This document shows positions 1-46,100 of a stretch of DNA of 46,100 nucleotides, in pieces (the stretch's first letter is position 1; each line of letters begins with the position of its first letter). This DNA is from a bacterium (GTDB taxonomy: Bacteria > Verrucomicrobiota > Verrucomicrobiia > Verrucomicrobiales > Akkermansiaceae). A program made the translations under genes and the position numbers. Under the pieces are notes generated by a model that searched no databases, was not told the origin of the DNA, and saw only the letters and a list, made by a program, of their open reading frames with translations. The stretch covers positions 1 through 46,100 of the forward strand of contig JAAEZT010000002.1 of the NCBI GenBank assembly GCA_018222765.1, read 5' to 3'.

Positions 1-1054
1 TCTGCGCCTCCACCATTCGATCAGGCGCGTGGAGGACTTCTTCCAATCGATCCAACGCAGCTTCGCCTTGCTTCATGATACTATGAATCTCACCAAGCTT
101 CTTCAACGGCTCATAAGAGAAGAAAAGCGCCAACCCAATCCCCATAAATTGGGGAAGAGTCATAACATCCTCCTGTCGGGCACCAATGAGAAGCGTAACG
201 GTCAACGCCAGAACCGCAATGAATTCAACCGAAGGCGAAACCATTTGGCGATACTTCACGACCTTCATCGAATACTTCACGATTTCATTGACCGTTTTCT
301 TAAATCGCGTGATGACGTTCCCTTGGAGATTGTATGCTCTAATCTCCATAGGAGCCTGTAAAACCTCAGCGATATGCCCACTCAAGTTCCCCGCATTTTG
401 CTGAAGCGACCGAGCCCTCCTCCCGAGCTTCTTGGCGACTACACGCAGGGGAATGATGCAAATTGGAATCGATAAAATCGAAATCAACACCACAAAAGCT
501 CCCTTATTATTCATCGCTTCGTGAATCAGATAACTAAAGGAAAAAACCAAGGTAAATGGCTGTTTGACCACATCCCGGGCGATTCCTTTAACCGTGGCAC
601 GCAGCAATTCGGCATCTCCGATCAATCGGGCAAGAAGATCGCCAGATTGATGGCGACTAAAAAATGACAAGGGGAGATATTGCAGCTTTGAAAAAACATC
701 GATGCGGATTTTCTCAAGGACCTTAAAACCGCAGTAACTGGTCAGATAAGTGTTCGCAAACCCACTGGCAGCTCGGATAAAAAACATCCCCGGCAACCAC
801 ATGCAAGCTACAACGATCAGCGTATCCCGCTCTACATCCCCCATCCAACCCGCCATCATATTGGTCAGCCAATTCGATTCAACTTCGGCCGCAACCTCTC
901 CGTCAGGAGGGAATATTAAGGGCAAAATCGTCTTGGCAGCCAAGGGAAGTCCGGCTCCCGTCGCCGCAGCGAAAATCAAACCGGCAATAATCCCGCCAGC
1001 AAGATGCCATTTTACGGGTATTAAAAGCTTAAGATAGGGCAGGTAGCGCTTCAT
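1..1054 (-). CDS. ABC exporter, MsbA-like, membrane domain (partial, cut by left edge)
   Basis: An open frame runs from an ATG at 1054 to the window edge without a stop. About 351 codons are visible. The protein begins MKRYLPYLKLLIPVKWHLAG and has hydrophobic segments near residues 15-40, 80-97, 150-190 and 262-285. This is the pattern of an exporter-type ABC transmembrane domain. The segment reading LSFFSRHQSGDLLARLIGDAE is the typical cytoplasmic loop of MsbA/LmrA-type half transporters (F-x-x-x-x-SG-L-x-x-R). The ATP-binding domain, expected to follow, lies outside the window, so catalytic motifs cannot be checked. In this family such proteins flip lipid A-core or other lipids across the inner membrane. 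The divergent neighbour is a Kdo-pathway isomerase, which fits a lipopolysaccharide role. Substrate is inferred; the transporter family is well supported. Confidence 0.85.
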   Translation of the reverse strand, partial: MKRYLPYLKLLIPVKWHLAGGIIAGLIFAAATGAGLPLAAKTILPLIFPPDGEVAAEVESNWLTNMMAGWMGDVERDTLIVVACMWLPGMFFIRAASGFANTYLTSYCGFKVLEKIRIDVFSKLQYLPLSFFSRHQSGDLLARLIGDAELLRATVKGIARDVVKQPFTLVFSFSYLIHEAMNNKGAFVVLISILSIPICIIPLRVVAKKLGRRARSLQQNAGNLSGHIAEVLQAPMEIRAYNLQGNVITRFKKTVNEIVKYSMKVVKYRQMVSPSVEFIAVLALTVTLLIGARQEDVMTLPQFMGIGLALFFSYEPLKKLGEIHSIMKQGEAALDRLEEVLHAPDRMVEAQ

Positions 1055-1134
1055 TTGAGAGACAAGAGGGTAGCGCGAGCCCAAGCAGACCTCCAGACTT
1101 ACTTCTTCGCGTGATTGACCTTGTTATTTCCCTC

Positions 1135-2139
1135 ATGCACGCTGTCGCCGTGGCCATTACCGAGACATCCGACCTTATTGGGAAAGCGAAAGCGGTCCTC
1201 AAAATTGAGATCTCACAGCTACAACTCTTGGCAGATCGTATCGACGAACACTTCGCCGAAGCGGTCAGCGCGCTACACGACACCCTCGACCGACATAATA
1301 AAATCGTCGTGATCGGCGTGGGTAAGTCCGAGAGCATTGGTAAAAAACTCGTCGCTACTCTCAACAGTACCGGTGCCACCGCCGTGAGTCTAAGTTGCCA
1401 GAATGCCCTTCATGGAGATTTGGGCATCCTTTCCACCAACGACCTCATCATCGCGCTGAGTTACAGTGGCGAAACTCCGGAGATGACCTCTCTTCTCCCC
1501 CACGTCAAAAAGCGGGCCGCCACCATTATTGCGATCACGGGAAACATCGAATCCACACTCGCCAAGCACAGCGACATCGTACTCAGCACCGAGGTTGAAC
1601 AAGAAGCCTGCCCCCTTGGCCTTGCTCCCACCTCCAGCTCCACCAACATGCTCGCCCTGGGCGATGCCCTCGCGATGGTCCTTCTGGAGAAACGTGGCTT
1701 CAAGTCCGAAGACTTCGCCGAACTTCACCCCGGTGGCAATCTCGGAAAGTATCTCCTCACCAAAGTCTCCGATATCATGCGGAGCGACACCGATCTGGCC
1801 GTCGTGCTTCCGGAAGCCACCGTGCAAGAAACTGTCCTCGCCATGCTCAAGTCTCGCTCGGGCGCTGCCGTCGTCGCAGACCAAAACAAAAAACTTCTCG
1901 GAATTTTCACCCACGGAGACTTCGTCCGCGGTTATCAGGAAAATCGCGAGATTGGCGACGACCTCGTCCAGAACCACATGTCTAAAGACCCCGTCTCCAT
2001 CCAATACGACGAACTCGCGGTTAACGTAGTCAAAATCATCCGCGACAACCGCATTGATGACGTCATTGTGACCGACGGCAAAAAAAATGTCGTCGGCCTC
2101 GTCGACGTCCAGGACCTCTCGAACTTCGACTTCGCCTAA
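1135..2139 (+). CDS. kdsD: Arabinose-5-phosphate isomerase (KdsD/KpsF/GutQ family)
   Basis: This 334-residue protein has the family architecture: an N-terminal SIS sugar-isomerase domain (about residues 35-185) and a C-terminal CBS pair (about 205-334). The phosphosugar loop GVGKS lies near residue 60. A conserved HGDLGIL lies near 92, a SYSGETPE phosphate-binding loop follows, and LAPTSSSTNMLALGDALA starts near 163. Next come HPGGNLGK and the first CBS repeat. The enzyme interconverts ribulose-5-phosphate and arabinose-5-phosphate, the first step of Kdo synthesis for lipopolysaccharide. A GTG eight codons upstream (1111) is also possible. I chose the ATG at 1135 because family members have only about 15 residues before the first helix. 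It is divergent from the MsbA-like exporter and ends 3 bases from the convergent PQQ-repeat gene. Confidence 0.9.
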   Translation: MHAVAVAITETSDLIGKAKAVLKIEISQLQLLADRIDEHFAEAVSALHDTLDRHNKIVVIGVGKSESIGKKLVATLNSTGATAVSLSCQNALHGDLGILSTNDLIIALSYSGETPEMTSLLPHVKKRAATIIAITGNIESTLAKHSDIVLSTEVEQEACPLGLAPTSSSTNMLALGDALAMVLLEKRGFKSEDFAELHPGGNLGKYLLTKVSDIMRSDTDLAVVLPEATVQETVLAMLKSRSGAAVVADQNKKLLGIFTHGDFVRGYQENREIGDDLVQNHMSKDPVSIQYDELAVNVVKIIRDNRIDDVIVTDGKKNVVGLVDVQDLSNFDFA

Positions 2140-2142
2140 GCG

Positions 2143-3465
2143 CTACTCGCTCAAATCCACCTTCACGAGCTCCTCGTCATTGCGAACGTAAACGCTCTTT
2201 CCAGCAAAAGCCGGACCACTCCAAACTACCGGACGACCAAAGACTTCATTGGTAGGCTTCAACAAATGCTGACGTCCCAACTCCTTATACCCTTCTTTGG
2301 TCATTTCAGCCAAAATGAGATCACCCATTTCTCCAAAAATCCAGAACTGCTTATTCTCTTCGTGAAAGGTGAGAAATGCCGTTCCATGACTCCCCCCGCC
2401 CTTGCGGTGGTCTTTAGCGATTGAGGGCTCCTGGCTTTGCCAAAATCTCTCTCCGTCCTCCATCGAAGCAGCAATCACACTACTGGTCCGAATATCCGAA
2501 CCATAAATCACTCCGTCCACAATCAAGGGAGTGCTGTTACAGCAATACATCGCGGTTTTGGGTTTCCCCTTCCAGAGAAAGCTCGCCGTCGGCTTCTTTT
2601 CATCCAGCTTCACCATCGCTCCTACCCGGCCAATTCCCGAAGCGAACATCTTGTTACCCACCACTCGTGGAGTCATCACCGACATTCCATAAGTTGGCTT
2701 GAGAGGGAGACTCCAGTATAATTCTCCCGTAACAGGATTGAGCCCATTCAATGCCTCGGCGTGCCAAATAATCAACTGCTCCACGCCACCAGCTTCCACA
2801 AGCGAGGGGGGGCAATAGCCTTGGGTCTGTGCATCAAGCGCTTTCCATTTCACCTCACCTGTCTTGGCATCCAGAGCAACCGCAACACTACCATCACCTC
2901 CTGCAACACAATACACGATGCCGTTCGCAACTAAAGGATGCGCCGAAAAGCCCCAGATCGGAAGGGGCGCTCCTAAATCCTTCTGGAAATCCTTCTCCCA
3001 AATCAGTTTTCCACTCTTCGCATCAACACAGGCCAAGTGCCCCATCGCTCCTAAAAAATAAACCAAGCCATCGACAACCGTCGGGGTCGCGCGTGGCCCG
3101 CCGGGATAGGACAACTCATACTCCCTGTCTACTTCGTAAACCCACTTCTGCTTCCCCGTTTTGGCATCGAGGCAAAGGAGACGCTCCTTACCTTCCCAGG
3201 TCACCGCTTTGTTCGGGCTATTCATCAAAGAACCCTTACTCCGTTGATAATCGCCAAGAAAAACGCTGTCGCCCACCACTGCAGGTCCTCCGTATCCCCA
3301 ACCAACCGGAACACGCCATTTCACCGGCGCTCCGCCTTCGGGAAGATCTTTTCGAACACCCTCCTCACGCCAGAACCCGTCTGCTTTTTCGCCCATCCAA
3401 CGAGGCCAGTCATCAGCTGAAGAAACCAATACCGAGGCCGCCAAAATCGTGAGGATTTTTTTCAT
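2143..3465 (-). CDS. Secreted PQQ-like beta-propeller repeat protein
   Basis: The 440-residue product starts with a Sec signal peptide (MKKILTILAASVLVSSA). The rest carries repeated PQQ-binding-like blades. Typical segments are LLCLDAKTGKQKWVYEV, LACVDAKSGKLIWEKDF, AVALDAKTGEVKWKAL and LNGLNPVTGELYWSL, each with the A-x-x-G-x-x-x-W docking motif. Proteins of this outline are abundant in Verrucomicrobia and Planctomycetes, where most are uncharacterised. The motif alone does not prove that PQQ is bound or that the protein is a dehydrogenase, because BamB-like scaffolds have the same fold. I prefer the ATG at 3465 over the GTG at 3471, since MKK starts the signal peptide directly. The gene is convergent with kdsD and divergent from the small unknown gene at 3582. 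Confidence 0.85.
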   Translation of the reverse strand: MKKILTILAASVLVSSADDWPRWMGEKADGFWREEGVRKDLPEGGAPVKWRVPVGWGYGGPAVVGDSVFLGDYQRSKGSLMNSPNKAVTWEGKERLLCLDAKTGKQKWVYEVDREYELSYPGGPRATPTVVDGLVYFLGAMGHLACVDAKSGKLIWEKDFQKDLGAPLPIWGFSAHPLVANGIVYCVAGGDGSVAVALDAKTGEVKWKALDAQTQGYCPPSLVEAGGVEQLIIWHAEALNGLNPVTGELYWSLPLKPTYGMSVMTPRVVGNKMFASGIGRVGAMVKLDEKKPTASFLWKGKPKTAMYCCNSTPLIVDGVIYGSDIRTSSVIAASMEDGERFWQSQEPSIAKDHRKGGGSHGTAFLTFHEENKQFWIFGEMGDLILAEMTKEGYKELGRQHLLKPTNEVFGRPVVWSGPAFAGKSVYVRNDEELVKVDLSE

Positions 3466-3581
3466 ATGCACATGGTGATCCCGTCGCCGTGAAAGTCAAT
3501 AATCCCCCCACTCGATGAAGTCTGCCTTTGCGCTTGCTATCAGGATTGCGGGGTGTTGACTCGATCACAGCAAGACGAACC

Positions 3582-4082
3582 GTGAACTCATACGAAATCT
3601 ACCAGACCATCGATCCCGCCCTCATCTCTGACATGTTCAAGTGGATCCGGGAGAACGACCGCCGACTCTACAAAACCGCCGTCGCCAGCCTCGCCGCGAA
3701 TCGCAAGCTCCGTCCCATTTTTGTCGAAAAGAAATCCGTCGTTGATCAAATCGCCTGGATGCACAAAACCCTTAAGCTCAAGACCAGCGACACCATCGGA
3801 GAACACCTCCTCCAGGTCTGGTTTATGAAAGGCCAAAAAGAACTCCTGATTGGGTTCTGCGACGGCATGGGTATCGAGCACGATGGCGAGGGGTCCGTGG
3901 AAGGAACTCTTCCGGAAGTTCTCGATGACGAAAAACTCAAGGCTACCATCGAAGCTCTCCTCGACGCCCATGATGCCAAATTGGTCACTCTCTACCTCAC
4001 CGTCTTCAATCTTCAGACCAAAAACGGCTGGGATAATCTCGGAGGCCTTCTCGAGTCTGACGAGCGTCTCACCCTTTCGTAG
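3582..4082 (+). CDS. Uncharacterised protein, 166 residues
   Basis: I do not recognise the family. The GTG at 3582 gives a product beginning MNSYEIYQTIDPALISDM. The open frame extends up to a TTG at 3528, but that extension looks non-coding and has no start support. The protein is soluble, mixed charged and hydrophobic, with predicted amphipathic helices (for example ISDMFKWIRENDRRLYKTAV) and no signal peptide or membrane segment. It contains an acidic stretch, GMGIEHDGEGSVEGTLPEVLDDEK, of the kind that often forms a loop between helices. The base composition at third positions matches the neighbours, which supports coding. It overlaps the 3' end of the convergent nnr gene by 14 bases. No function is proposed. 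Confidence 0.7.
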   Translation: MNSYEIYQTIDPALISDMFKWIRENDRRLYKTAVASLAANRKLRPIFVEKKSVVDQIAWMHKTLKLKTSDTIGEHLLQVWFMKGQKELLIGFCDGMGIEHDGEGSVEGTLPEVLDDEKLKATIEALLDAHDAKLVTLYLTVFNLQTKNGWDNLGGLLESDERLTLS

Positions 4083-5487
4083 CGCGGCCTAGATGCCGCG
4101 CCACATCACCCGGAGTTAGCGACCCCTCACTTTCTCCATCGAGCAGTGCCAACTCGGCGGCCCGCCCGGCCAGCCACGCACCCTGACAAGCTGCAGAGAG
4201 CAGATCCTGCCCTCCGGCCAGGCGCGCGCCCAACACCCCGGACAGAAGATCCCCCTGCCCGCCCGTGGCCATCGCAGGGGTTCCCGTTGTGTTGTAAAAC
4301 AAAGGCTCCCCTCTCCGAGTCACGATTGTTCTCGCCCCTTTGTATAGCAAGGTCGCGGGATAGGCTTCAGAAAACGACCGGGTAATTTCGGCGCGAGTCC
4401 CGTCAACAACATGAAGCCGCGCCATCTCCCCCGGATGAGGCGTCGCCAGTATATTTGCGCCTAACAAATCCTGTCGCCCGTTGGTCGCGATCAGATTCAA
4501 AGCGTCCGCATCCAAAACCGTTGGTAGTTGATTCTTCTCCAATAGGCGAAACAACAAATCCGAACAATCAGTCCCCAACCCAGGCCCAATCACTAAGGCA
4601 TCAGGATTCAACTGACACACCTCAGCCCAATCGTCTCCTAACTCCCGAATCATCACCTCGGGAGAAACCATTGCCCTCAAGTCCGACAGCAATTCCCTCT
4701 TTGCCCACAAAGTGATCAAACCCGCGCCTCCTCTCAATGCCCCCTGACACGCCAAGGCCGCCGCACCCAACAACCCCGGAGAACCCGCAATAATCCCTAC
4801 CCGACCAGCCTGTCCTTTGTGAAAAGAAAACGGACGAGGCCGAAGAAATGGACGGGAGATGAGCCGATCGCCCTCGTCGGGCAGAGGCAATTCCTCCACT
4901 TCGATTAGCTCCAAACGCCCGACAAAATTCGTCGCGGAATCTGCCACCAACCCTAATTTGGGAATTCCCACGGTCAGGGTCAGATCCGCGACAACCGCTC
5001 CTTCCCCACCCGTGTCAGCATCCAGACCCGTAGGAATATCCATCGCAACCACTCGCGCACCAGAATTAAACCGCCGCTCGTTCATCTCTTCCGCCATCCC
5101 CCGCAGCGGCTCCCGCAAGCTTCCCTCGGTTCCGATTCCCAACATTCCATCCAGCAAAAGATGGGGACCTCGACGAAAACCATGATCACCGCCCAACTCA
5201 CCCAGCTCCCGCAATTTCTTCCGGGTCAGCACTGCCATCTCGGTCTCAGGAAAAGCCAAATTTACCGAAACCTGCCATCCCTCTTGCTTCAAAACCCGCA
5301 ATACCACTAAGGCGTCTCCGGCATTATGACCTTTCCCTAAATAGGCTTCGGCTCGTCCCGAAATTGGGTGATCCCGCAAAATCACGCGGGCCATGCGACG
5401 ACCAACTTTCTCCATCAAAGTCTCTGCCGAAATCCCTGTCCGGAATACCCGTTTCTCAAGTTCCTCGATTTCCCGGCAGGTGATCAT
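4069..5487 (-). CDS. nnr: Bifunctional NAD(P)H-hydrate epimerase / ADP-dependent dehydratase
   Basis: The 472-residue protein fuses an N-terminal YjeF_N epimerase domain (about residues 1-210, with GKGHNAGDALVVLRVL and MDIPTGLDADTG) to a C-terminal YjeF_C/carbohydrate-kinase-like dehydratase (about 215-472). The second domain shows GIIAGSPGLLGAAALA, ALVIGPGLGTD, VLDADALNLIA, TPHPGEMARL and ATGGQGDLLSGVL. These are the family's nucleotide and substrate motifs. The enzyme repairs hydrated NADH and NADPH in the cytoplasm: the epimerase interconverts R and S forms and the dehydratase restores the dinucleotide at the cost of ADP. It is the last gene of the tight mlaF-mlaD-nnr run (8-base gap after mlaD). 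That arrangement suggests co-transcription rather than a shared pathway. Confidence 0.93.
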   Translation of the reverse strand: MITCREIEELEKRVFRTGISAETLMEKVGRRMARVILRDHPISGRAEAYLGKGHNAGDALVVLRVLKQEGWQVSVNLAFPETEMAVLTRKKLRELGELGGDHGFRRGPHLLLDGMLGIGTEGSLREPLRGMAEEMNERRFNSGARVVAMDIPTGLDADTGGEGAVVADLTLTVGIPKLGLVADSATNFVGRLELIEVEELPLPDEGDRLISRPFLRPRPFSFHKGQAGRVGIIAGSPGLLGAAALACQGALRGGAGLITLWAKRELLSDLRAMVSPEVMIRELGDDWAEVCQLNPDALVIGPGLGTDCSDLLFRLLEKNQLPTVLDADALNLIATNGRQDLLGANILATPHPGEMARLHVVDGTRAEITRSFSEAYPATLLYKGARTIVTRRGEPLFYNTTGTPAMATGGQGDLLSGVLGARLAGGQDLLSAACQGAWLAGRAAELALLDGESEGSLTPGDVARHLGRATKG

Positions 5488-5495
5488 GAAATTTG

Positions 5496-6494
5496 CTACC
5501 TCCGGCGCCCTCGGAAACGGTCGCGGGGATCGTCTTCTTTGCTCTTCTCGTCCCGGTAGCGGAGAATACCATTCTTCTTGAGATTCTTGATGAACGACTG
5601 CAGGTCCTCCTTCGTCTCCCTGTCATAAGCCAGCGCTCCCAGAGCCCCGTCACCCGATTGCACCTTCTCAATCGCCGCGCTCGCTTGATCAGATGTTCGC
5701 TCAATCGATGCGAGAACTTCCGGGACACTCTCCAGAGCCGGCTCCACATTCCCCGCGATGTTACGAACACTCTGGGCTGCGGTCTTCACCTCGGCGAATG
5801 CGGCCCGCGCCTCTTCCAACGCAGGATCAAATTTCGCCCCCAGCTTTTCCGCCGACGCCGTCGCCCGCTCAAAATTAGCCAACGACTGACTCAAGTGGTC
5901 TAGATTCTCGTCTGAGAGCAATTTCGCATTCACCGTATTCAGCCCTTGATTCAACTTTGAAGCAACGGTGCGAATATCCCGAATCGAAACCTCAACGGCT
6001 TCCAGAGCAATACGCGCTTCCTTCACCAACAAGCGCATCTCTTTGGCAACCTCGGTGGCATCATCCTGCAACTGTTCAAGCCCCCCACCCGAGGTTCCGG
6101 ATATCTCGGCATCTGCGTCAATATTTGCCCCCGACACTTCGCCAGGCGGAGTAATCAAAATCTCCTTATCTCCCAACAAACTGGCCTGTCCGACCTGAAA
6201 TCGTGACCCTTCGGGGATCTGATACCGCTCCTCGATAGCCAACACGATCATCACTTTCCCCTCCGAAGTTAGCTGCGGCTTCTCCTCCACCTGACCCACC
6301 TTGGCACCACGAAATCGCACCGTACTTCCTTCGATCACCCCCGAGGCTTCATCAAAATAGACTTTCAGCTCGTAGCGATCCTTAAACCAATCACGGGCAT
6401 TCCCGAACAAGAGAACCAATGCCGCCAACAGCGCCAACCCCACGAAGACAAACAGGCCGACTAGTGTTTCGTTCCGTTGTGGAGATCCTGCCAT
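5496..6494 (-). CDS. MlaD-like MCE-domain protein of a lipid ABC transporter
   Basis: The 332-residue product has one N-terminal membrane anchor (about residues 10-30, rich in L, A and V). An MCE/MlaD domain follows (about 38-120), with YELKVYFDEASGVIEGSTVR, FRGAKVGQVEE and LLGDKEILITPPG. The long C-terminal part (about 130-330) is helical, with heptad-like A/E/L spacing, as in MCE proteins that form periplasmic hexameric tubes. Its role is to bind phospholipids and bridge the inner-membrane MlaFE complex to the outer membrane. The gene follows the MlaF-like ATPase by 38 bases. The C-terminus ends in a basic run, RDRFRGRRR. Mce, Pqi and Mla members share this fold; the single MCE domain points to MlaD. 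Confidence 0.88.
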   Translation of the reverse strand: MAGSPQRNETLVGLFVFVGLALLAALVLLFGNARDWFKDRYELKVYFDEASGVIEGSTVRFRGAKVGQVEEKPQLTSEGKVMIVLAIEERYQIPEGSRFQVGQASLLGDKEILITPPGEVSGANIDADAEISGTSGGGLEQLQDDATEVAKEMRLLVKEARIALEAVEVSIRDIRTVASKLNQGLNTVNAKLLSDENLDHLSQSLANFERATASAEKLGAKFDPALEEARAAFAEVKTAAQSVRNIAGNVEPALESVPEVLASIERTSDQASAAIEKVQSGDGALGALAYDRETKEDLQSFIKNLKKNGILRYRDEKSKEDDPRDRFRGRRR

Positions 6495-6532
6495 CTTTTT
6501 TGATTATCGTCGTGAATCCCTAAAAGCTCAAA

Positions 6533-7273
6533 TCACAAATGAGCGGATTTTTCTGAACGTCCTTCGATGAAATTTTGTAATTCCGGGTCGACTGTCTTCT
6601 TTAGGGCTTCAGGCGTTCCTTGCCAATAAATCAATCCATCCTTCAAAAAAACCACCCGAGTGGCGATACGGAAAACGCTCCGTATTTCATGTGTAATTAC
6701 CACATTGGTAATGCCATGATCAATTTGCAGGTCTTTAATCAAGTGGTCGATCGAGTCCCCTGTCACCGGATCGAGCCCCGCATGCGGTTCGTCGTAAAGC
6801 ACACAACACGGTTTCTCAACCACCGCCCGAGCCAGGGCGACCCGCTTCCGCATCCCTCCGGAAAGCTCCGAGGGCCTCTTGGCCCGCTGGCCTTTCAATT
6901 TCACAATCTCAAGCGCCTCGCCCACTCTTCTTTCAACCTCCGCCTCATCCTTGATCCCGGCTTCGCGAAGCGGGAAAGCGATATTTTCACCCACGGTCAA
7001 TGAGTCGAAAAGAGCCCCACTTTGAAACATCATCGCAATCTTTCGCCGAGCCCAGGTCAATTCGCGCTCACTGGATCCTGAGATCAACTTCCCCTCCAGA
7101 CTGACCGTGCCAGAGTCCGGCTGAAGGAGCCCGGTCATATGCTTCATCAAGACGGACTTCCCGCATCCAGATCCACCCAGCAGGACCAGCGTTTCCCCCC
7201 GATGAATATCAAGATCAATCCCATGCAAGACCTCCTGCGAGCCAAAACTCTTTCTGAGTTCCCGAATCTCCAT
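6533..7273 (-). CDS. MlaF-like ABC transporter ATP-binding protein
   Basis: A 246-residue ABC ATPase. Walker A is GGSGCGKS (residues 33-40), the Q-loop is MMFQSGALFDSLTV, the signature is LSGGM (137-141) and Walker B is VLYDEP (about 159-164). The switch histidine is in VVITHEI. LFDSLTVGENIAFPLRE after the Q-loop is typical of the MlaF/Ttg2A/MkL group, which powers MlaE permeases with MCE partners. The segment after Walker B reads PHAGLDP, where T or F is more usual than H. I chose the ATG at 7273 rather than the GTG at 7291 because AGGGAG sits 8 bases upstream of it. The gene leads the mlaF-mlaD-nnr run; its likely permease is encoded at 23311. Confidence 0.9.
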   Translation of the reverse strand: MEIRELRKSFGSQEVLHGIDLDIHRGETLVLLGGSGCGKSVLMKHMTGLLQPDSGTVSLEGKLISGSSERELTWARRKIAMMFQSGALFDSLTVGENIAFPLREAGIKDEAEVERRVGEALEIVKLKGQRAKRPSELSGGMRKRVALARAVVEKPCCVLYDEPHAGLDPVTGDSIDHLIKDLQIDHGITNVVITHEIRSVFRIATRVVFLKDGLIYWQGTPEALKKTVDPELQNFIEGRSEKSAHL

Positions 7274-7305
7274 GAAGATATCTCCCTGCACCCCCTCTCT
7301 ATAAT

Positions 7306-7319
7306 TTGTCCGAAGACAA
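7306..7319. repeat. Inverted repeat TTGTC-CGAA-GACAA in a divergent promoter region
   Basis: A perfect 5-base inverted repeat surrounds a 4-base centre. Read on the minus strand it is a TTGTC stem closed by a TTCG loop, a very stable RNA hairpin. It lies 33 bases upstream of the mlaF start in the predicted 5' leader or promoter. It also abuts the candidate -35 box of the flavoprotein gene on the other strand. It could be an operator for both genes or a leader hairpin. Only the symmetry is seen. Confidence 0.3.
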
Positions 7320-7320
7320 T

Positions 7321-7349
7321 TTGCACTCTGGTATTTAACTCATTTTATC
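7321..7349 (+). promoter_or_regulatory. Candidate sigma-70-type promoter for the flavoprotein gene
   Basis: TTGCAC (7321-7326) and TTTATC (7344-7349) are separated by 17 bases and end 18 bases before the ATG at 7368. The match to the -35/-10 consensus is moderate. The short distance implies a short leader. Confidence 0.35.
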
Positions 7350-7367
7350 CATAGTTCTGCCGTCCTC

Positions 7368-8618
7368 ATGAGCCGTTCCGAACAACATTACGATCTCATC
7401 GTCATCGGTGGCGGGGCGGCAGGATTTTTTGGAGCCATCACTGCTGCCGAGTTTGGCGCGTCAAAGATTCTCATTTTGGAAAAAGGTCCGGAAATTCTCA
7501 CCAAGGTAAGAATCTCCGGAGGAGGCCGTTGCAACGTGACCCACCAATGTTTCGATCCCAAAGACTTGTCCAAAAACTACCCCCGAGGACACCGCAACCT
7601 TATTGGACCCTTTCACCGCTGGCAGCCTGCCGATACGATCAATTGGTTTGAAGATCACGGGGTGGAACTAAAAACGGAGGAAGATGGACGCATGTTTCCG
7701 ACTACCGACGACTCGCACACCATCATCGATTGTCTTACCAACTCCGCAAACGATTTGGGAATTAAATGGCGCACCCATTGCGGCGTGACACAGCTTCATC
7801 AAAGCGATCAAACCTATGAACTATTCACCTCAACCGGAGATCATTTCACAGCTCGAAATATCCTCGTCGCAACCGGAGGAATCCGAAGCAAGGATGCTCG
7901 TATTCCTGCCGAGGATCTCAACCACGATCTCAGTTCTCCCGTCCCCTCCCTATTTACTTTTAAAATTAACGATGCACGGATTCACGGCCTGCAAGGAGTC
8001 TCAGTCCCCCACGCCACCGCCTCTACCGAAACCCACCAAAGTGAAGGCCCCCTGTTGATCACCCATTGGGGATTGAGTGGTCCAGCCATCCTTAAAATAT
8101 CCGCCTGGGGCGCCCGTGATCTCTCCCAATCCAATTACCAGTTCTCCGTGATGATCAACTGGACCGGAAACGAAAGCCTGGAATCCGTGCAAGAAATGTT
8201 CCACCAACATCGTCGGGATCATGGCGTTTGGAAAATAAGCAAGCGAAGCCCCATCGGCGGCATTAGTAAACGACTCTGGCAAAGAATATGCAAAACCTCC
8301 GGCATCGTCGATTCCACGACTTGGTCCAAGATCACAAAACGCCAAAGTCAAACTCTTGCAAAGGAGTTGGTTCAGGCGAAATTTTCCGTGGATGGAAAAA
8401 GCCTCAACAAGGATGAATTCGTCACCTGCGGCGGCGTTTCTCTCGATGACGTGCAGCTCAAAAGCATGGAAAGCAAAGAGCACACCGGGCTCTACTTTGC
8501 CGGTGAAGTTCTCGATATTGATGGCATTACCGGCGGCTTTAACTTTCAGGCGGCTTGGACCACCGGAAGGCTCGCGGGGATGGCAATCGCAAAATCTACA
8601 TCAACTCAATCGAAGTGA
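7368..8618 (+). CDS. NAD(P)/FAD-dependent oxidoreductase, HI0933/BaiN-like flavoprotein
   Basis: The 416-residue protein begins with a Rossmann FAD-binding motif (IVIGGGAAGFFGAITAAE, about residues 10-28). ILTKVRISGGGRCNVTH follows, the diagnostic block of the HI0933-like/aminoacetone-oxidase-like family. A second dinucleotide motif is VATGGIRS. The C-terminal GLYFAGEVLDIDGITGGFNFQAAW is also diagnostic. Length matches the family (about 390-420). The substrate of most members is unknown; BaiN of gut bacteria has been linked to bile-acid reduction and others are called YhiN. The gene is divergent from mlaF, and its last 23 bases overlap the convergent DUF3147 gene. Family assignment is firm and biochemical role open. 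Confidence 0.9.
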   Translation: MSRSEQHYDLIVIGGGAAGFFGAITAAEFGASKILILEKGPEILTKVRISGGGRCNVTHQCFDPKDLSKNYPRGHRNLIGPFHRWQPADTINWFEDHGVELKTEEDGRMFPTTDDSHTIIDCLTNSANDLGIKWRTHCGVTQLHQSDQTYELFTSTGDHFTARNILVATGGIRSKDARIPAEDLNHDLSSPVPSLFTFKINDARIHGLQGVSVPHATASTETHQSEGPLLITHWGLSGPAILKISAWGARDLSQSNYQFSVMINWTGNESLESVQEMFHQHRRDHGVWKISKRSPIGGISKRLWQRICKTSGIVDSTTWSKITKRQSQTLAKELVQAKFSVDGKSLNKDEFVTCGGVSLDDVQLKSMESKEHTGLYFAGEVLDIDGITGGFNFQAAWTTGRLAGMAIAKSTSTQSK

Positions 8619-9006
8619 ACTTTTTCAAAGTAATCACCAGGAGCCAAAACAAGGCCGTGGTCATCACTGCGTTGACCCCAAGAGTGAAATAGAATCCGTA
8701 TCCCTTTTTCAACATCCAGGGAATTACGAGAAACATCGGCATGGTAGGTAAGACAAACCAAAAGGTATAATAGGCATGATTGGCGATACTCTCGACCCGA
8801 ACGGCCTGGTCGCTCACCTTACTTTCATGCCTCATCCAGATCATGGCGAGAATCGAAGTCAGCGGCAGAGCAATGAGAAGAGCGGAAAGCCTGTCGCTCA
8901 CCAGCTGTAATTTGGTAACCACCAGAATCACCACGGCAGTAAGAAGAATTTTCACCACATCAAAGAGATTGGGCGTGAGCGCTTTTAAAAGTTCGTTTTT
9001 GTCCAT
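8596..9006 (-). CDS. DUF3147-like integral membrane protein
   Basis: A 136-residue protein with four hydrophobic segments, near residues 15-33 (VVKILLTAVVILVVTKL), 41-57 (ALLIALPLTSILAMIWM), 82-100 (TFWFVLPTMPMFLVIPW) and 107-128 (FYFTLGVNAVMTTALFWLL). From memory, the order of the motifs (KILLTA near the N-terminus, ALPLTSILAMIW, then FWFVLPT) matches DUF3147 proteins. Function is unknown. The ATG at 9006 is the only reasonable start. The gene is divergent from the lipoprotein gene at 9042 with only 35 bases between the starts, and it overlaps the flavoprotein stop by 23 bases. Confidence 0.7.
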   Translation of the reverse strand: MDKNELLKALTPNLFDVVKILLTAVVILVVTKLQLVSDRLSALLIALPLTSILAMIWMRHESKVSDQAVRVESIANHAYYTFWFVLPTMPMFLVIPWMLKKGYGFYFTLGVNAVMTTALFWLLVITLKKFTSIELM

Positions 9007-9041
9007 TGCGATGCCTCGAGTTTGAGCCCAAGCTCCTCTCT

Positions 9042-9866
9042 ATGCAAGTTGCCTGTTTCTTTCTTCCTCTCGCGTGTCTACTCGCCGCCTGCGCGCCCGA
9101 TCCATCGGTTTTCACCCAGCCTTTGCCTCAAAACTCGAATGCGCTCAGGCTGACCGCTGCTCAAAAATCGAGCATCGGCCGTAAGATTTGGCAAAACGAA
9201 TCAGGCGGAAAAGTCAGCGGGCTCACCGCCTGGAATGTTGGCGAGGAATTCCCCTCAATGGGAATTGGCCATTTTATTTGGTATCCCAAGAACTTTAATG
9301 GTCGCTGGACCGAGTCCTTTCCTGAATTCGTGCGCTATGCCCGGAGCAAAGGAGCCCAGCCTCCCGCAGTCGCTTTACTTCCCGATTGTCCCTGGAACAG
9401 CCGGGCGTCATTCCTGGCTGACTCCAATTCCCCAAAGCTTACCGGATTACGCAATTGGCTCGCCACAAACATTACCATTCAGACGGAATTCATCGCCTTC
9501 AAATCCCGCGCTGCGCTTCCAAAAGTTCTTCAGGCCGCACCCGCCAATCAACGAGCCCGCATTCAAGCCAACTACAACAAGGTCGCCACCACTCCAAACG
9601 GAATCTATGCCCTCGTTGATTATGTCAATTTCAAGGGGGACGGAACCAACCCCAAAGAAAGGTATGGCGCTCAGGGATGGGGCTTGATGTGGGTTCTCAT
9701 GGAAATGAAAAACGTTCCCTCCGGACAAGCTGCCGCCAGGGAATTTGGAGCCGCTGCAAAACGCCGTCTCGACCTCCGTATCATGAACTCACCTCCCGCC
9801 CGTGGAGAATCGCGATGGCGCGCAGGTTGGCACAACCGCTGCGACTCCTATGGCTGGCCTCTTTAG
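9042..9866 (+). CDS. Lipoprotein with a lysozyme-like GIGH motif, function unknown
   Basis: The 274-residue product has a lipoprotein signal (MQVACFFLPLACLLAAC), with lipobox LAAC ending at Cys17. The mature part contains IGRKIWQNESGG, GLTAWNVGEEFPSMGIGH and FIWYP. A glutamate followed about 20 residues later by GIGH resembles phage T4-type lysozymes, where E and the T/D near the TIGIGH strand form the active site. That similarity is motif-level only. The C-terminal part (GAQGWGLMWVLMEM, RAGWHNRCDSYGWPL) is conserved-looking but not recognised. I use the ATG at 9042 rather than the TTG at 9006 because it starts the signal peptide. It ends 3 bases from the convergent thioredoxin-like gene. A peptidoglycan-acting enzyme is a reasonable guess, not established. 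Confidence 0.65.
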   Translation: MQVACFFLPLACLLAACAPDPSVFTQPLPQNSNALRLTAAQKSSIGRKIWQNESGGKVSGLTAWNVGEEFPSMGIGHFIWYPKNFNGRWTESFPEFVRYARSKGAQPPAVALLPDCPWNSRASFLADSNSPKLTGLRNWLATNITIQTEFIAFKSRAALPKVLQAAPANQRARIQANYNKVATTPNGIYALVDYVNFKGDGTNPKERYGAQGWGLMWVLMEMKNVPSGQAAAREFGAAAKRRLDLRIMNSPPARGESRWRAGWHNRCDSYGWPL

Positions 9867-9869
9867 ATC

Positions 9870-10778
9870 TTAACGGCCAAGTCGCTTCTTAATCTTTTCT
9901 CTAATCTGAGCGGAAAAACGACCATGAGAAGACTCTTTATCGATAAAGATGATCTCATCGGCAACCTTGATCGCCGGCTCCAAATTACCGCCGTGGTTGA
10001 GGGCCGCCAGCTTCCGGAATAAGACCTTTTGTTTCAGGTCTCCTTCAGGGGCATGCTTCCCAATAAACTCATCCACCAAGGTCACCACCTGATCGTAGCT
10101 ATCCTTGTGAAACACCTTTTTCACGGCGTCCTCAAAATCAGCATAGGCCTTTCCGGTCACTTTTTCATTTCGAAACTTGAGGGTGTCTTCGGGATCCAAT
10201 TCCGCCAGCTCATCCATCTGCTCGGCATAGAAATTCAAGACCACTTCATCCGGCAAGGGCTTTAAGAGATCAACCAGTGCACGGGCCTTTTTCAGGCCTA
10301 ACATTTTTGAGGCCGCTTTTAGATCTTCATCTCGCTTCTCTCTCTTCTGAAGAATCCCCAACAGATGACCCGCATATTTTTCCGGACCTCCTGGCAAAAC
10401 ACCAGTCTCCTGATGAAAAGGCCGCCCACTGGCATCAAGGTAAAAGGAGGTCGGAAAAGCGCCTCCGACTCCAAACCGCTTCGCCAAATCCAACATCCTC
10501 TGGTGATTTTCCTTCTGAAGACGCTGTTTTAAGGGCAGGTCTACTTTGACCAGAACATACTTCTCCTCTGCTAAGGATTGAAACTTCTCGGACGAGAGAA
10601 TGCGCCTCTCCAGCTGTTGACAGGCTCCCGAGGAGTCGGTGGAGACAAACACCAAATAGAGAGCCTTTTTTTCCTTTTCCGCGGTTTTTTGGGCAGCGTC
10701 AAGATCGGAAGTCCACGCCGCCGCCAAAGAACTCGCAATCAGCAGGAATAAAAGCGATTTCAAAAAGATCGAGCCCAT
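9870..10778 (-). CDS. Secreted thioredoxin-fold protein without CxxC
   Basis: The 302-residue product carries a signal peptide (about residues 1-20, LKSLLFLLIASSLAAAWT). A thioredoxin-7-like domain follows (about 25-145): KALYLVFVSTDSSGACQQLE, then VLVKVDLPLKQ, then FGVGGAFPTSFYLDASGRP with the cis-proline loop. The usual WCxxC is replaced by SSGACQQL, leaving one cysteine. A dithiol-disulfide role is therefore unlikely, and a chaperone-like or single-Cys role is possible. The C-terminal half (150-302) is helical and repeats KVFHKDSYDQVVTLVDEFI-type segments, perhaps TPR-like. It follows its larger paralogue by 4 bases, so the two are almost certainly co-transcribed. Confidence 0.75.
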   Translation of the reverse strand: MGSIFLKSLLFLLIASSLAAAWTSDLDAAQKTAEKEKKALYLVFVSTDSSGACQQLERRILSSEKFQSLAEEKYVLVKVDLPLKQRLQKENHQRMLDLAKRFGVGGAFPTSFYLDASGRPFHQETGVLPGGPEKYAGHLLGILQKREKRDEDLKAASKMLGLKKARALVDLLKPLPDEVVLNFYAEQMDELAELDPEDTLKFRNEKVTGKAYADFEDAVKKVFHKDSYDQVVTLVDEFIGKHAPEGDLKQKVLFRKLAALNHGGNLEPAIKVADEIIFIDKESSHGRFSAQIREKIKKRLGR

Positions 10779-10782
10779 CTCC

Positions 10783-12123
10783 TTATTCGGATTTTTTAAG
10801 ATTCTGGGAATCGCCCTTCAGATCATCGGCTTCCTTCTTGAGCTTTTTGGCCTTTTCCTCCAGCTCTCTTACCTGGCGCTTACGGGCCTCCATGGCCTCA
10901 TGATTTTCAATGACATCTTTCATCGCCTGAGCCTTGGTTTCCAGCTTGCTGCGCTCAGCAACAGCCTTTTCCAATTCTCCTTTTGATTTTTCCTCCTCCT
11001 CTTTGAAAACAGCCAACTCCTTTTCGAGCGCAGCCATTTTCGACTTGCGGTCAGCAGCCTGTTTCCTGAGTTCATTCTCCTTTTTGGCAGCCTCCAGAGC
11101 CTGCTTCTCCAGCATCACGGCTTCCTCTTTCAACTCGTTAATATCGCTCACTATTGCCACCGGCTTGGAAACGATCGGACCGGTTCTCTTTTTCACCATC
11201 GGCTTGGCCGTCTTGGCTTCTTTCATTTTTTGAGCACGGGCTTTCATGCGCTCAACTGCCTGATGGTATTGCGGCGCCCGCTTACCCAAGGTCGAATCCG
11301 GGGCTATCGAGGCCATGGCATCGATTGCCTTCTTCGCCTGATCAAACTTCTCCAAAGTGGCCAGGGCCTGGATCTTATAGAGGGAAAGTCGCTGTGAATC
11401 CTCGCCACTCGCCTCCTGGGCCGCCTCGGTTGAGACCTTGATGATTTCATCATATTTCTTCTCCCGGAAAAGCGCTTGATAATATGTCTGCTCTCTTTTC
11501 AGAGCCTCCTCTTTTTCTATCTTGGCAATAAATCCCGTTTTTCCCGTAGGGTCGGCCTTGGCGATATCGGCCATCTCCAACACATAAAAATCACGCACAA
11601 CCTGACTCGGCAACAATTCCAACCCCTCTACCAGCAACTTGGCGCGCTCCAAGCCTTTCTTGGATCTTCCTTTGGCAAACAACTCATCGCGTTTCACTCT
11701 GAGATCGACCATCTCTTTCATCCGCTTCCAGAATTCCTCCGCCCCTCCACGCATAAATCCGGCATAGCCAAATGGACGCCCGGCTGGGTCCAACAAGACG
11801 ACGCTGGGCATTTGGCGCACTTTATATTTCATACGGAACTCCAATAATTTCGTATCCGTCTTTTCCCGCTCGCGAGGGAAATCAAAAACGACCCGAACGA
11901 AAAGCTCATCAGCCTGCTTTTTGAAGGCCTCGGCTCCGATGAACTCTTTCTCGAATTCTTCACTCTGTTTATTCCAGCTAGAACCGGAGAATACCACCAT
12001 CACGTCCCTCTTATTCTTTTCGGCAGCCTTACAAGCAGCTTGAAACTGCTGCACGGGACCTTGAGCGAACAGGGAGAGCGGCAGGGCCGCAATGACAGAG
12101 ACGATGACGGATAAAGTTCTCAT
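10783..12123 (-). CDS. Secreted thioredoxin-fold protein with long C-terminal coiled coil
   Basis: The 446-residue product starts at the ATG at 12123, which begins a signal peptide (MRTLSVIVSVIAALPLSLFA). The open frame continues upstream but that part lacks signal-peptide character. Residues about 22-140 form a thioredoxin-like domain: RDVMVVFSGSSWNKQSEEFE at the usual active-site strand, then RVVFDFPRE, then YKVRQMPSVVLLDPAGRP. Both active-site cysteines are absent (SSWNKQS). A helical middle follows, and residues about 325-440 form a Lys/Glu-rich coiled coil with clear heptads. The protein shares the fold and layout of the gene 4 bases downstream. The coiled coil suggests oligomerisation or an elongated envelope protein. 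Confidence 0.75.
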   Translation of the reverse strand: MRTLSVIVSVIAALPLSLFAQGPVQQFQAACKAAEKNKRDVMVVFSGSSWNKQSEEFEKEFIGAEAFKKQADELFVRVVFDFPREREKTDTKLLEFRMKYKVRQMPSVVLLDPAGRPFGYAGFMRGGAEEFWKRMKEMVDLRVKRDELFAKGRSKKGLERAKLLVEGLELLPSQVVRDFYVLEMADIAKADPTGKTGFIAKIEKEEALKREQTYYQALFREKKYDEIIKVSTEAAQEASGEDSQRLSLYKIQALATLEKFDQAKKAIDAMASIAPDSTLGKRAPQYHQAVERMKARAQKMKEAKTAKPMVKKRTGPIVSKPVAIVSDINELKEEAVMLEKQALEAAKKENELRKQAADRKSKMAALEKELAVFKEEEEKSKGELEKAVAERSKLETKAQAMKDVIENHEAMEARKRQVRELEEKAKKLKKEADDLKGDSQNLKKSE

Positions 12124-12282
12124 AGTTGATGACTTAGGAGGGCAGACAATCGCCCAGCAATTTCTCAACGTCGAGGGGAAAAACACCACGAAAAATCTTC
12201 GGCGATCACTCAAATGGATGGCACCAAGAACCAAAGGCCACCTGCTCTCTGACCCCGGTCATCGCGAACAAGGCAACCGGTC

Positions 12283-12301
12283 TTCGGGCAGCGCGCCCGA
12301 A
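12283..12301. terminator. Perfect 7-bp inverted repeat downstream of the 12317 gene
   Basis: TTCGGGC and GCCCGAA pair perfectly across a 5-base loop, 16 bases past the stop of the minus-strand gene. No T-tract follows on that strand, so this is a weak or factor-dependent terminator at best, or a transcript-stabilising hairpin inside the run. Confidence 0.35.
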
Positions 12302-12316
12302 AAATTCCGGGATCAG

Positions 12317-13042
12317 CTATACCCCTTCCAATTTGGAAAAGAACTTCACCGGTGTCTTTTTCGCATCCTTGGTCTGTGCCTTGTAGAAGAAGGCGTGCAT
12401 GCGACCCTTCTTACTCATGGTCAAATTGTTTTGAAGAATTGTCTTCCAAGCTCCGCTGGCATCTTTCACCGCTAACTTCACCAGAACCTCCCCAGCCTTC
12501 ATTGGCTTGAGCACCACCTCCCCCGCTTTTACGGCAAACGCCTTTTCATCACCAAGAATCACGGCGACTCCTCGATCAGAAAGATTGGCTAAACGAATTG
12601 TCCCAAGTGGAAAAGAGCGAACATCTTCCGGCAAAACTTTCACTTGAGGCTTATCCCAGGTCATCGTCTTGTTGTCCTTGCAAAGTACAAACAAAGCCTC
12701 CTTCTGGGCCGGAAATCGACTTTTAAACCAAGGCTCGCCGGCCACCTTTCCTCCTTCATAAATCTCCACTCCTTTCGCGGACGCCTTGATTTTTAAAGAC
12801 TTCGTAAAGGTTTTCAAACGCAAACCCAAAGGTGTTCCCTCTCCGGGTTCAGTCATTAGAACAGTCCCCTCCGGAGGCATGGACCCTTTGGGGTATTCTC
12901 CCTGTTTCCGACGATCAGTTCCTATGATCTGCTTAAAGGGAGGCAACTCTCCCAATGGAAGAAAGCGCACGTTTTTACTCGGCGCCTCTTGCGCGCTGGA
13001 TGTCCAAGTCAAACAAAGAGAGAGAATCAGTAGGCGTTTCAT
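12317..13042 (-). CDS. Secreted protein of an unrecognised family, paralogue 1 of 2
   Basis: The product of 241 residues has a signal peptide (MKRLLILSLCLTWTSSAQ); an ATG one codon upstream (13045) is equally possible. The mature part begins with VRFLPLGELPPFKQ, then DRRKQGEYP and MPPEGTV. Later come MTWDKPQVKVLPEDVRSFPLG, IRLANLSDRGVAVILGD and a predicted all-beta C-terminal half. The same landmarks occur in the same order in the gene 74 bases upstream, so the two are tandem paralogues. No catalytic motif is visible. The predicted beta-rich fold and signal peptide suggest a periplasmic or surface protein. The family is not known to me and function is not proposed. Confidence 0.75.
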   Translation of the reverse strand: MKRLLILSLCLTWTSSAQEAPSKNVRFLPLGELPPFKQIIGTDRRKQGEYPKGSMPPEGTVLMTEPGEGTPLGLRLKTFTKSLKIKASAKGVEIYEGGKVAGEPWFKSRFPAQKEALFVLCKDNKTMTWDKPQVKVLPEDVRSFPLGTIRLANLSDRGVAVILGDEKAFAVKAGEVVLKPMKAGEVLVKLAVKDASGAWKTILQNNLTMSKKGRMHAFFYKAQTKDAKKTPVKFFSKLEGV

Positions 13043-13116
13043 CATCGGCTGAGGTTTAGCATATCGAACAAGAGGGTATCCAGACAAAGATTCCGCTAAT
13101 CATGCTGGACGAAAAA

Positions 13117-13914
13117 TCAGGACCCTTCGGTCTCGGCAGGAGCTATCTCGGGCTCCACCGTCGGGGCCTGGGATTTAAAGAGGGATTGGGGATCCTGAAA
13201 GCGATCAACCTCATAAGTGAAGCGTACCGGGCGACTTGGGCCCAAACCCTGTGATTTAAAGACAAAACTCTGCACTCGCTGCCCCTTCCGTATCGAAAAG
13301 TCATTTCGAAAGATCATTTTGTTACCACCATCCGGATCAATCACATCAACCCTCACGAGATTTTTCCCCTCTTTCAATTTCTGCTGACCCGACTCGCCAG
13401 GCTTAATGAAAACCGGATCTTGATCCCCGACTCTCACCGCAATTTCCAGATGAGAGACATTTACCAGACGCATCGACCCCAGAGGAAAGGCCTGCAGATC
13501 ATCTCTCAAAATTTTCACAACCGGTTTGAGCCAAGTCATTTCCTGAAGATCTCGAAAGAGGATCGCCAGCGTGTGTGATGCTGTCGGCATGGCATGGCTG
13601 ATCCACGGTGGATCTCCTCCTTTCTCCAGAATTTCCAATCTCTGTTGCTTTCCGGCGATCGAGTAATAATTCGTCAGTCTTCTCAAATAGAGGTTTCCCC
13701 CAAATCCATTGAGTTCGCCTCCATTAACCTCAATCTTACTCGGAGGCATCTGTCCGGGCTCGGGCGGAGACTGGATTCTTCGGTCTTCTCGAATCTCTTC
13801 TTTCCACGGAGGCAATTCACCCAGAGGAACGAATCGCAAATACTTTGGAGGTAGTTTTTCCTGCCCTGTGACAACAAGGGGCAAAAGAAGTGGTAGCAGT
13901 AAAATGGCCTTCAT
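13117..13914 (-). CDS. Secreted protein of an unrecognised family, paralogue 2 of 2
   Basis: The 265-residue product starts with MKAILLLPLLLPLVVTGQ, a signal peptide; a second ATG lies one codon upstream at 13917. Landmarks are LRFVPLGELPPWKEEI, DRRIQSPPEPGQMPPSKIEV, MTWLKPVVKILRDDLQAFPLG and MRLVNVSHLEIAVRVGD. They align one for one with the downstream neighbour, but overall identity looks low, so the duplication is old. This copy has a longer C-terminal tail rich in Pro, Glu and Ala (SQAPTVEPEIAPAE). It sits between its paralogue and the giant prepilin-like gene, all on the minus strand with gaps of 74 and 151 bases. A shared envelope structure is possible but only inferred from position. 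Confidence 0.75.
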   Translation of the reverse strand: MKAILLLPLLLPLVVTGQEKLPPKYLRFVPLGELPPWKEEIREDRRIQSPPEPGQMPPSKIEVNGGELNGFGGNLYLRRLTNYYSIAGKQQRLEILEKGGDPPWISHAMPTASHTLAILFRDLQEMTWLKPVVKILRDDLQAFPLGSMRLVNVSHLEIAVRVGDQDPVFIKPGESGQQKLKEGKNLVRVDVIDPDGGNKMIFRNDFSIRKGQRVQSFVFKSQGLGPSRPVRFTYEVDRFQDPQSLFKSQAPTVEPEIAPAETEGS

Positions 13915-14065
13915 CATTGGTTACAATCCCCAGGTCAAATTTCATTATCGCTCGGTCCTTAAGAAATTCACCTTTGGATAATTAGTCGAAGTTAGCGCAC
14001 CAATGCTGTCACACACCAGCAAGCCGATCTATCAGAGGAACTAAAATTAGATTCCGATGGAGAGA

Positions 14066-17000
14066 TTAGACTTCATCCTTACCCAACCACCGGAAAGATA
14101 CGATCCGAAATCGACGACCGAAATCGACGGCGCTGCCGACGACCGCTTCGGGGTTCAAGCCCACTCTGTCGGGATTCATTGGCTCAGGCGTGCGCTGCAC
14201 TCTCGCTTCGCACCAAGCCCGGGCCTGAATCTTTCCACTAACGTCCTTTGACTCTCCGTATGAGCGAATCACAAAACTATCTGATCTAGCCGAGAGGGTT
14301 GAACCAATAATTTGCAAGACATCACCTTGGGTCAGGTAACCCGGAATACCCCAAGCTGTTGAGGGAGGCTTATCCACCTGTCTGAGACGAGTGGAATCCG
14401 AAATATTTGCCTGACCGGGAACAACCAAATTGACGTCCGGCAATTCATAATCCCGGTTGATTGGATACTCCGCAATGAGAGTATCGTTGATTCCTGCCCG
14501 ATAGATCGCAGCTTCAATTGCGCCCTCTCTACCTGTTTCATCCATGGTCAGTCTGCGATTTACAAAGTCAGCAAGCCCAAAGAAGGGCGCTCTTGTTTTC
14601 ACCTCGTATACCATCGCTTCGGCAAGGGCATCGATTTCGTCAACCTGCAGACTCCTGAATCCATCGTAGGCAGCCTCATTAATCCGATCTCCAAGGTAAT
14701 CGCGATTGTCCTTACTCAAAAGTCTCGGATAAGGAGTAACTCCTTTACTTCCGAACCCAATATCCCGGGTCGATGACAGAATGGCTTTCCATGCTTGCTT
14801 GCTGGTCGAGTGGACATCAAATGCCCCTTCAAGACTTAAGCGCGAGGCGGCACGGTGGAAATCAAGAAGGTCACCAGACAAGTCCTCACCTCCATCAAAC
14901 ACTCCAAAACGTCCGTTTGGCAATGGATTCGCTCCGGGATCATCTGCAAATCTCTGCTTTTGATTAATCGTTCCCGTTGACACAAAGAAGTCATCCCAAA
15001 GATTGAAGTTGAGCTCAAAACTCTGATCGTAGATCAGATTGCTCTCCTTCATTGTGTCGAATAGAATAGTGCGAATCAACCAGGCCCAATACTCACCCTC
15101 GAATTTCGATCCACCCCGACTGCCTCGTCCCAAGAAATAACCATTCCAACCGGTATATTTTTGCTCGGAAGAACCATTCAAAATCGGGCTGGTTCCCGTT
15201 CTTTCGACACGCGGATCAACAAGTGAGTTCCCGATGGCATAACTGGGATGCCACGCAAACTCCGACAACTTCAAATGTCGAAGATACGAAATTGAGGGTA
15301 GGCCAACATCCTTACTCGGGAGCTCAAAAGCAATCAGGCCAGACGGCCCCGCATTAGGCGAGGTAAACGGGAAAGTTGTGTTGAGACCATCTCTCGAAAC
15401 CGGAGTCATGTCGCTGAAGGTCACTTCGGTATCCGGGAAATCACGCATATAAACTCCGTGGAAATATGGCGGAGTATCGCTCACATTATCAAAGGGAGTT
15501 CGAGTGTAATAAGCCCCCCGCAAATTCCAGGTCCCCAGAGCCGCAGTTTGAAGGTGGGCCCCATCAGTCTTGGTTAATTTGCCTGAGTTCAAAATATTGG
15601 ATTTCGTCTCCTTCCACCACCTCAGACGAAAGCCATCTCTGGTGAACACCGATGGCTCAGGCAGTCGGTCAAAACCGGTGGTAATGTCGGTTACTGGGAA
15701 GGAGGTAATCAACTCAAGAGGCAATTCGTCAGATCCCCCTGCCTGCAAAGAGATGTTTGCCACGGAAAACAAGGGCAACTGAGCAAAGGTCGAGTAGTTA
15801 ATATTCGTCCTTCCTTCGTTAAGCCTCAATGAGACCATGTAGTTATCCGCCCCATTGATCTTGCCAGTATCTGGCACTTCCCGAACCGAAGTTGGCGGGG
15901 AGTCCAATTGCAAATCAGAAATCATCTGACCTCTCACTCTCTGTTGTCCAATGTAATCCTGATAAAAACATCTCGAGGCAGAAGGCGCAACACTGGCAGA
16001 CAAACGATTATTACTAAAATTGATCGCATCCAAGGGAGCGGCAGTAGATGGAGAAAAGACGAGCGATTGACCTGCTGGAATATTGGAACTGGGGATCTGC
16101 ATGAAAATCATGCCGGAAAGGTTTCCACTCTGACGACCTGGCGATCCTGGTGGCGCTCCGGTCTGACCAAAATAAATATTCTGATACTTCAATCCACTCG
16201 CAGTGGTAACCTCAATTCGTTTGTTACCATTAACAAACAATTGGCAGGTCATTGCCGGCACCTTCAAGTCAACACTATAGGGATTCCACAACGCCACCCT
16301 GGGATACATGCATAGGCTCAAACGATACTTGGCGGTTGTCCCGGATCCCACTTTCTTGTAGCCAACATTGTAGTACATGTTGGCCTCCGTCAGAAGAGGG
16401 GTAATATTTGGCTTAGTGAATGGGGTGAAAGCCACCGTGCTTTTATTGGTTCTGTCATAGAAGCCGTCTCCATCGTTTGCCGAAGGTGGATTTCTCCATC
16501 TTTCCGGAGTCACCTGATCCATCGTTTGTCGGTTAAAGCTATTGGTTTGGGAGAACAAAAACCATTCTCTGAACACCCCGAAAGTCGGCGCAATCTCTTT
16601 ATAGCGCGCAGAGTCCCAATCAAACCCTCTAAACCCGGCCATTTTTTCATTAATTGGTCCTACCAGGAAATCTTCATCATCGAGCCCCTGATAATGGGCC
16701 GCTTCAGTACTAAGATCCTGAATACTGCCATCACTCAAAATGTAGGCGGTCAAATCACGCTTGAGTCCCCCGTCGCGAACATTGGCCAATACTCCCCTGG
16801 AGTATCCTGTAATATTGTGGAAGTTGTCCTTGATTGCCTCTTTGTTCCTTGGGTGAACCAAGGCCATCGTATTCAGCGTAATCAACTTGGCCGCTTCGTC
16901 TTCAACAACGTCGGCAATGCCATCGATAACCGCAGCCTCGACATCCTGGGCGTTAATCAGTCGCTGAATCCCTCCCCCTTTTCCATCGATCATCTCGTCA

Positions 17001-17719
17001 CGGTGAGTGTCGGCCACGGAGACTGCCGCCTTCGCGCCAAGGGAACCAATCCAAAACCCATAACCACCCAGATCGCGGTAATCTTTAGTGCCATTTGGCA
17101 ACAGCTTTTCTTTCTCAGTGGACACCCTCTTCACGAAAACCTGATCATTCAGATTATTCACTGAACCTGGCCCGACAATATTCACCCGTTCATCGCCGTT
17201 TCCCAAATTTGCATTAATCGCATCCAGAAACTGTCGCTTACCCGACATCTTACGCTTGCCGCCCTCGTTTCCACTCACCAGATATCCATTCACGACGTCT
17301 CGGGCCCGGTAAGCCGTGCCTCCTCGGGCGTCTGCCATTCCACCGTTATACTCATCGTCCCGGGACCAAGGACTGCCGTTTTGGTTTCCCTCGTATACCG
17401 TGGAAAAAACGCCCAACCAGTTGGGATGTTCCACACCGTCAATCTCAAGAGAGTCGGGCTCGCGATCCAAAATTGACGCACTGGCCGAAATCCGGCGGTC
17501 GGGGCCCATCTCACGCTGCAACTCTCCGAAGGCAATCATCAATCCCAAACGAGCATTCGCGCGAGCCTCTTCCCGGGCCCAATCATCACGAGCCGTTCGA
17601 ACAGTGAGTGCTGATAGTGAAAGGAATGCGACCGCGACCAAGGTCAACAAAAGCAAAACCGAAATTGTCGCAATAAGCGCGAAACCAGGACGGAATGGAG
17701 AAACTCGTTGCAGCTTCAT
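14066..17719 (-). CDS. Giant prepilin-like membrane-anchored protein (Verru_Chthon/PilX-like)
   Basis: The 1217-residue product begins with a short basic leader ending RPG, followed by FALIATISVLLLLTLVAVAF. This resembles a type IV prepilin-like cleavage site (G12/F13) and hydrophobic helix, though the usual glutamate at mature position 5 is missing. The helix leads into TARDDWAREEARANARLGL, typical of PilX-like minor pilins and of large Verrucomicrobia proteins such as the Verru_Chthon cassette A group. The remaining ~1150 residues have no recognised catalytic motif. Recurrent W-rich segments (YGFWIGSLGAKAAVSV, GYGFWIG-type) and many Asp/Asn/Gly turns suggest beta structure. I chose the ATG at 17719 because it starts the leader directly. 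Surface, pilus or secretion-related roles are possible. No other pilin gene is adjacent. Confidence 0.7.
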   Translation of the reverse strand: MKLQRVSPFRPGFALIATISVLLLLTLVAVAFLSLSALTVRTARDDWAREEARANARLGLMIAFGELQREMGPDRRISASASILDREPDSLEIDGVEHPNWLGVFSTVYEGNQNGSPWSRDDEYNGGMADARGGTAYRARDVVNGYLVSGNEGGKRKMSGKRQFLDAINANLGNGDERVNIVGPGSVNNLNDQVFVKRVSTEKEKLLPNGTKDYRDLGGYGFWIGSLGAKAAVSVADTHRDEMIDGKGGGIQRLINAQDVEAAVIDGIADVVEDEAAKLITLNTMALVHPRNKEAIKDNFHNITGYSRGVLANVRDGGLKRDLTAYILSDGSIQDLSTEAAHYQGLDDEDFLVGPINEKMAGFRGFDWDSARYKEIAPTFGVFREWFLFSQTNSFNRQTMDQVTPERWRNPPSANDGDGFYDRTNKSTVAFTPFTKPNITPLLTEANMYYNVGYKKVGSGTTAKYRLSLCMYPRVALWNPYSVDLKVPAMTCQLFVNGNKRIEVTTASGLKYQNIYFGQTGAPPGSPGRQSGNLSGMIFMQIPSSNIPAGQSLVFSPSTAAPLDAINFSNNRLSASVAPSASRCFYQDYIGQQRVRGQMISDLQLDSPPTSVREVPDTGKINGADNYMVSLRLNEGRTNINYSTFAQLPLFSVANISLQAGGSDELPLELITSFPVTDITTGFDRLPEPSVFTRDGFRLRWWKETKSNILNSGKLTKTDGAHLQTAALGTWNLRGAYYTRTPFDNVSDTPPYFHGVYMRDFPDTEVTFSDMTPVSRDGLNTTFPFTSPNAGPSGLIAFELPSKDVGLPSISYLRHLKLSEFAWHPSYAIGNSLVDPRVERTGTSPILNGSSEQKYTGWNGYFLGRGSRGGSKFEGEYWAWLIRTILFDTMKESNLIYDQSFELNFNLWDDFFVSTGTINQKQRFADDPGANPLPNGRFGVFDGGEDLSGDLLDFHRAASRLSLEGAFDVHSTSKQAWKAILSSTRDIGFGSKGVTPYPRLLSKDNRDYLGDRINEAAYDGFRSLQVDEIDALAEAMVYEVKTRAPFFGLADFVNRRLTMDETGREGAIEAAIYRAGINDTLIAEYPINRDYELPDVNLVVPGQANISDSTRLRQVDKPPSTAWGIPGYLTQGDVLQIIGSTLSARSDSFVIRSYGESKDVSGKIQARAWCEARVQRTPEPMNPDRVGLNPEAVVGSAVDFGRRFRIVSFRWLGKDEV

Positions 17720-17804
17720 GATGCCCACTATGTAAACACATTGTGCTTTCAAAGCAACCCCCAAAATGAGGATCCCTTCTCAGCGCAACTCTCCACTCAG
17801 ATTG

Positions 17805-17832
17805 GATATAACAATAAAAAACTGTAAATCAA
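17805..17832 (-). promoter_or_regulatory. Candidate promoter of the giant prepilin-like gene
   Basis: On the minus strand TTGATT (17832-17827) and TATATC (17810-17805) are spaced by 16 bases within an AT-rich stretch about 90 bases before the ATG. The rest of the 217-base gap up to the alkyltransferase gene shows no clear terminator. Confidence 0.3.
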
Positions 17833-17936
17833 TAGATTATGATTATTAGCGATGGACCCAACTCCCCTTTTTGACGCCCCTCCAATTATTCAGCTTTCCT
17901 AACTAATTTGCAGGCTTTTGAGAAATCCCGACTCAA

Positions 17937-18713
17937 TCATCCGAACAAATCCAACAATACCCCCTCAAGCCTCAATAATTTTTCCTTTCGGTCCAAACCT
18001 CCCCCAAACCCGGTCAGGCTGCCGTTTTTTCCGATCACGCGATGACACGGAATAATAATCGAGATCGGATTAGCCCCATTTGCCGCTGCCACCGCACGCA
18101 CCGCTTTGAAATCCCCCATTCTTCGTGCCTGCTCGCAATATGAAATCGTCTCTCCATAGGGAATCGGTGACAGCTGTCGCCAGGCATCCCGTTGAAACTC
18201 GCTCCCTTTTGGATCAAGAGAAACCGTAAAACTCGTCCTCTCTCCTCTAAAATATTCTCCCAACTCCGCTTCCGCTTGATTTAGAAAGCGATCCTTGTCG
18301 TTTCCTTCCGGCAAGCTTGAGCGCTCAATCCGATCACTAAAATAAACCCCAGAGATCCCCTTCCTGGAACTCAGTATGACCAGTGATCCAACCGGACTAT
18401 TGATTCGTCGACTCGCTATCGAATGACGAGGCGCGTGCGCTCTTTTCTTGGTCTTAGCTAATTTCTTACTTTGCGCTCTCCTCTGCCCCGGCGACGTCCG
18501 CTCCGCTCCAAAATACTTCTCGCTCCGGTAGCGCAGCCAAACCCGCAATTGCTCGGGGATCTCTTTTTTCTCCTCCTCCAACAACTCCGAATACAACTCA
18601 AGTGCCAGTTCCCTCTCGCGCCTTGCTGCCTTGTTTCGATGCGCATCCCAATACTTCCGAGCCTTACGAATCTTACCCACGACCTCTTTAATCTTTTCCG
18701 TTCTCAATGACAT
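17937..18713 (-). CDS. O6-alkylguanine-DNA alkyltransferase with N-terminal extension
   Basis: The C-terminal ~85 residues of this 258-residue protein are a canonical methylated-DNA-protein cysteine methyltransferase. They show FQRDAWRQLSPIPYGETISY, a winged helix with AVRAVAAANGANP, and IIPCHRVIGKNGSLTGFGGGL, in which Cys223 of PCHR accepts the alkyl group in a suicide repair reaction. Residues about 100-170 are the usual N-terminal ribonuclease-like part (INSPVGSLVILSSRKGISGVYF). Residues 1-95 are extra: a basic helical segment (MSLRTEKIKEVVGKIRKARK, later RRAQSKKLAKTKKRA) with no Ada or AlkA similarity. It could add DNA contacts. The ATG overlaps the stop of a small upstream frame as TAATG. 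I leave the symbol blank because the naming (ogt or ada-like) depends on that extension. Confidence 0.88.
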   Translation of the reverse strand: MSLRTEKIKEVVGKIRKARKYWDAHRNKAARRERELALELYSELLEEEKKEIPEQLRVWLRYRSEKYFGAERTSPGQRRAQSKKLAKTKKRAHAPRHSIASRRINSPVGSLVILSSRKGISGVYFSDRIERSSLPEGNDKDRFLNQAEAELGEYFRGERTSFTVSLDPKGSEFQRDAWRQLSPIPYGETISYCEQARRMGDFKAVRAVAAANGANPISIIIPCHRVIGKNGSLTGFGGGLDRKEKLLRLEGVLLDLFG

Positions 18714-18949
18714 TACACCGGTAATTGATCAATAGCCTCGTATTCCAGTGCCATATTTCTCAACGCGAAATTCATGAATAGATTAAAGGTAACTGGAGAA
18801 TGAATCTTCTGATCGCTCGCGACAATCAAAATAGCACAGCCCCTCCGCAAAGGGACTGAGGCCGCAGCAGCACCGTCAATGACCCCAATTTTTTTAGTGA
18901 CGGAGCGGGAGTGGGGCCGGCTCAGAAATCCCAAAAAATCTCTGCGCAT
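18713..18949 (-). CDS. Small uncertain ORF coupled to the alkyltransferase gene
   Basis: A frame of 78 residues starts at ATG 18949 and ends in a TAA that shares an A with the alkyltransferase ATG (TAATG). It reads DGAAAASVPLRRGCAILIVAS and ends ALEYEAIDQLPV. I recognise no family. The overlap is the arrangement expected for translational coupling and is the main argument for it being real. Against it are the short length, a basic uneven composition and lack of a clear ribosome binding site. It may also be the remnant of a decayed gene. Confidence 0.25.
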   Translation of the reverse strand: MRRDFLGFLSRPHSRSVTKKIGVIDGAAAASVPLRRGCAILIVASDQKIHSPVTFNLFMNFALRNMALEYEAIDQLPV

Positions 18950-19165
18950 TGAAGCCGAGGTTACCAAAACCCATTATCCCACCCCAAGAACCTCCCGAGC
19001 TTTCGTCACCCTGACCCCACCCCTACGACCCTGTCCCCGAACCTCCACATGAGCTCTTGATAAATTTAGCGATGACCGGAGCAGCCATTCGTCGAGGACG
19101 CTGACTGCCTTCGATCTCTTGCGCCTTGTCATTGAGCGTGCTCTCAGCATAATCGGCAACGCAAC
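18950..19165. other. Intergenic remainder between the alkyltransferase and GalU-like genes
   Basis: Together with the uncertain small ORF this makes a 452-base stretch without a convincing gene. I see no tRNA, no clear terminator and no strong promoter. The GalU-like operon must start here, and TTGATA at about 19057 is the nearest -35-like element, without a convincing -10. A minus-strand frame reaching into the next gene has skewed composition and is treated as noise. Confidence 0.4.
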
Positions 19166-19993
19166 ATGAAGATCAAAAAAGCTGTCATCACAGCGGCTGG
19201 CCCCGGCCAACATCATCTCCCTCTCCAGACTTTGGTTAGCCCGAACGGCGACACCAAGACAGCCATCGCCTTTCTTTTGGACGAGATCTTCGCTAATGGC
19301 ATGGAATCAGCTGCCATCGTCATTGCCCCGAATTGCGAACGTGACTTCTCCAACGCCGTTGGCGAACACCTCCCGAAGGTCACCTTCATTGAGCAGTCAG
19401 ATCCCCTGGGCTATGGACACGCCGTCCTCTGCGCTCGGGAATTCGCTGGAGCAGACCGCATTCTCCTGATGCTCGGTGATCACCTCTACCTCACTCAAAG
19501 CGACGAGTCTTGCCTTGGGCAATTTCTAGCTGTCGCCAACCAAGTCGAAGGCTCAGTCTCGGCAGTCCAACCCACTCACGAAAGCAAACTCCCGATCTAC
19601 GGCACCGTTGGCGGACAGCGCGTCAGTGGCAGCAATGGACTCTACGAAGTCTCCACTGTTCTCGAAAAACCCACGCCCACCGTTGCCGAACAGGAACTGA
19701 TCATCCCAGGCCTGCGCTCTGGAAATTACCTCTGTTTCTTCGGCATGCATGTCATCAACCCGGCGGTAATGAAACATCTCGCTGAAAGCGATAGCACTCC
19801 CCTCCTTCTCAGCCCCAGCCTGAACGCCACCGCGCAGAACGAAAACTACCTCGCTTGCGAAATCGAAGGCATCCGCTTTAACATCGGAGAACCCCACGGA
19901 CTCCTCCGAGCCCAACTCGGCATGGCTCTGGCAGGCGAAAGTCGTGACGAAGTCATGGCCTCAATCATCGAACTCATCGCCATGACCCGATAA
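19166..19993 (+). CDS. GalU-like sugar nucleotidyltransferase with altered N-terminal loop
   Basis: The 275-residue protein resembles UTP-glucose-1-phosphate uridylyltransferases. It opens with KKAVITAAGPGQHHLPLQTL, the strand-loop position of the family. The usual G-x-G-T-R of the loop is replaced by GPGQHH, so the arginine that contacts the triphosphate is missing. The next blocks fit GalU: FIEQSDPLGYGHAVLCARE, ILLMLGDHLYL (metal-binding D in place), VSTVLEKPTP and GNYLCFFGMHVI. The product would activate a sugar-1-phosphate to UDP-sugar, or could be a regulatory or altered-specificity member. It begins an operon: the kinase-pyrophosphorylase fusion starts 3 bases after its stop. The neighbour encodes a second, unrelated-type pyrophosphorylase domain, so the pair may act on the same sugar. 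Confidence 0.8.
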   Translation: MKIKKAVITAAGPGQHHLPLQTLVSPNGDTKTAIAFLLDEIFANGMESAAIVIAPNCERDFSNAVGEHLPKVTFIEQSDPLGYGHAVLCAREFAGADRILLMLGDHLYLTQSDESCLGQFLAVANQVEGSVSAVQPTHESKLPIYGTVGGQRVSGSNGLYEVSTVLEKPTPTVAEQELIIPGLRSGNYLCFFGMHVINPAVMKHLAESDSTPLLLSPSLNATAQNENYLACEIEGIRFNIGEPHGLLRAQLGMALAGESRDEVMASIIELIAMTR

Positions 19994-19996
19994 GCC

Positions 19997-22900
19997 ATGC
20001 TTGTTTCCATCATCACGGCGGACGATCCCGTCCTGCGCGACCGCTCGCTGGCCGAGGCATGTGCCGAGCTCGATCCCACAGCGCTCCTTGCCGAATGCAG
20101 AGAGCTCGACGCCTTTCGCCGCCGCTCCGCCAACCTTTACCACCGCGTACGGGCCATCTTTTTTCTACAAGCAATCTACCGCTTCCACCTCCCTAAAAAA
20201 CTCTCCGCCGAAGCCACCGGCTCCATTCCCTTCACCGGCCACGAAGACCTCCTCGGACGCCGCTTTGAAGAAGCAATCGACACATTTTTGGCCAAACAAA
20301 CTGAGGAAGGCCCCAGCGATGCTATCTGCTCTTCCCTCGCCGCCGCCTACCATCAGCTAGCCTTCCAAACTCTCGCCGACCAGGTCCGCAAATCTGTCCG
20401 CACCGTGCGTGGCAACCAATGGATGTTCCGCATGGGGCACCCCGCCGACCACCCGCTGCGCATTCGCCCCGAACTCCTCAGTCTCACCGACAATCTCTTT
20501 CCCGTCCTCTGCGAACGCACGCCCGTTCGCATGGATCTTACCCACTCCGCGTGGTCAGACATTTTCTTCCTTGGCATGGACTTCCCACAGGGAGCACGCG
20601 TCATCAACGTCTCCGTCGACCTTGCCGTCCACGGACGTGACGGCCCACCCAAGCCGCCCGTCGAAGCCTACTTCCGCATTATAGACCGACCGATCCTACG
20701 CCTCACCAGCATCGACCTCAAGGCCAGCGCCGACATCAGTGCCCTTGCCGAAGTCTTCGACTTTGCCAAAGACCACCTCGGTCTCCTCAAAGCAGCCGTT
20801 ATCGCCTCCGGGATCGTCCCCCCGGGCATCGAAGGATCAGGCAAATCCCTCGCCGACCTCCTCGCTCAAATTGCGGGCCCCGGCCGTGGCATCGAAGTCA
20901 TCTCCTCAGTCAACGACATCCCGAAAGGCTCCCGCCTTGCCGTCTCGACCAATCTCCTCGCCGCTCTCATTAGCACCTGCATGCGCGCCACCGGCCAAAC
21001 CCAATCACTCGCCGGCGAACTCACCGAAAGTGAGAAGCGTCTCGTACTTGCGAGGGCCATTCTTGGCGAATGGATCGGCGGCTCCGGCGGCGGCTGGCAG
21101 GACTCTGGTGGAGTCTGGCCCGGCATCAAGCTCATCGAAGGTGAAGTCGCCGGAGAGACCGACCCCGAACACGGCGTCTCCAGAGGTCGCCTCATGCCCA
21201 AGCACCACGTCTTCAGCGACGACGAAATTTCCACCGAGGCCCGCCAAGCTCTCACCGACTCCCTCATCCTCGTGCACGGTGGCATGGCCCAAAATGTCGG
21301 CCCCATTCTCGAGATGGTCACCGAGAAATACCTCCTCCGTTCCAAAGCCGAATGGCAGGGACGCCAGGACGCCCTCGACCTCCTCGACCAAATCCTCAAT
21401 GCCCTACGCGCCGGCGACATTCGCACCCTCGGAAAGCTTACCACCAAGAACTTCCGCGGCCCGCTCCAAACGATCATCCCCTGGGCCACCAACCACTTTA
21501 CCGAAACTCTCATTGCCCGAATTTCCGAAAAATTCGGCGACGATTTCTGGGGCTTCTGGATGCTCGGCGGAATGTCCGGCGGCGGAATGGGCTTCATTGT
21601 CGCACCCTCCCGGAAAGCGGAAGCACTCGAAGCAATCCATGAGATCATGATCCGCACCAAGCGCGAACTGGAGAATGCCCTTCCCTTCGCCATGGACCCG
21701 GTTGTCTACGATTTCGGGATCAACCCGCACGGCACTTTTGGCGATCTCCGCGAAGGAGCAGACGCCGTTCTCCCCCCCAGCTACTACCACCTTTCACTGG
21801 GACAAACCCTTCGTATTCCGTCCGCCGATCTTTCCCCCATCGCCCGCGCCGAGCTCGACCAATTCGCGAACGCATGCCGCACCAACCCAGCCTTCGAGTC
21901 GTCGGTGCAAGCCCTCTTCGACACCCTCATTCCTCGCGCCGCCGGTGAAGAAGATGGCGACAGCTCGCTTCAGGAACTCCTCACCGAACACGGCTTCGAC
22001 AGGGCCCAGCACGAAAAAATCCGCCGCGACCTGCACGACGGCCGCATCGGACTTGCCCAAAACCGCCTCTCCGCCAACACCACTATCAAGGACGTCACCG
22101 CAGAAGACATCACGGACTTCACAACCACGGGCCCGTCCGATGAAGCGATTGCGCTGGGACAACAGGCACTCGCCAAAGGCGAAGTCGCCGTGGTAACCCT
22201 CGCGGCAGGAGCTGGATCCCGCTGGACCCAAGGCGCCGGTGTCTGCAAAGCCCTCCATCCCTTCGCCCGCCTCGGCGGAAAGCATCGCACATTCATCGAG
22301 ACCCACCTCGGCAAGTCCCGCAAACGAGGCTCCGAGGCCGGAAATACCATTCCGCATCTCTTCACGACCTCTTACTTAACCCACGGACCTACGAGCGACT
22401 TCCTTGATAACGTCGATCACTATTCCTACCCCGGACCATTGCACCTCTCCCCCGGCCGTTCCGTGGGACAGCGCATGATTCCCACCGAACGTGATCTCCG
22501 TTTCGCCTGGGAAGAAATGCCCCAACAAGTCCTCGACGAGCAGCAACAAAAGATGCGCGACTCGCTGCGCTCCGCCCTCATTGGCTGGGCTCAATCGTCC
22601 GGCGAAGCAACCGACTACAACGACAACCTGCCGCTCCAGTGCCTCCACCCGGTCGGTCACTTCTACGAAGTACCCAACCTCTTCCTCAACGGCACCCTCG
22701 CCGAGCTCCTCAAGGACCGTCCACAGCTCAAGACTCTCATGCTGCACAACATCGACACCCTGGGGGCCGATGTTGATCCTGCTATTCTGGGGCACCACCT
22801 CCAAAGCGACGCCGGGCTGACTTTCGAAGTCATCACCCGCCGCCTCGAAGACCGTGGAGGTGGCCTCGCCTCCGTCGACGGCCGGACTCGCCTCCTCGAA

Positions 22901-23311
22901 GGCCTCGCCATGCCGCGCGAAGAAGACGAGTTTGAGCTCTCCTACTACAACTCGATGACGACCTGGATCGACCTCGATATCTTGCTCGAACTCTTCGGCC
23001 TTACCCGCGAAGACATCCTCTCCAACGATCAGGAAAAAATCTCCGCCGCCGTGCGGAGTATCGCCTCCCATCTCCCGACCTACATCACGCTCAAGGACGT
23101 GAAGAAGCGCTGGGGTCATGGACAAGAAGACGTCTTCCCCGTCACGCAATTCGAAAAACTTTGGGGGGACCTCACTACCTTACCTGAAATCACCTCGAAG
23201 TTCATCGTGGTCCCGCGCCTCCGTGGGCAGCAGCTCAAAGACCCCGCCCAACTCGACGCCTGGCTCCGCGACGGGAGCGCCACCTACATCGAATCGATTT
23301 GCGAATGGTAA
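19997..23311 (+). CDS. Fusion of fucokinase-like GHMP kinase and UDP-sugar pyrophosphorylase
   Basis: The 1104-residue protein has two recognisable enzymes. Residues about 170-600 match the GHMP sugar-kinase layout of L-fucokinase: TPVRMDLTHSAWSD (substrate strand, near 174), ARVINVSVDLAVHG, IPKGSRLAVSTNLLAALI (phosphate-binding loop, normally GSGLGTSS), SGGGWQDSGGVWPGIK (near 361) and GGMSGGGMGFIV (near 523). Residues about 725-1104 match UDPGP-type pyrophosphorylases: VVTLAAGAGSRW (near 730), HPVGHFYEVPNLFLNG (near 884), MLHNIDTLGADVDP (near 917), VITRRLEDRGGGLASVDG and YNSMTTWIDLDILLELFG. The first 170 residues are helical and unassigned. Bacteroides Fkp has the same two activities in opposite order, with a different pyrophosphorylase. 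Expected role: sugar to sugar-1-phosphate to UDP-sugar in one polypeptide. The kinase loop lacks the canonical glycines, so activity needs testing. The stop overlaps the next gene's start as TAATG. Confidence 0.8.
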   Translation: MLVSIITADDPVLRDRSLAEACAELDPTALLAECRELDAFRRRSANLYHRVRAIFFLQAIYRFHLPKKLSAEATGSIPFTGHEDLLGRRFEEAIDTFLAKQTEEGPSDAICSSLAAAYHQLAFQTLADQVRKSVRTVRGNQWMFRMGHPADHPLRIRPELLSLTDNLFPVLCERTPVRMDLTHSAWSDIFFLGMDFPQGARVINVSVDLAVHGRDGPPKPPVEAYFRIIDRPILRLTSIDLKASADISALAEVFDFAKDHLGLLKAAVIASGIVPPGIEGSGKSLADLLAQIAGPGRGIEVISSVNDIPKGSRLAVSTNLLAALISTCMRATGQTQSLAGELTESEKRLVLARAILGEWIGGSGGGWQDSGGVWPGIKLIEGEVAGETDPEHGVSRGRLMPKHHVFSDDEISTEARQALTDSLILVHGGMAQNVGPILEMVTEKYLLRSKAEWQGRQDALDLLDQILNALRAGDIRTLGKLTTKNFRGPLQTIIPWATNHFTETLIARISEKFGDDFWGFWMLGGMSGGGMGFIVAPSRKAEALEAIHEIMIRTKRELENALPFAMDPVVYDFGINPHGTFGDLREGADAVLPPSYYHLSLGQTLRIPSADLSPIARAELDQFANACRTNPAFESSVQALFDTLIPRAAGEEDGDSSLQELLTEHGFDRAQHEKIRRDLHDGRIGLAQNRLSANTTIKDVTAEDITDFTTTGPSDEAIALGQQALAKGEVAVVTLAAGAGSRWTQGAGVCKALHPFARLGGKHRTFIETHLGKSRKRGSEAGNTIPHLFTTSYLTHGPTSDFLDNVDHYSYPGPLHLSPGRSVGQRMIPTERDLRFAWEEMPQQVLDEQQQKMRDSLRSALIGWAQSSGEATDYNDNLPLQCLHPVGHFYEVPNLFLNGTLAELLKDRPQLKTLMLHNIDTLGADVDPAILGHHLQSDAGLTFEVITRRLEDRGGGLASVDGRTRLLEGLAMPREEDEFELSYYNSMTTWIDLDILLELFGLTREDILSNDQEKISAAVRSIASHLPTYITLKDVKKRWGHGQEDVFPVTQFEKLWGDLTTLPEITSKFIVVPRLRGQQLKDPAQLDAWLRDGSATYIESICEW

Positions 23312-24108
23312 TGAATCCCTTCCACTCCCTCGGACGCCTGACGCTCAGCTTCATGAGCTACCTTGGGCAATTGGGGTATCTGGTCGGCGGAGTCATCGAG
23401 TCTCTTCTCAAAGGCCAACGTCGCTACAAACAAACTTTCGCACAAGTCGCGGAGATCGGTGGACGCTCTCAAACGGTGGTCATTATCACCGGCGCATTCA
23501 CTGGCGCGGTGCTGGCAGCGCAGGCGCTTTTCCAATTCAAACTCTTCGGCCTCGAAACTGCTGCCGGGGGCCTCGTCTCGGTCGCTATGCTCCGTGAGCT
23601 GGGACCCTCAATCACGGGACTGATGTTAGCAGGCCGGGTCGGGTCGGCGATGGCCGCTGAAATTGGCACAATGAAGGTGACTGAGCAAATCGACGCCCTC
23701 CGCTCGATGGCGGTGCATCCCATCGACTATCTCGTCACGCCCCGCCTCGTCGCGATGATCATTTCTGTTCCTCTTCTCATTGCCGAAGCAGCAGCTTTTG
23801 GAATCTTTGCCTCCTACGTCATTGGCGTGCATGTCTTCCACGTCGAAGCCGCCTACTGGGTTGCTAACATGACGAAATACGCCGACCTCTCCGACGTCTT
23901 CATCGCGGTGATCAAAGGGCTGAGCTTCGGCATTCTCATCGTCATTATTTCCTGCCATCAAGGCCTCAAAGCCAGCAACGGAGCCGTCGGCGTCGGAAGA
24001 GGAACCACCAACGCGATGGTCTACTCCTCCCTGGCTATTCTCATTGCCAACTTCTTCCTCACACTGCTGATGCAGCATTTCTTCCCAGCGGAATTTATGA
24101 CGAATTAG
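23311..24108 (+). CDS. MlaE-like ABC transporter permease
   Basis: The 265-residue membrane protein has five or so hydrophobic segments and the hallmark MlaE/YrbE blocks: VVIITGAFTGAVLAAQALFQF, LRELGPSITGLMLAGRVGSAMAAEIGTMKVTEQIDALRSM and PRLVAMIISVPLL. The family forms the inner-membrane core of phospholipid transporters with MlaF and MlaD. Here it is not beside them: mlaF and mlaD lie about 16 kb away at 5496-7273, and this gene is translationally coupled (TAATG at 23309-23313) to the sugar kinase-pyrophosphorylase. No mlaB or second mlaD is visible. Two earlier starts (TTG 23299, ATG 23305) would overlap the upstream gene more. It stops 6 bases before the convergent FG-GAP gene. Confidence 0.9.
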   Translation: MNPFHSLGRLTLSFMSYLGQLGYLVGGVIESLLKGQRRYKQTFAQVAEIGGRSQTVVIITGAFTGAVLAAQALFQFKLFGLETAAGGLVSVAMLRELGPSITGLMLAGRVGSAMAAEIGTMKVTEQIDALRSMAVHPIDYLVTPRLVAMIISVPLLIAEAAAFGIFASYVIGVHVFHVEAAYWVANMTKYADLSDVFIAVIKGLSFGILIVIISCHQGLKASNGAVGVGRGTTNAMVYSSLAILIANFFLTLLMQHFFPAEFMTN

Positions 24109-24114
24109 GAAAAG

Positions 24115-25299
24115 CTATTTCTGATAATACACCCAGACGAAGCCGGTCCGTTCTTCCTTCATGAGTTCCCTGCACTTGTCATCGTGCTCAATCCTTTTTT
24201 TGTTCCGCTCCTGCCGAGCCTCCTTGGTGGGAATTTTTGAGAGCTTGTCACGGAGCTCATTGAATTCTCGATCCAAAGCCTTGATCTGCTCTTTAGCCTC
24301 CTCCCAGGAAGCGTCCCCAAGAGGAGACTTCAGAATCACCCGGTCACCGACAATGAGGTCGAGCTTTCCATCGCCATTGAGGTCATCGACCCAAACACGT
24401 GAAGAGTCGCCAACGAAAGCATTCTCATTTGCCCAACGACTGGCAATCTCAGTTCCTGTGGTGAGTGTCTCGAACTTACCCAGAGAAATCGGCTTTCCCT
24501 TGCCGGCAGAATTCTCAGACCAAACCACCTCCCCTCTGGCACCACCGGAGAGCATGTCGAGATCACCATCGCCATCCCAATCGATGAAGAAGGGATCACT
24601 GTGATAGCTGGGGATTTTGAGCGCCTTATCTCCGCAATCGATGCGATTCGACTCGGGCTTGAACTTTCCTTTCCCTTCACCCTCGAACCAATAAAATGTT
24701 CCTTTGAAATTACCCACAACAAGATCGAGGTCGCCATCGGAATCGAAATCGACAGCCGTCGGCCGAGTGCAAATGCGCGATGTGACGGGATCGGTCTTTC
24801 CTAGCTTCTCAGGCGTGATGATCAGGAACTTTCCGTCTGTGCCTTTCAGCGGATCCGGCTTCCTAAATCCGCCACCTTTCTTCCCCCAAAGCACCTGAAA
24901 GAGACCAGCCATTTCGGGAAGATCGTCTCCGCTGTATGAACCGGAGAGAATGTCGATATTTCCGTCGCCATTAAGATCCACAACCTGTGGAGTCGAGGAG
25001 GTGCATCACCAGACACCGGGTATCTTGACCGGCTGGCCGTCGACCTCGAGAAGCTCCCCTTGAGCGAACTTCCCGTCGCCAAGCCCTTTAAAGACATGAA
25101 TGTAACCATTGGCGAATTGACCGACTAAAAGTTCCTTTTTCCCATCGCCATCGAGATCATGGAGACAGGGAGCGGCGTAGCCGGGAGATTGGGTCTTGAT
25201 CGGCTGATCTCCGCCCTTGAGCTGAGCCGGGGCTTGGAATTCATAAGCCTCTGCAAATGAGGGACACAACAGAGAGAGAGAGAGGACGAACGTTTTCAT
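24115..25299 (-). pseudogene. Secreted FG-GAP/VCBS repeat protein with one in-frame TGA
   Basis: A single frame runs from ATG 25299 to the stop at 24115 with one TGA, at 25008-25006. Read through, it gives 394 residues: a signal peptide (MKTFVLSLSLLCPSFAEA), then five DxDxDG calcium-loop repeats (DLDGDGKKELLVG, DLNGDGNIDILSG, DFDSDGDLDLVVG, DWDGDGDLDMLSG, DLNGDGKLDLIVG), and a Lys/Glu-rich helical tail. The repeats continue in register on both sides of the TGA, so the frame is preserved and only one codon is affected. The local reading is KIPGVW-stop-CTSSTPQ. Explanations are a recent nonsense mutation, a sequencing error or selenocysteine insertion; a hairpin with a GGT loop lies 20 bases downstream (see findings). 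I mark it as a pseudogene provisionally. It is divergent from pdhA. Confidence 0.75.
24977..24990 (-). promoter_or_regulatory. SECIS-like hairpin downstream of the in-frame TGA
   Basis: On the minus strand TCCACA-GGT-TGTGGA forms a 6-bp stem with a 3-base loop. The loop GG begins 20 bases after the TGA at 25006-25008. A short stem with G at the top of the loop, about 20 bases past the UGA, is the layout of bacterial selenocysteine insertion elements such as fdhF. The bulged U of the E. coli element is not evident. The hairpin could be chance within the coding sequence. Confidence 0.3.
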
Positions 25300-25391
25300 C
25301 TCTTGTAAACCGCTTCCTGGCCACAATTCTGTCTGAAAGCGACAAAAATGAGAGTTCCGCATTAGTCTTGCCGCAACTCCCGACCCCCGCT

Positions 25392-26501
25392 ATGTCGAAG
25401 GAGAAATATTTCGTTATGGAGACCTTCAACAACCCAAGTGTGTCCCCGCTCGATTTTGCGAGCTCCCCGATCAACCGCGCTCTCACGGCGGAACAAAAGA
25501 TCGAGTATTATCGCCAAATGTCCCGGATCCGACGCTTCGAGCAAGGCTCATTGAAGCAGTATAACATGGGCAAGATGGGCGGCTTCCTTCACCTCTACAT
25601 TGGTCAGGAATCGATCGCGGTAGGTTGTGCTTCACTGATGGGCGAACACGACCACATGATTACCGCTTACCGTTGTCACGCACACGCCTTGGCCGTTGGA
25701 ATGAACATGAACGAATGCATGGCCGAGCTTTTCGGTAAAACCACCGGTTGCTCCAAAGGCAAAGGCGGATCGATGCACTTCTTTGCTCCTGACAAGAACT
25801 TCTGGGGTGGCCACGGCATCGTCGCCGGACAGACCCCGCTCGGCCTCGGTCTTGGCTACGGCTTAAAATACAACGGCCACAAAGGGGCCGCCCTGTGCTT
25901 CATGGGAGACGGAGCAGTCAACCAGGGAGCCTTCCACGAATCACTCAACATCGCGGGCCTCTTCAACATCCCCGTCGTCTACATTATTGAGAACAACGGA
26001 TACTCGATGGGAACTTCGCAAAAGCGTTCCAGCGCCTACAAGGACTGCCTCGCTCAGCGGGCCGATGGGTACGATATCGATTGGGACCTCGTCAATGGTG
26101 AGGACTTCTATGAACTCCGCGCCAAGGTCAGCATCGCCATGGAGCGCGCTCACGAGCAATCCCGCCCCACCGTTCTGGAAATTCAGACCTACCGCTACTA
26201 TGGCCACTCCGTCGCTGACGCGAACCACAAAAAATACCGTTCGCCCGAGGAGATTGAGGACTACAAGAAGAACCACGACCCAATCAATCTTTGGAAACAG
26301 CGATTGATCAGCGAGGGAATTCTTACCGAAGAATCTGCCAAGGAAATTGACCGCTCCGCCAAGCAGGAAACCGACGCCGCCGTCGTATTCGCCGACGAGT
26401 CTCCCGCTCCCACCATTGAAGACGTCACGGATGACGTTTACTGGGAATCCGACAACAACACCGAGGCCTCCAAGATCGGCCGTCACTTCTTCAACGACTA
26501 A
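25392..26501 (+). CDS. pdhA: Pyruvate dehydrogenase E1 component, alpha subunit
   Basis: The 369-residue protein has the E1-alpha layout. It contains IRRFEQGSLKQYNMGKMGGF, the RCHAHALAVG segment, and KGKGGSMHFFAPDKNFWGGHGIVAGQ, the conserved active-site and phosphorylation-loop region. The thiamine-diphosphate motif starts with GDGAVNQGAFHE near residue 172 and ends with ENNGYSMGT near 199. It decarboxylates pyruvate and acetylates the lipoyl group of E2. Two ATGs compete: 25392, chosen because it includes a plausible N-terminal helix, and 25416, which has AAGGAG 12 bases upstream. The E1-beta gene follows after 12 bases, so the two are one operon. Only 92 bases separate it from the divergent FG-GAP gene. 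Confidence 0.93.
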   Translation: MSKEKYFVMETFNNPSVSPLDFASSPINRALTAEQKIEYYRQMSRIRRFEQGSLKQYNMGKMGGFLHLYIGQESIAVGCASLMGEHDHMITAYRCHAHALAVGMNMNECMAELFGKTTGCSKGKGGSMHFFAPDKNFWGGHGIVAGQTPLGLGLGYGLKYNGHKGAALCFMGDGAVNQGAFHESLNIAGLFNIPVVYIIENNGYSMGTSQKRSSAYKDCLAQRADGYDIDWDLVNGEDFYELRAKVSIAMERAHEQSRPTVLEIQTYRYYGHSVADANHKKYRSPEEIEDYKKNHDPINLWKQRLISEGILTEESAKEIDRSAKQETDAAVVFADESPAPTIEDVTDDVYWESDNNTEASKIGRHFFND

Positions 26502-26513
26502 TTTTCCACGACC

Positions 26514-27497
26514 ATGAGAGAAATCGAATACCGAGACGCCCTCAACGAAGCCTTCGACGAGGAACTGGCCCGCGACGAAAACGTCGTCATCATGGGTGAG
26601 GAGGTCGCCCAATACAATGGCGCCTATAAAGTCACCAAGGGACTCTGGGAAAAATGGGGCGACAAGCGAGTCGTCGACACTCCTATTTCCGAGGCCGGCT
26701 TCATCGGCATGGGCATCGGAGCCTCCATGCTGGGCATTCGCCCGGTGATGGAATTGATGTTCTGGTCCTTCCACTCCGTGGCCTTTGACCAACTCGTCAA
26801 CAACGCGGCCTGCGTTCGCTACATGTCAGGAGGCCTGATTAATGTCCCGATTGTGATGCGTGGACCCGCCAACGGCGGAACGAACGTCGGAGCGACCCAC
26901 TGCCACACCCCGGAAGGGCTTTTCGCCGCCTTCCCTGGGCTGAAGGTCTGCTCGCCCGCGACTCCATCCGACGCAAAAGGTCTCATGAAGGCCGCCATTC
27001 GCGACAACGACCCCGTCTACGTCATGGAAAACACTCTTCTCTACGGAAACAAGGGCCACGTCCCCGATCCATCCGAAGGTGACCACGTCGTCCCGCTCGG
27101 AAAAGCCGACATCAAGCGCGAGGGCAGCGACATTTCCCTCATCGCCCACGGTCGCAGCGTCCTGCACTGCCTCGAGGCTGCCGAGACCCTGCAGTCCGAG
27201 CACGGAATCAATGCCGAGGTCGTCGATCTCCGCTCGATCCGCCCGCTCGACCAAGATGCCATCATCGAATCAGTCAAAAAGACCAACCGGGCCGTCCTTG
27301 TTGACGAATCCAAGCCTTTCTGCGGGGTTTCCGCCCAAATCACCACCCTGATTCAGGAACACGCCTTCGATTATCTCGACGCCCCGATCAAACGGGTCTG
27401 CACCATCGACGCTCCGGCCATTTACTCAAAGCACATTGAGGACGAGCAGCTCCCAAATGCCCGCCGGATCATCGAGAAAGTTCTCACGATCGCTTAA
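26514..27497 (+). CDS. pdhB: Pyruvate dehydrogenase E1 component, beta subunit
   Basis: The 327-residue product is a full-length E1-beta. Landmarks are MGEEVAQYNGAYKVTKGL near the N-terminus, DTPISEAGFIGMGIGASM, the ATHCHTPEGLFAAFPGLKV segment, and EVVDLRSIRPLDQDAI followed by TNRAVLVDESKPFCG near the C-terminus. It forms an alpha2-beta2 heterotetramer with PdhA and supplies residues around the thiamine diphosphate. It follows pdhA by 12 bases. The E2 gene lies 1.6 kb further on, after two unrelated genes; no E3 gene is in the window. No strong terminator follows the stop. Confidence 0.94.
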   Translation: MREIEYRDALNEAFDEELARDENVVIMGEEVAQYNGAYKVTKGLWEKWGDKRVVDTPISEAGFIGMGIGASMLGIRPVMELMFWSFHSVAFDQLVNNAACVRYMSGGLINVPIVMRGPANGGTNVGATHCHTPEGLFAAFPGLKVCSPATPSDAKGLMKAAIRDNDPVYVMENTLLYGNKGHVPDPSEGDHVVPLGKADIKREGSDISLIAHGRSVLHCLEAAETLQSEHGINAEVVDLRSIRPLDQDAIIESVKKTNRAVLVDESKPFCGVSAQITTLIQEHAFDYLDAPIKRVCTIDAPAIYSKHIEDEQLPNARRIIEKVLTIA

Positions 27498-27599
27498 AAA
27501 ATCAGCTGTTGAAATTCCACCTTCGACAAAAGAACCTGTCCTCTGGTTTCGTTTTTTTAAGCCAAGGAACGCTAATTTGATCAGGTGGAGTTTTGCAGG

Positions 27600-27621
27600 C
27601 ACCCATCCCATTGGGTAGGTG
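27600..27621. repeat. Inverted repeat in the pdhB downstream gap
   Basis: CACC and GGTG enclose an inner CCC-ATT-GGG, giving a two-part hairpin. There is no T-tract on either side, so it is a weak terminator candidate for pdhAB or for the convergent 27681 gene. The rest of the 183-base gap shows nothing else. Confidence 0.3.
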
Positions 27622-27680
27622 TTCAAAATAGTCTCAGGTCATCACCAGAAAATATCCGTCAATCGAGGAAAGATGGAGCA

Positions 27681-28268
27681 CTAGCCCAACTTCCCTAAAA
27701 CTCCCCGAAGACGTATTTCGAGAGAATCACCTGCAGAATTTCCGGCGAGAATCTCTTTGCACAGTCCATCAATCATCGATTTCACCCGGGTTCGAAGGTT
27801 GTCCCGACGCATTTTAGCCTCCTGAAGGGCGACCGCGACCTCGAGAACACGATTCGGACTCACTTCACCATTGGGAGAATCACAAACCTCTTCGGCAATC
27901 TTCAACATCGCCTCACAATCACACTGGGCTTGATTCATTTGCTTCTTCAAATCAACGAACCCCTGTAGCTCTTGAGAGAGAAACCCACTCAAGGCATCCC
28001 AATGAGCCTGACCTACCATCTCGACAGCCATCAAGGCTCGGGATTCTCCAATAATGTAATTTAGAGCTCTACTGGGGATCTCATCAGCCAACGATGGAGC
28101 GTTCTCCTCCTCATTGCTGAAGCAAGAGGCGAGAGATTGGCTAACTTTATCCGATTTGCTAATTTCCCGGGGAGATTTCGAAAGTGCCGCAAAGCCGTTG
28201 CGAGAAGAGAAAATCTCGCGCTGGAATACGGGAAACAATGATTTTGAACGAGGTCTTTGAATGCTCAT
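27681..28268 (-). CDS. Uncharacterised soluble protein, 195 residues
   Basis: I do not recognise the family. The N-terminal ~50 residues are basic and Ser-rich (MSIQRPRSKSLFPV) and look disordered. Residues about 60-190 are helical, with ALNYIIGESRALMAVEMV, LQGFVDLKKQMNQAQCDCEA and VALQEAKMRRDNLRTRVKSM; the last two have coiled-coil character. There is no signal peptide, membrane segment or enzyme motif. A small regulatory or structural protein is possible. It is divergent from the 165-residue gene at 28430 across an unusually AT-rich spacer. Both sit between pdhB and the E2 gene, so this region looks like an insertion into a former pdhABC operon, but no mobile element remains. Confidence 0.6.
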   Translation of the reverse strand: MSIQRPRSKSLFPVFQREIFSSRNGFAALSKSPREISKSDKVSQSLASCFSNEEENAPSLADEIPSRALNYIIGESRALMAVEMVGQAHWDALSGFLSQELQGFVDLKKQMNQAQCDCEAMLKIAEEVCDSPNGEVSPNRVLEVAVALQEAKMRRDNLRTRVKSMIDGLCKEILAGNSAGDSLEIRLRGVLGKLG

Positions 28269-28429
28269 GATTTTTATAATAATAGCGTCCTGGGCGGCGG
28301 ACGGTTTTAAATTAGCGTTTTTTAATAATTTTCCGAGTAATTTAGAGTTTTCTCCTAATTTTAAGGGTTTATTTATTTAACTGCTCTAAAATAACTTGCA
28401 TTTTTTAGAAAATTCACTAAAAACGCACC
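28269..28429. promoter_or_regulatory. AT-rich divergent promoter region
   Basis: This 161-base spacer is markedly AT-rich, with runs such as TTTTTTAATAATTTT, TATTTATTTAA and ATTTTTTAGAAAA, unlike the GC-rich genes around it. Both flanking genes read outward from it. TTGCAT (28396-28401) is a -35-like element on the plus strand. It probably holds promoters for both genes and perhaps a binding site for a nucleoid protein. Confidence 0.45.
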
Positions 28430-28927
28430 ATGAGCTCGCCCTCAAAATTAGCAAGCGTCGCCGATCAACTCTGGTCCTGGAATGCCGACGAACTCCAAAG
28501 CCTGCAAGATGTCATTGCCAAAATGATCGATACAAAAGAGGCCATGTTGGGCGCAGAAGCGAAGATTGGCGTGCGTCAGGATCGCGAAACAGCCGACGAC
28601 CTCCGCGAAATCCGCCATTTCCTCAGCGACTCTCAGCTCGACCTTAATGGCCCCGAGTGTGTTCTTCTCGGGAGCCTTCACAAACACCTTGAAGAGGCCG
28701 AACTCCTCGACACCCGAGGATTGAACATCTGGCTCGACAGCTATGGCCGCAAACCCTCCAACACAACCAGCACCGTGGAAAACCTCGAGAAGAAGGGCTT
28801 TATGGAGTTTGTCGCTGGGGAAACGCTCAATTCCCACAAGACCTTCCGCCTTACCGATGCCGGACGCAGCGAGATCCGCAATATCATGTGCCGCCTCGCC
28901 CGAAAGAGCGTCGTCTCCATGGCCTAA
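28430..28927 (+). CDS. Uncharacterised protein, possibly winged-helix, 165 residues
   Basis: The product begins MSSPSKLASVADQLWSWNAD and shows two parts. The first ~75 residues are helical and acidic (LQDVIAKMIDTKEAM, TADDLREIRHFLSDSQ). The second part, about 80-160, has a helix-turn-helix-like pattern (LIKxLEEAELLDTRGL, then TSTVENLEKKGFMEFVAGET, then a beta-like HKTFRLTDAGRSEI). VENLEKKGF followed by a strand and LTDAG is typical of the wing of MarR/PadR-type winged helices, so a DNA-binding role is plausible. Similarity is only at pattern level. It is divergent from the 27681 gene and ends 160 bases before the E2 start. Confidence 0.6.
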   Translation: MSSPSKLASVADQLWSWNADELQSLQDVIAKMIDTKEAMLGAEAKIGVRQDRETADDLREIRHFLSDSQLDLNGPECVLLGSLHKHLEEAELLDTRGLNIWLDSYGRKPSNTTSTVENLEKKGFMEFVAGETLNSHKTFRLTDAGRSEIRNIMCRLARKSVVSMA

Positions 28928-28930
28928 GCT

Positions 28931-28953
28931 GGAAAGTTAGCGAACTAACTTCC
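28931..28953 (+). terminator. Terminator-like hairpin after the 28430 gene
   Basis: GGAA-A-GTTAG pairs with CTAAC-TTCC across a CGAA tetraloop, giving 9 bp with one bulged A. It starts 4 bases after the stop codon. A short TTTT follows about 7 bases later. Position and stability favour a terminator for the 28430 gene, although the U-tract is weak. Confidence 0.4.
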
Positions 28954-28978
28954 CGCTCACTTTTCAGGCCTCTGGATT

Positions 28979-29006
28979 GCACATCCGATTCTTGGAATTA
29001 TCTTTC
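28979..29006 (+). promoter_or_regulatory. Candidate promoter of the PDH E2 gene
   Basis: TTGCAC (28979-28984) and TATCTT (29001-29006) lie 16 bases apart, about 80 bases upstream of the E2 ATG and after the preceding hairpin. The E2 gene needs its own promoter because it is cut off from pdhAB. Confidence 0.35.
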
Positions 29007-29087
29007 AAATTCGGTCCAAGCTCTGCTATCCCTCCCCCGCCCTAACCGGGCATCCTCTCTTTCCAATTTTCCAACTTCATCACGACT

Positions 29088-30389
29088 ATGCCGATCAATA
29101 TTGAAATGCCGAAGCTCTCCGACACCATGACCGAAGGAACCGTGGTTCGCTGGATCAAAAAAGAGGGCGATGAAGTCGAAATCGGCGATATCATCGCGGA
29201 AATCGAAACCGATAAGGCCACCATGGAAATGGAAGCCTTCGACGAAGGAATCCTCTCACAAATTTCAATCCAGGAGGGCGGCAAAGCTCCCGTCGGATCC
29301 GTTATCGCGGTTCTTCTCGAAGACGGTGAAGGCGACGCTCCCGCAGCATCTGCCCAAGCCGCTGCTCCAGCACCTGCTGCTCCCGTGGAAACTCCCGCTG
29401 CCGCTCCTGCTCCTGCTGCGGCTCCGCCCGCTCCAACGCCTCTCGCGAATGGCGCACAGCCAGCTGAAACACGCCTCAAGGCTTCTCCCCTCGCCAAGAA
29501 AATCGCCGAAGCCGATGGAGTCGATCTCTCCAACGTCACCGGCACTGGCCCGGGCGGACGCATTGTCAAAGCCGACGTCGTGTCAGCTCCCGCAATACCA
29601 GTATCTGTCGCGAGCACACCAGCCACTCAAGCACCTACCGTTACTCCAACCGCAACGCCGACTCCTGCTCCCGTGTCCATTTCTCCCGTCATGAGCGGTG
29701 AAGATCAGACGATCCAGCTCTCCGGAATGCGGAAGATCATCGCAGAACGCCTACTCACTTCCAAGACCACGATTCCTCACTTCTACCTTCACCTGGAAGT
29801 AGACGCCGCTCCTCTCATGGAGCTCCGCAAGCAAATCAACGCACAGGCCGAAGCCACCCACGGTAACAAGTATTCCGTGAACGACTTTGTCGTGAAGGCT
29901 CTCATCAACGCTTCCGTCGCCGTTCCCGAGGTCAATGCCTCATTTAACGGCGACCACATCGTGCAATTCGCTCACGTTGGAATCTCCGTTGCCATCGCAG
30001 TCGATGACGGTCTGGTCACTCCAGTGGTCAAAAACGCCGAACAGAAATCCCTCCTCGCTATCTCCAAGGAAATCAAGGAAATGGCCGGAAGAGCTCGCGA
30101 GAACAAACTCAAGCCGAACGAATTCGACGGCGGTACCGTCACGATCTCCAACCTCGGAGCCTGGGGCATCGAATCATTCGACGCCATCGTCAATCCTCCA
30201 CAAGCTGCCATTCTCAGCGTCGGCGGCATCATCGAAAAACCCGTCGTGAAGGACGGAGCGATCGTGCCGGGCCTCCGCATGAATCTGGGCGTCAGTTGCG
30301 ACCATCGTGTCGTCGACGGAGCGGTCGGAGCCAAGTTCATCAGCGAAATCAAGCGTCTCCTCGAGAACCCAGCCTTGATGCTCGTTTAG
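29088..30389 (+). CDS. pdhC: Pyruvate dehydrogenase E2, dihydrolipoamide acetyltransferase
   Basis: The 433-residue protein has one lipoyl domain (residues 1-80, lipoyl-lysine K43 in ETDKATME). An Ala/Pro-rich flexible linker (about 85-122) and a peripheral-subunit-binding domain (about 126-162, [29 protein letters not shown]) follow. After a second Pro/Thr/Ala linker comes the catalytic domain (about 200-433), with [38 protein letters not shown] and the DHRVVDGA active-site histidine near 405. It transfers the acetyl group from lipoamide to CoA and forms the complex core. pdhA and pdhB lie 1.6 kb upstream. The rluE start lies 32 bases after the stop. Confidence 0.93.
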
Positions 30390-30421
30390 GCCCAAACCAT
30401 AAGGCGGAGCCTTTACCTGAA

Positions 30422-30997
30422 ATGCTCATCGCTTTTAACAAGCCCTATGGCGTCCTGAGCCAATTCAACTCCAATCCTGGAGACAAAGGGCAACGGACTT
30501 TGAAGGAATTCGATTTTCCTCCCAAAGTCCTGCCACTTGGACGCCTCGATATGGATTCGGAAGGTCTTCTTCTTTTCACCGACGAGAAAGCCCTCGAAAA
30601 CAAACTGCTGCACCCTCGCTTCCAACACCGGAGGCGCTACCTTACCTTGGTCGAGGGAGTCCCCGACGAAGCTGCCATGAGCGAATTACGGAGCGGAAAA
30701 TTAGTCATCAAAGGACACCGCTGCCTCCCTTGTCGCGCCAAGATTCTCAAACAAGCTCCCGATATTCCCGATCGTGATCCTCCGGTCAGAGTGCGCAAAC
30801 AAATCATCGATACCTGGCTGCGTCTTGAACTCCGGGAAGGTAAGAACCGTCAGGTTCGTCGTATGACCGCGGCGGTAGGTTATCCCACGCTGCGTCTCTT
30901 ACGCGAAGGAATTGGCGCCCTCCCTCTGGGAAACCTTCCCGTGGGCACGTGGCGCGAACTGAGTCAGGAAGAACGGGACGCTGTCTTTGCCCGCTAA
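30422..30997 (+). CDS. rluE: 23S rRNA pseudouridine synthase, RluE-like
   Basis: The 191-residue product is a short RsuA/RluE-type pseudouridine synthase without an S4 domain. The catalytic aspartate is in GRLDMDSEGLLLFTDE (about residues 39-54), and the start block FNKPYGVLSQF is diagnostic. YLTLVEGVPDEAAM and EGKNRQVRRMTAAVGYPTLRLLR follow, completing the family motifs. RluE modifies U2457 in helix 89 of 23S rRNA in E. coli; this site is inferred by family. The ATG at 30422 is preferred because an upstream in-frame extension would overlap the E2 gene. The next gene (vanZ) starts 3 bases after the stop. Confidence 0.9.
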   Translation: MLIAFNKPYGVLSQFNSNPGDKGQRTLKEFDFPPKVLPLGRLDMDSEGLLLFTDEKALENKLLHPRFQHRRRYLTLVEGVPDEAAMSELRSGKLVIKGHRCLPCRAKILKQAPDIPDRDPPVRVRKQIIDTWLRLELREGKNRQVRRMTAAVGYPTLRLLREGIGALPLGNLPVGTWRELSQEERDAVFAR

Positions 30998-31000
30998 AAA

Positions 31001-31396
31001 ATGAATATTCCGCGTCATCCGACCCGATTCTGGCTTTCCTGCCTGCTAGGTGTCGTCTTGCTTATGGTCATTTTTATTATTGCCCGCGACACGGAGGCCA
31101 CCTGGTTTTTTGCCACGGTTGGAAAGATCCCCTACTTCGACAAAGTGGGCCACTTTTTCATCATGGGCCTGATCAGCCTCTGTGCCGTGGCCGGATTAGC
31201 CCATTGCCTTCCCTTCCCACCTTGGCGCTCAAGCTTCGTTGTTATGGGCTGCGTCTTTCTTCTCTCTTCGATCGACGAACTCTCACAGGCCTTCATTCCT
31301 TCGCGAACGTTTTCCTTCGCCGATCTGACTGCGAGCATTCTTGGCATCATTTTCCTCGGGCTTATTGGCCACTGGATCAGTCGGCAGAAGCACTAG
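31001..31396 (+). CDS. VanZ-family membrane protein
   Basis: A 131-residue protein with four hydrophobic segments near residues 10-28, 45-65, 73-90 and 105-125. VanZ-like landmarks are YFDKVGHFFIMGLISL (the K-x-x-H pattern) and SSIDELSQAFIPSRTFSFADLTASILGI, where DE-x-x-Q-x-F-x-P-x-R is the family signature. VanZ is known for low-level teicoplanin resistance, but most relatives are of unknown role in the cell envelope. It follows rluE by 3 bases, and its last 20 bases overlap the convergent membrane gene. Confidence 0.88.
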   Translation: MNIPRHPTRFWLSCLLGVVLLMVIFIIARDTEATWFFATVGKIPYFDKVGHFFIMGLISLCAVAGLAHCLPFPPWRSSFVVMGCVFLLSSIDELSQAFIPSRTFSFADLTASILGIIFLGLIGHWISRQKH

Positions 31397-31694
31397 ATTT
31401 TCGACGGGAGCGGAAAAAGCCATCGATCATGCCCCAAAGCAATGCAGAGAGGCCGGTTCCCACAATATAGCTGGCGACCAACTTAAACAGACCTCCACTG
31501 ATTCCACCTATCAGTTTGACAGCTTCCATCCCAAATGGATTCAAGGTCCACATCACAGCATTGAAAATAGGCACCCCTGCACCACCTCCACCCAAATCAG
31601 TTCCGGAACCGATCAATAACGCGACCGGTATCGCCACTCCCGAAAGAACTGTCACCAGCCCCATTGCGCGTTCAGTTGGAAGAGGGAATTTCAT
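31377..31694 (-). CDS. Small membrane protein of unknown function, 105 residues
   Basis: The product has hydrophobic segments near residues 11-28 (GLVTVLSGVAIPVALLI), a Gly-rich loop (GTDLGGGGAGVP) and a second membrane region near 60-92 (LIGGISGGLFKLVASYIVGTGLSALLWGMI), then a basic tail. Two or three membrane helices are expected. I do not recognise the family. The start ATG overlaps the stop of the upstream gene as TAATG, so the two are translationally coupled. The 3' end overlaps vanZ by 20 bases. Confidence 0.65.
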   Translation of the reverse strand: MKFPLPTERAMGLVTVLSGVAIPVALLIGSGTDLGGGGAGVPIFNAVMWTLNPFGMEAVKLIGGISGGLFKLVASYIVGTGLSALLWGMIDGFFRSRRKSSASAD

Positions 31695-32038
31695 TATTTC
31701 ACTTGGAGAGTGGGATCTCCCAGAAGACTGATTTCGCAGATCCCCTGGCGGTAAGTCGCCGACTTGCGAGCGTTATCGACGAGGTCGGACTGATGAAATA
31801 AACGTCGGTCGGAATATCGACATCCTTGCCCCATTGATTTTGATGAGAGGTATCCCGGTCTGGAATCAAGCGACCCATCACCACCCAGGATAATAATCTG
31901 ATATCGATGCGTCTCAAGATGCTCCCGGGCACACTCCCGCCAAGCTTCCTTCAATTCCGGGGGACTGACCAAATGAACCCTCAATCCTCCGGCCCACAAT
32001 GACCCCGTCATCAATCCCGCAAGGAGCAATAGCTTCAT
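31694..32038 (-). CDS. Small secreted protein, 114 residues, unrecognised
   Basis: The product begins with a signal peptide (MKLLLLAGLMTGSLWAG). The mature part contains a Cys near residue 36, HRYQIIILGGDGSLDSRPGY, MGQGCRYSDRRLFHQSDLVD and a C-terminal CEISLLGDPTLQVK. Three cysteines in the mature part could form one disulfide. I do not recognise the family. It is the first gene of a two-gene minus-strand operon, coupled to the membrane protein at 31377, and is divergent from the CAP-domain lipoprotein. Confidence 0.65.
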   Translation of the reverse strand: MKLLLLAGLMTGSLWAGGLRVHLVSPPELKEAWRECAREHLETHRYQIIILGGDGSLDSRPGYLSSKSMGQGCRYSDRRLFHQSDLVDNARKSATYRQGICEISLLGDPTLQVK

Positions 32039-32127
32039 AGGGACAAACTAGAAGAGAATCGCCCATGGTAAAGGACGGTAATTTTTTCTCCCTTGAAAAA
32101 TTTTAAGACCTTGGCTTCCCTCGGCCG

Positions 32128-32697
32128 ATGAGAAGAGCCATCTTGTCGGGGATCAAGTTGCGCCTCTTTATTGTCAGCCTCATCCCATGCCTCGTCCTGA
32201 TTTCCTGCGGCGGAACCGATAATATCACGGTCAACCCCCGCCCCATCGTGAGCGACGGAGGGACCGCCAAAGAACGCGAAATGGCAGGGCTCATGCGAGG
32301 CCATCCAAAACAAAAACGAAGAACTCTCCTCTACAATGCTCGTCTCACCTCGGTCGCGAGGGCCCGCGCCCGGGACATGGCCCGGCGAAATTACTTTGGC
32401 CACGTCGATCCCGATGGCCACGGCCCCAATTGGCACCTCACCCGCGCTGGATACCGTCTACCCATCGAGTGGACTGCTTTCAAAAGCTCCAATCAAGTGG
32501 AGTCCATCCTCGGAGGCAAAGCCACTGCCAAAGAAGCTTTTCACACACTCGTAAATTCATCCGGGCACCGCAGCCACCTCCTCGCAGCGGTGCCCTTTTA
32601 CGAAAACCATCTGCGCTACGGCGTGGGATACGCCTATGATCCCGGCTCTACTTACCACCACTACTGGGTCATCATTACCGCCCCGATTCAAAAATAG
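32128..32697 (+). CDS. CAP-domain (SCP/PR1-like) lipoprotein
   Basis: The 189-residue product has a lipoprotein signal with lipobox LISC, so Cys27 is lipidated. The mature part is a CAP domain: LTSVARARARDMARRNYFGHVDPDGHGPNWHLTRAGY in the first half (histidine of the FGHVDPDG motif present), then AFHTLVNSSGHRSHLLA with the second conserved His, then YGVGYAYDPGSTYHHYWVII. CAP domains in bacteria are mostly of unknown activity; some bind lipids or act on peptidoglycan. It stands alone, divergent from the 31694 gene. About 90 bases separate it from the next small lipoprotein. Confidence 0.85.
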   Translation: MRRAILSGIKLRLFIVSLIPCLVLISCGGTDNITVNPRPIVSDGGTAKEREMAGLMRGHPKQKRRTLLYNARLTSVARARARDMARRNYFGHVDPDGHGPNWHLTRAGYRLPIEWTAFKSSNQVESILGGKATAKEAFHTLVNSSGHRSHLLAAVPFYENHLRYGVGYAYDPGSTYHHYWVIITAPIQK

Positions 32698-32786
32698 GTG
32701 CAGACAAATTAGCAATTCAGCATGGAATTCACCGACATATTCGGTAGCCTTCACCCCACCCGATAATCAAAGACGATTATATTCCG

Positions 32787-33137
32787 ATGAAACTATTCCC
32801 TGCGATACTCTCTGGAGCCTTGGCTTGTGCCTTCGTTTCCTGCCAACAATCTCCACCGCCTCCTCAAAATCACGGAGCCCCGGCCGCTCTTCTCGGCGCA
32901 CCCCGGGGAGTGGCCGCTCAAGCCCAGATCGTCACCCTGCCGCCCACACCTACTCCGGAACCCACCAAAAGAATCACGCGGAACCCCAGCAGCTATCCGC
33001 TTGCGGTGGCGACTCCCGAAGCCGGAATCGTGTTGAGCCCCTACAAGCCTTACAACAAAGTCCGCGTGAGCAAGTTAAAATCCGGTGACCTCGCCGAAGA
33101 TCCAGACAACAGAGGAATGATTTTCCGCGTCCCCTGA
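32787..33137 (+). CDS. Small proline-rich lipoprotein, 116 residues
   Basis: A lipoprotein signal (MKLFPAILSGALACAFVSC) places Cys19 at the membrane. The next ~60 residues are Pro/Thr/Ala-rich and probably extended (QSPPPPQNHG, TLPPTPTPEPTKR). The last ~35 residues (ATPEAGIVLSPYKPYNKVRV, then SGDLAEDPDNRGMIFRVP) look conserved and ordered. I have no family name. The pattern of a flexible linker followed by a short conserved tail is that of a tethered envelope protein. A terminator follows. Confidence 0.7.
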   Translation: MKLFPAILSGALACAFVSCQQSPPPPQNHGAPAALLGAPRGVAAQAQIVTLPPTPTPEPTKRITRNPSSYPLAVATPEAGIVLSPYKPYNKVRVSKLKSGDLAEDPDNRGMIFRVP

Positions 33138-33162
33138 AGCCTCCGACCCACTCACAAAAAAT

Positions 33163-33194
33163 GCCCGCTGCGAGATCATCGCCCGGGCTTTTTT
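33163..33194 (+). terminator. Rho-independent terminator after the small lipoprotein gene
   Basis: GCCCG (33163-33167) pairs with CGGGC (33184-33188), followed directly by TTTTTT (33189-33194). It lies 26 bases after the stop of the 32787 gene. The loop is long (16 bases), but the stem-plus-T-tract layout is good, and it sits before the convergent DUF1552 gene. Confidence 0.6.
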
Positions 33195-33212
33195 GATAAT
33201 TGCCCAGTGGAC

Positions 33213-34568
33213 TTATACACTACCCAAAACACCGGTTGAATCACCGAAACTCTTCGCGCTCACCCCAAATTCATTGAGCATCCGCACATAAAGATTTGAA
33301 AGAGGAACTTCTCCACGAAGATCAACATGACGCCCAGGCGTCAATGCACCTCCGCCACCACCTCCCACGATGATCGGAAGATCATCGTGGTTATGACGAT
33401 TTCCATCCGCAATGCCGCTTCCGTATACGATCATGGAATTATCTAGAAGCGACTTCCCGTCGACATCCTCGGTATTCTTCATCTTCTCCAAAAAGTAAGC
33501 CAACTGCGTCAAATAATATTGATCAATCTTTTGGATCTTTTGGAGGTTATCCTTCTTGTCCTTATGGTGGGAAAGATTGTGATGGCCCTCGGATACGCCA
33601 ATCTCTTTGAAGTTTCGATTACTTCCGTCATGAGCCATCAGGAAAGTGGAAATCCGGGTCGAGTCAGTTTGGAAAGCGAGCACCATCATGTCCATCATGA
33701 GCTGCATATGCTCCGCGTAGTTCTTCGGCTTACCCTCGGGAGCAGCAACGCCAGGATCGATCGAAGTGAATGATTCAGCTTTCCCAATCCGACGTTCGAT
33801 CTCACGAACTCCCGTGAGATATTCATCAAGTTTGTGCTGATCATTACGCCCAAGGCGACGCTGCATTGCCTTGGCGTCATCGGAAATGAAATCGAGAATC
33901 GACTTCTGCGATCCCATTCGCCTCGCGAGACTCTTCTTTCGCTCGTCCGCTGATCCGGCTCCAAACAAGCGCTCAAAAACAAGCCGCGGATTTCCTTCCG
34001 GAGTCATCGGCTGGGAATCGGATCGCCAGGAAAGATTAAATTGATAAGCACAAGAATAACCGGAGTCACATTTTCCTGATTTGCGGACGCCATCGCAAGT
34101 GAGTTCCAGAGAGGGAAGCCTCGTTTGATCCTCGGCAGCCCGGGCCGCGATTTGGTCCACGGAGACTCCAACTTTGATGTCCGCACCCGAAGTTTTCTTG
34201 GCCCGCTGGCCGGTCAGAAATGTCGCATTACTCCGTGCGTGATCACCCGCGCCATCCGGTCCCGCCTTGGCATGTTGGTGGGCAAATCCGGTGTAAACCT
34301 GAAACTGGTCTTTCAGCCCCTCAAGCGGTGCCATCGACTTTCCGAGCTTATAGTTAGCTCCCGTGCCAGACGGACGCCAGTGCTCCAAATTCACGCCATT
34401 TGGAATATACAAATATGCCATACGTAGCGGGCTCCCTGCCGCCGTCGTTGCCACCCTCGAAGCCGTCGCAGCCATCAAGGGGCGCATAGATTCCAAAGCC
34501 GGCAAGGTCACGGCCGCTCCCAGACCGCGTAAAAATCCGCGGCGATTGATACCCGATGGGCTCTTCAT
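33213..34568 (-). CDS. DUF1552 secreted protein with Tat signal
   Basis: The 451-residue product starts with a twin-arginine signal (NRRGFLRGLGAAVTLPALES, R9/R10), typical of exported folded proteins. The rest matches the DUF1552 layout: LRMAYLYIPNGVNLEHW, YTGFAHQHAKAGPDGAGDHAR, SVDQIAARAA, DEYLTGVREIERRI, STFLMAHDGSNRN and NSMIVYGSGIADGNRHNHDDLPI. The repeated H and D residues and the sequence of conserved blocks resemble sulfatase-like DUF1501 relatives, which are also Tat-exported; catalytic activity is not established. It is almost always next to a DUF1592-type cytochrome protein, as here (upstream, 178 bases away), so the two probably act together. Confidence 0.88.
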   Translation of the reverse strand: MKSPSGINRRGFLRGLGAAVTLPALESMRPLMAATASRVATTAAGSPLRMAYLYIPNGVNLEHWRPSGTGANYKLGKSMAPLEGLKDQFQVYTGFAHQHAKAGPDGAGDHARSNATFLTGQRAKKTSGADIKVGVSVDQIAARAAEDQTRLPSLELTCDGVRKSGKCDSGYSCAYQFNLSWRSDSQPMTPEGNPRLVFERLFGAGSADERKKSLARRMGSQKSILDFISDDAKAMQRRLGRNDQHKLDEYLTGVREIERRIGKAESFTSIDPGVAAPEGKPKNYAEHMQLMMDMMVLAFQTDSTRISTFLMAHDGSNRNFKEIGVSEGHHNLSHHKDKKDNLQKIQKIDQYYLTQLAYFLEKMKNTEDVDGKSLLDNSMIVYGSGIADGNRHNHDDLPIIVGGGGGGALTPGRHVDLRGEVPLSNLYVRMLNEFGVSAKSFGDSTGVLGSV

Positions 34569-34644
34569 GTGGAAATAATACGATAAATCTCGAAATTATC
34601 TCGCATAAAATTACCGACTTAGAATCCAATCAGCTTCTCAAGAG

Positions 34645-34664
34645 CCCGAAAGATCCTTTCCGGG
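34645..34664. repeat. Inverted repeat between the DUF1592 and DUF1552 genes
   Basis: CCCGAAAG and CTTTCCGGG pair with one bulged base across a 3-base loop, within the 178-base spacer. No T-tract follows on the minus strand. It may be a processing or mRNA-stabilising hairpin that lets the two genes differ in expression. Confidence 0.3.
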
Positions 34665-34746
34665 AAATACTCCTCTGGCAGCCCAACCCCTGACGGCTGA
34701 GAGATAGACTAATATATTTCAGCAAGCCCCCAACTTCTCGAGCAAA

Positions 34747-37065
34747 TCAATCCCCACGGCGTTTTTGGAAAGGAGCACTCGTAATCACGCCCACCACTAG
34801 TTCTTTGAGACTGCCATTTTTATCATGCAATCTCTTCACCAGGGCATCAATGGTTACCGCATCAAAATACTCCGGCCCGCGACCAATGGCGTAAGTCAGT
34901 AGCTTCTCACTAAGACAGCGATAAAAATCATCCCTCCTTTCATCGGCCAGAATCGACTTGAGTGTGGTCACATTGGAAAATTTCTCTCCCGTCACCAACT
35001 GCCCTCCGGAATCAATCTTCACCCCTTTCTCATCCGAGCGAAACTGACCGAGCGCATTGAAGTTTTCCAATCCCAAGCCAATCGGATCCATGCGCGCATG
35101 GCACCCCGCGCAGATCGGCTTCTCGCGATGCACTTCCATCATCTGCCGCATCGTCATCGACTTCTCGGATTTGTGAGTAATCTCCTCCAATTCGGGAACA
35201 TTCGGCGGCGCAGGAGGTGCGGGCGTCCCCAGAAGATTATCGAGCACAAACAATCCCCTCTTCACCGGAGAGGTCCGCGTGGGATTCGATGTCACCACCA
35301 GAAATGTTCCCTGCGTTAAAATCCCCCCCCTTTCTGGGTGCTCGGTGAGGTCGACCAGTTGATGCTCTTCTCCAACAACGCCATTCACTCCGTAAAACTT
35401 CGCGAGACGCGAGTTCAGAAAACTGTATTTCGCCGAGATCAGCTCTTCCGCTGGACGATCATTTTTAAGCACGAACTCAAAGAACATCTCGGTCTCTGTT
35501 TTCATGTCTTTCTTCACTCGACCATTGAATACTTTTGTCGCTTCCAACTGGCTCGTCGTGTTTAAAATCCGCCGCGGATCTATCGCAAATTCCTCGATAT
35601 CCCGAGACTGCAGCCATTGTCCGACAAAATTCTCCACGAAACGCCGCGAACGAGAATCCTCGAGCATCCGGTCAACCTGAGACCTTAGGTTTTTACGAAG
35701 CTCTTTCTTATAAGCCAAACTCAGCAACTCATCATCGGGCACCGAACTCCATAAAAAGAACGAAAGTCTCGCCGCCAGCGCATACTCATCAAGCAGGACT
35801 ACCTTGTCTTTGTTGTTCGGCTCGGGCTGAATCTCAGCGCGAAATAGAAATCGCGGGGAAGCCAATACTGCCGTCATGGCATGCTTGATGCCGTCTTCAA
35901 AAGTCCGTCCGGGAGAACCATCGACTTTCATCGCCATCTTCACCAAGCGAGCCACCGTTCCACTATCGAGTGGCCGCCGGAAAGCCCGGCTCACGAAGCT
36001 CCTCATAATCTTGCGGGCATACAATTCACGATCCCGCATCTCCTTCGGAGCCGGACCATCCACCATAATCATTTTATAGCCCTTCGGAGGCTCTTTGAAA
36101 CTTCCATCCAGGGGACCCTTGATTCTCACTACCTTGACGACCAAACCTTGCTCCCCCTGATTCTCGCCAGGAGGTTTTTTGGCAATCAATTTCACCTCGA
36201 GATGATTTCCTCCCTTCTTCAATTTCGTCTTCGAGCTCAAACGAATATAATCCCGCTGATCCCAACCCAAGGCCCGTTGGGCAACCTTTTTCCCATTAAT
36301 AAAGAACTCGAGGTAGGCGCTCTGATCCGTCGCCTCATCCGCACCGCGAATCGCAAAATCGAAATTCACATCGTAATACCCCTGCGCCGGAGCTGAGATC
36401 TCCGCCTCCGATGAGGGGGATGTTTTAAAAGGCAACCAACTTCCGCGTTGCTTGCCATCATCAACCAAGCGGAATTGGCTCCCCTCCACTTCTCGCACCG
36501 GCATCGCGGTGGCCGCTCCTCTTGGAAGAGCCATCTCTACGATGCTTGATGCCGCCTCGATATACTTCTCCATGTGCAGAGGAGAGATCGTCAACACTTC
36601 GCCAATCGTATCGAAACCATACCCGGTATCATCCGCCGGAAAATTATCCCAGGTGGCATACTCCACTCCGAGGAGATCTTTAATGGCGTAATAGTATTCT
36701 GTGCGATTCAGCCGCCGAATGGTAACCCGCCCCGGATCCGGATTTTTCGGGTCCAATTTAAAAACCTCTCTCTCAATCCAAGTGAGCAATTGCTTCTTCT
36801 CCTCAACTTCCAGCTGATCCTTTTCGGAAGGCGGCATGATTTGCGAACGCACATTGCGCCAAATCGCCATCCAATGATCCACATCGTTGAGGTGTTTAGT
36901 GAGATCCTTGAATTCATCCATCGAGAACTCCCCCTTCGCTTTTCCGTCGCCGTGACAATCAATACAATAGGCATCCAGCAAAGGTTCAATCTCCTCTTCA
37001 AAACTCACCTTAGCACCGGCCCACGCCATGCCAGTTGCCAGAAAGAAGCATCTCAGAAATCTCAT
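34747..37065 (-). CDS. PSCyt1/DUF1587/1595/1592/1588/1585 cytochrome-like protein
   Basis: The 772-residue product has a signal peptide (MRFLRCFFLATGMAWAGA) followed by a planctomycete cytochrome C (PSCyt1) heme motif CIDCH at residues 34-38. DUF1587 follows (RRLNRTEYYYAIKDLLGVEY), then a carbohydrate-binding-like beta region, DUF1595 (IMRSFVSRAFRRPL), DUF1592 (YALAARLSFFLWSSVPDDELL), DUF1588 (RGGILTQGTFLVVTSNPTRTSPV with a second CAGCH) and DUF1585 at the C-terminus. This is the standard order in Planctomycetes and Verrucomicrobia. The role is unproven; a periplasmic redox function on a polymer substrate is often assumed. I chose the ATG at 37065 because it begins the signal peptide. It precedes the DUF1552 gene. 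Confidence 0.9.
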   Translation of the reverse strand: MRFLRCFFLATGMAWAGAKVSFEEEIEPLLDAYCIDCHGDGKAKGEFSMDEFKDLTKHLNDVDHWMAIWRNVRSQIMPPSEKDQLEVEEKKQLLTWIEREVFKLDPKNPDPGRVTIRRLNRTEYYYAIKDLLGVEYATWDNFPADDTGYGFDTIGEVLTISPLHMEKYIEAASSIVEMALPRGAATAMPVREVEGSQFRLVDDGKQRGSWLPFKTSPSSEAEISAPAQGYYDVNFDFAIRGADEATDQSAYLEFFINGKKVAQRALGWDQRDYIRLSSKTKLKKGGNHLEVKLIAKKPPGENQGEQGLVVKVVRIKGPLDGSFKEPPKGYKMIMVDGPAPKEMRDRELYARKIMRSFVSRAFRRPLDSGTVARLVKMAMKVDGSPGRTFEDGIKHAMTAVLASPRFLFRAEIQPEPNNKDKVVLLDEYALAARLSFFLWSSVPDDELLSLAYKKELRKNLRSQVDRMLEDSRSRRFVENFVGQWLQSRDIEEFAIDPRRILNTTSQLEATKVFNGRVKKDMKTETEMFFEFVLKNDRPAEELISAKYSFLNSRLAKFYGVNGVVGEEHQLVDLTEHPERGGILTQGTFLVVTSNPTRTSPVKRGLFVLDNLLGTPAPPAPPNVPELEEITHKSEKSMTMRQMMEVHREKPICAGCHARMDPIGLGLENFNALGQFRSDEKGVKIDSGGQLVTGEKFSNVTTLKSILADERRDDFYRCLSEKLLTYAIGRGPEYFDAVTIDALVKRLHDKNGSLKELVVGVITSAPFQKRRGD

Positions 37066-37146
37066 GCGCCTTCTTTTACGCCGGAAGATACAGAATTCTA
37101 ATTGATATTTCATTTTTCGTGAAATTTGCCCTATCCTCCCCAGCAC

Positions 37147-38763
37147 ATGTCCGACTTCCTCGTTATCGGCTCCGGCATCGCCGGGCTCTCATTCGCCATC
37201 AAAGCAGCCGAACACGGAACAGTCACGGTCATCACGAAAGGTAAGCTACTGGAGTCCAATACCGCATGGGCTCAGGGAGGGATCTCAGCCGTCCTACCGC
37301 CCGAACTCCGCGATCCCGCCGACGATTGCGCAAAACACGTCGCCGACACCCTTGATGCCGGCGCCGGACTCTGCCACGAAGATACTGTGCGTATCGTCGT
37401 CGAGGAAGCCGCTGAAACGATCGAGGAACTCGTCGATTGGGGCACTGATTTCGATCACGATGAAAAAGACCCCTCCCGATTTTCCCTCGGAAAAGAAGGA
37501 GGACATTCACACCGACGCATCCTTCACGCTAAAGACACCACCGGACGCGAAATTGCCACCTCGCTCGTCGAGACTGCCCACAAAACTGCAAACATCACCA
37601 TTCTCGAAAACCACTACGCCATTGATCTCATCACCACCGGCAAGCTTGGCTCTGTAACCGATGACCGCATCCTCGGGGCCTACGTTCTCGAAATCGAGAC
37701 CGACGAAGTCAAGACCATCACCTCGCCTCGCGTTATTCTCGCCACCGGTGGTTGCGGAAAAACCTACCTCTATACCACCAATCCGGATTCCTCAACTGGC
37801 GATGGACTCGCCATGAGCTGGCGCGCCGGGGCATCCATTGCCAATATGGAATTCATTCAATTCCATCCCACTTGTTTCTACAACCCGGCTGCCTCTGGCC
37901 CAGAAGCGCGTTCCTTCCTCGTCTCCGAAGCCGTGCGCGGCGAGGGTGCCATTCTCGTCAACGACGAAGGTATCGAGTTTATCAAAGAACATGACCGGCG
38001 CGGATCACTTGCCCCCCGCGATATCGTCGCCCGCGCCATCGACACCGAAATCAAACGGACCGGCGCACCCTGCGTCTTCCTCGACGTCTCCCCACTCGGC
38101 GATCACTTCACCGAACGCTTCCCATTCATCCACGAAACTCTCCTTTCTTACGGACATAACGCTCTGGAGAAACCCATCCCGGTCGTCCCCGCCGCGCACT
38201 ACCAATGCGGCGGCGTCGTGACCGACATGAATGCCAAAACCACCATTCGCGGTCTCTATGCCGTCGGCGAAGTCGCATTCACTGGTCTGCACGGAGCCAA
38301 CCGACTCGCTTCTAACAGCCTACTTGAAGGCAACGTCATGGCCCGGCGGGCTCTCGCCGAAATCATGCGCCTCTACCCACCCGGAAAAGAGATCCCCGAC
38401 GCACCCGAAATTCCGATATGGGAAAGTGGCAACGCCGCCCCACCCGATGAGCTAGTCAATATCTACCACGCCTGGGACGAGCTCCGCCGTACTATGCAGG
38501 ACTACGTTTCCATCGTCCGCACCGACAACCGCCTGCGTCGCGCCGCCTATCGCTTGAAAAACCTCCGCCGCGAAGTGAAGGAATTCTACTGGGGCCACAA
38601 CGTGACACCCGATATTCTCGAGCTCCGCAACCTTGTTGCCACCGCCTCCATCATCATCGACTCCGCCCAACTCCGGAAAGAGTCACGCGGGTCCCACCAC
38701 ACCCTCGACTACCCAAACACCGAATCACGCTTCGAGAGCGACACCGTCCTACGGAGATTCTGA
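37147..38763 (+). CDS. nadB: L-aspartate oxidase
   Basis: The 538-residue flavoprotein shows the FAD motif (FLVIGSGIAGLSFAIKAAE, residues 4-22), an SNTAWAQGGISAV loop, HRRILHAKDTTGREI, an ATGGCGKTYLYTTNP block, AHYQCGGVVTDMNAKT and HGANRLASNSLLEGNVMARRA (near 381). The last two are diagnostic for NadB and succinate dehydrogenase-type flavoproteins; absence of the SdhA C-terminal cap and the context of a lone gene favour NadB. It oxidises aspartate to iminoaspartate, the first step of de novo NAD synthesis with NadA. nadA and nadC are not in the window. The ATG at 37147 precedes the FAD motif directly. Confidence 0.92.
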   Translation: MSDFLVIGSGIAGLSFAIKAAEHGTVTVITKGKLLESNTAWAQGGISAVLPPELRDPADDCAKHVADTLDAGAGLCHEDTVRIVVEEAAETIEELVDWGTDFDHDEKDPSRFSLGKEGGHSHRRILHAKDTTGREIATSLVETAHKTANITILENHYAIDLITTGKLGSVTDDRILGAYVLEIETDEVKTITSPRVILATGGCGKTYLYTTNPDSSTGDGLAMSWRAGASIANMEFIQFHPTCFYNPAASGPEARSFLVSEAVRGEGAILVNDEGIEFIKEHDRRGSLAPRDIVARAIDTEIKRTGAPCVFLDVSPLGDHFTERFPFIHETLLSYGHNALEKPIPVVPAAHYQCGGVVTDMNAKTTIRGLYAVGEVAFTGLHGANRLASNSLLEGNVMARRALAEIMRLYPPGKEIPDAPEIPIWESGNAAPPDELVNIYHAWDELRRTMQDYVSIVRTDNRLRRAAYRLKNLRREVKEFYWGHNVTPDILELRNLVATASIIIDSAQLRKESRGSHHTLDYPNTESRFESDTVLRRF

Positions 38764-39022
38764 GAAGAGCGCCCAAAGCCTCTCCTTAAACCACATTCAC
38801 CCCATCGGGAGCAAACCGTTATTCGTCACGGCAGTGATGAACAGCCTCCCATATGTATGCCATAGTCCCCCACAACTAAGGTTTTCCGGACAAGTTTTTT
38901 CAACACCTTCTCCTCTTTTGATGGAAGTATTTTTTACCCCAAAAAATTAGCATTCTCTCGACCTTGTCCCACAGGTGACTCAAGCTCCCGCCCAAGATCG
39001 ACGACCTTCCCAACGACCAACC

Positions 39023-39832
39023 ATGAAAGCGCTCATTCTCACCGGCGGGAAATCCTCCCGCATGGGAACCGACAAATCCCAGCTGGAAATCGGCGGTGTC
39101 ACCTTGCTTGAACGGACGATTGGCCTCATCAAGCCCCTCACCGAAAACATCTACATCTCGGTCGCCCACGATGATGCCGAGCAGTATCCCCTCCCCACGA
39201 TCAAAGATCTTGAACCCTCTCCCGGTCCCCTAGGCGGCCTTCAGGCAGCCTTCACTCATGACCCGGATTCAGCCTGGCTCCTGATCGCCTGCGATCTTCC
39301 AAAACTTTCCCCGGAAGACCTGTCGCAACTCTTTGAAAACAAAGGAAAAGACGTCACCTGCTTTCTGAATCCCCTCGATGACCACCCGGAGCCGCTCTGT
39401 GCCATCTATGCTCCCTCGGCATCCACGACTCTCAATAAAATCATCTCGGAAAACCGTCGCTGTGCCCGAAGGTTCATTCGCTCTCTCGATCGCGTGGAAC
39501 TCAGGCTCCCGGAGCCCCAGGCGCTCCTCAACCTCAACCGACCCGAGCTCCTCACTGAACTGCAACTTTTGAACCAACACGGGAGCAAGAAAAAAACCAT
39601 CACCATCGAGTATTTTGCCAAGCTTTCCCAGGAAGCCAAAACCATCCGCGAGGACCTCACTACCACCGCAGCCACTCTGGCAGGCCTCTGGGAAGAAGTT
39701 CGCCTGCGCCACCACTTCTCTCTCGACTTGCCCCACATCAAGGCGGCCGTCGACAACGAATTCTCAGACTGGGAAACGCCGCTCAAAAATTATGATACCA
39801 TCGCCTTCATGCCTCCCTTCGCTGGTGGGTAA
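39023..39832 (+). CDS. MobA-MoaD fusion: Mo-cofactor guanylyltransferase with sulfur carrier domain
   Basis: Residues 1 to about 185 of this 269-residue protein are a MobA-type nucleotidyltransferase: LILTGGKSSRMGTDKSQLEI (GTP loop), GPLGGLQAAF, and WLLIACDLPKL with the metal-binding Asp. Residues about 190-269 are a MoaD/ThiS-like ubiquitin-fold domain (KTITIEYFAKLSQEAKT) that ends with PPFAGG. The C-terminal GG is required because MoaD is thiocarboxylated on its last glycine; in this fusion that end is free. MobA attaches GMP to molybdopterin, and MoaD supplies sulfur to make molybdopterin with MoaE, encoded right after it (8-base overlap). The start ATG 39023 is chosen over GTG 38975 since it begins the nucleotidyltransferase strand. 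Confidence 0.85.
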   Translation: MKALILTGGKSSRMGTDKSQLEIGGVTLLERTIGLIKPLTENIYISVAHDDAEQYPLPTIKDLEPSPGPLGGLQAAFTHDPDSAWLLIACDLPKLSPEDLSQLFENKGKDVTCFLNPLDDHPEPLCAIYAPSASTTLNKIISENRRCARRFIRSLDRVELRLPEPQALLNLNRPELLTELQLLNQHGSKKKTITIEYFAKLSQEAKTIREDLTTTAATLAGLWEEVRLRHHFSLDLPHIKAAVDNEFSDWETPLKNYDTIAFMPPFAGG

Positions 39833-40268
39833 ATTCTCCATCCAGGAAAGCACCATTGACCTGACAGCCCTGAGAAAGGAAATGGAGGACCCCACCTGCG
39901 GAGCCATCGTTTCCTTCGAGGGACTAGTGCGGAATCACCATGAAGGCAGGGATGTTACCGCTCTCAAGTATACCCACCACCCTCTCATGGCCGAAAAAGA
40001 GGGGCAAAAGATCCTCGAAAAAACGCTCGAAAAATTCCCCATCACCCACGCTCTGGCAGTCCATCGGGTCGGTGAGCTGGAGATCGGCGACATCGCCGTT
40101 GTCACCTTGATCGCCTCCGCTCATCGCGAAGCCGCTTTTGAGGCGAACCGCTACCTCATCGACCTCATCAAACATCAAGTCCCCATCTGGAAATTCGAGA
40201 CTTATGCCAACGGTGAGCAGGAGTGGACGGCACCTTGCCAAGGCTGCCAAAACTCATCCAATCACTGA
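39825..40268 (+). CDS. moaE: Molybdopterin synthase catalytic subunit
   Basis: The 147-residue product matches MoaE in length and motifs: GAIVSFEGLVRNHHEGRDVTALKY near the N-terminus, AVHRVGELEIGDIAVVTLIASAHREAAFEANRYLIDLIK, then VPIWKFETYANGEQEW with the conserved lysine pair. It transfers sulfur from the MoaD thiocarboxylate to precursor Z to make molybdopterin. The start is a GTG at 39825 overlapping the stop of the MobA-MoaD gene by 8 bases, which implies translational coupling; an ATG at 39792 would add residues absent from the family. Because its partner MoaD is fused to MobA, the complex must accommodate the extra domain. Confidence 0.9.
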   Translation: MGKFSIQESTIDLTALRKEMEDPTCGAIVSFEGLVRNHHEGRDVTALKYTHHPLMAEKEGQKILEKTLEKFPITHALAVHRVGELEIGDIAVVTLIASAHREAAFEANRYLIDLIKHQVPIWKFETYANGEQEWTAPCQGCQNSSNH

Positions 40269-40436
40269 TCGCGACGTAGTTCAGTCCTAACGACAAAGAT
40301 CCTTGGGGGAAAATAACGATCAGTGATAAATCAACGCTGTCTATTTTGAGACGGCCGAACCAGCCCGGACTCCCCTAAAAACCGCCGCTTGGCCACCTCG
40401 AAGGGGCACTCATACGCCTTAATCGTCACGACCTCC

Positions 40437-41621
40437 TTACTCAATCGCTGCAAACTTACGGGCGACGACTTCAATGGCTAGAGTCTCAAGTTGCTCGTCT
40501 TCGAGCTTCTCAATGGCTTCGATGGAGAAACCTTGGGCAACGAGATTTCGGGCTGACTTGGAGTCGATACCGCGAGCCTGAAGATAAAAGATTTCTTCGT
40601 CACTCACACGAGCGCTGGTGCTTCCGTGGGAGCACTTGACGTCGTCGGCATTGATCTCGAGTCCAGGCATGGAGTTGGCCTCGCACTCGTTGGTCATCAT
40701 GAGATTACGACAAGTTTGATAGGCGTCGGTGCCATGCGCCCCGTCATCGACGAAGATCAGACCGGAGAAGATGGTCTTGGCCTTTCCAAAGAGCGTATTT
40801 TTGAACAAAAGATCCGAGTGAGTATCGCGAGCTCCGTGATGCTGAAAAGTGCGCTGATCATATTCCTGACCAGTAGTCGGGACTGCGACGGAAAGAATCT
40901 CGGAGCGGGCGTCCATCCCATCAACCGTGGAATAGGTTTCTTCGCGAACCCACTTGGCTCCGGTGTGAATGACTGCTTGCTTGGCATGAGCCAAAGCCTC
41001 GAGCCGGGAATCAGCCAGGCGGATAAGTTTACTGTTCGCATTGAGCTCCTGGGTGACGAGATAAGTCACTTTGGTCTTTTCGCCAGCTATGAGGTCAGCA
41101 CCGCAAAGAACGGTGGTTGCATCGAGATCGTTAGCAGAGATAAAGCGCTCCACGACGCGAACCTTGGCTCCATCGTCAGCGATGATGACGACGGTCGGAG
41201 TGAGAAGCCCTTCTCCGGAAACGAGGTGGATGATTTCGATGTCAGCACCGGAATCGGTCTTGATGACAATGCCGTGCGAGGACTGGGCCCGATGCAGAGC
41301 GGAAAGCTTAGGCGAGCCCAAACGAGATTCGGTTTGCGGGAGAAGTTCTGGAGCATCAGCCAGCAGCTGAACCGAATCTGCCGACCCGGAAACGAGTTCG
41401 GCATTATGGAAAACAAAGCGCTGCGCTCCTTCGAGCGCTTCGGGGAGATCTATCCCAACTCCAGCGCCCACAGGTTCCAGCCCGGAAAGGTTCGCTTCCT
41501 TCCAGGAACCAAAACGCCAGTTTTCCTCGTTACGAGCCGGCCAATCGAGGGACTCGTATTTTGCAAGAGCTTCGGCGCGAATTGCCTCAAGAGCAGATGG
41601 TGGTATCATCGTAGCGGACAT
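40437..41621 (-). CDS. sufD: Fe-S cluster assembly protein SufD
   Basis: The 394-residue protein has the SufB/SufD beta-helix core. Diagnostic segments are QRFVFHNAELV, EEIFYLQARGIDSKSARNLVAQGF near the C-terminus, and EANSMPGLEINADDVKCSHGSTSA just before it. SufD pairs with SufB in the SufBC2D scaffold that builds Fe-S clusters. It lies 30 bases after sufB in the same minus-strand operon and is the last visible gene of that operon. SufS and SufE are not in the window. The ATG at 41621 (MSATMIPPSALEAIRAEA) is the only good start. Confidence 0.92.
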   Translation of the reverse strand: MSATMIPPSALEAIRAEALAKYESLDWPARNEENWRFGSWKEANLSGLEPVGAGVGIDLPEALEGAQRFVFHNAELVSGSADSVQLLADAPELLPQTESRLGSPKLSALHRAQSSHGIVIKTDSGADIEIIHLVSGEGLLTPTVVIIADDGAKVRVVERFISANDLDATTVLCGADLIAGEKTKVTYLVTQELNANSKLIRLADSRLEALAHAKQAVIHTGAKWVREETYSTVDGMDARSEILSVAVPTTGQEYDQRTFQHHGARDTHSDLLFKNTLFGKAKTIFSGLIFVDDGAHGTDAYQTCRNLMMTNECEANSMPGLEINADDVKCSHGSTSARVSDEEIFYLQARGIDSKSARNLVAQGFSIEAIEKLEDEQLETLAIEVVARKFAAIE

Positions 41622-41651
41622 TAAATAGAAAGTGTTCTTTAAAAATTTGGC

Positions 41652-43073
41652 CTAACCGACCGAGCCTTCCATCTCGAGATCGATGAGGCGTTTGAGTTCG
41701 ACGGAATACTCCATCGGGAATTCCTGCACGAGGTCATTGATGAATCCGTTCACCGCCAGAGACATCGCCTGGGCCTCGTTCAAGCCACGCTGCTGCATGT
41801 AGAAGAGCATTTCCTTACTAACTTGACTCACACTCGCTTCGTGCTGAGTGACGTGTTGGTTTCCCTTCACCGTAATCGCGGGATAGGTATCAGTGCGGCT
41901 CTTGGGATTAATCAGCAGAGCATCACACTCGGTGTTATTCTTGCAGCCTTTGAGGTGCTTGGGAATGTGGACCTGCCCACGATATGTCGAACGACCTTCG
42001 CCCACCGAGATCGATTTGGAAACCACGTTCGAAGTCGTGTTATCAGCAGCGTGAATCATTTTTGCACCCGTGTCCTGATGCTGGTTATCGTTTGCGAGAG
42101 CGATGGATATAACTTCTCCGCGAGCCCGCTCCCCTTTCATTACCACACCAGGGTATTTCATGGTAAGACGTGAACCGATGTTGCAATCGATCCAGCGAAT
42201 CTCAGCATCTTCGTGTGCGAGACCACGCTTGGTCACGAGGTTATAAACGTTCGACGACCAATTCTGCACGGTGACGTATTGAATCTTGGCACCCTTCATC
42301 GCGACTAGTTCCACGACTGCGGAGTGCAGCGTGGCTGTCTCGAATTTAGGAGCGGTGCAGCCTTCCATATACATCACTTCCGATCCTTCGTCGGCGATGA
42401 TGAGCGTGCGCTCAAACTGGCCGAAGTTTTCGGAATTGATCCGGAAGTAAGCCTGCAGCGGGTGTTTCACCTTAACCCCCTTGGGGATGTAGATGAACGA
42501 ACCACCGGACATCACAGCGGAATTGAGCGCTGAGAATTTGTTGTCGCCGGTCGGGATGACCTTGCCAAACCAGGGGCGGAAAATTTCCTCGTGCTCTTTG
42601 AGTCCCTCAGAACAAGTCACGAAGATGACCCCTTCTTCAGCGAGCGCTTCCTTCACATTGGAATATGCTGCTTCCGAATCATACTGGGCCTCCACTCCGG
42701 CGAGGAACGCGCGCTCCTGCTCGGGCACTCCAAGCCGGTCGAAGGTTTCGAGAACCTCGGGAGGAACTTCGTCCCAAGAACGCTTGGGCTTGGCACCATC
42801 CGAGAGATAATAACGAATACCATCGAAATCAATGTTGTTAAGATCCTCGGTCGCCCAGTTGGTGGGCATGGGCTTGGATTCAAAAACCTCTAAAGCGCGG
42901 TGCCGAAAGTCATTCACCCACTGGGGCTCGTCCTTCACCTTGGAGATATAATCAATGGTATCTTTGGTAAGACCGTATCCGGCATCAAACTTGTGTTTCT
43001 CAGGGAAGGAGAAGTTTCCGATGTCATCCTTTTCGAGGGCGACCTGCTGGACGGTAGCGGTTTCTGAAGTCAT
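41652..43073 (-). CDS. sufB: Fe-S cluster assembly protein SufB
   Basis: The 473-residue product is full-length. Key segments are [75 protein letters not shown] and [18 protein letters not shown], which holds the conserved cysteine region implicated in nascent cluster binding. The C-terminal [20 protein letters not shown] is diagnostic for SufB. It accepts sulfur and iron on the SufBCD scaffold. It follows sufC by 11 bases. The gene order fur-sufC-sufB-sufD differs from the common sufB-sufC-sufD. Confidence 0.95.
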
Positions 43074-43084
43074 GACAAAATAGA

Positions 43085-43828
43085 TTAAGCAGTTTGCTTG
43101 AGGAAATCGTATCCACTCTTCTCGAGTTCGAGAGCGAGTTCGGCTCCACCGGACTTCACGATCTGACCATCGGCCATTACGTGCACGTGGTCAGGCTTAA
43201 TGTAATCAAGGAGGCGCTGGTAGTGAGTGATGACGAGAAATCCGCGGGCCTCCGAACGCATCGAATTGACGCCTTTCGCGACCACTTTGAGAGCATCGAT
43301 ATCGAGACCGGAATCTGTCTCATCAAGAAGGCAGTATCGTGGATCGAGCATCATCATTTGGAGAATCTCGTTACGCTTTTTCTCTCCACCCGAGAATCCT
43401 TCGTTAACCGAACGACTGGTGAACTTCCGGTCCATTTCCAGTTCGTCCATCTTGGCATACATTTCCTTGTAGAAAGCAACGGCATCAATTTCCTCACCAT
43501 CCGGAAGACGGGCCTGCCGTGCAGCACGGAGGAAATTAGCGTTGGAAACGCCGGGAACTTCGGAGGGGTACTGGAAGGCCAGGAAGATTCCGGCACGCGA
43601 ACGTTCGTCCACTTCAAGTTCAGAGATATCGACTCCGTCCAGCAGAACGCGACCCCCAGTAACTTCGTAGTCGTCATGACCGGCGACGACTTTGGAGAGC
43701 GTTGACTTTCCGGAACCATTGGGTCCCATAATGGCATGCACTTCGCCGGCTGGAATTTCGAGATTTAGGCCCTTGAGGATCGGGGTCCCGTCGACCGTTG
43801 CGTGGAGGTTTTCGATAATGAGGCTCAT
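43085..43828 (-). CDS. sufC: Fe-S cluster assembly ATPase SufC
   Basis: The 247-residue protein is a SufC-type ABC ATPase. Walker A is GPNGSGKS (residues 35-42), the Q-loop lies in [20 protein letters not shown], the signature is [13 protein letters not shown] and Walker B is [12 protein letters not shown]. The phrase [12 protein letters not shown] and the final [20 protein letters not shown] are specific to SufC. It drives conformational change in SufBC2D. It follows the fur-family gene by 13 bases and precedes sufB by 11. Confidence 0.95.
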
Positions 43829-43841
43829 GTGTGTAGAAAAA

Positions 43842-44273
43842 TTAGTGACTGCCGATCCGCCCTTTCAGACTGATTTCGAGGTGGCTGATTTCGGTGCCCT
43901 GAGGTAATTCGAGAAAATCTGCAAGATTAACTCCTTCCTTAAAGACAACATCGTGAATCGTGCCGGTCTTTTCATCTTGGAAATGGCAATGATCGGAAAG
44001 ATTCGGACAGTAGCGTGAGGGCTCGCGCTCAAAATTCACCTGCCGAACGAGTCCATGGGAAACTAAGGCTTCGAGGCAATTGTAGACCGTTGCCAGCGAA
44101 ATCGTGGGCATCCGCTTTTGCGAACGGGAAAAAACATCGTTTGCGGTCGGATGGTCCCGTTCAGCGAGGACGACCGAAAAGACTTCGCGGCGCTGCTTGG
44201 TCATTCGCAGCCCACCAATCTCCGGCGGTAATTCCTCGGGAGTTGGACTGCTGTTTGCCTCGAGCGAAATCAT
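43842..44273 (-). CDS. Fur-family regulator lacking the structural zinc CxxC sites
   Basis: The 143-residue protein has the Fur winged-helix (residues about 24-85: [43 protein letters not shown]). The dimerisation part reads [18 protein letters not shown] (His95, His97). In Fur and PerR the next residues hold a CxxC; here it is QDEKTG, and the C-terminal CxxC is absent too. Irr-type regulators also lack these cysteines, so an iron- or redox-responsive Irr-like or PerR-like role is possible. It heads the suf operon (sufC 13 bases downstream). A promoter and palindromic site lie directly upstream, consistent with autoregulation. I leave the symbol blank because the metal is unknown. Confidence 0.88.
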
Positions 44274-44312
44274 GACGGCGGGAAACTAGCTACCTAAAGG
44301 CAGCACGCAAGC

Positions 44313-44335
44313 AATAATTGGAATTATTCTAATTC
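44313..44335. promoter_or_regulatory. Predicted Fur-type operator of the suf operon
   Basis: Two overlapping dyads lie 40-62 bases upstream of the fur-family ATG: AATAATT-GG-AATTATT (44313-44328, perfect) and GAATTA-TTC-TAATTC (44321-44335, perfect). Overlapping AT-rich dyads of this kind are typical of Fur-family binding sites. The second dyad covers the candidate -10 box, so binding would block transcription. Confidence 0.65.
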
Positions 44336-44355
44336 GAAGAACTCTCACCGTCCAA
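44326..44355 (-). promoter_or_regulatory. Candidate promoter of the fur-sufCBD operon
   Basis: On the minus strand TTGGAC (44355-44350) and TAGAAT (44331-44326) are separated by 18 bases. Both boxes are good matches to the sigma-70 consensus, and the -10 lies inside the predicted operator. Confidence 0.6.
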
Positions 44356-44415
44356 ATCACCGATTCAATCTGTTCAAATCCCTTGTAGAACCTTATCTGA
44401 GAGCCACATAACGGA

Positions 44416-44598
44416 TCAACCAACAGCTGACCGGTCCCGCGATTCACTCTCAATGGGGCTGCTCGGGCTCACCGGCATTCTTTCTCCGCCGAGATCGTGG
44501 TCTGGCGGGTTCGAGTTTTCAGAGGAAATGACGATCCAGTGTTTCTCGCTGGAAATGCCAGTTGGTGCCTCATCTACGCCATCGTTTGGCTCGTTCAC
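44416..44598 (-). CDS. Uncertain ORF between the helicase and the suf operon
   Basis: A 60-residue frame from GTG 44598 reads MNEPNDGVDEAPTGISSEKH and ends DRSAVG. It extends upstream without an ATG as far as a TAG about 48 bases earlier. Codon use looks coding-like, but no family is recognised and no ribosome binding site is seen. It may be a gene fragment. The remainder of the 385-base gap (44274-44658) holds the suf promoter and operator and nothing else that I can identify. Confidence 0.2.
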   Translation of the reverse strand: MNEPNDGVDEAPTGISSEKHWIVISSENSNPPDHDLGGERMPVSPSSPIESESRDRSAVG

Positions 44599-44658
44599 CT
44601 TCTCGCTGAATGATTGTGGGGCTTTTTTCAGCTTCGGCTCTGCCTAGCGCGTCGTTAT

Positions 44659-46100
44659 TTATTTGTTACCACGATCGTGATCGATCCGGAAAGTGCGACC
44701 GCGAAGCTTCGCGCCTTTCAAACCATGAATGACATCATCGGCGATTTCCTTGCCCACGTCGACGAGGGTATGTTTTGAAAAAATGGTAATCTTGCCAAGG
44801 GAGCCATCGGGCACTTTGCACTCGCGATAAATCATCCCGGCAATGTCTCCCGGACTGATGCGCTGGGCTTTCCCCAAAGTCATCACCAAAGACACCATCC
44901 CTTTTGAAGGACCTCTTTCACGCTTGGGACGCTCTTTACGCTCTCCCCGCTCGGAACGATCTCCTCGATCACTTTTCTTGCGATCCCGCCAATTTGGGTT
45001 AACGGCCTTGCCGCCTCGCTTCTCACTCGCGAATACTTCTTGAGCCCGATCTTCAGCAATGAACTCCCCTTCCCTGCTGGTGGATTCCCGTAGAAGAGAA
45101 AACGCGGCATTGGCAATATCGGTTGCGGTATGACCCTGCTCAAGCAAACGATCAAGGTAAGTCTGATAGTCGCCATACTCTTTGGCCTCAAGTTTCTCAT
45201 GAATGATATCGAAGACCTTGTCGGCCCGCTTGCCTTCCACTTGCTCCTGCGTCGGCACCCGCTCGCGACGAATACTCTGACGAGTAAATTTCTCGATTGT
45301 CTGGAGACGATAAATATCGCGACCAAAAACAAAGCTCACTGCTTTTCCAGAACGACCCGCACGACCAGTTCGACCAATTCGGTGAACATAATCTTCGGGA
45401 TCATGGGGCAATTCGTAATTCACCACGAGCTCGACATTCTCGACATCCAGCCCCCGGGCTGCAACATCAGTGGCGACGAGAAGCTCCACGACACCATCCT
45501 TAAATCGCGCCAAAACGCGCTCCCGCATTTGCTGGGTAATATCGCCGTGAAGGCGGTCCGCAGTATAACCACGCGCCAAAAGTGATTCGGTAACCTCGTC
45601 AACGAGACGTTTGGTGTTACAAAAAATCACCGCCAAGCGTGGCGGATCAATGTCGATCAAGCGAGAGAGCACTTCGATCTTGGATCGTTGACGCACTTCG
45701 TAGCAGGACTGATCAATGGAAGACACCGTGAGGGCTTTTCGCTCAATTTCAATCAACTCGGGATTCTTGCCAAAGCCATCGATCAAACGACTTACCTGAC
45801 GATTCATCGTCGCTGAAAAGAACATCGTCTGGCGCTCGCGAGGGAGAGCATCGAGCAGCTCCTCCATTTCTTCGCGAAAACCCATGTCCAACATGCGATC
45901 TGCTTCATCAAGAATGACGGTTTGAATATTTTGGGGGTTGAAACTACGCCGCTTCAGGTGATCGAGCAGACGCCCCGGTGTTCCCACCACCACATGCACT
46001 CCTTTTCGAAAACTCTTTAGTTGTCTATCAATGGGAGTTCCACCGTAAACCGGAACCGCGCGAATCTTCTTCGCCTTACAACCGAGGTTGAAGACTTCTT
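44659..46100 (-). CDS. DEAD-box RNA helicase with DbpA-type RNA-binding domain (partial, cut by right edge)
   Basis: About 479 residues of the C-terminal part are visible, and the frame is open to the window edge. Helicase motifs present are [27 protein letters not shown] (TPGR), [14 protein letters not shown] (DEAD box), [10 protein letters not shown] (SAT), [30 protein letters not shown] (motif VI). Motifs Q and I (Walker A) lie beyond the edge. A basic Arg/Lys/Glu/Gly linker ([20 protein letters not shown]) joins it to a C-terminal domain that ends [20 protein letters not shown], matching the DbpA/CsdA RNA-recognition domain. Such helicases act in ribosome assembly and cold-shock RNA remodelling. 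The layout is DeaD/CsdA-like. Confidence 0.93.

Follow-up and report, generated by a model that had tools for sequence, protein, structure and literature searches.

Bacterial selenoproteins that rely on a bacterial SECIS element (bSECIS), such as formate dehydrogenase and SelD, share an in-frame UGA codon, a hairpin directly downstream of it, and a genome with the full selenocysteine (Sec) machinery. The latest inventory found, dated 2026, counts 119 prokaryotic selenoprotein families and subfamilies (PMC13188914, Table 1) and gives the constraints on a bSECIS as a loop of 3 to 9 nt, a stem of 4 to 16 bp, a G in the first two loop positions, a spacing of 16 to 37 nt, and an MFE of -7.5 or lower. 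No FG-GAP, VCBS, or propeller family is among the 119 listed there. In another account, the usual picture is one of Sec occurring sporadically among widespread Cys homologues (PMC1088965). According to its own description, deep-Sep may overlook selenoproteins that lack Cys homologues and, where there is no known Sec homologue, requires at least two Cys-containing matches in the top ten (PMC12013277). In the open-licence papers searched, selenoprotein occurs together with FG-GAP in two and together with VCBS in one, all of them off the subject by title and abstract, and selenocysteine occurs together with FG-GAP in none. PMC4807772 deals with the selenoproteins of planctomycetes, and its table S9 of candidates may include an FG-GAP one. 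A preliminary description of the locus studied here had regarded a selenoprotein family of FG-GAP type as new if real, which agrees with the literature searched.

The window, which is the whole stretch of 46,100 nucleotides analysed, comes from a bacterium of the Akkermansiaceae (Verrucomicrobiota) with a genome of 4.33 Mb in 87 contigs (97.8% complete). On its minus strand, a frame (24115..25299) runs from an ATG at 25299 to a TAG at 24117-24115, and its sole interruption is a TGA at 25008-25006. Read as Sec, this TGA (25006..25008, minus strand) becomes residue 98 of a 394-aa protein. The DxDGDG-type calcium loops keep register upstream and downstream of the TGA, as the preliminary description had noted, and the next codon is indeed TGC (25003..25005, minus strand), encoding Cys99, the partner in a Sec-Cys pair (...IPGVW-U98-C99-TSSTPQVVDLNGDG...). 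Residues 1 to 18 (MKTFVLSLSLLCPSFAEA; 25246..25299, minus strand), as read from the sequence, probably form a signal peptide with a putative cleavage site at their end, and many homologues in a 25-row alignment also have a hydrophobic N terminus. The read-through protein matches FG-GAP_3 (PF13517; 89.6 bits, E 2e-25, cut-off 26.9) and FG-GAP (PF01839; 45.1 bits, E 8e-12, cut-off 22.1), and it has in common with FG-GAP/VCBS repeat proteins the repeats, the calcium loops, and the probable secretion. Unlike the window gene, the five other FG-GAP matches in its own genome are partial (33 to 39% identity over 70 to 100 residues) and have no internal stop. A comparison of five propeller proteins with NCBIfam found no family above its own cut-off. 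Weak Pfam matches to a Tc toxin subunit repeat segment, mostly below the cut-off and barely above it in one planctomycete homologue (L206), were taken as shared repeats.

Homologues with the same interruption are numerous. Searching 192 related genomes gave 25 matches, spread over 17 genomes with the window's own among them; exactly one in-frame TGA is present in 23 of the matches, at 32 to 95% identity to the window protein (itself 100%), and the TGA column is invariant in the 25-row alignment. The remaining two matches are pieces of one apparently broken copy, a close relative of the window gene (L051 678-1460, genome G004, also seen as L018/L025), in which a second TGA interrupts the signal peptide and no single frame connects the pieces. 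Among 387 genomes drawn across the window's own phylum, four were matched at E <= 1e-25 (own included), three with one TGA and one, the distant relative L060, with no stop and with neither TGA nor Cys at the site. In the Planctomycetota, 96 of 392 genomes were matched at E <= 1e-30, 89 of them with the TGA form and seven with only a no-stop form; 30 loci and 60 fetched rows of this phylum were read at the base level and the remainder were judged by internal-stop count alone. Base-level reading of 121 loci gave TGA at 114 and TGC or TGT at seven, including four loci (L071, L100, L106, and L108) that were missed by the first motif scan and carry TGA. Once sites identical over 48 bases were merged, the two phyla together hold 110 distinct TGA sites and seven distinct Cys sites; a recount over all loci gives 118 distinct TGA sites, a few of which come from later fetches outside the 110. 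These counts leave out loci at the same places as others (L047, L048, L057, and L061-L063), the pieces of the broken copy (L018, L025, and L051), loci with the site absent or outside coverage (L060 and L066), and general FG-GAP matches (L002-L006). The preliminary description had considered Cys, Trp, and Sec as possible residues at this position; the aligned homologues have TGA or Cys, with Cys at all seven non-TGA sites and Trp at none. The residue after Sec is Cys at 109 of the 110 distinct TGA sites, the exception being a distant Sec form (L030) with the reversed order Cys-Sec (DNCUAAG). Several genomes hold two to four paralogues (L052, 1660-4122 of Pla86; G009, G071, G548, and G931), which lie close together in G009 and in the planctomycete strain Pla86, the latter with two copies in tandem. 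Plasmid records contained no match to the family at E 1e-10, and viral contigs gave nine weak matches at 22 to 30% identity.

In the seven Cys forms the sequence is ...YCCVG.QPRFVD... or ...GCCIGFTPQMAD...; Cys takes precisely the place of Sec, and its partner Cys is retained. On a quick maximum-likelihood tree of 117 rows, midpoint rooted and with some long branches, two changes are needed to explain the Sec/Cys label, and both Cys groups are nested within Sec groups. Under this midpoint root, Sec is likely the ancestral state of the FG-GAP family and Cys the derived one, the opposite of what PMC1088965 describes as usual, with Sec scattered among widespread Cys homologues.

The machinery that Sec insertion would need is encoded in the window's own genome. 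The preliminary description had named selA, selB, selC, and selD as the genes to look for, and all four are present: selA (488 bits) and selB (272 bits) each score above their cut-offs, selD reaches 374 bits, and a tRNA-Sec with anticodon TCA reaches 54 bits. The selD gene itself (L054, C60:58831-59760) contains an in-frame TGA in the motif GGUASK, and a strong hairpin with loop GUC follows the UGA, which is an independent sign of Sec use in this genome. In the Planctomycetota, selA was found in 86 of the 89 TGA-type genomes versus 155 of the 296 without the family (Fisher p 4e-17), and in the 192 related genomes it was found in 16 of the 17 with the family versus 72 of the 175 without it (p 3e-5), both p values being inflated by shared ancestry. 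Only one of the seven planctomycete no-stop genomes (G736) has selA. The TGA-type genomes with no selA match (G001, G721, G760, and G880) are perhaps incomplete assemblies.

A hairpin follows the UGA of the window gene (24977..24991, minus strand), with a stem of six pairs (UCCACA/UGUGGA) and a GGU loop at 24985-24983. The preliminary description had placed it 20 bases downstream of the TGA; the six base pairs and the GGU loop were found as described, and the figure of 20 nt holds for the start of the loop, whereas the stem begins 14 nt after the UGA. With its GGU loop, 6 bp, spacing of 20 nt, and -9.1 kcal/mol, the hairpin lies within the bSECIS ranges given in PMC13188914, its MFE being no better than that of shuffled sequences. 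The 45 nt downstream of the UGA reach -9.1 kcal/mol in the fold with the hairpin, where shuffled sequences average -9.97 (z 0.39). If the piece is cut to 30 nt, a different hairpin wins (-7.6, z -1.60), and another structure is preferred when the UGA is included in the fold. Taken from this single sequence, the window hairpin is not remarkable against chance, and Rfam gave no match at the gathering score in the window.

It is the homologues that raise the hairpin above chance, with TGA at 110 of 117 distinct sites, Cys codons at the other seven, and a core stem that is kept with compensatory changes. The core stem of four pairs forms at 107 of the 110 TGA sites, leaving three genes in which it is not fully paired, and at none of the seven Cys sites. 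Shuffling among synonymous codons, at the codon usage of the ORF concerned, would produce it at 23.3 of the 110 sites, with a maximum of 44 in 20,000 simulations. The MFE fold includes the hairpin at 100 of the 110 TGA sites, and the MFE is -7.5 or lower at 108. Where a Val codon faces the wobble base of a Pro codon it is GTG in 89 of 89 cases, compared with 36% of the Val codons elsewhere in the same ORFs. The commonest codon pairs of the stem are CCA-GTG (76 sites), CCG-GCG (18), TCA-GTG (7), and CCC-GTG (3), followed by CCG-GTG (2), CTG-GCA (2), CTG-GTG (1), and CCA-ATG (1). Sites at which Val is replaced by Ala (GCG) use the Pro codon CCG and not CCA, and at one locus (L100) the residues are altered to PS-VM with the stem preserved as CCAUC/GAUGG. 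Cells with both sides of a pair changed number 26, as opposed to 5.3 in the shuffles and with 0 of 500 shuffles as high; the number of pair types shows no clear excess (37 of 500 shuffles as high), and all such covariation and shuffling tests are limited by the kinship of the rows. When the pairing partner is slid along the sequence, paired cells drop from 89.7% to 53% or less. Judged by this comparison of homologues, the hairpin is under selection as RNA, and its role as a SECIS element in the window gene is held with a confidence that falls little short of certainty. The family would then offer a large body of natural sequences for the study of covariation in a minimal bacterial SECIS, in which residues shift in step to keep the hairpin.

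These observations bear on two ways of accounting for the TGA without selenium. The preliminary description had called a nonsense mutation or a sequencing error the simpler explanation, and a mutation, a pseudogene, or an assembly error could equally leave a frame intact but for one TGA; one relative copy (L051) does look broken. This explanation fails on the recurrence of the same TGA in independent genomes, at 110 distinct sites across two phyla, with frames intact on both sides at 32 to 95% identity and with a hairpin that bears the marks of selection, and we reject it as having almost no probability. A reading of UGA as another residue, by near-cognate read-through or as Trp through a change of code, would likewise leave the frame open. 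Yet four of the 16 other window ORFs examined end in TGA, and one of these four has clear Pfam domains. Every non-TGA site has Cys in exchange, the tRNA that carries the TCA anticodon belongs to the Sec type, and the TGA forms track selA; UGA as Trp was rejected on these grounds, and the wider reading is very improbable. Decoding of UGA98 as Sec, by contrast, we regard as very probable, and that the window hairpin directs it is also highly probable. As inferred from the sequence, SelB and the Sec-tRNA(UCA) would bind the hairpin 20 nt downstream and the ribosome would then read UGA98 as selenocysteine, in the same mode as in other bacterial selenoprotein mRNAs. Standard ORF rules cut the genes of this family into two fragments.

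A structure model built from seven sequences (mean pLDDT 85.1, pTM 0.83) aligns best with five-bladed propellers, the first being a GH62 arabinofuranosidase (VIA-align Z 20.6, rmsd 3.5, 267 residues, 9% identity); five is the blade number that we take these best-aligning solved folds to have. PVL-type lectins top the Foldseek list. The window protein is best explained as a secreted five-bladed FG-GAP beta-propeller selenoprotein. The GH62 and GH43 five-bladed propeller glycosidases are the closest solved folds, and at 9% identity the resemblance is one of fold only; no glycosidase family is among the Pfam matches of the window protein up to E 0.1, and no selenium-containing propeller enzyme was seen among the structure matches listed. 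From the blade pattern in the 25-row alignment and the strands of the model, the Sec98-Cys99 pair is predicted to come immediately ahead of the inner strand of blade 2, on a loop leading into the central strands. We infer that the pair sits on the face with the active site in GH43-type propellers.

Fusions offer a further indication of function. The end of the ORF was seen for 108 distinct sites, nine of which extend more than 430 residues beyond Sec, a number that partly reflects the selection of long frames for fetching. Five of the nine, all from planctomycetes (L191, L197, L200, L202, and L206), carry a DsbD_N domain above the Pfam cut-off, and L193, L198, and L199 have no further domain above it. 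In L191 (1681-3999, minus strand, genome G731), the propeller with its UC pair is followed by DsbD_N and then by an AhpC-TSA peroxiredoxin. A second in-frame TGA lies within the AhpC-TSA domain (FYPKASTPG-TGA-T), presumably at the peroxidatic position of peroxiredoxins, and reading through it gives a nearly full-length AhpC-TSA match (E 4e-32), so that L191 is a probable double selenoprotein. Neither DsbD_N nor AhpC-TSA is among the Pfam matches of the window protein, and the link from these thiol:disulfide interchange proteins and peroxiredoxins to the window protein would run by propeller homology alone. The fusions suggest thiol/selenol redox work outside the cytoplasm, a reading drawn from the DsbD_N domains and from the one case with AhpC-TSA and a second UGA. 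For the pair itself, with fusions at five of the 108 sites whose ORF end was seen, we put a redox function at roughly even odds. The Sec-Cys pair would alternate between its reduced state and a Se-S bond, and its electrons would come from a DsbD-type thiol relay of the kind fused to some family members.

Two other roles for a genuine Sec-Cys pair were weighed against redox catalysis. Adjacent Cys-Cys is a known soft-metal motif, and the pair might bind a soft metal or metalloid (Hg, Cu, or As) in the propeller. A precedent exists in SaoB and SaoC, listed with CU motifs, in which Sec may be a metal ligand according to PMC13188914. The fusions found are with thiol-redox modules, however, DsbD_N and peroxiredoxin, and no neighbour gene of any kind recurs; metal binding is somewhat unlikely. 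The pair could instead have a structural role, as a vicinal Se-S ring that gives its shape to a face for binding a carbohydrate or a cofactor, for which the adjacent-Cys ring of methanol dehydrogenase is an analogue and with which the GH62/GH43 propellers and PVL-type lectins among the structural matches would fit. Structural disulfides seldom require Sec, though, and here 110 of 117 sites retain Sec in preference to Cys despite the cost of a SECIS, so that a structural role seems unlikely.

The genomic surroundings add little to this choice. Clustering of 216 ORFs from 19 regions found no conserved neighbour gene; only three clusters occur in at least three regions, and from coordinates and sequence these are apparently the FG-GAP gene's own two halves together with ORFs antisense to it. 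In the window, the flanking genes encode pyruvate-dehydrogenase-type E1 subunits and an MlaE permease, with no obvious link to the FG-GAP gene. Elsewhere in the window, an ORF of 1232 residues (14066-17764, minus strand) has no Pfam match at E 1e-5, and a DUF1552 protein adjoins a planctomycete-type PSD/PSCyt cytochrome protein (33213-37146, minus strand).

Returning to the redox reading, we give a balanced chance to the broader proposal that these genes form a large overlooked family of Sec-dominated enzymes, secreted five-bladed propellers with a vicinal Sec-Cys active site and electrons of the DsbD type. Such a family would be widespread in the Planctomycetota and present in the Verrucomicrobiota, and it would have been missed since a search that relies on Sec/Cys pairs needs Cys homologues in abundance; the Cys-homologue requirement in the description of deep-Sep (PMC12013277) fits the overlooking of a family dominated by Sec forms. 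If this is right, members of one selenoprotein family occur in 89 of the 392 planctomycete genomes sampled (86 of the 242 that have selA), Sec redox chemistry extends to a fold beyond the thioredoxin-like folds prevailing in the inventory, and the role of selenium in the secreted proteins of these bacteria becomes testable.

Set beside formate dehydrogenase and SelD, the window gene has the same in-frame UGA, the same directly downstream hairpin, and the same full Sec machinery in its genome, so that the mechanism would be of a known kind. What appears to be new is the family, the fold, and the Sec-rich distribution. As an FG-GAP propeller, the window protein differs from the bSECIS families in Table 1 of PMC13188914. 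It also stands apart from known bacterial selenoproteins in a predicted fold that is not thioredoxin-like, in a motif of adjacent U and C, and in Sec forms that, at the sites read, far outnumber the Cys forms (110 to 7).
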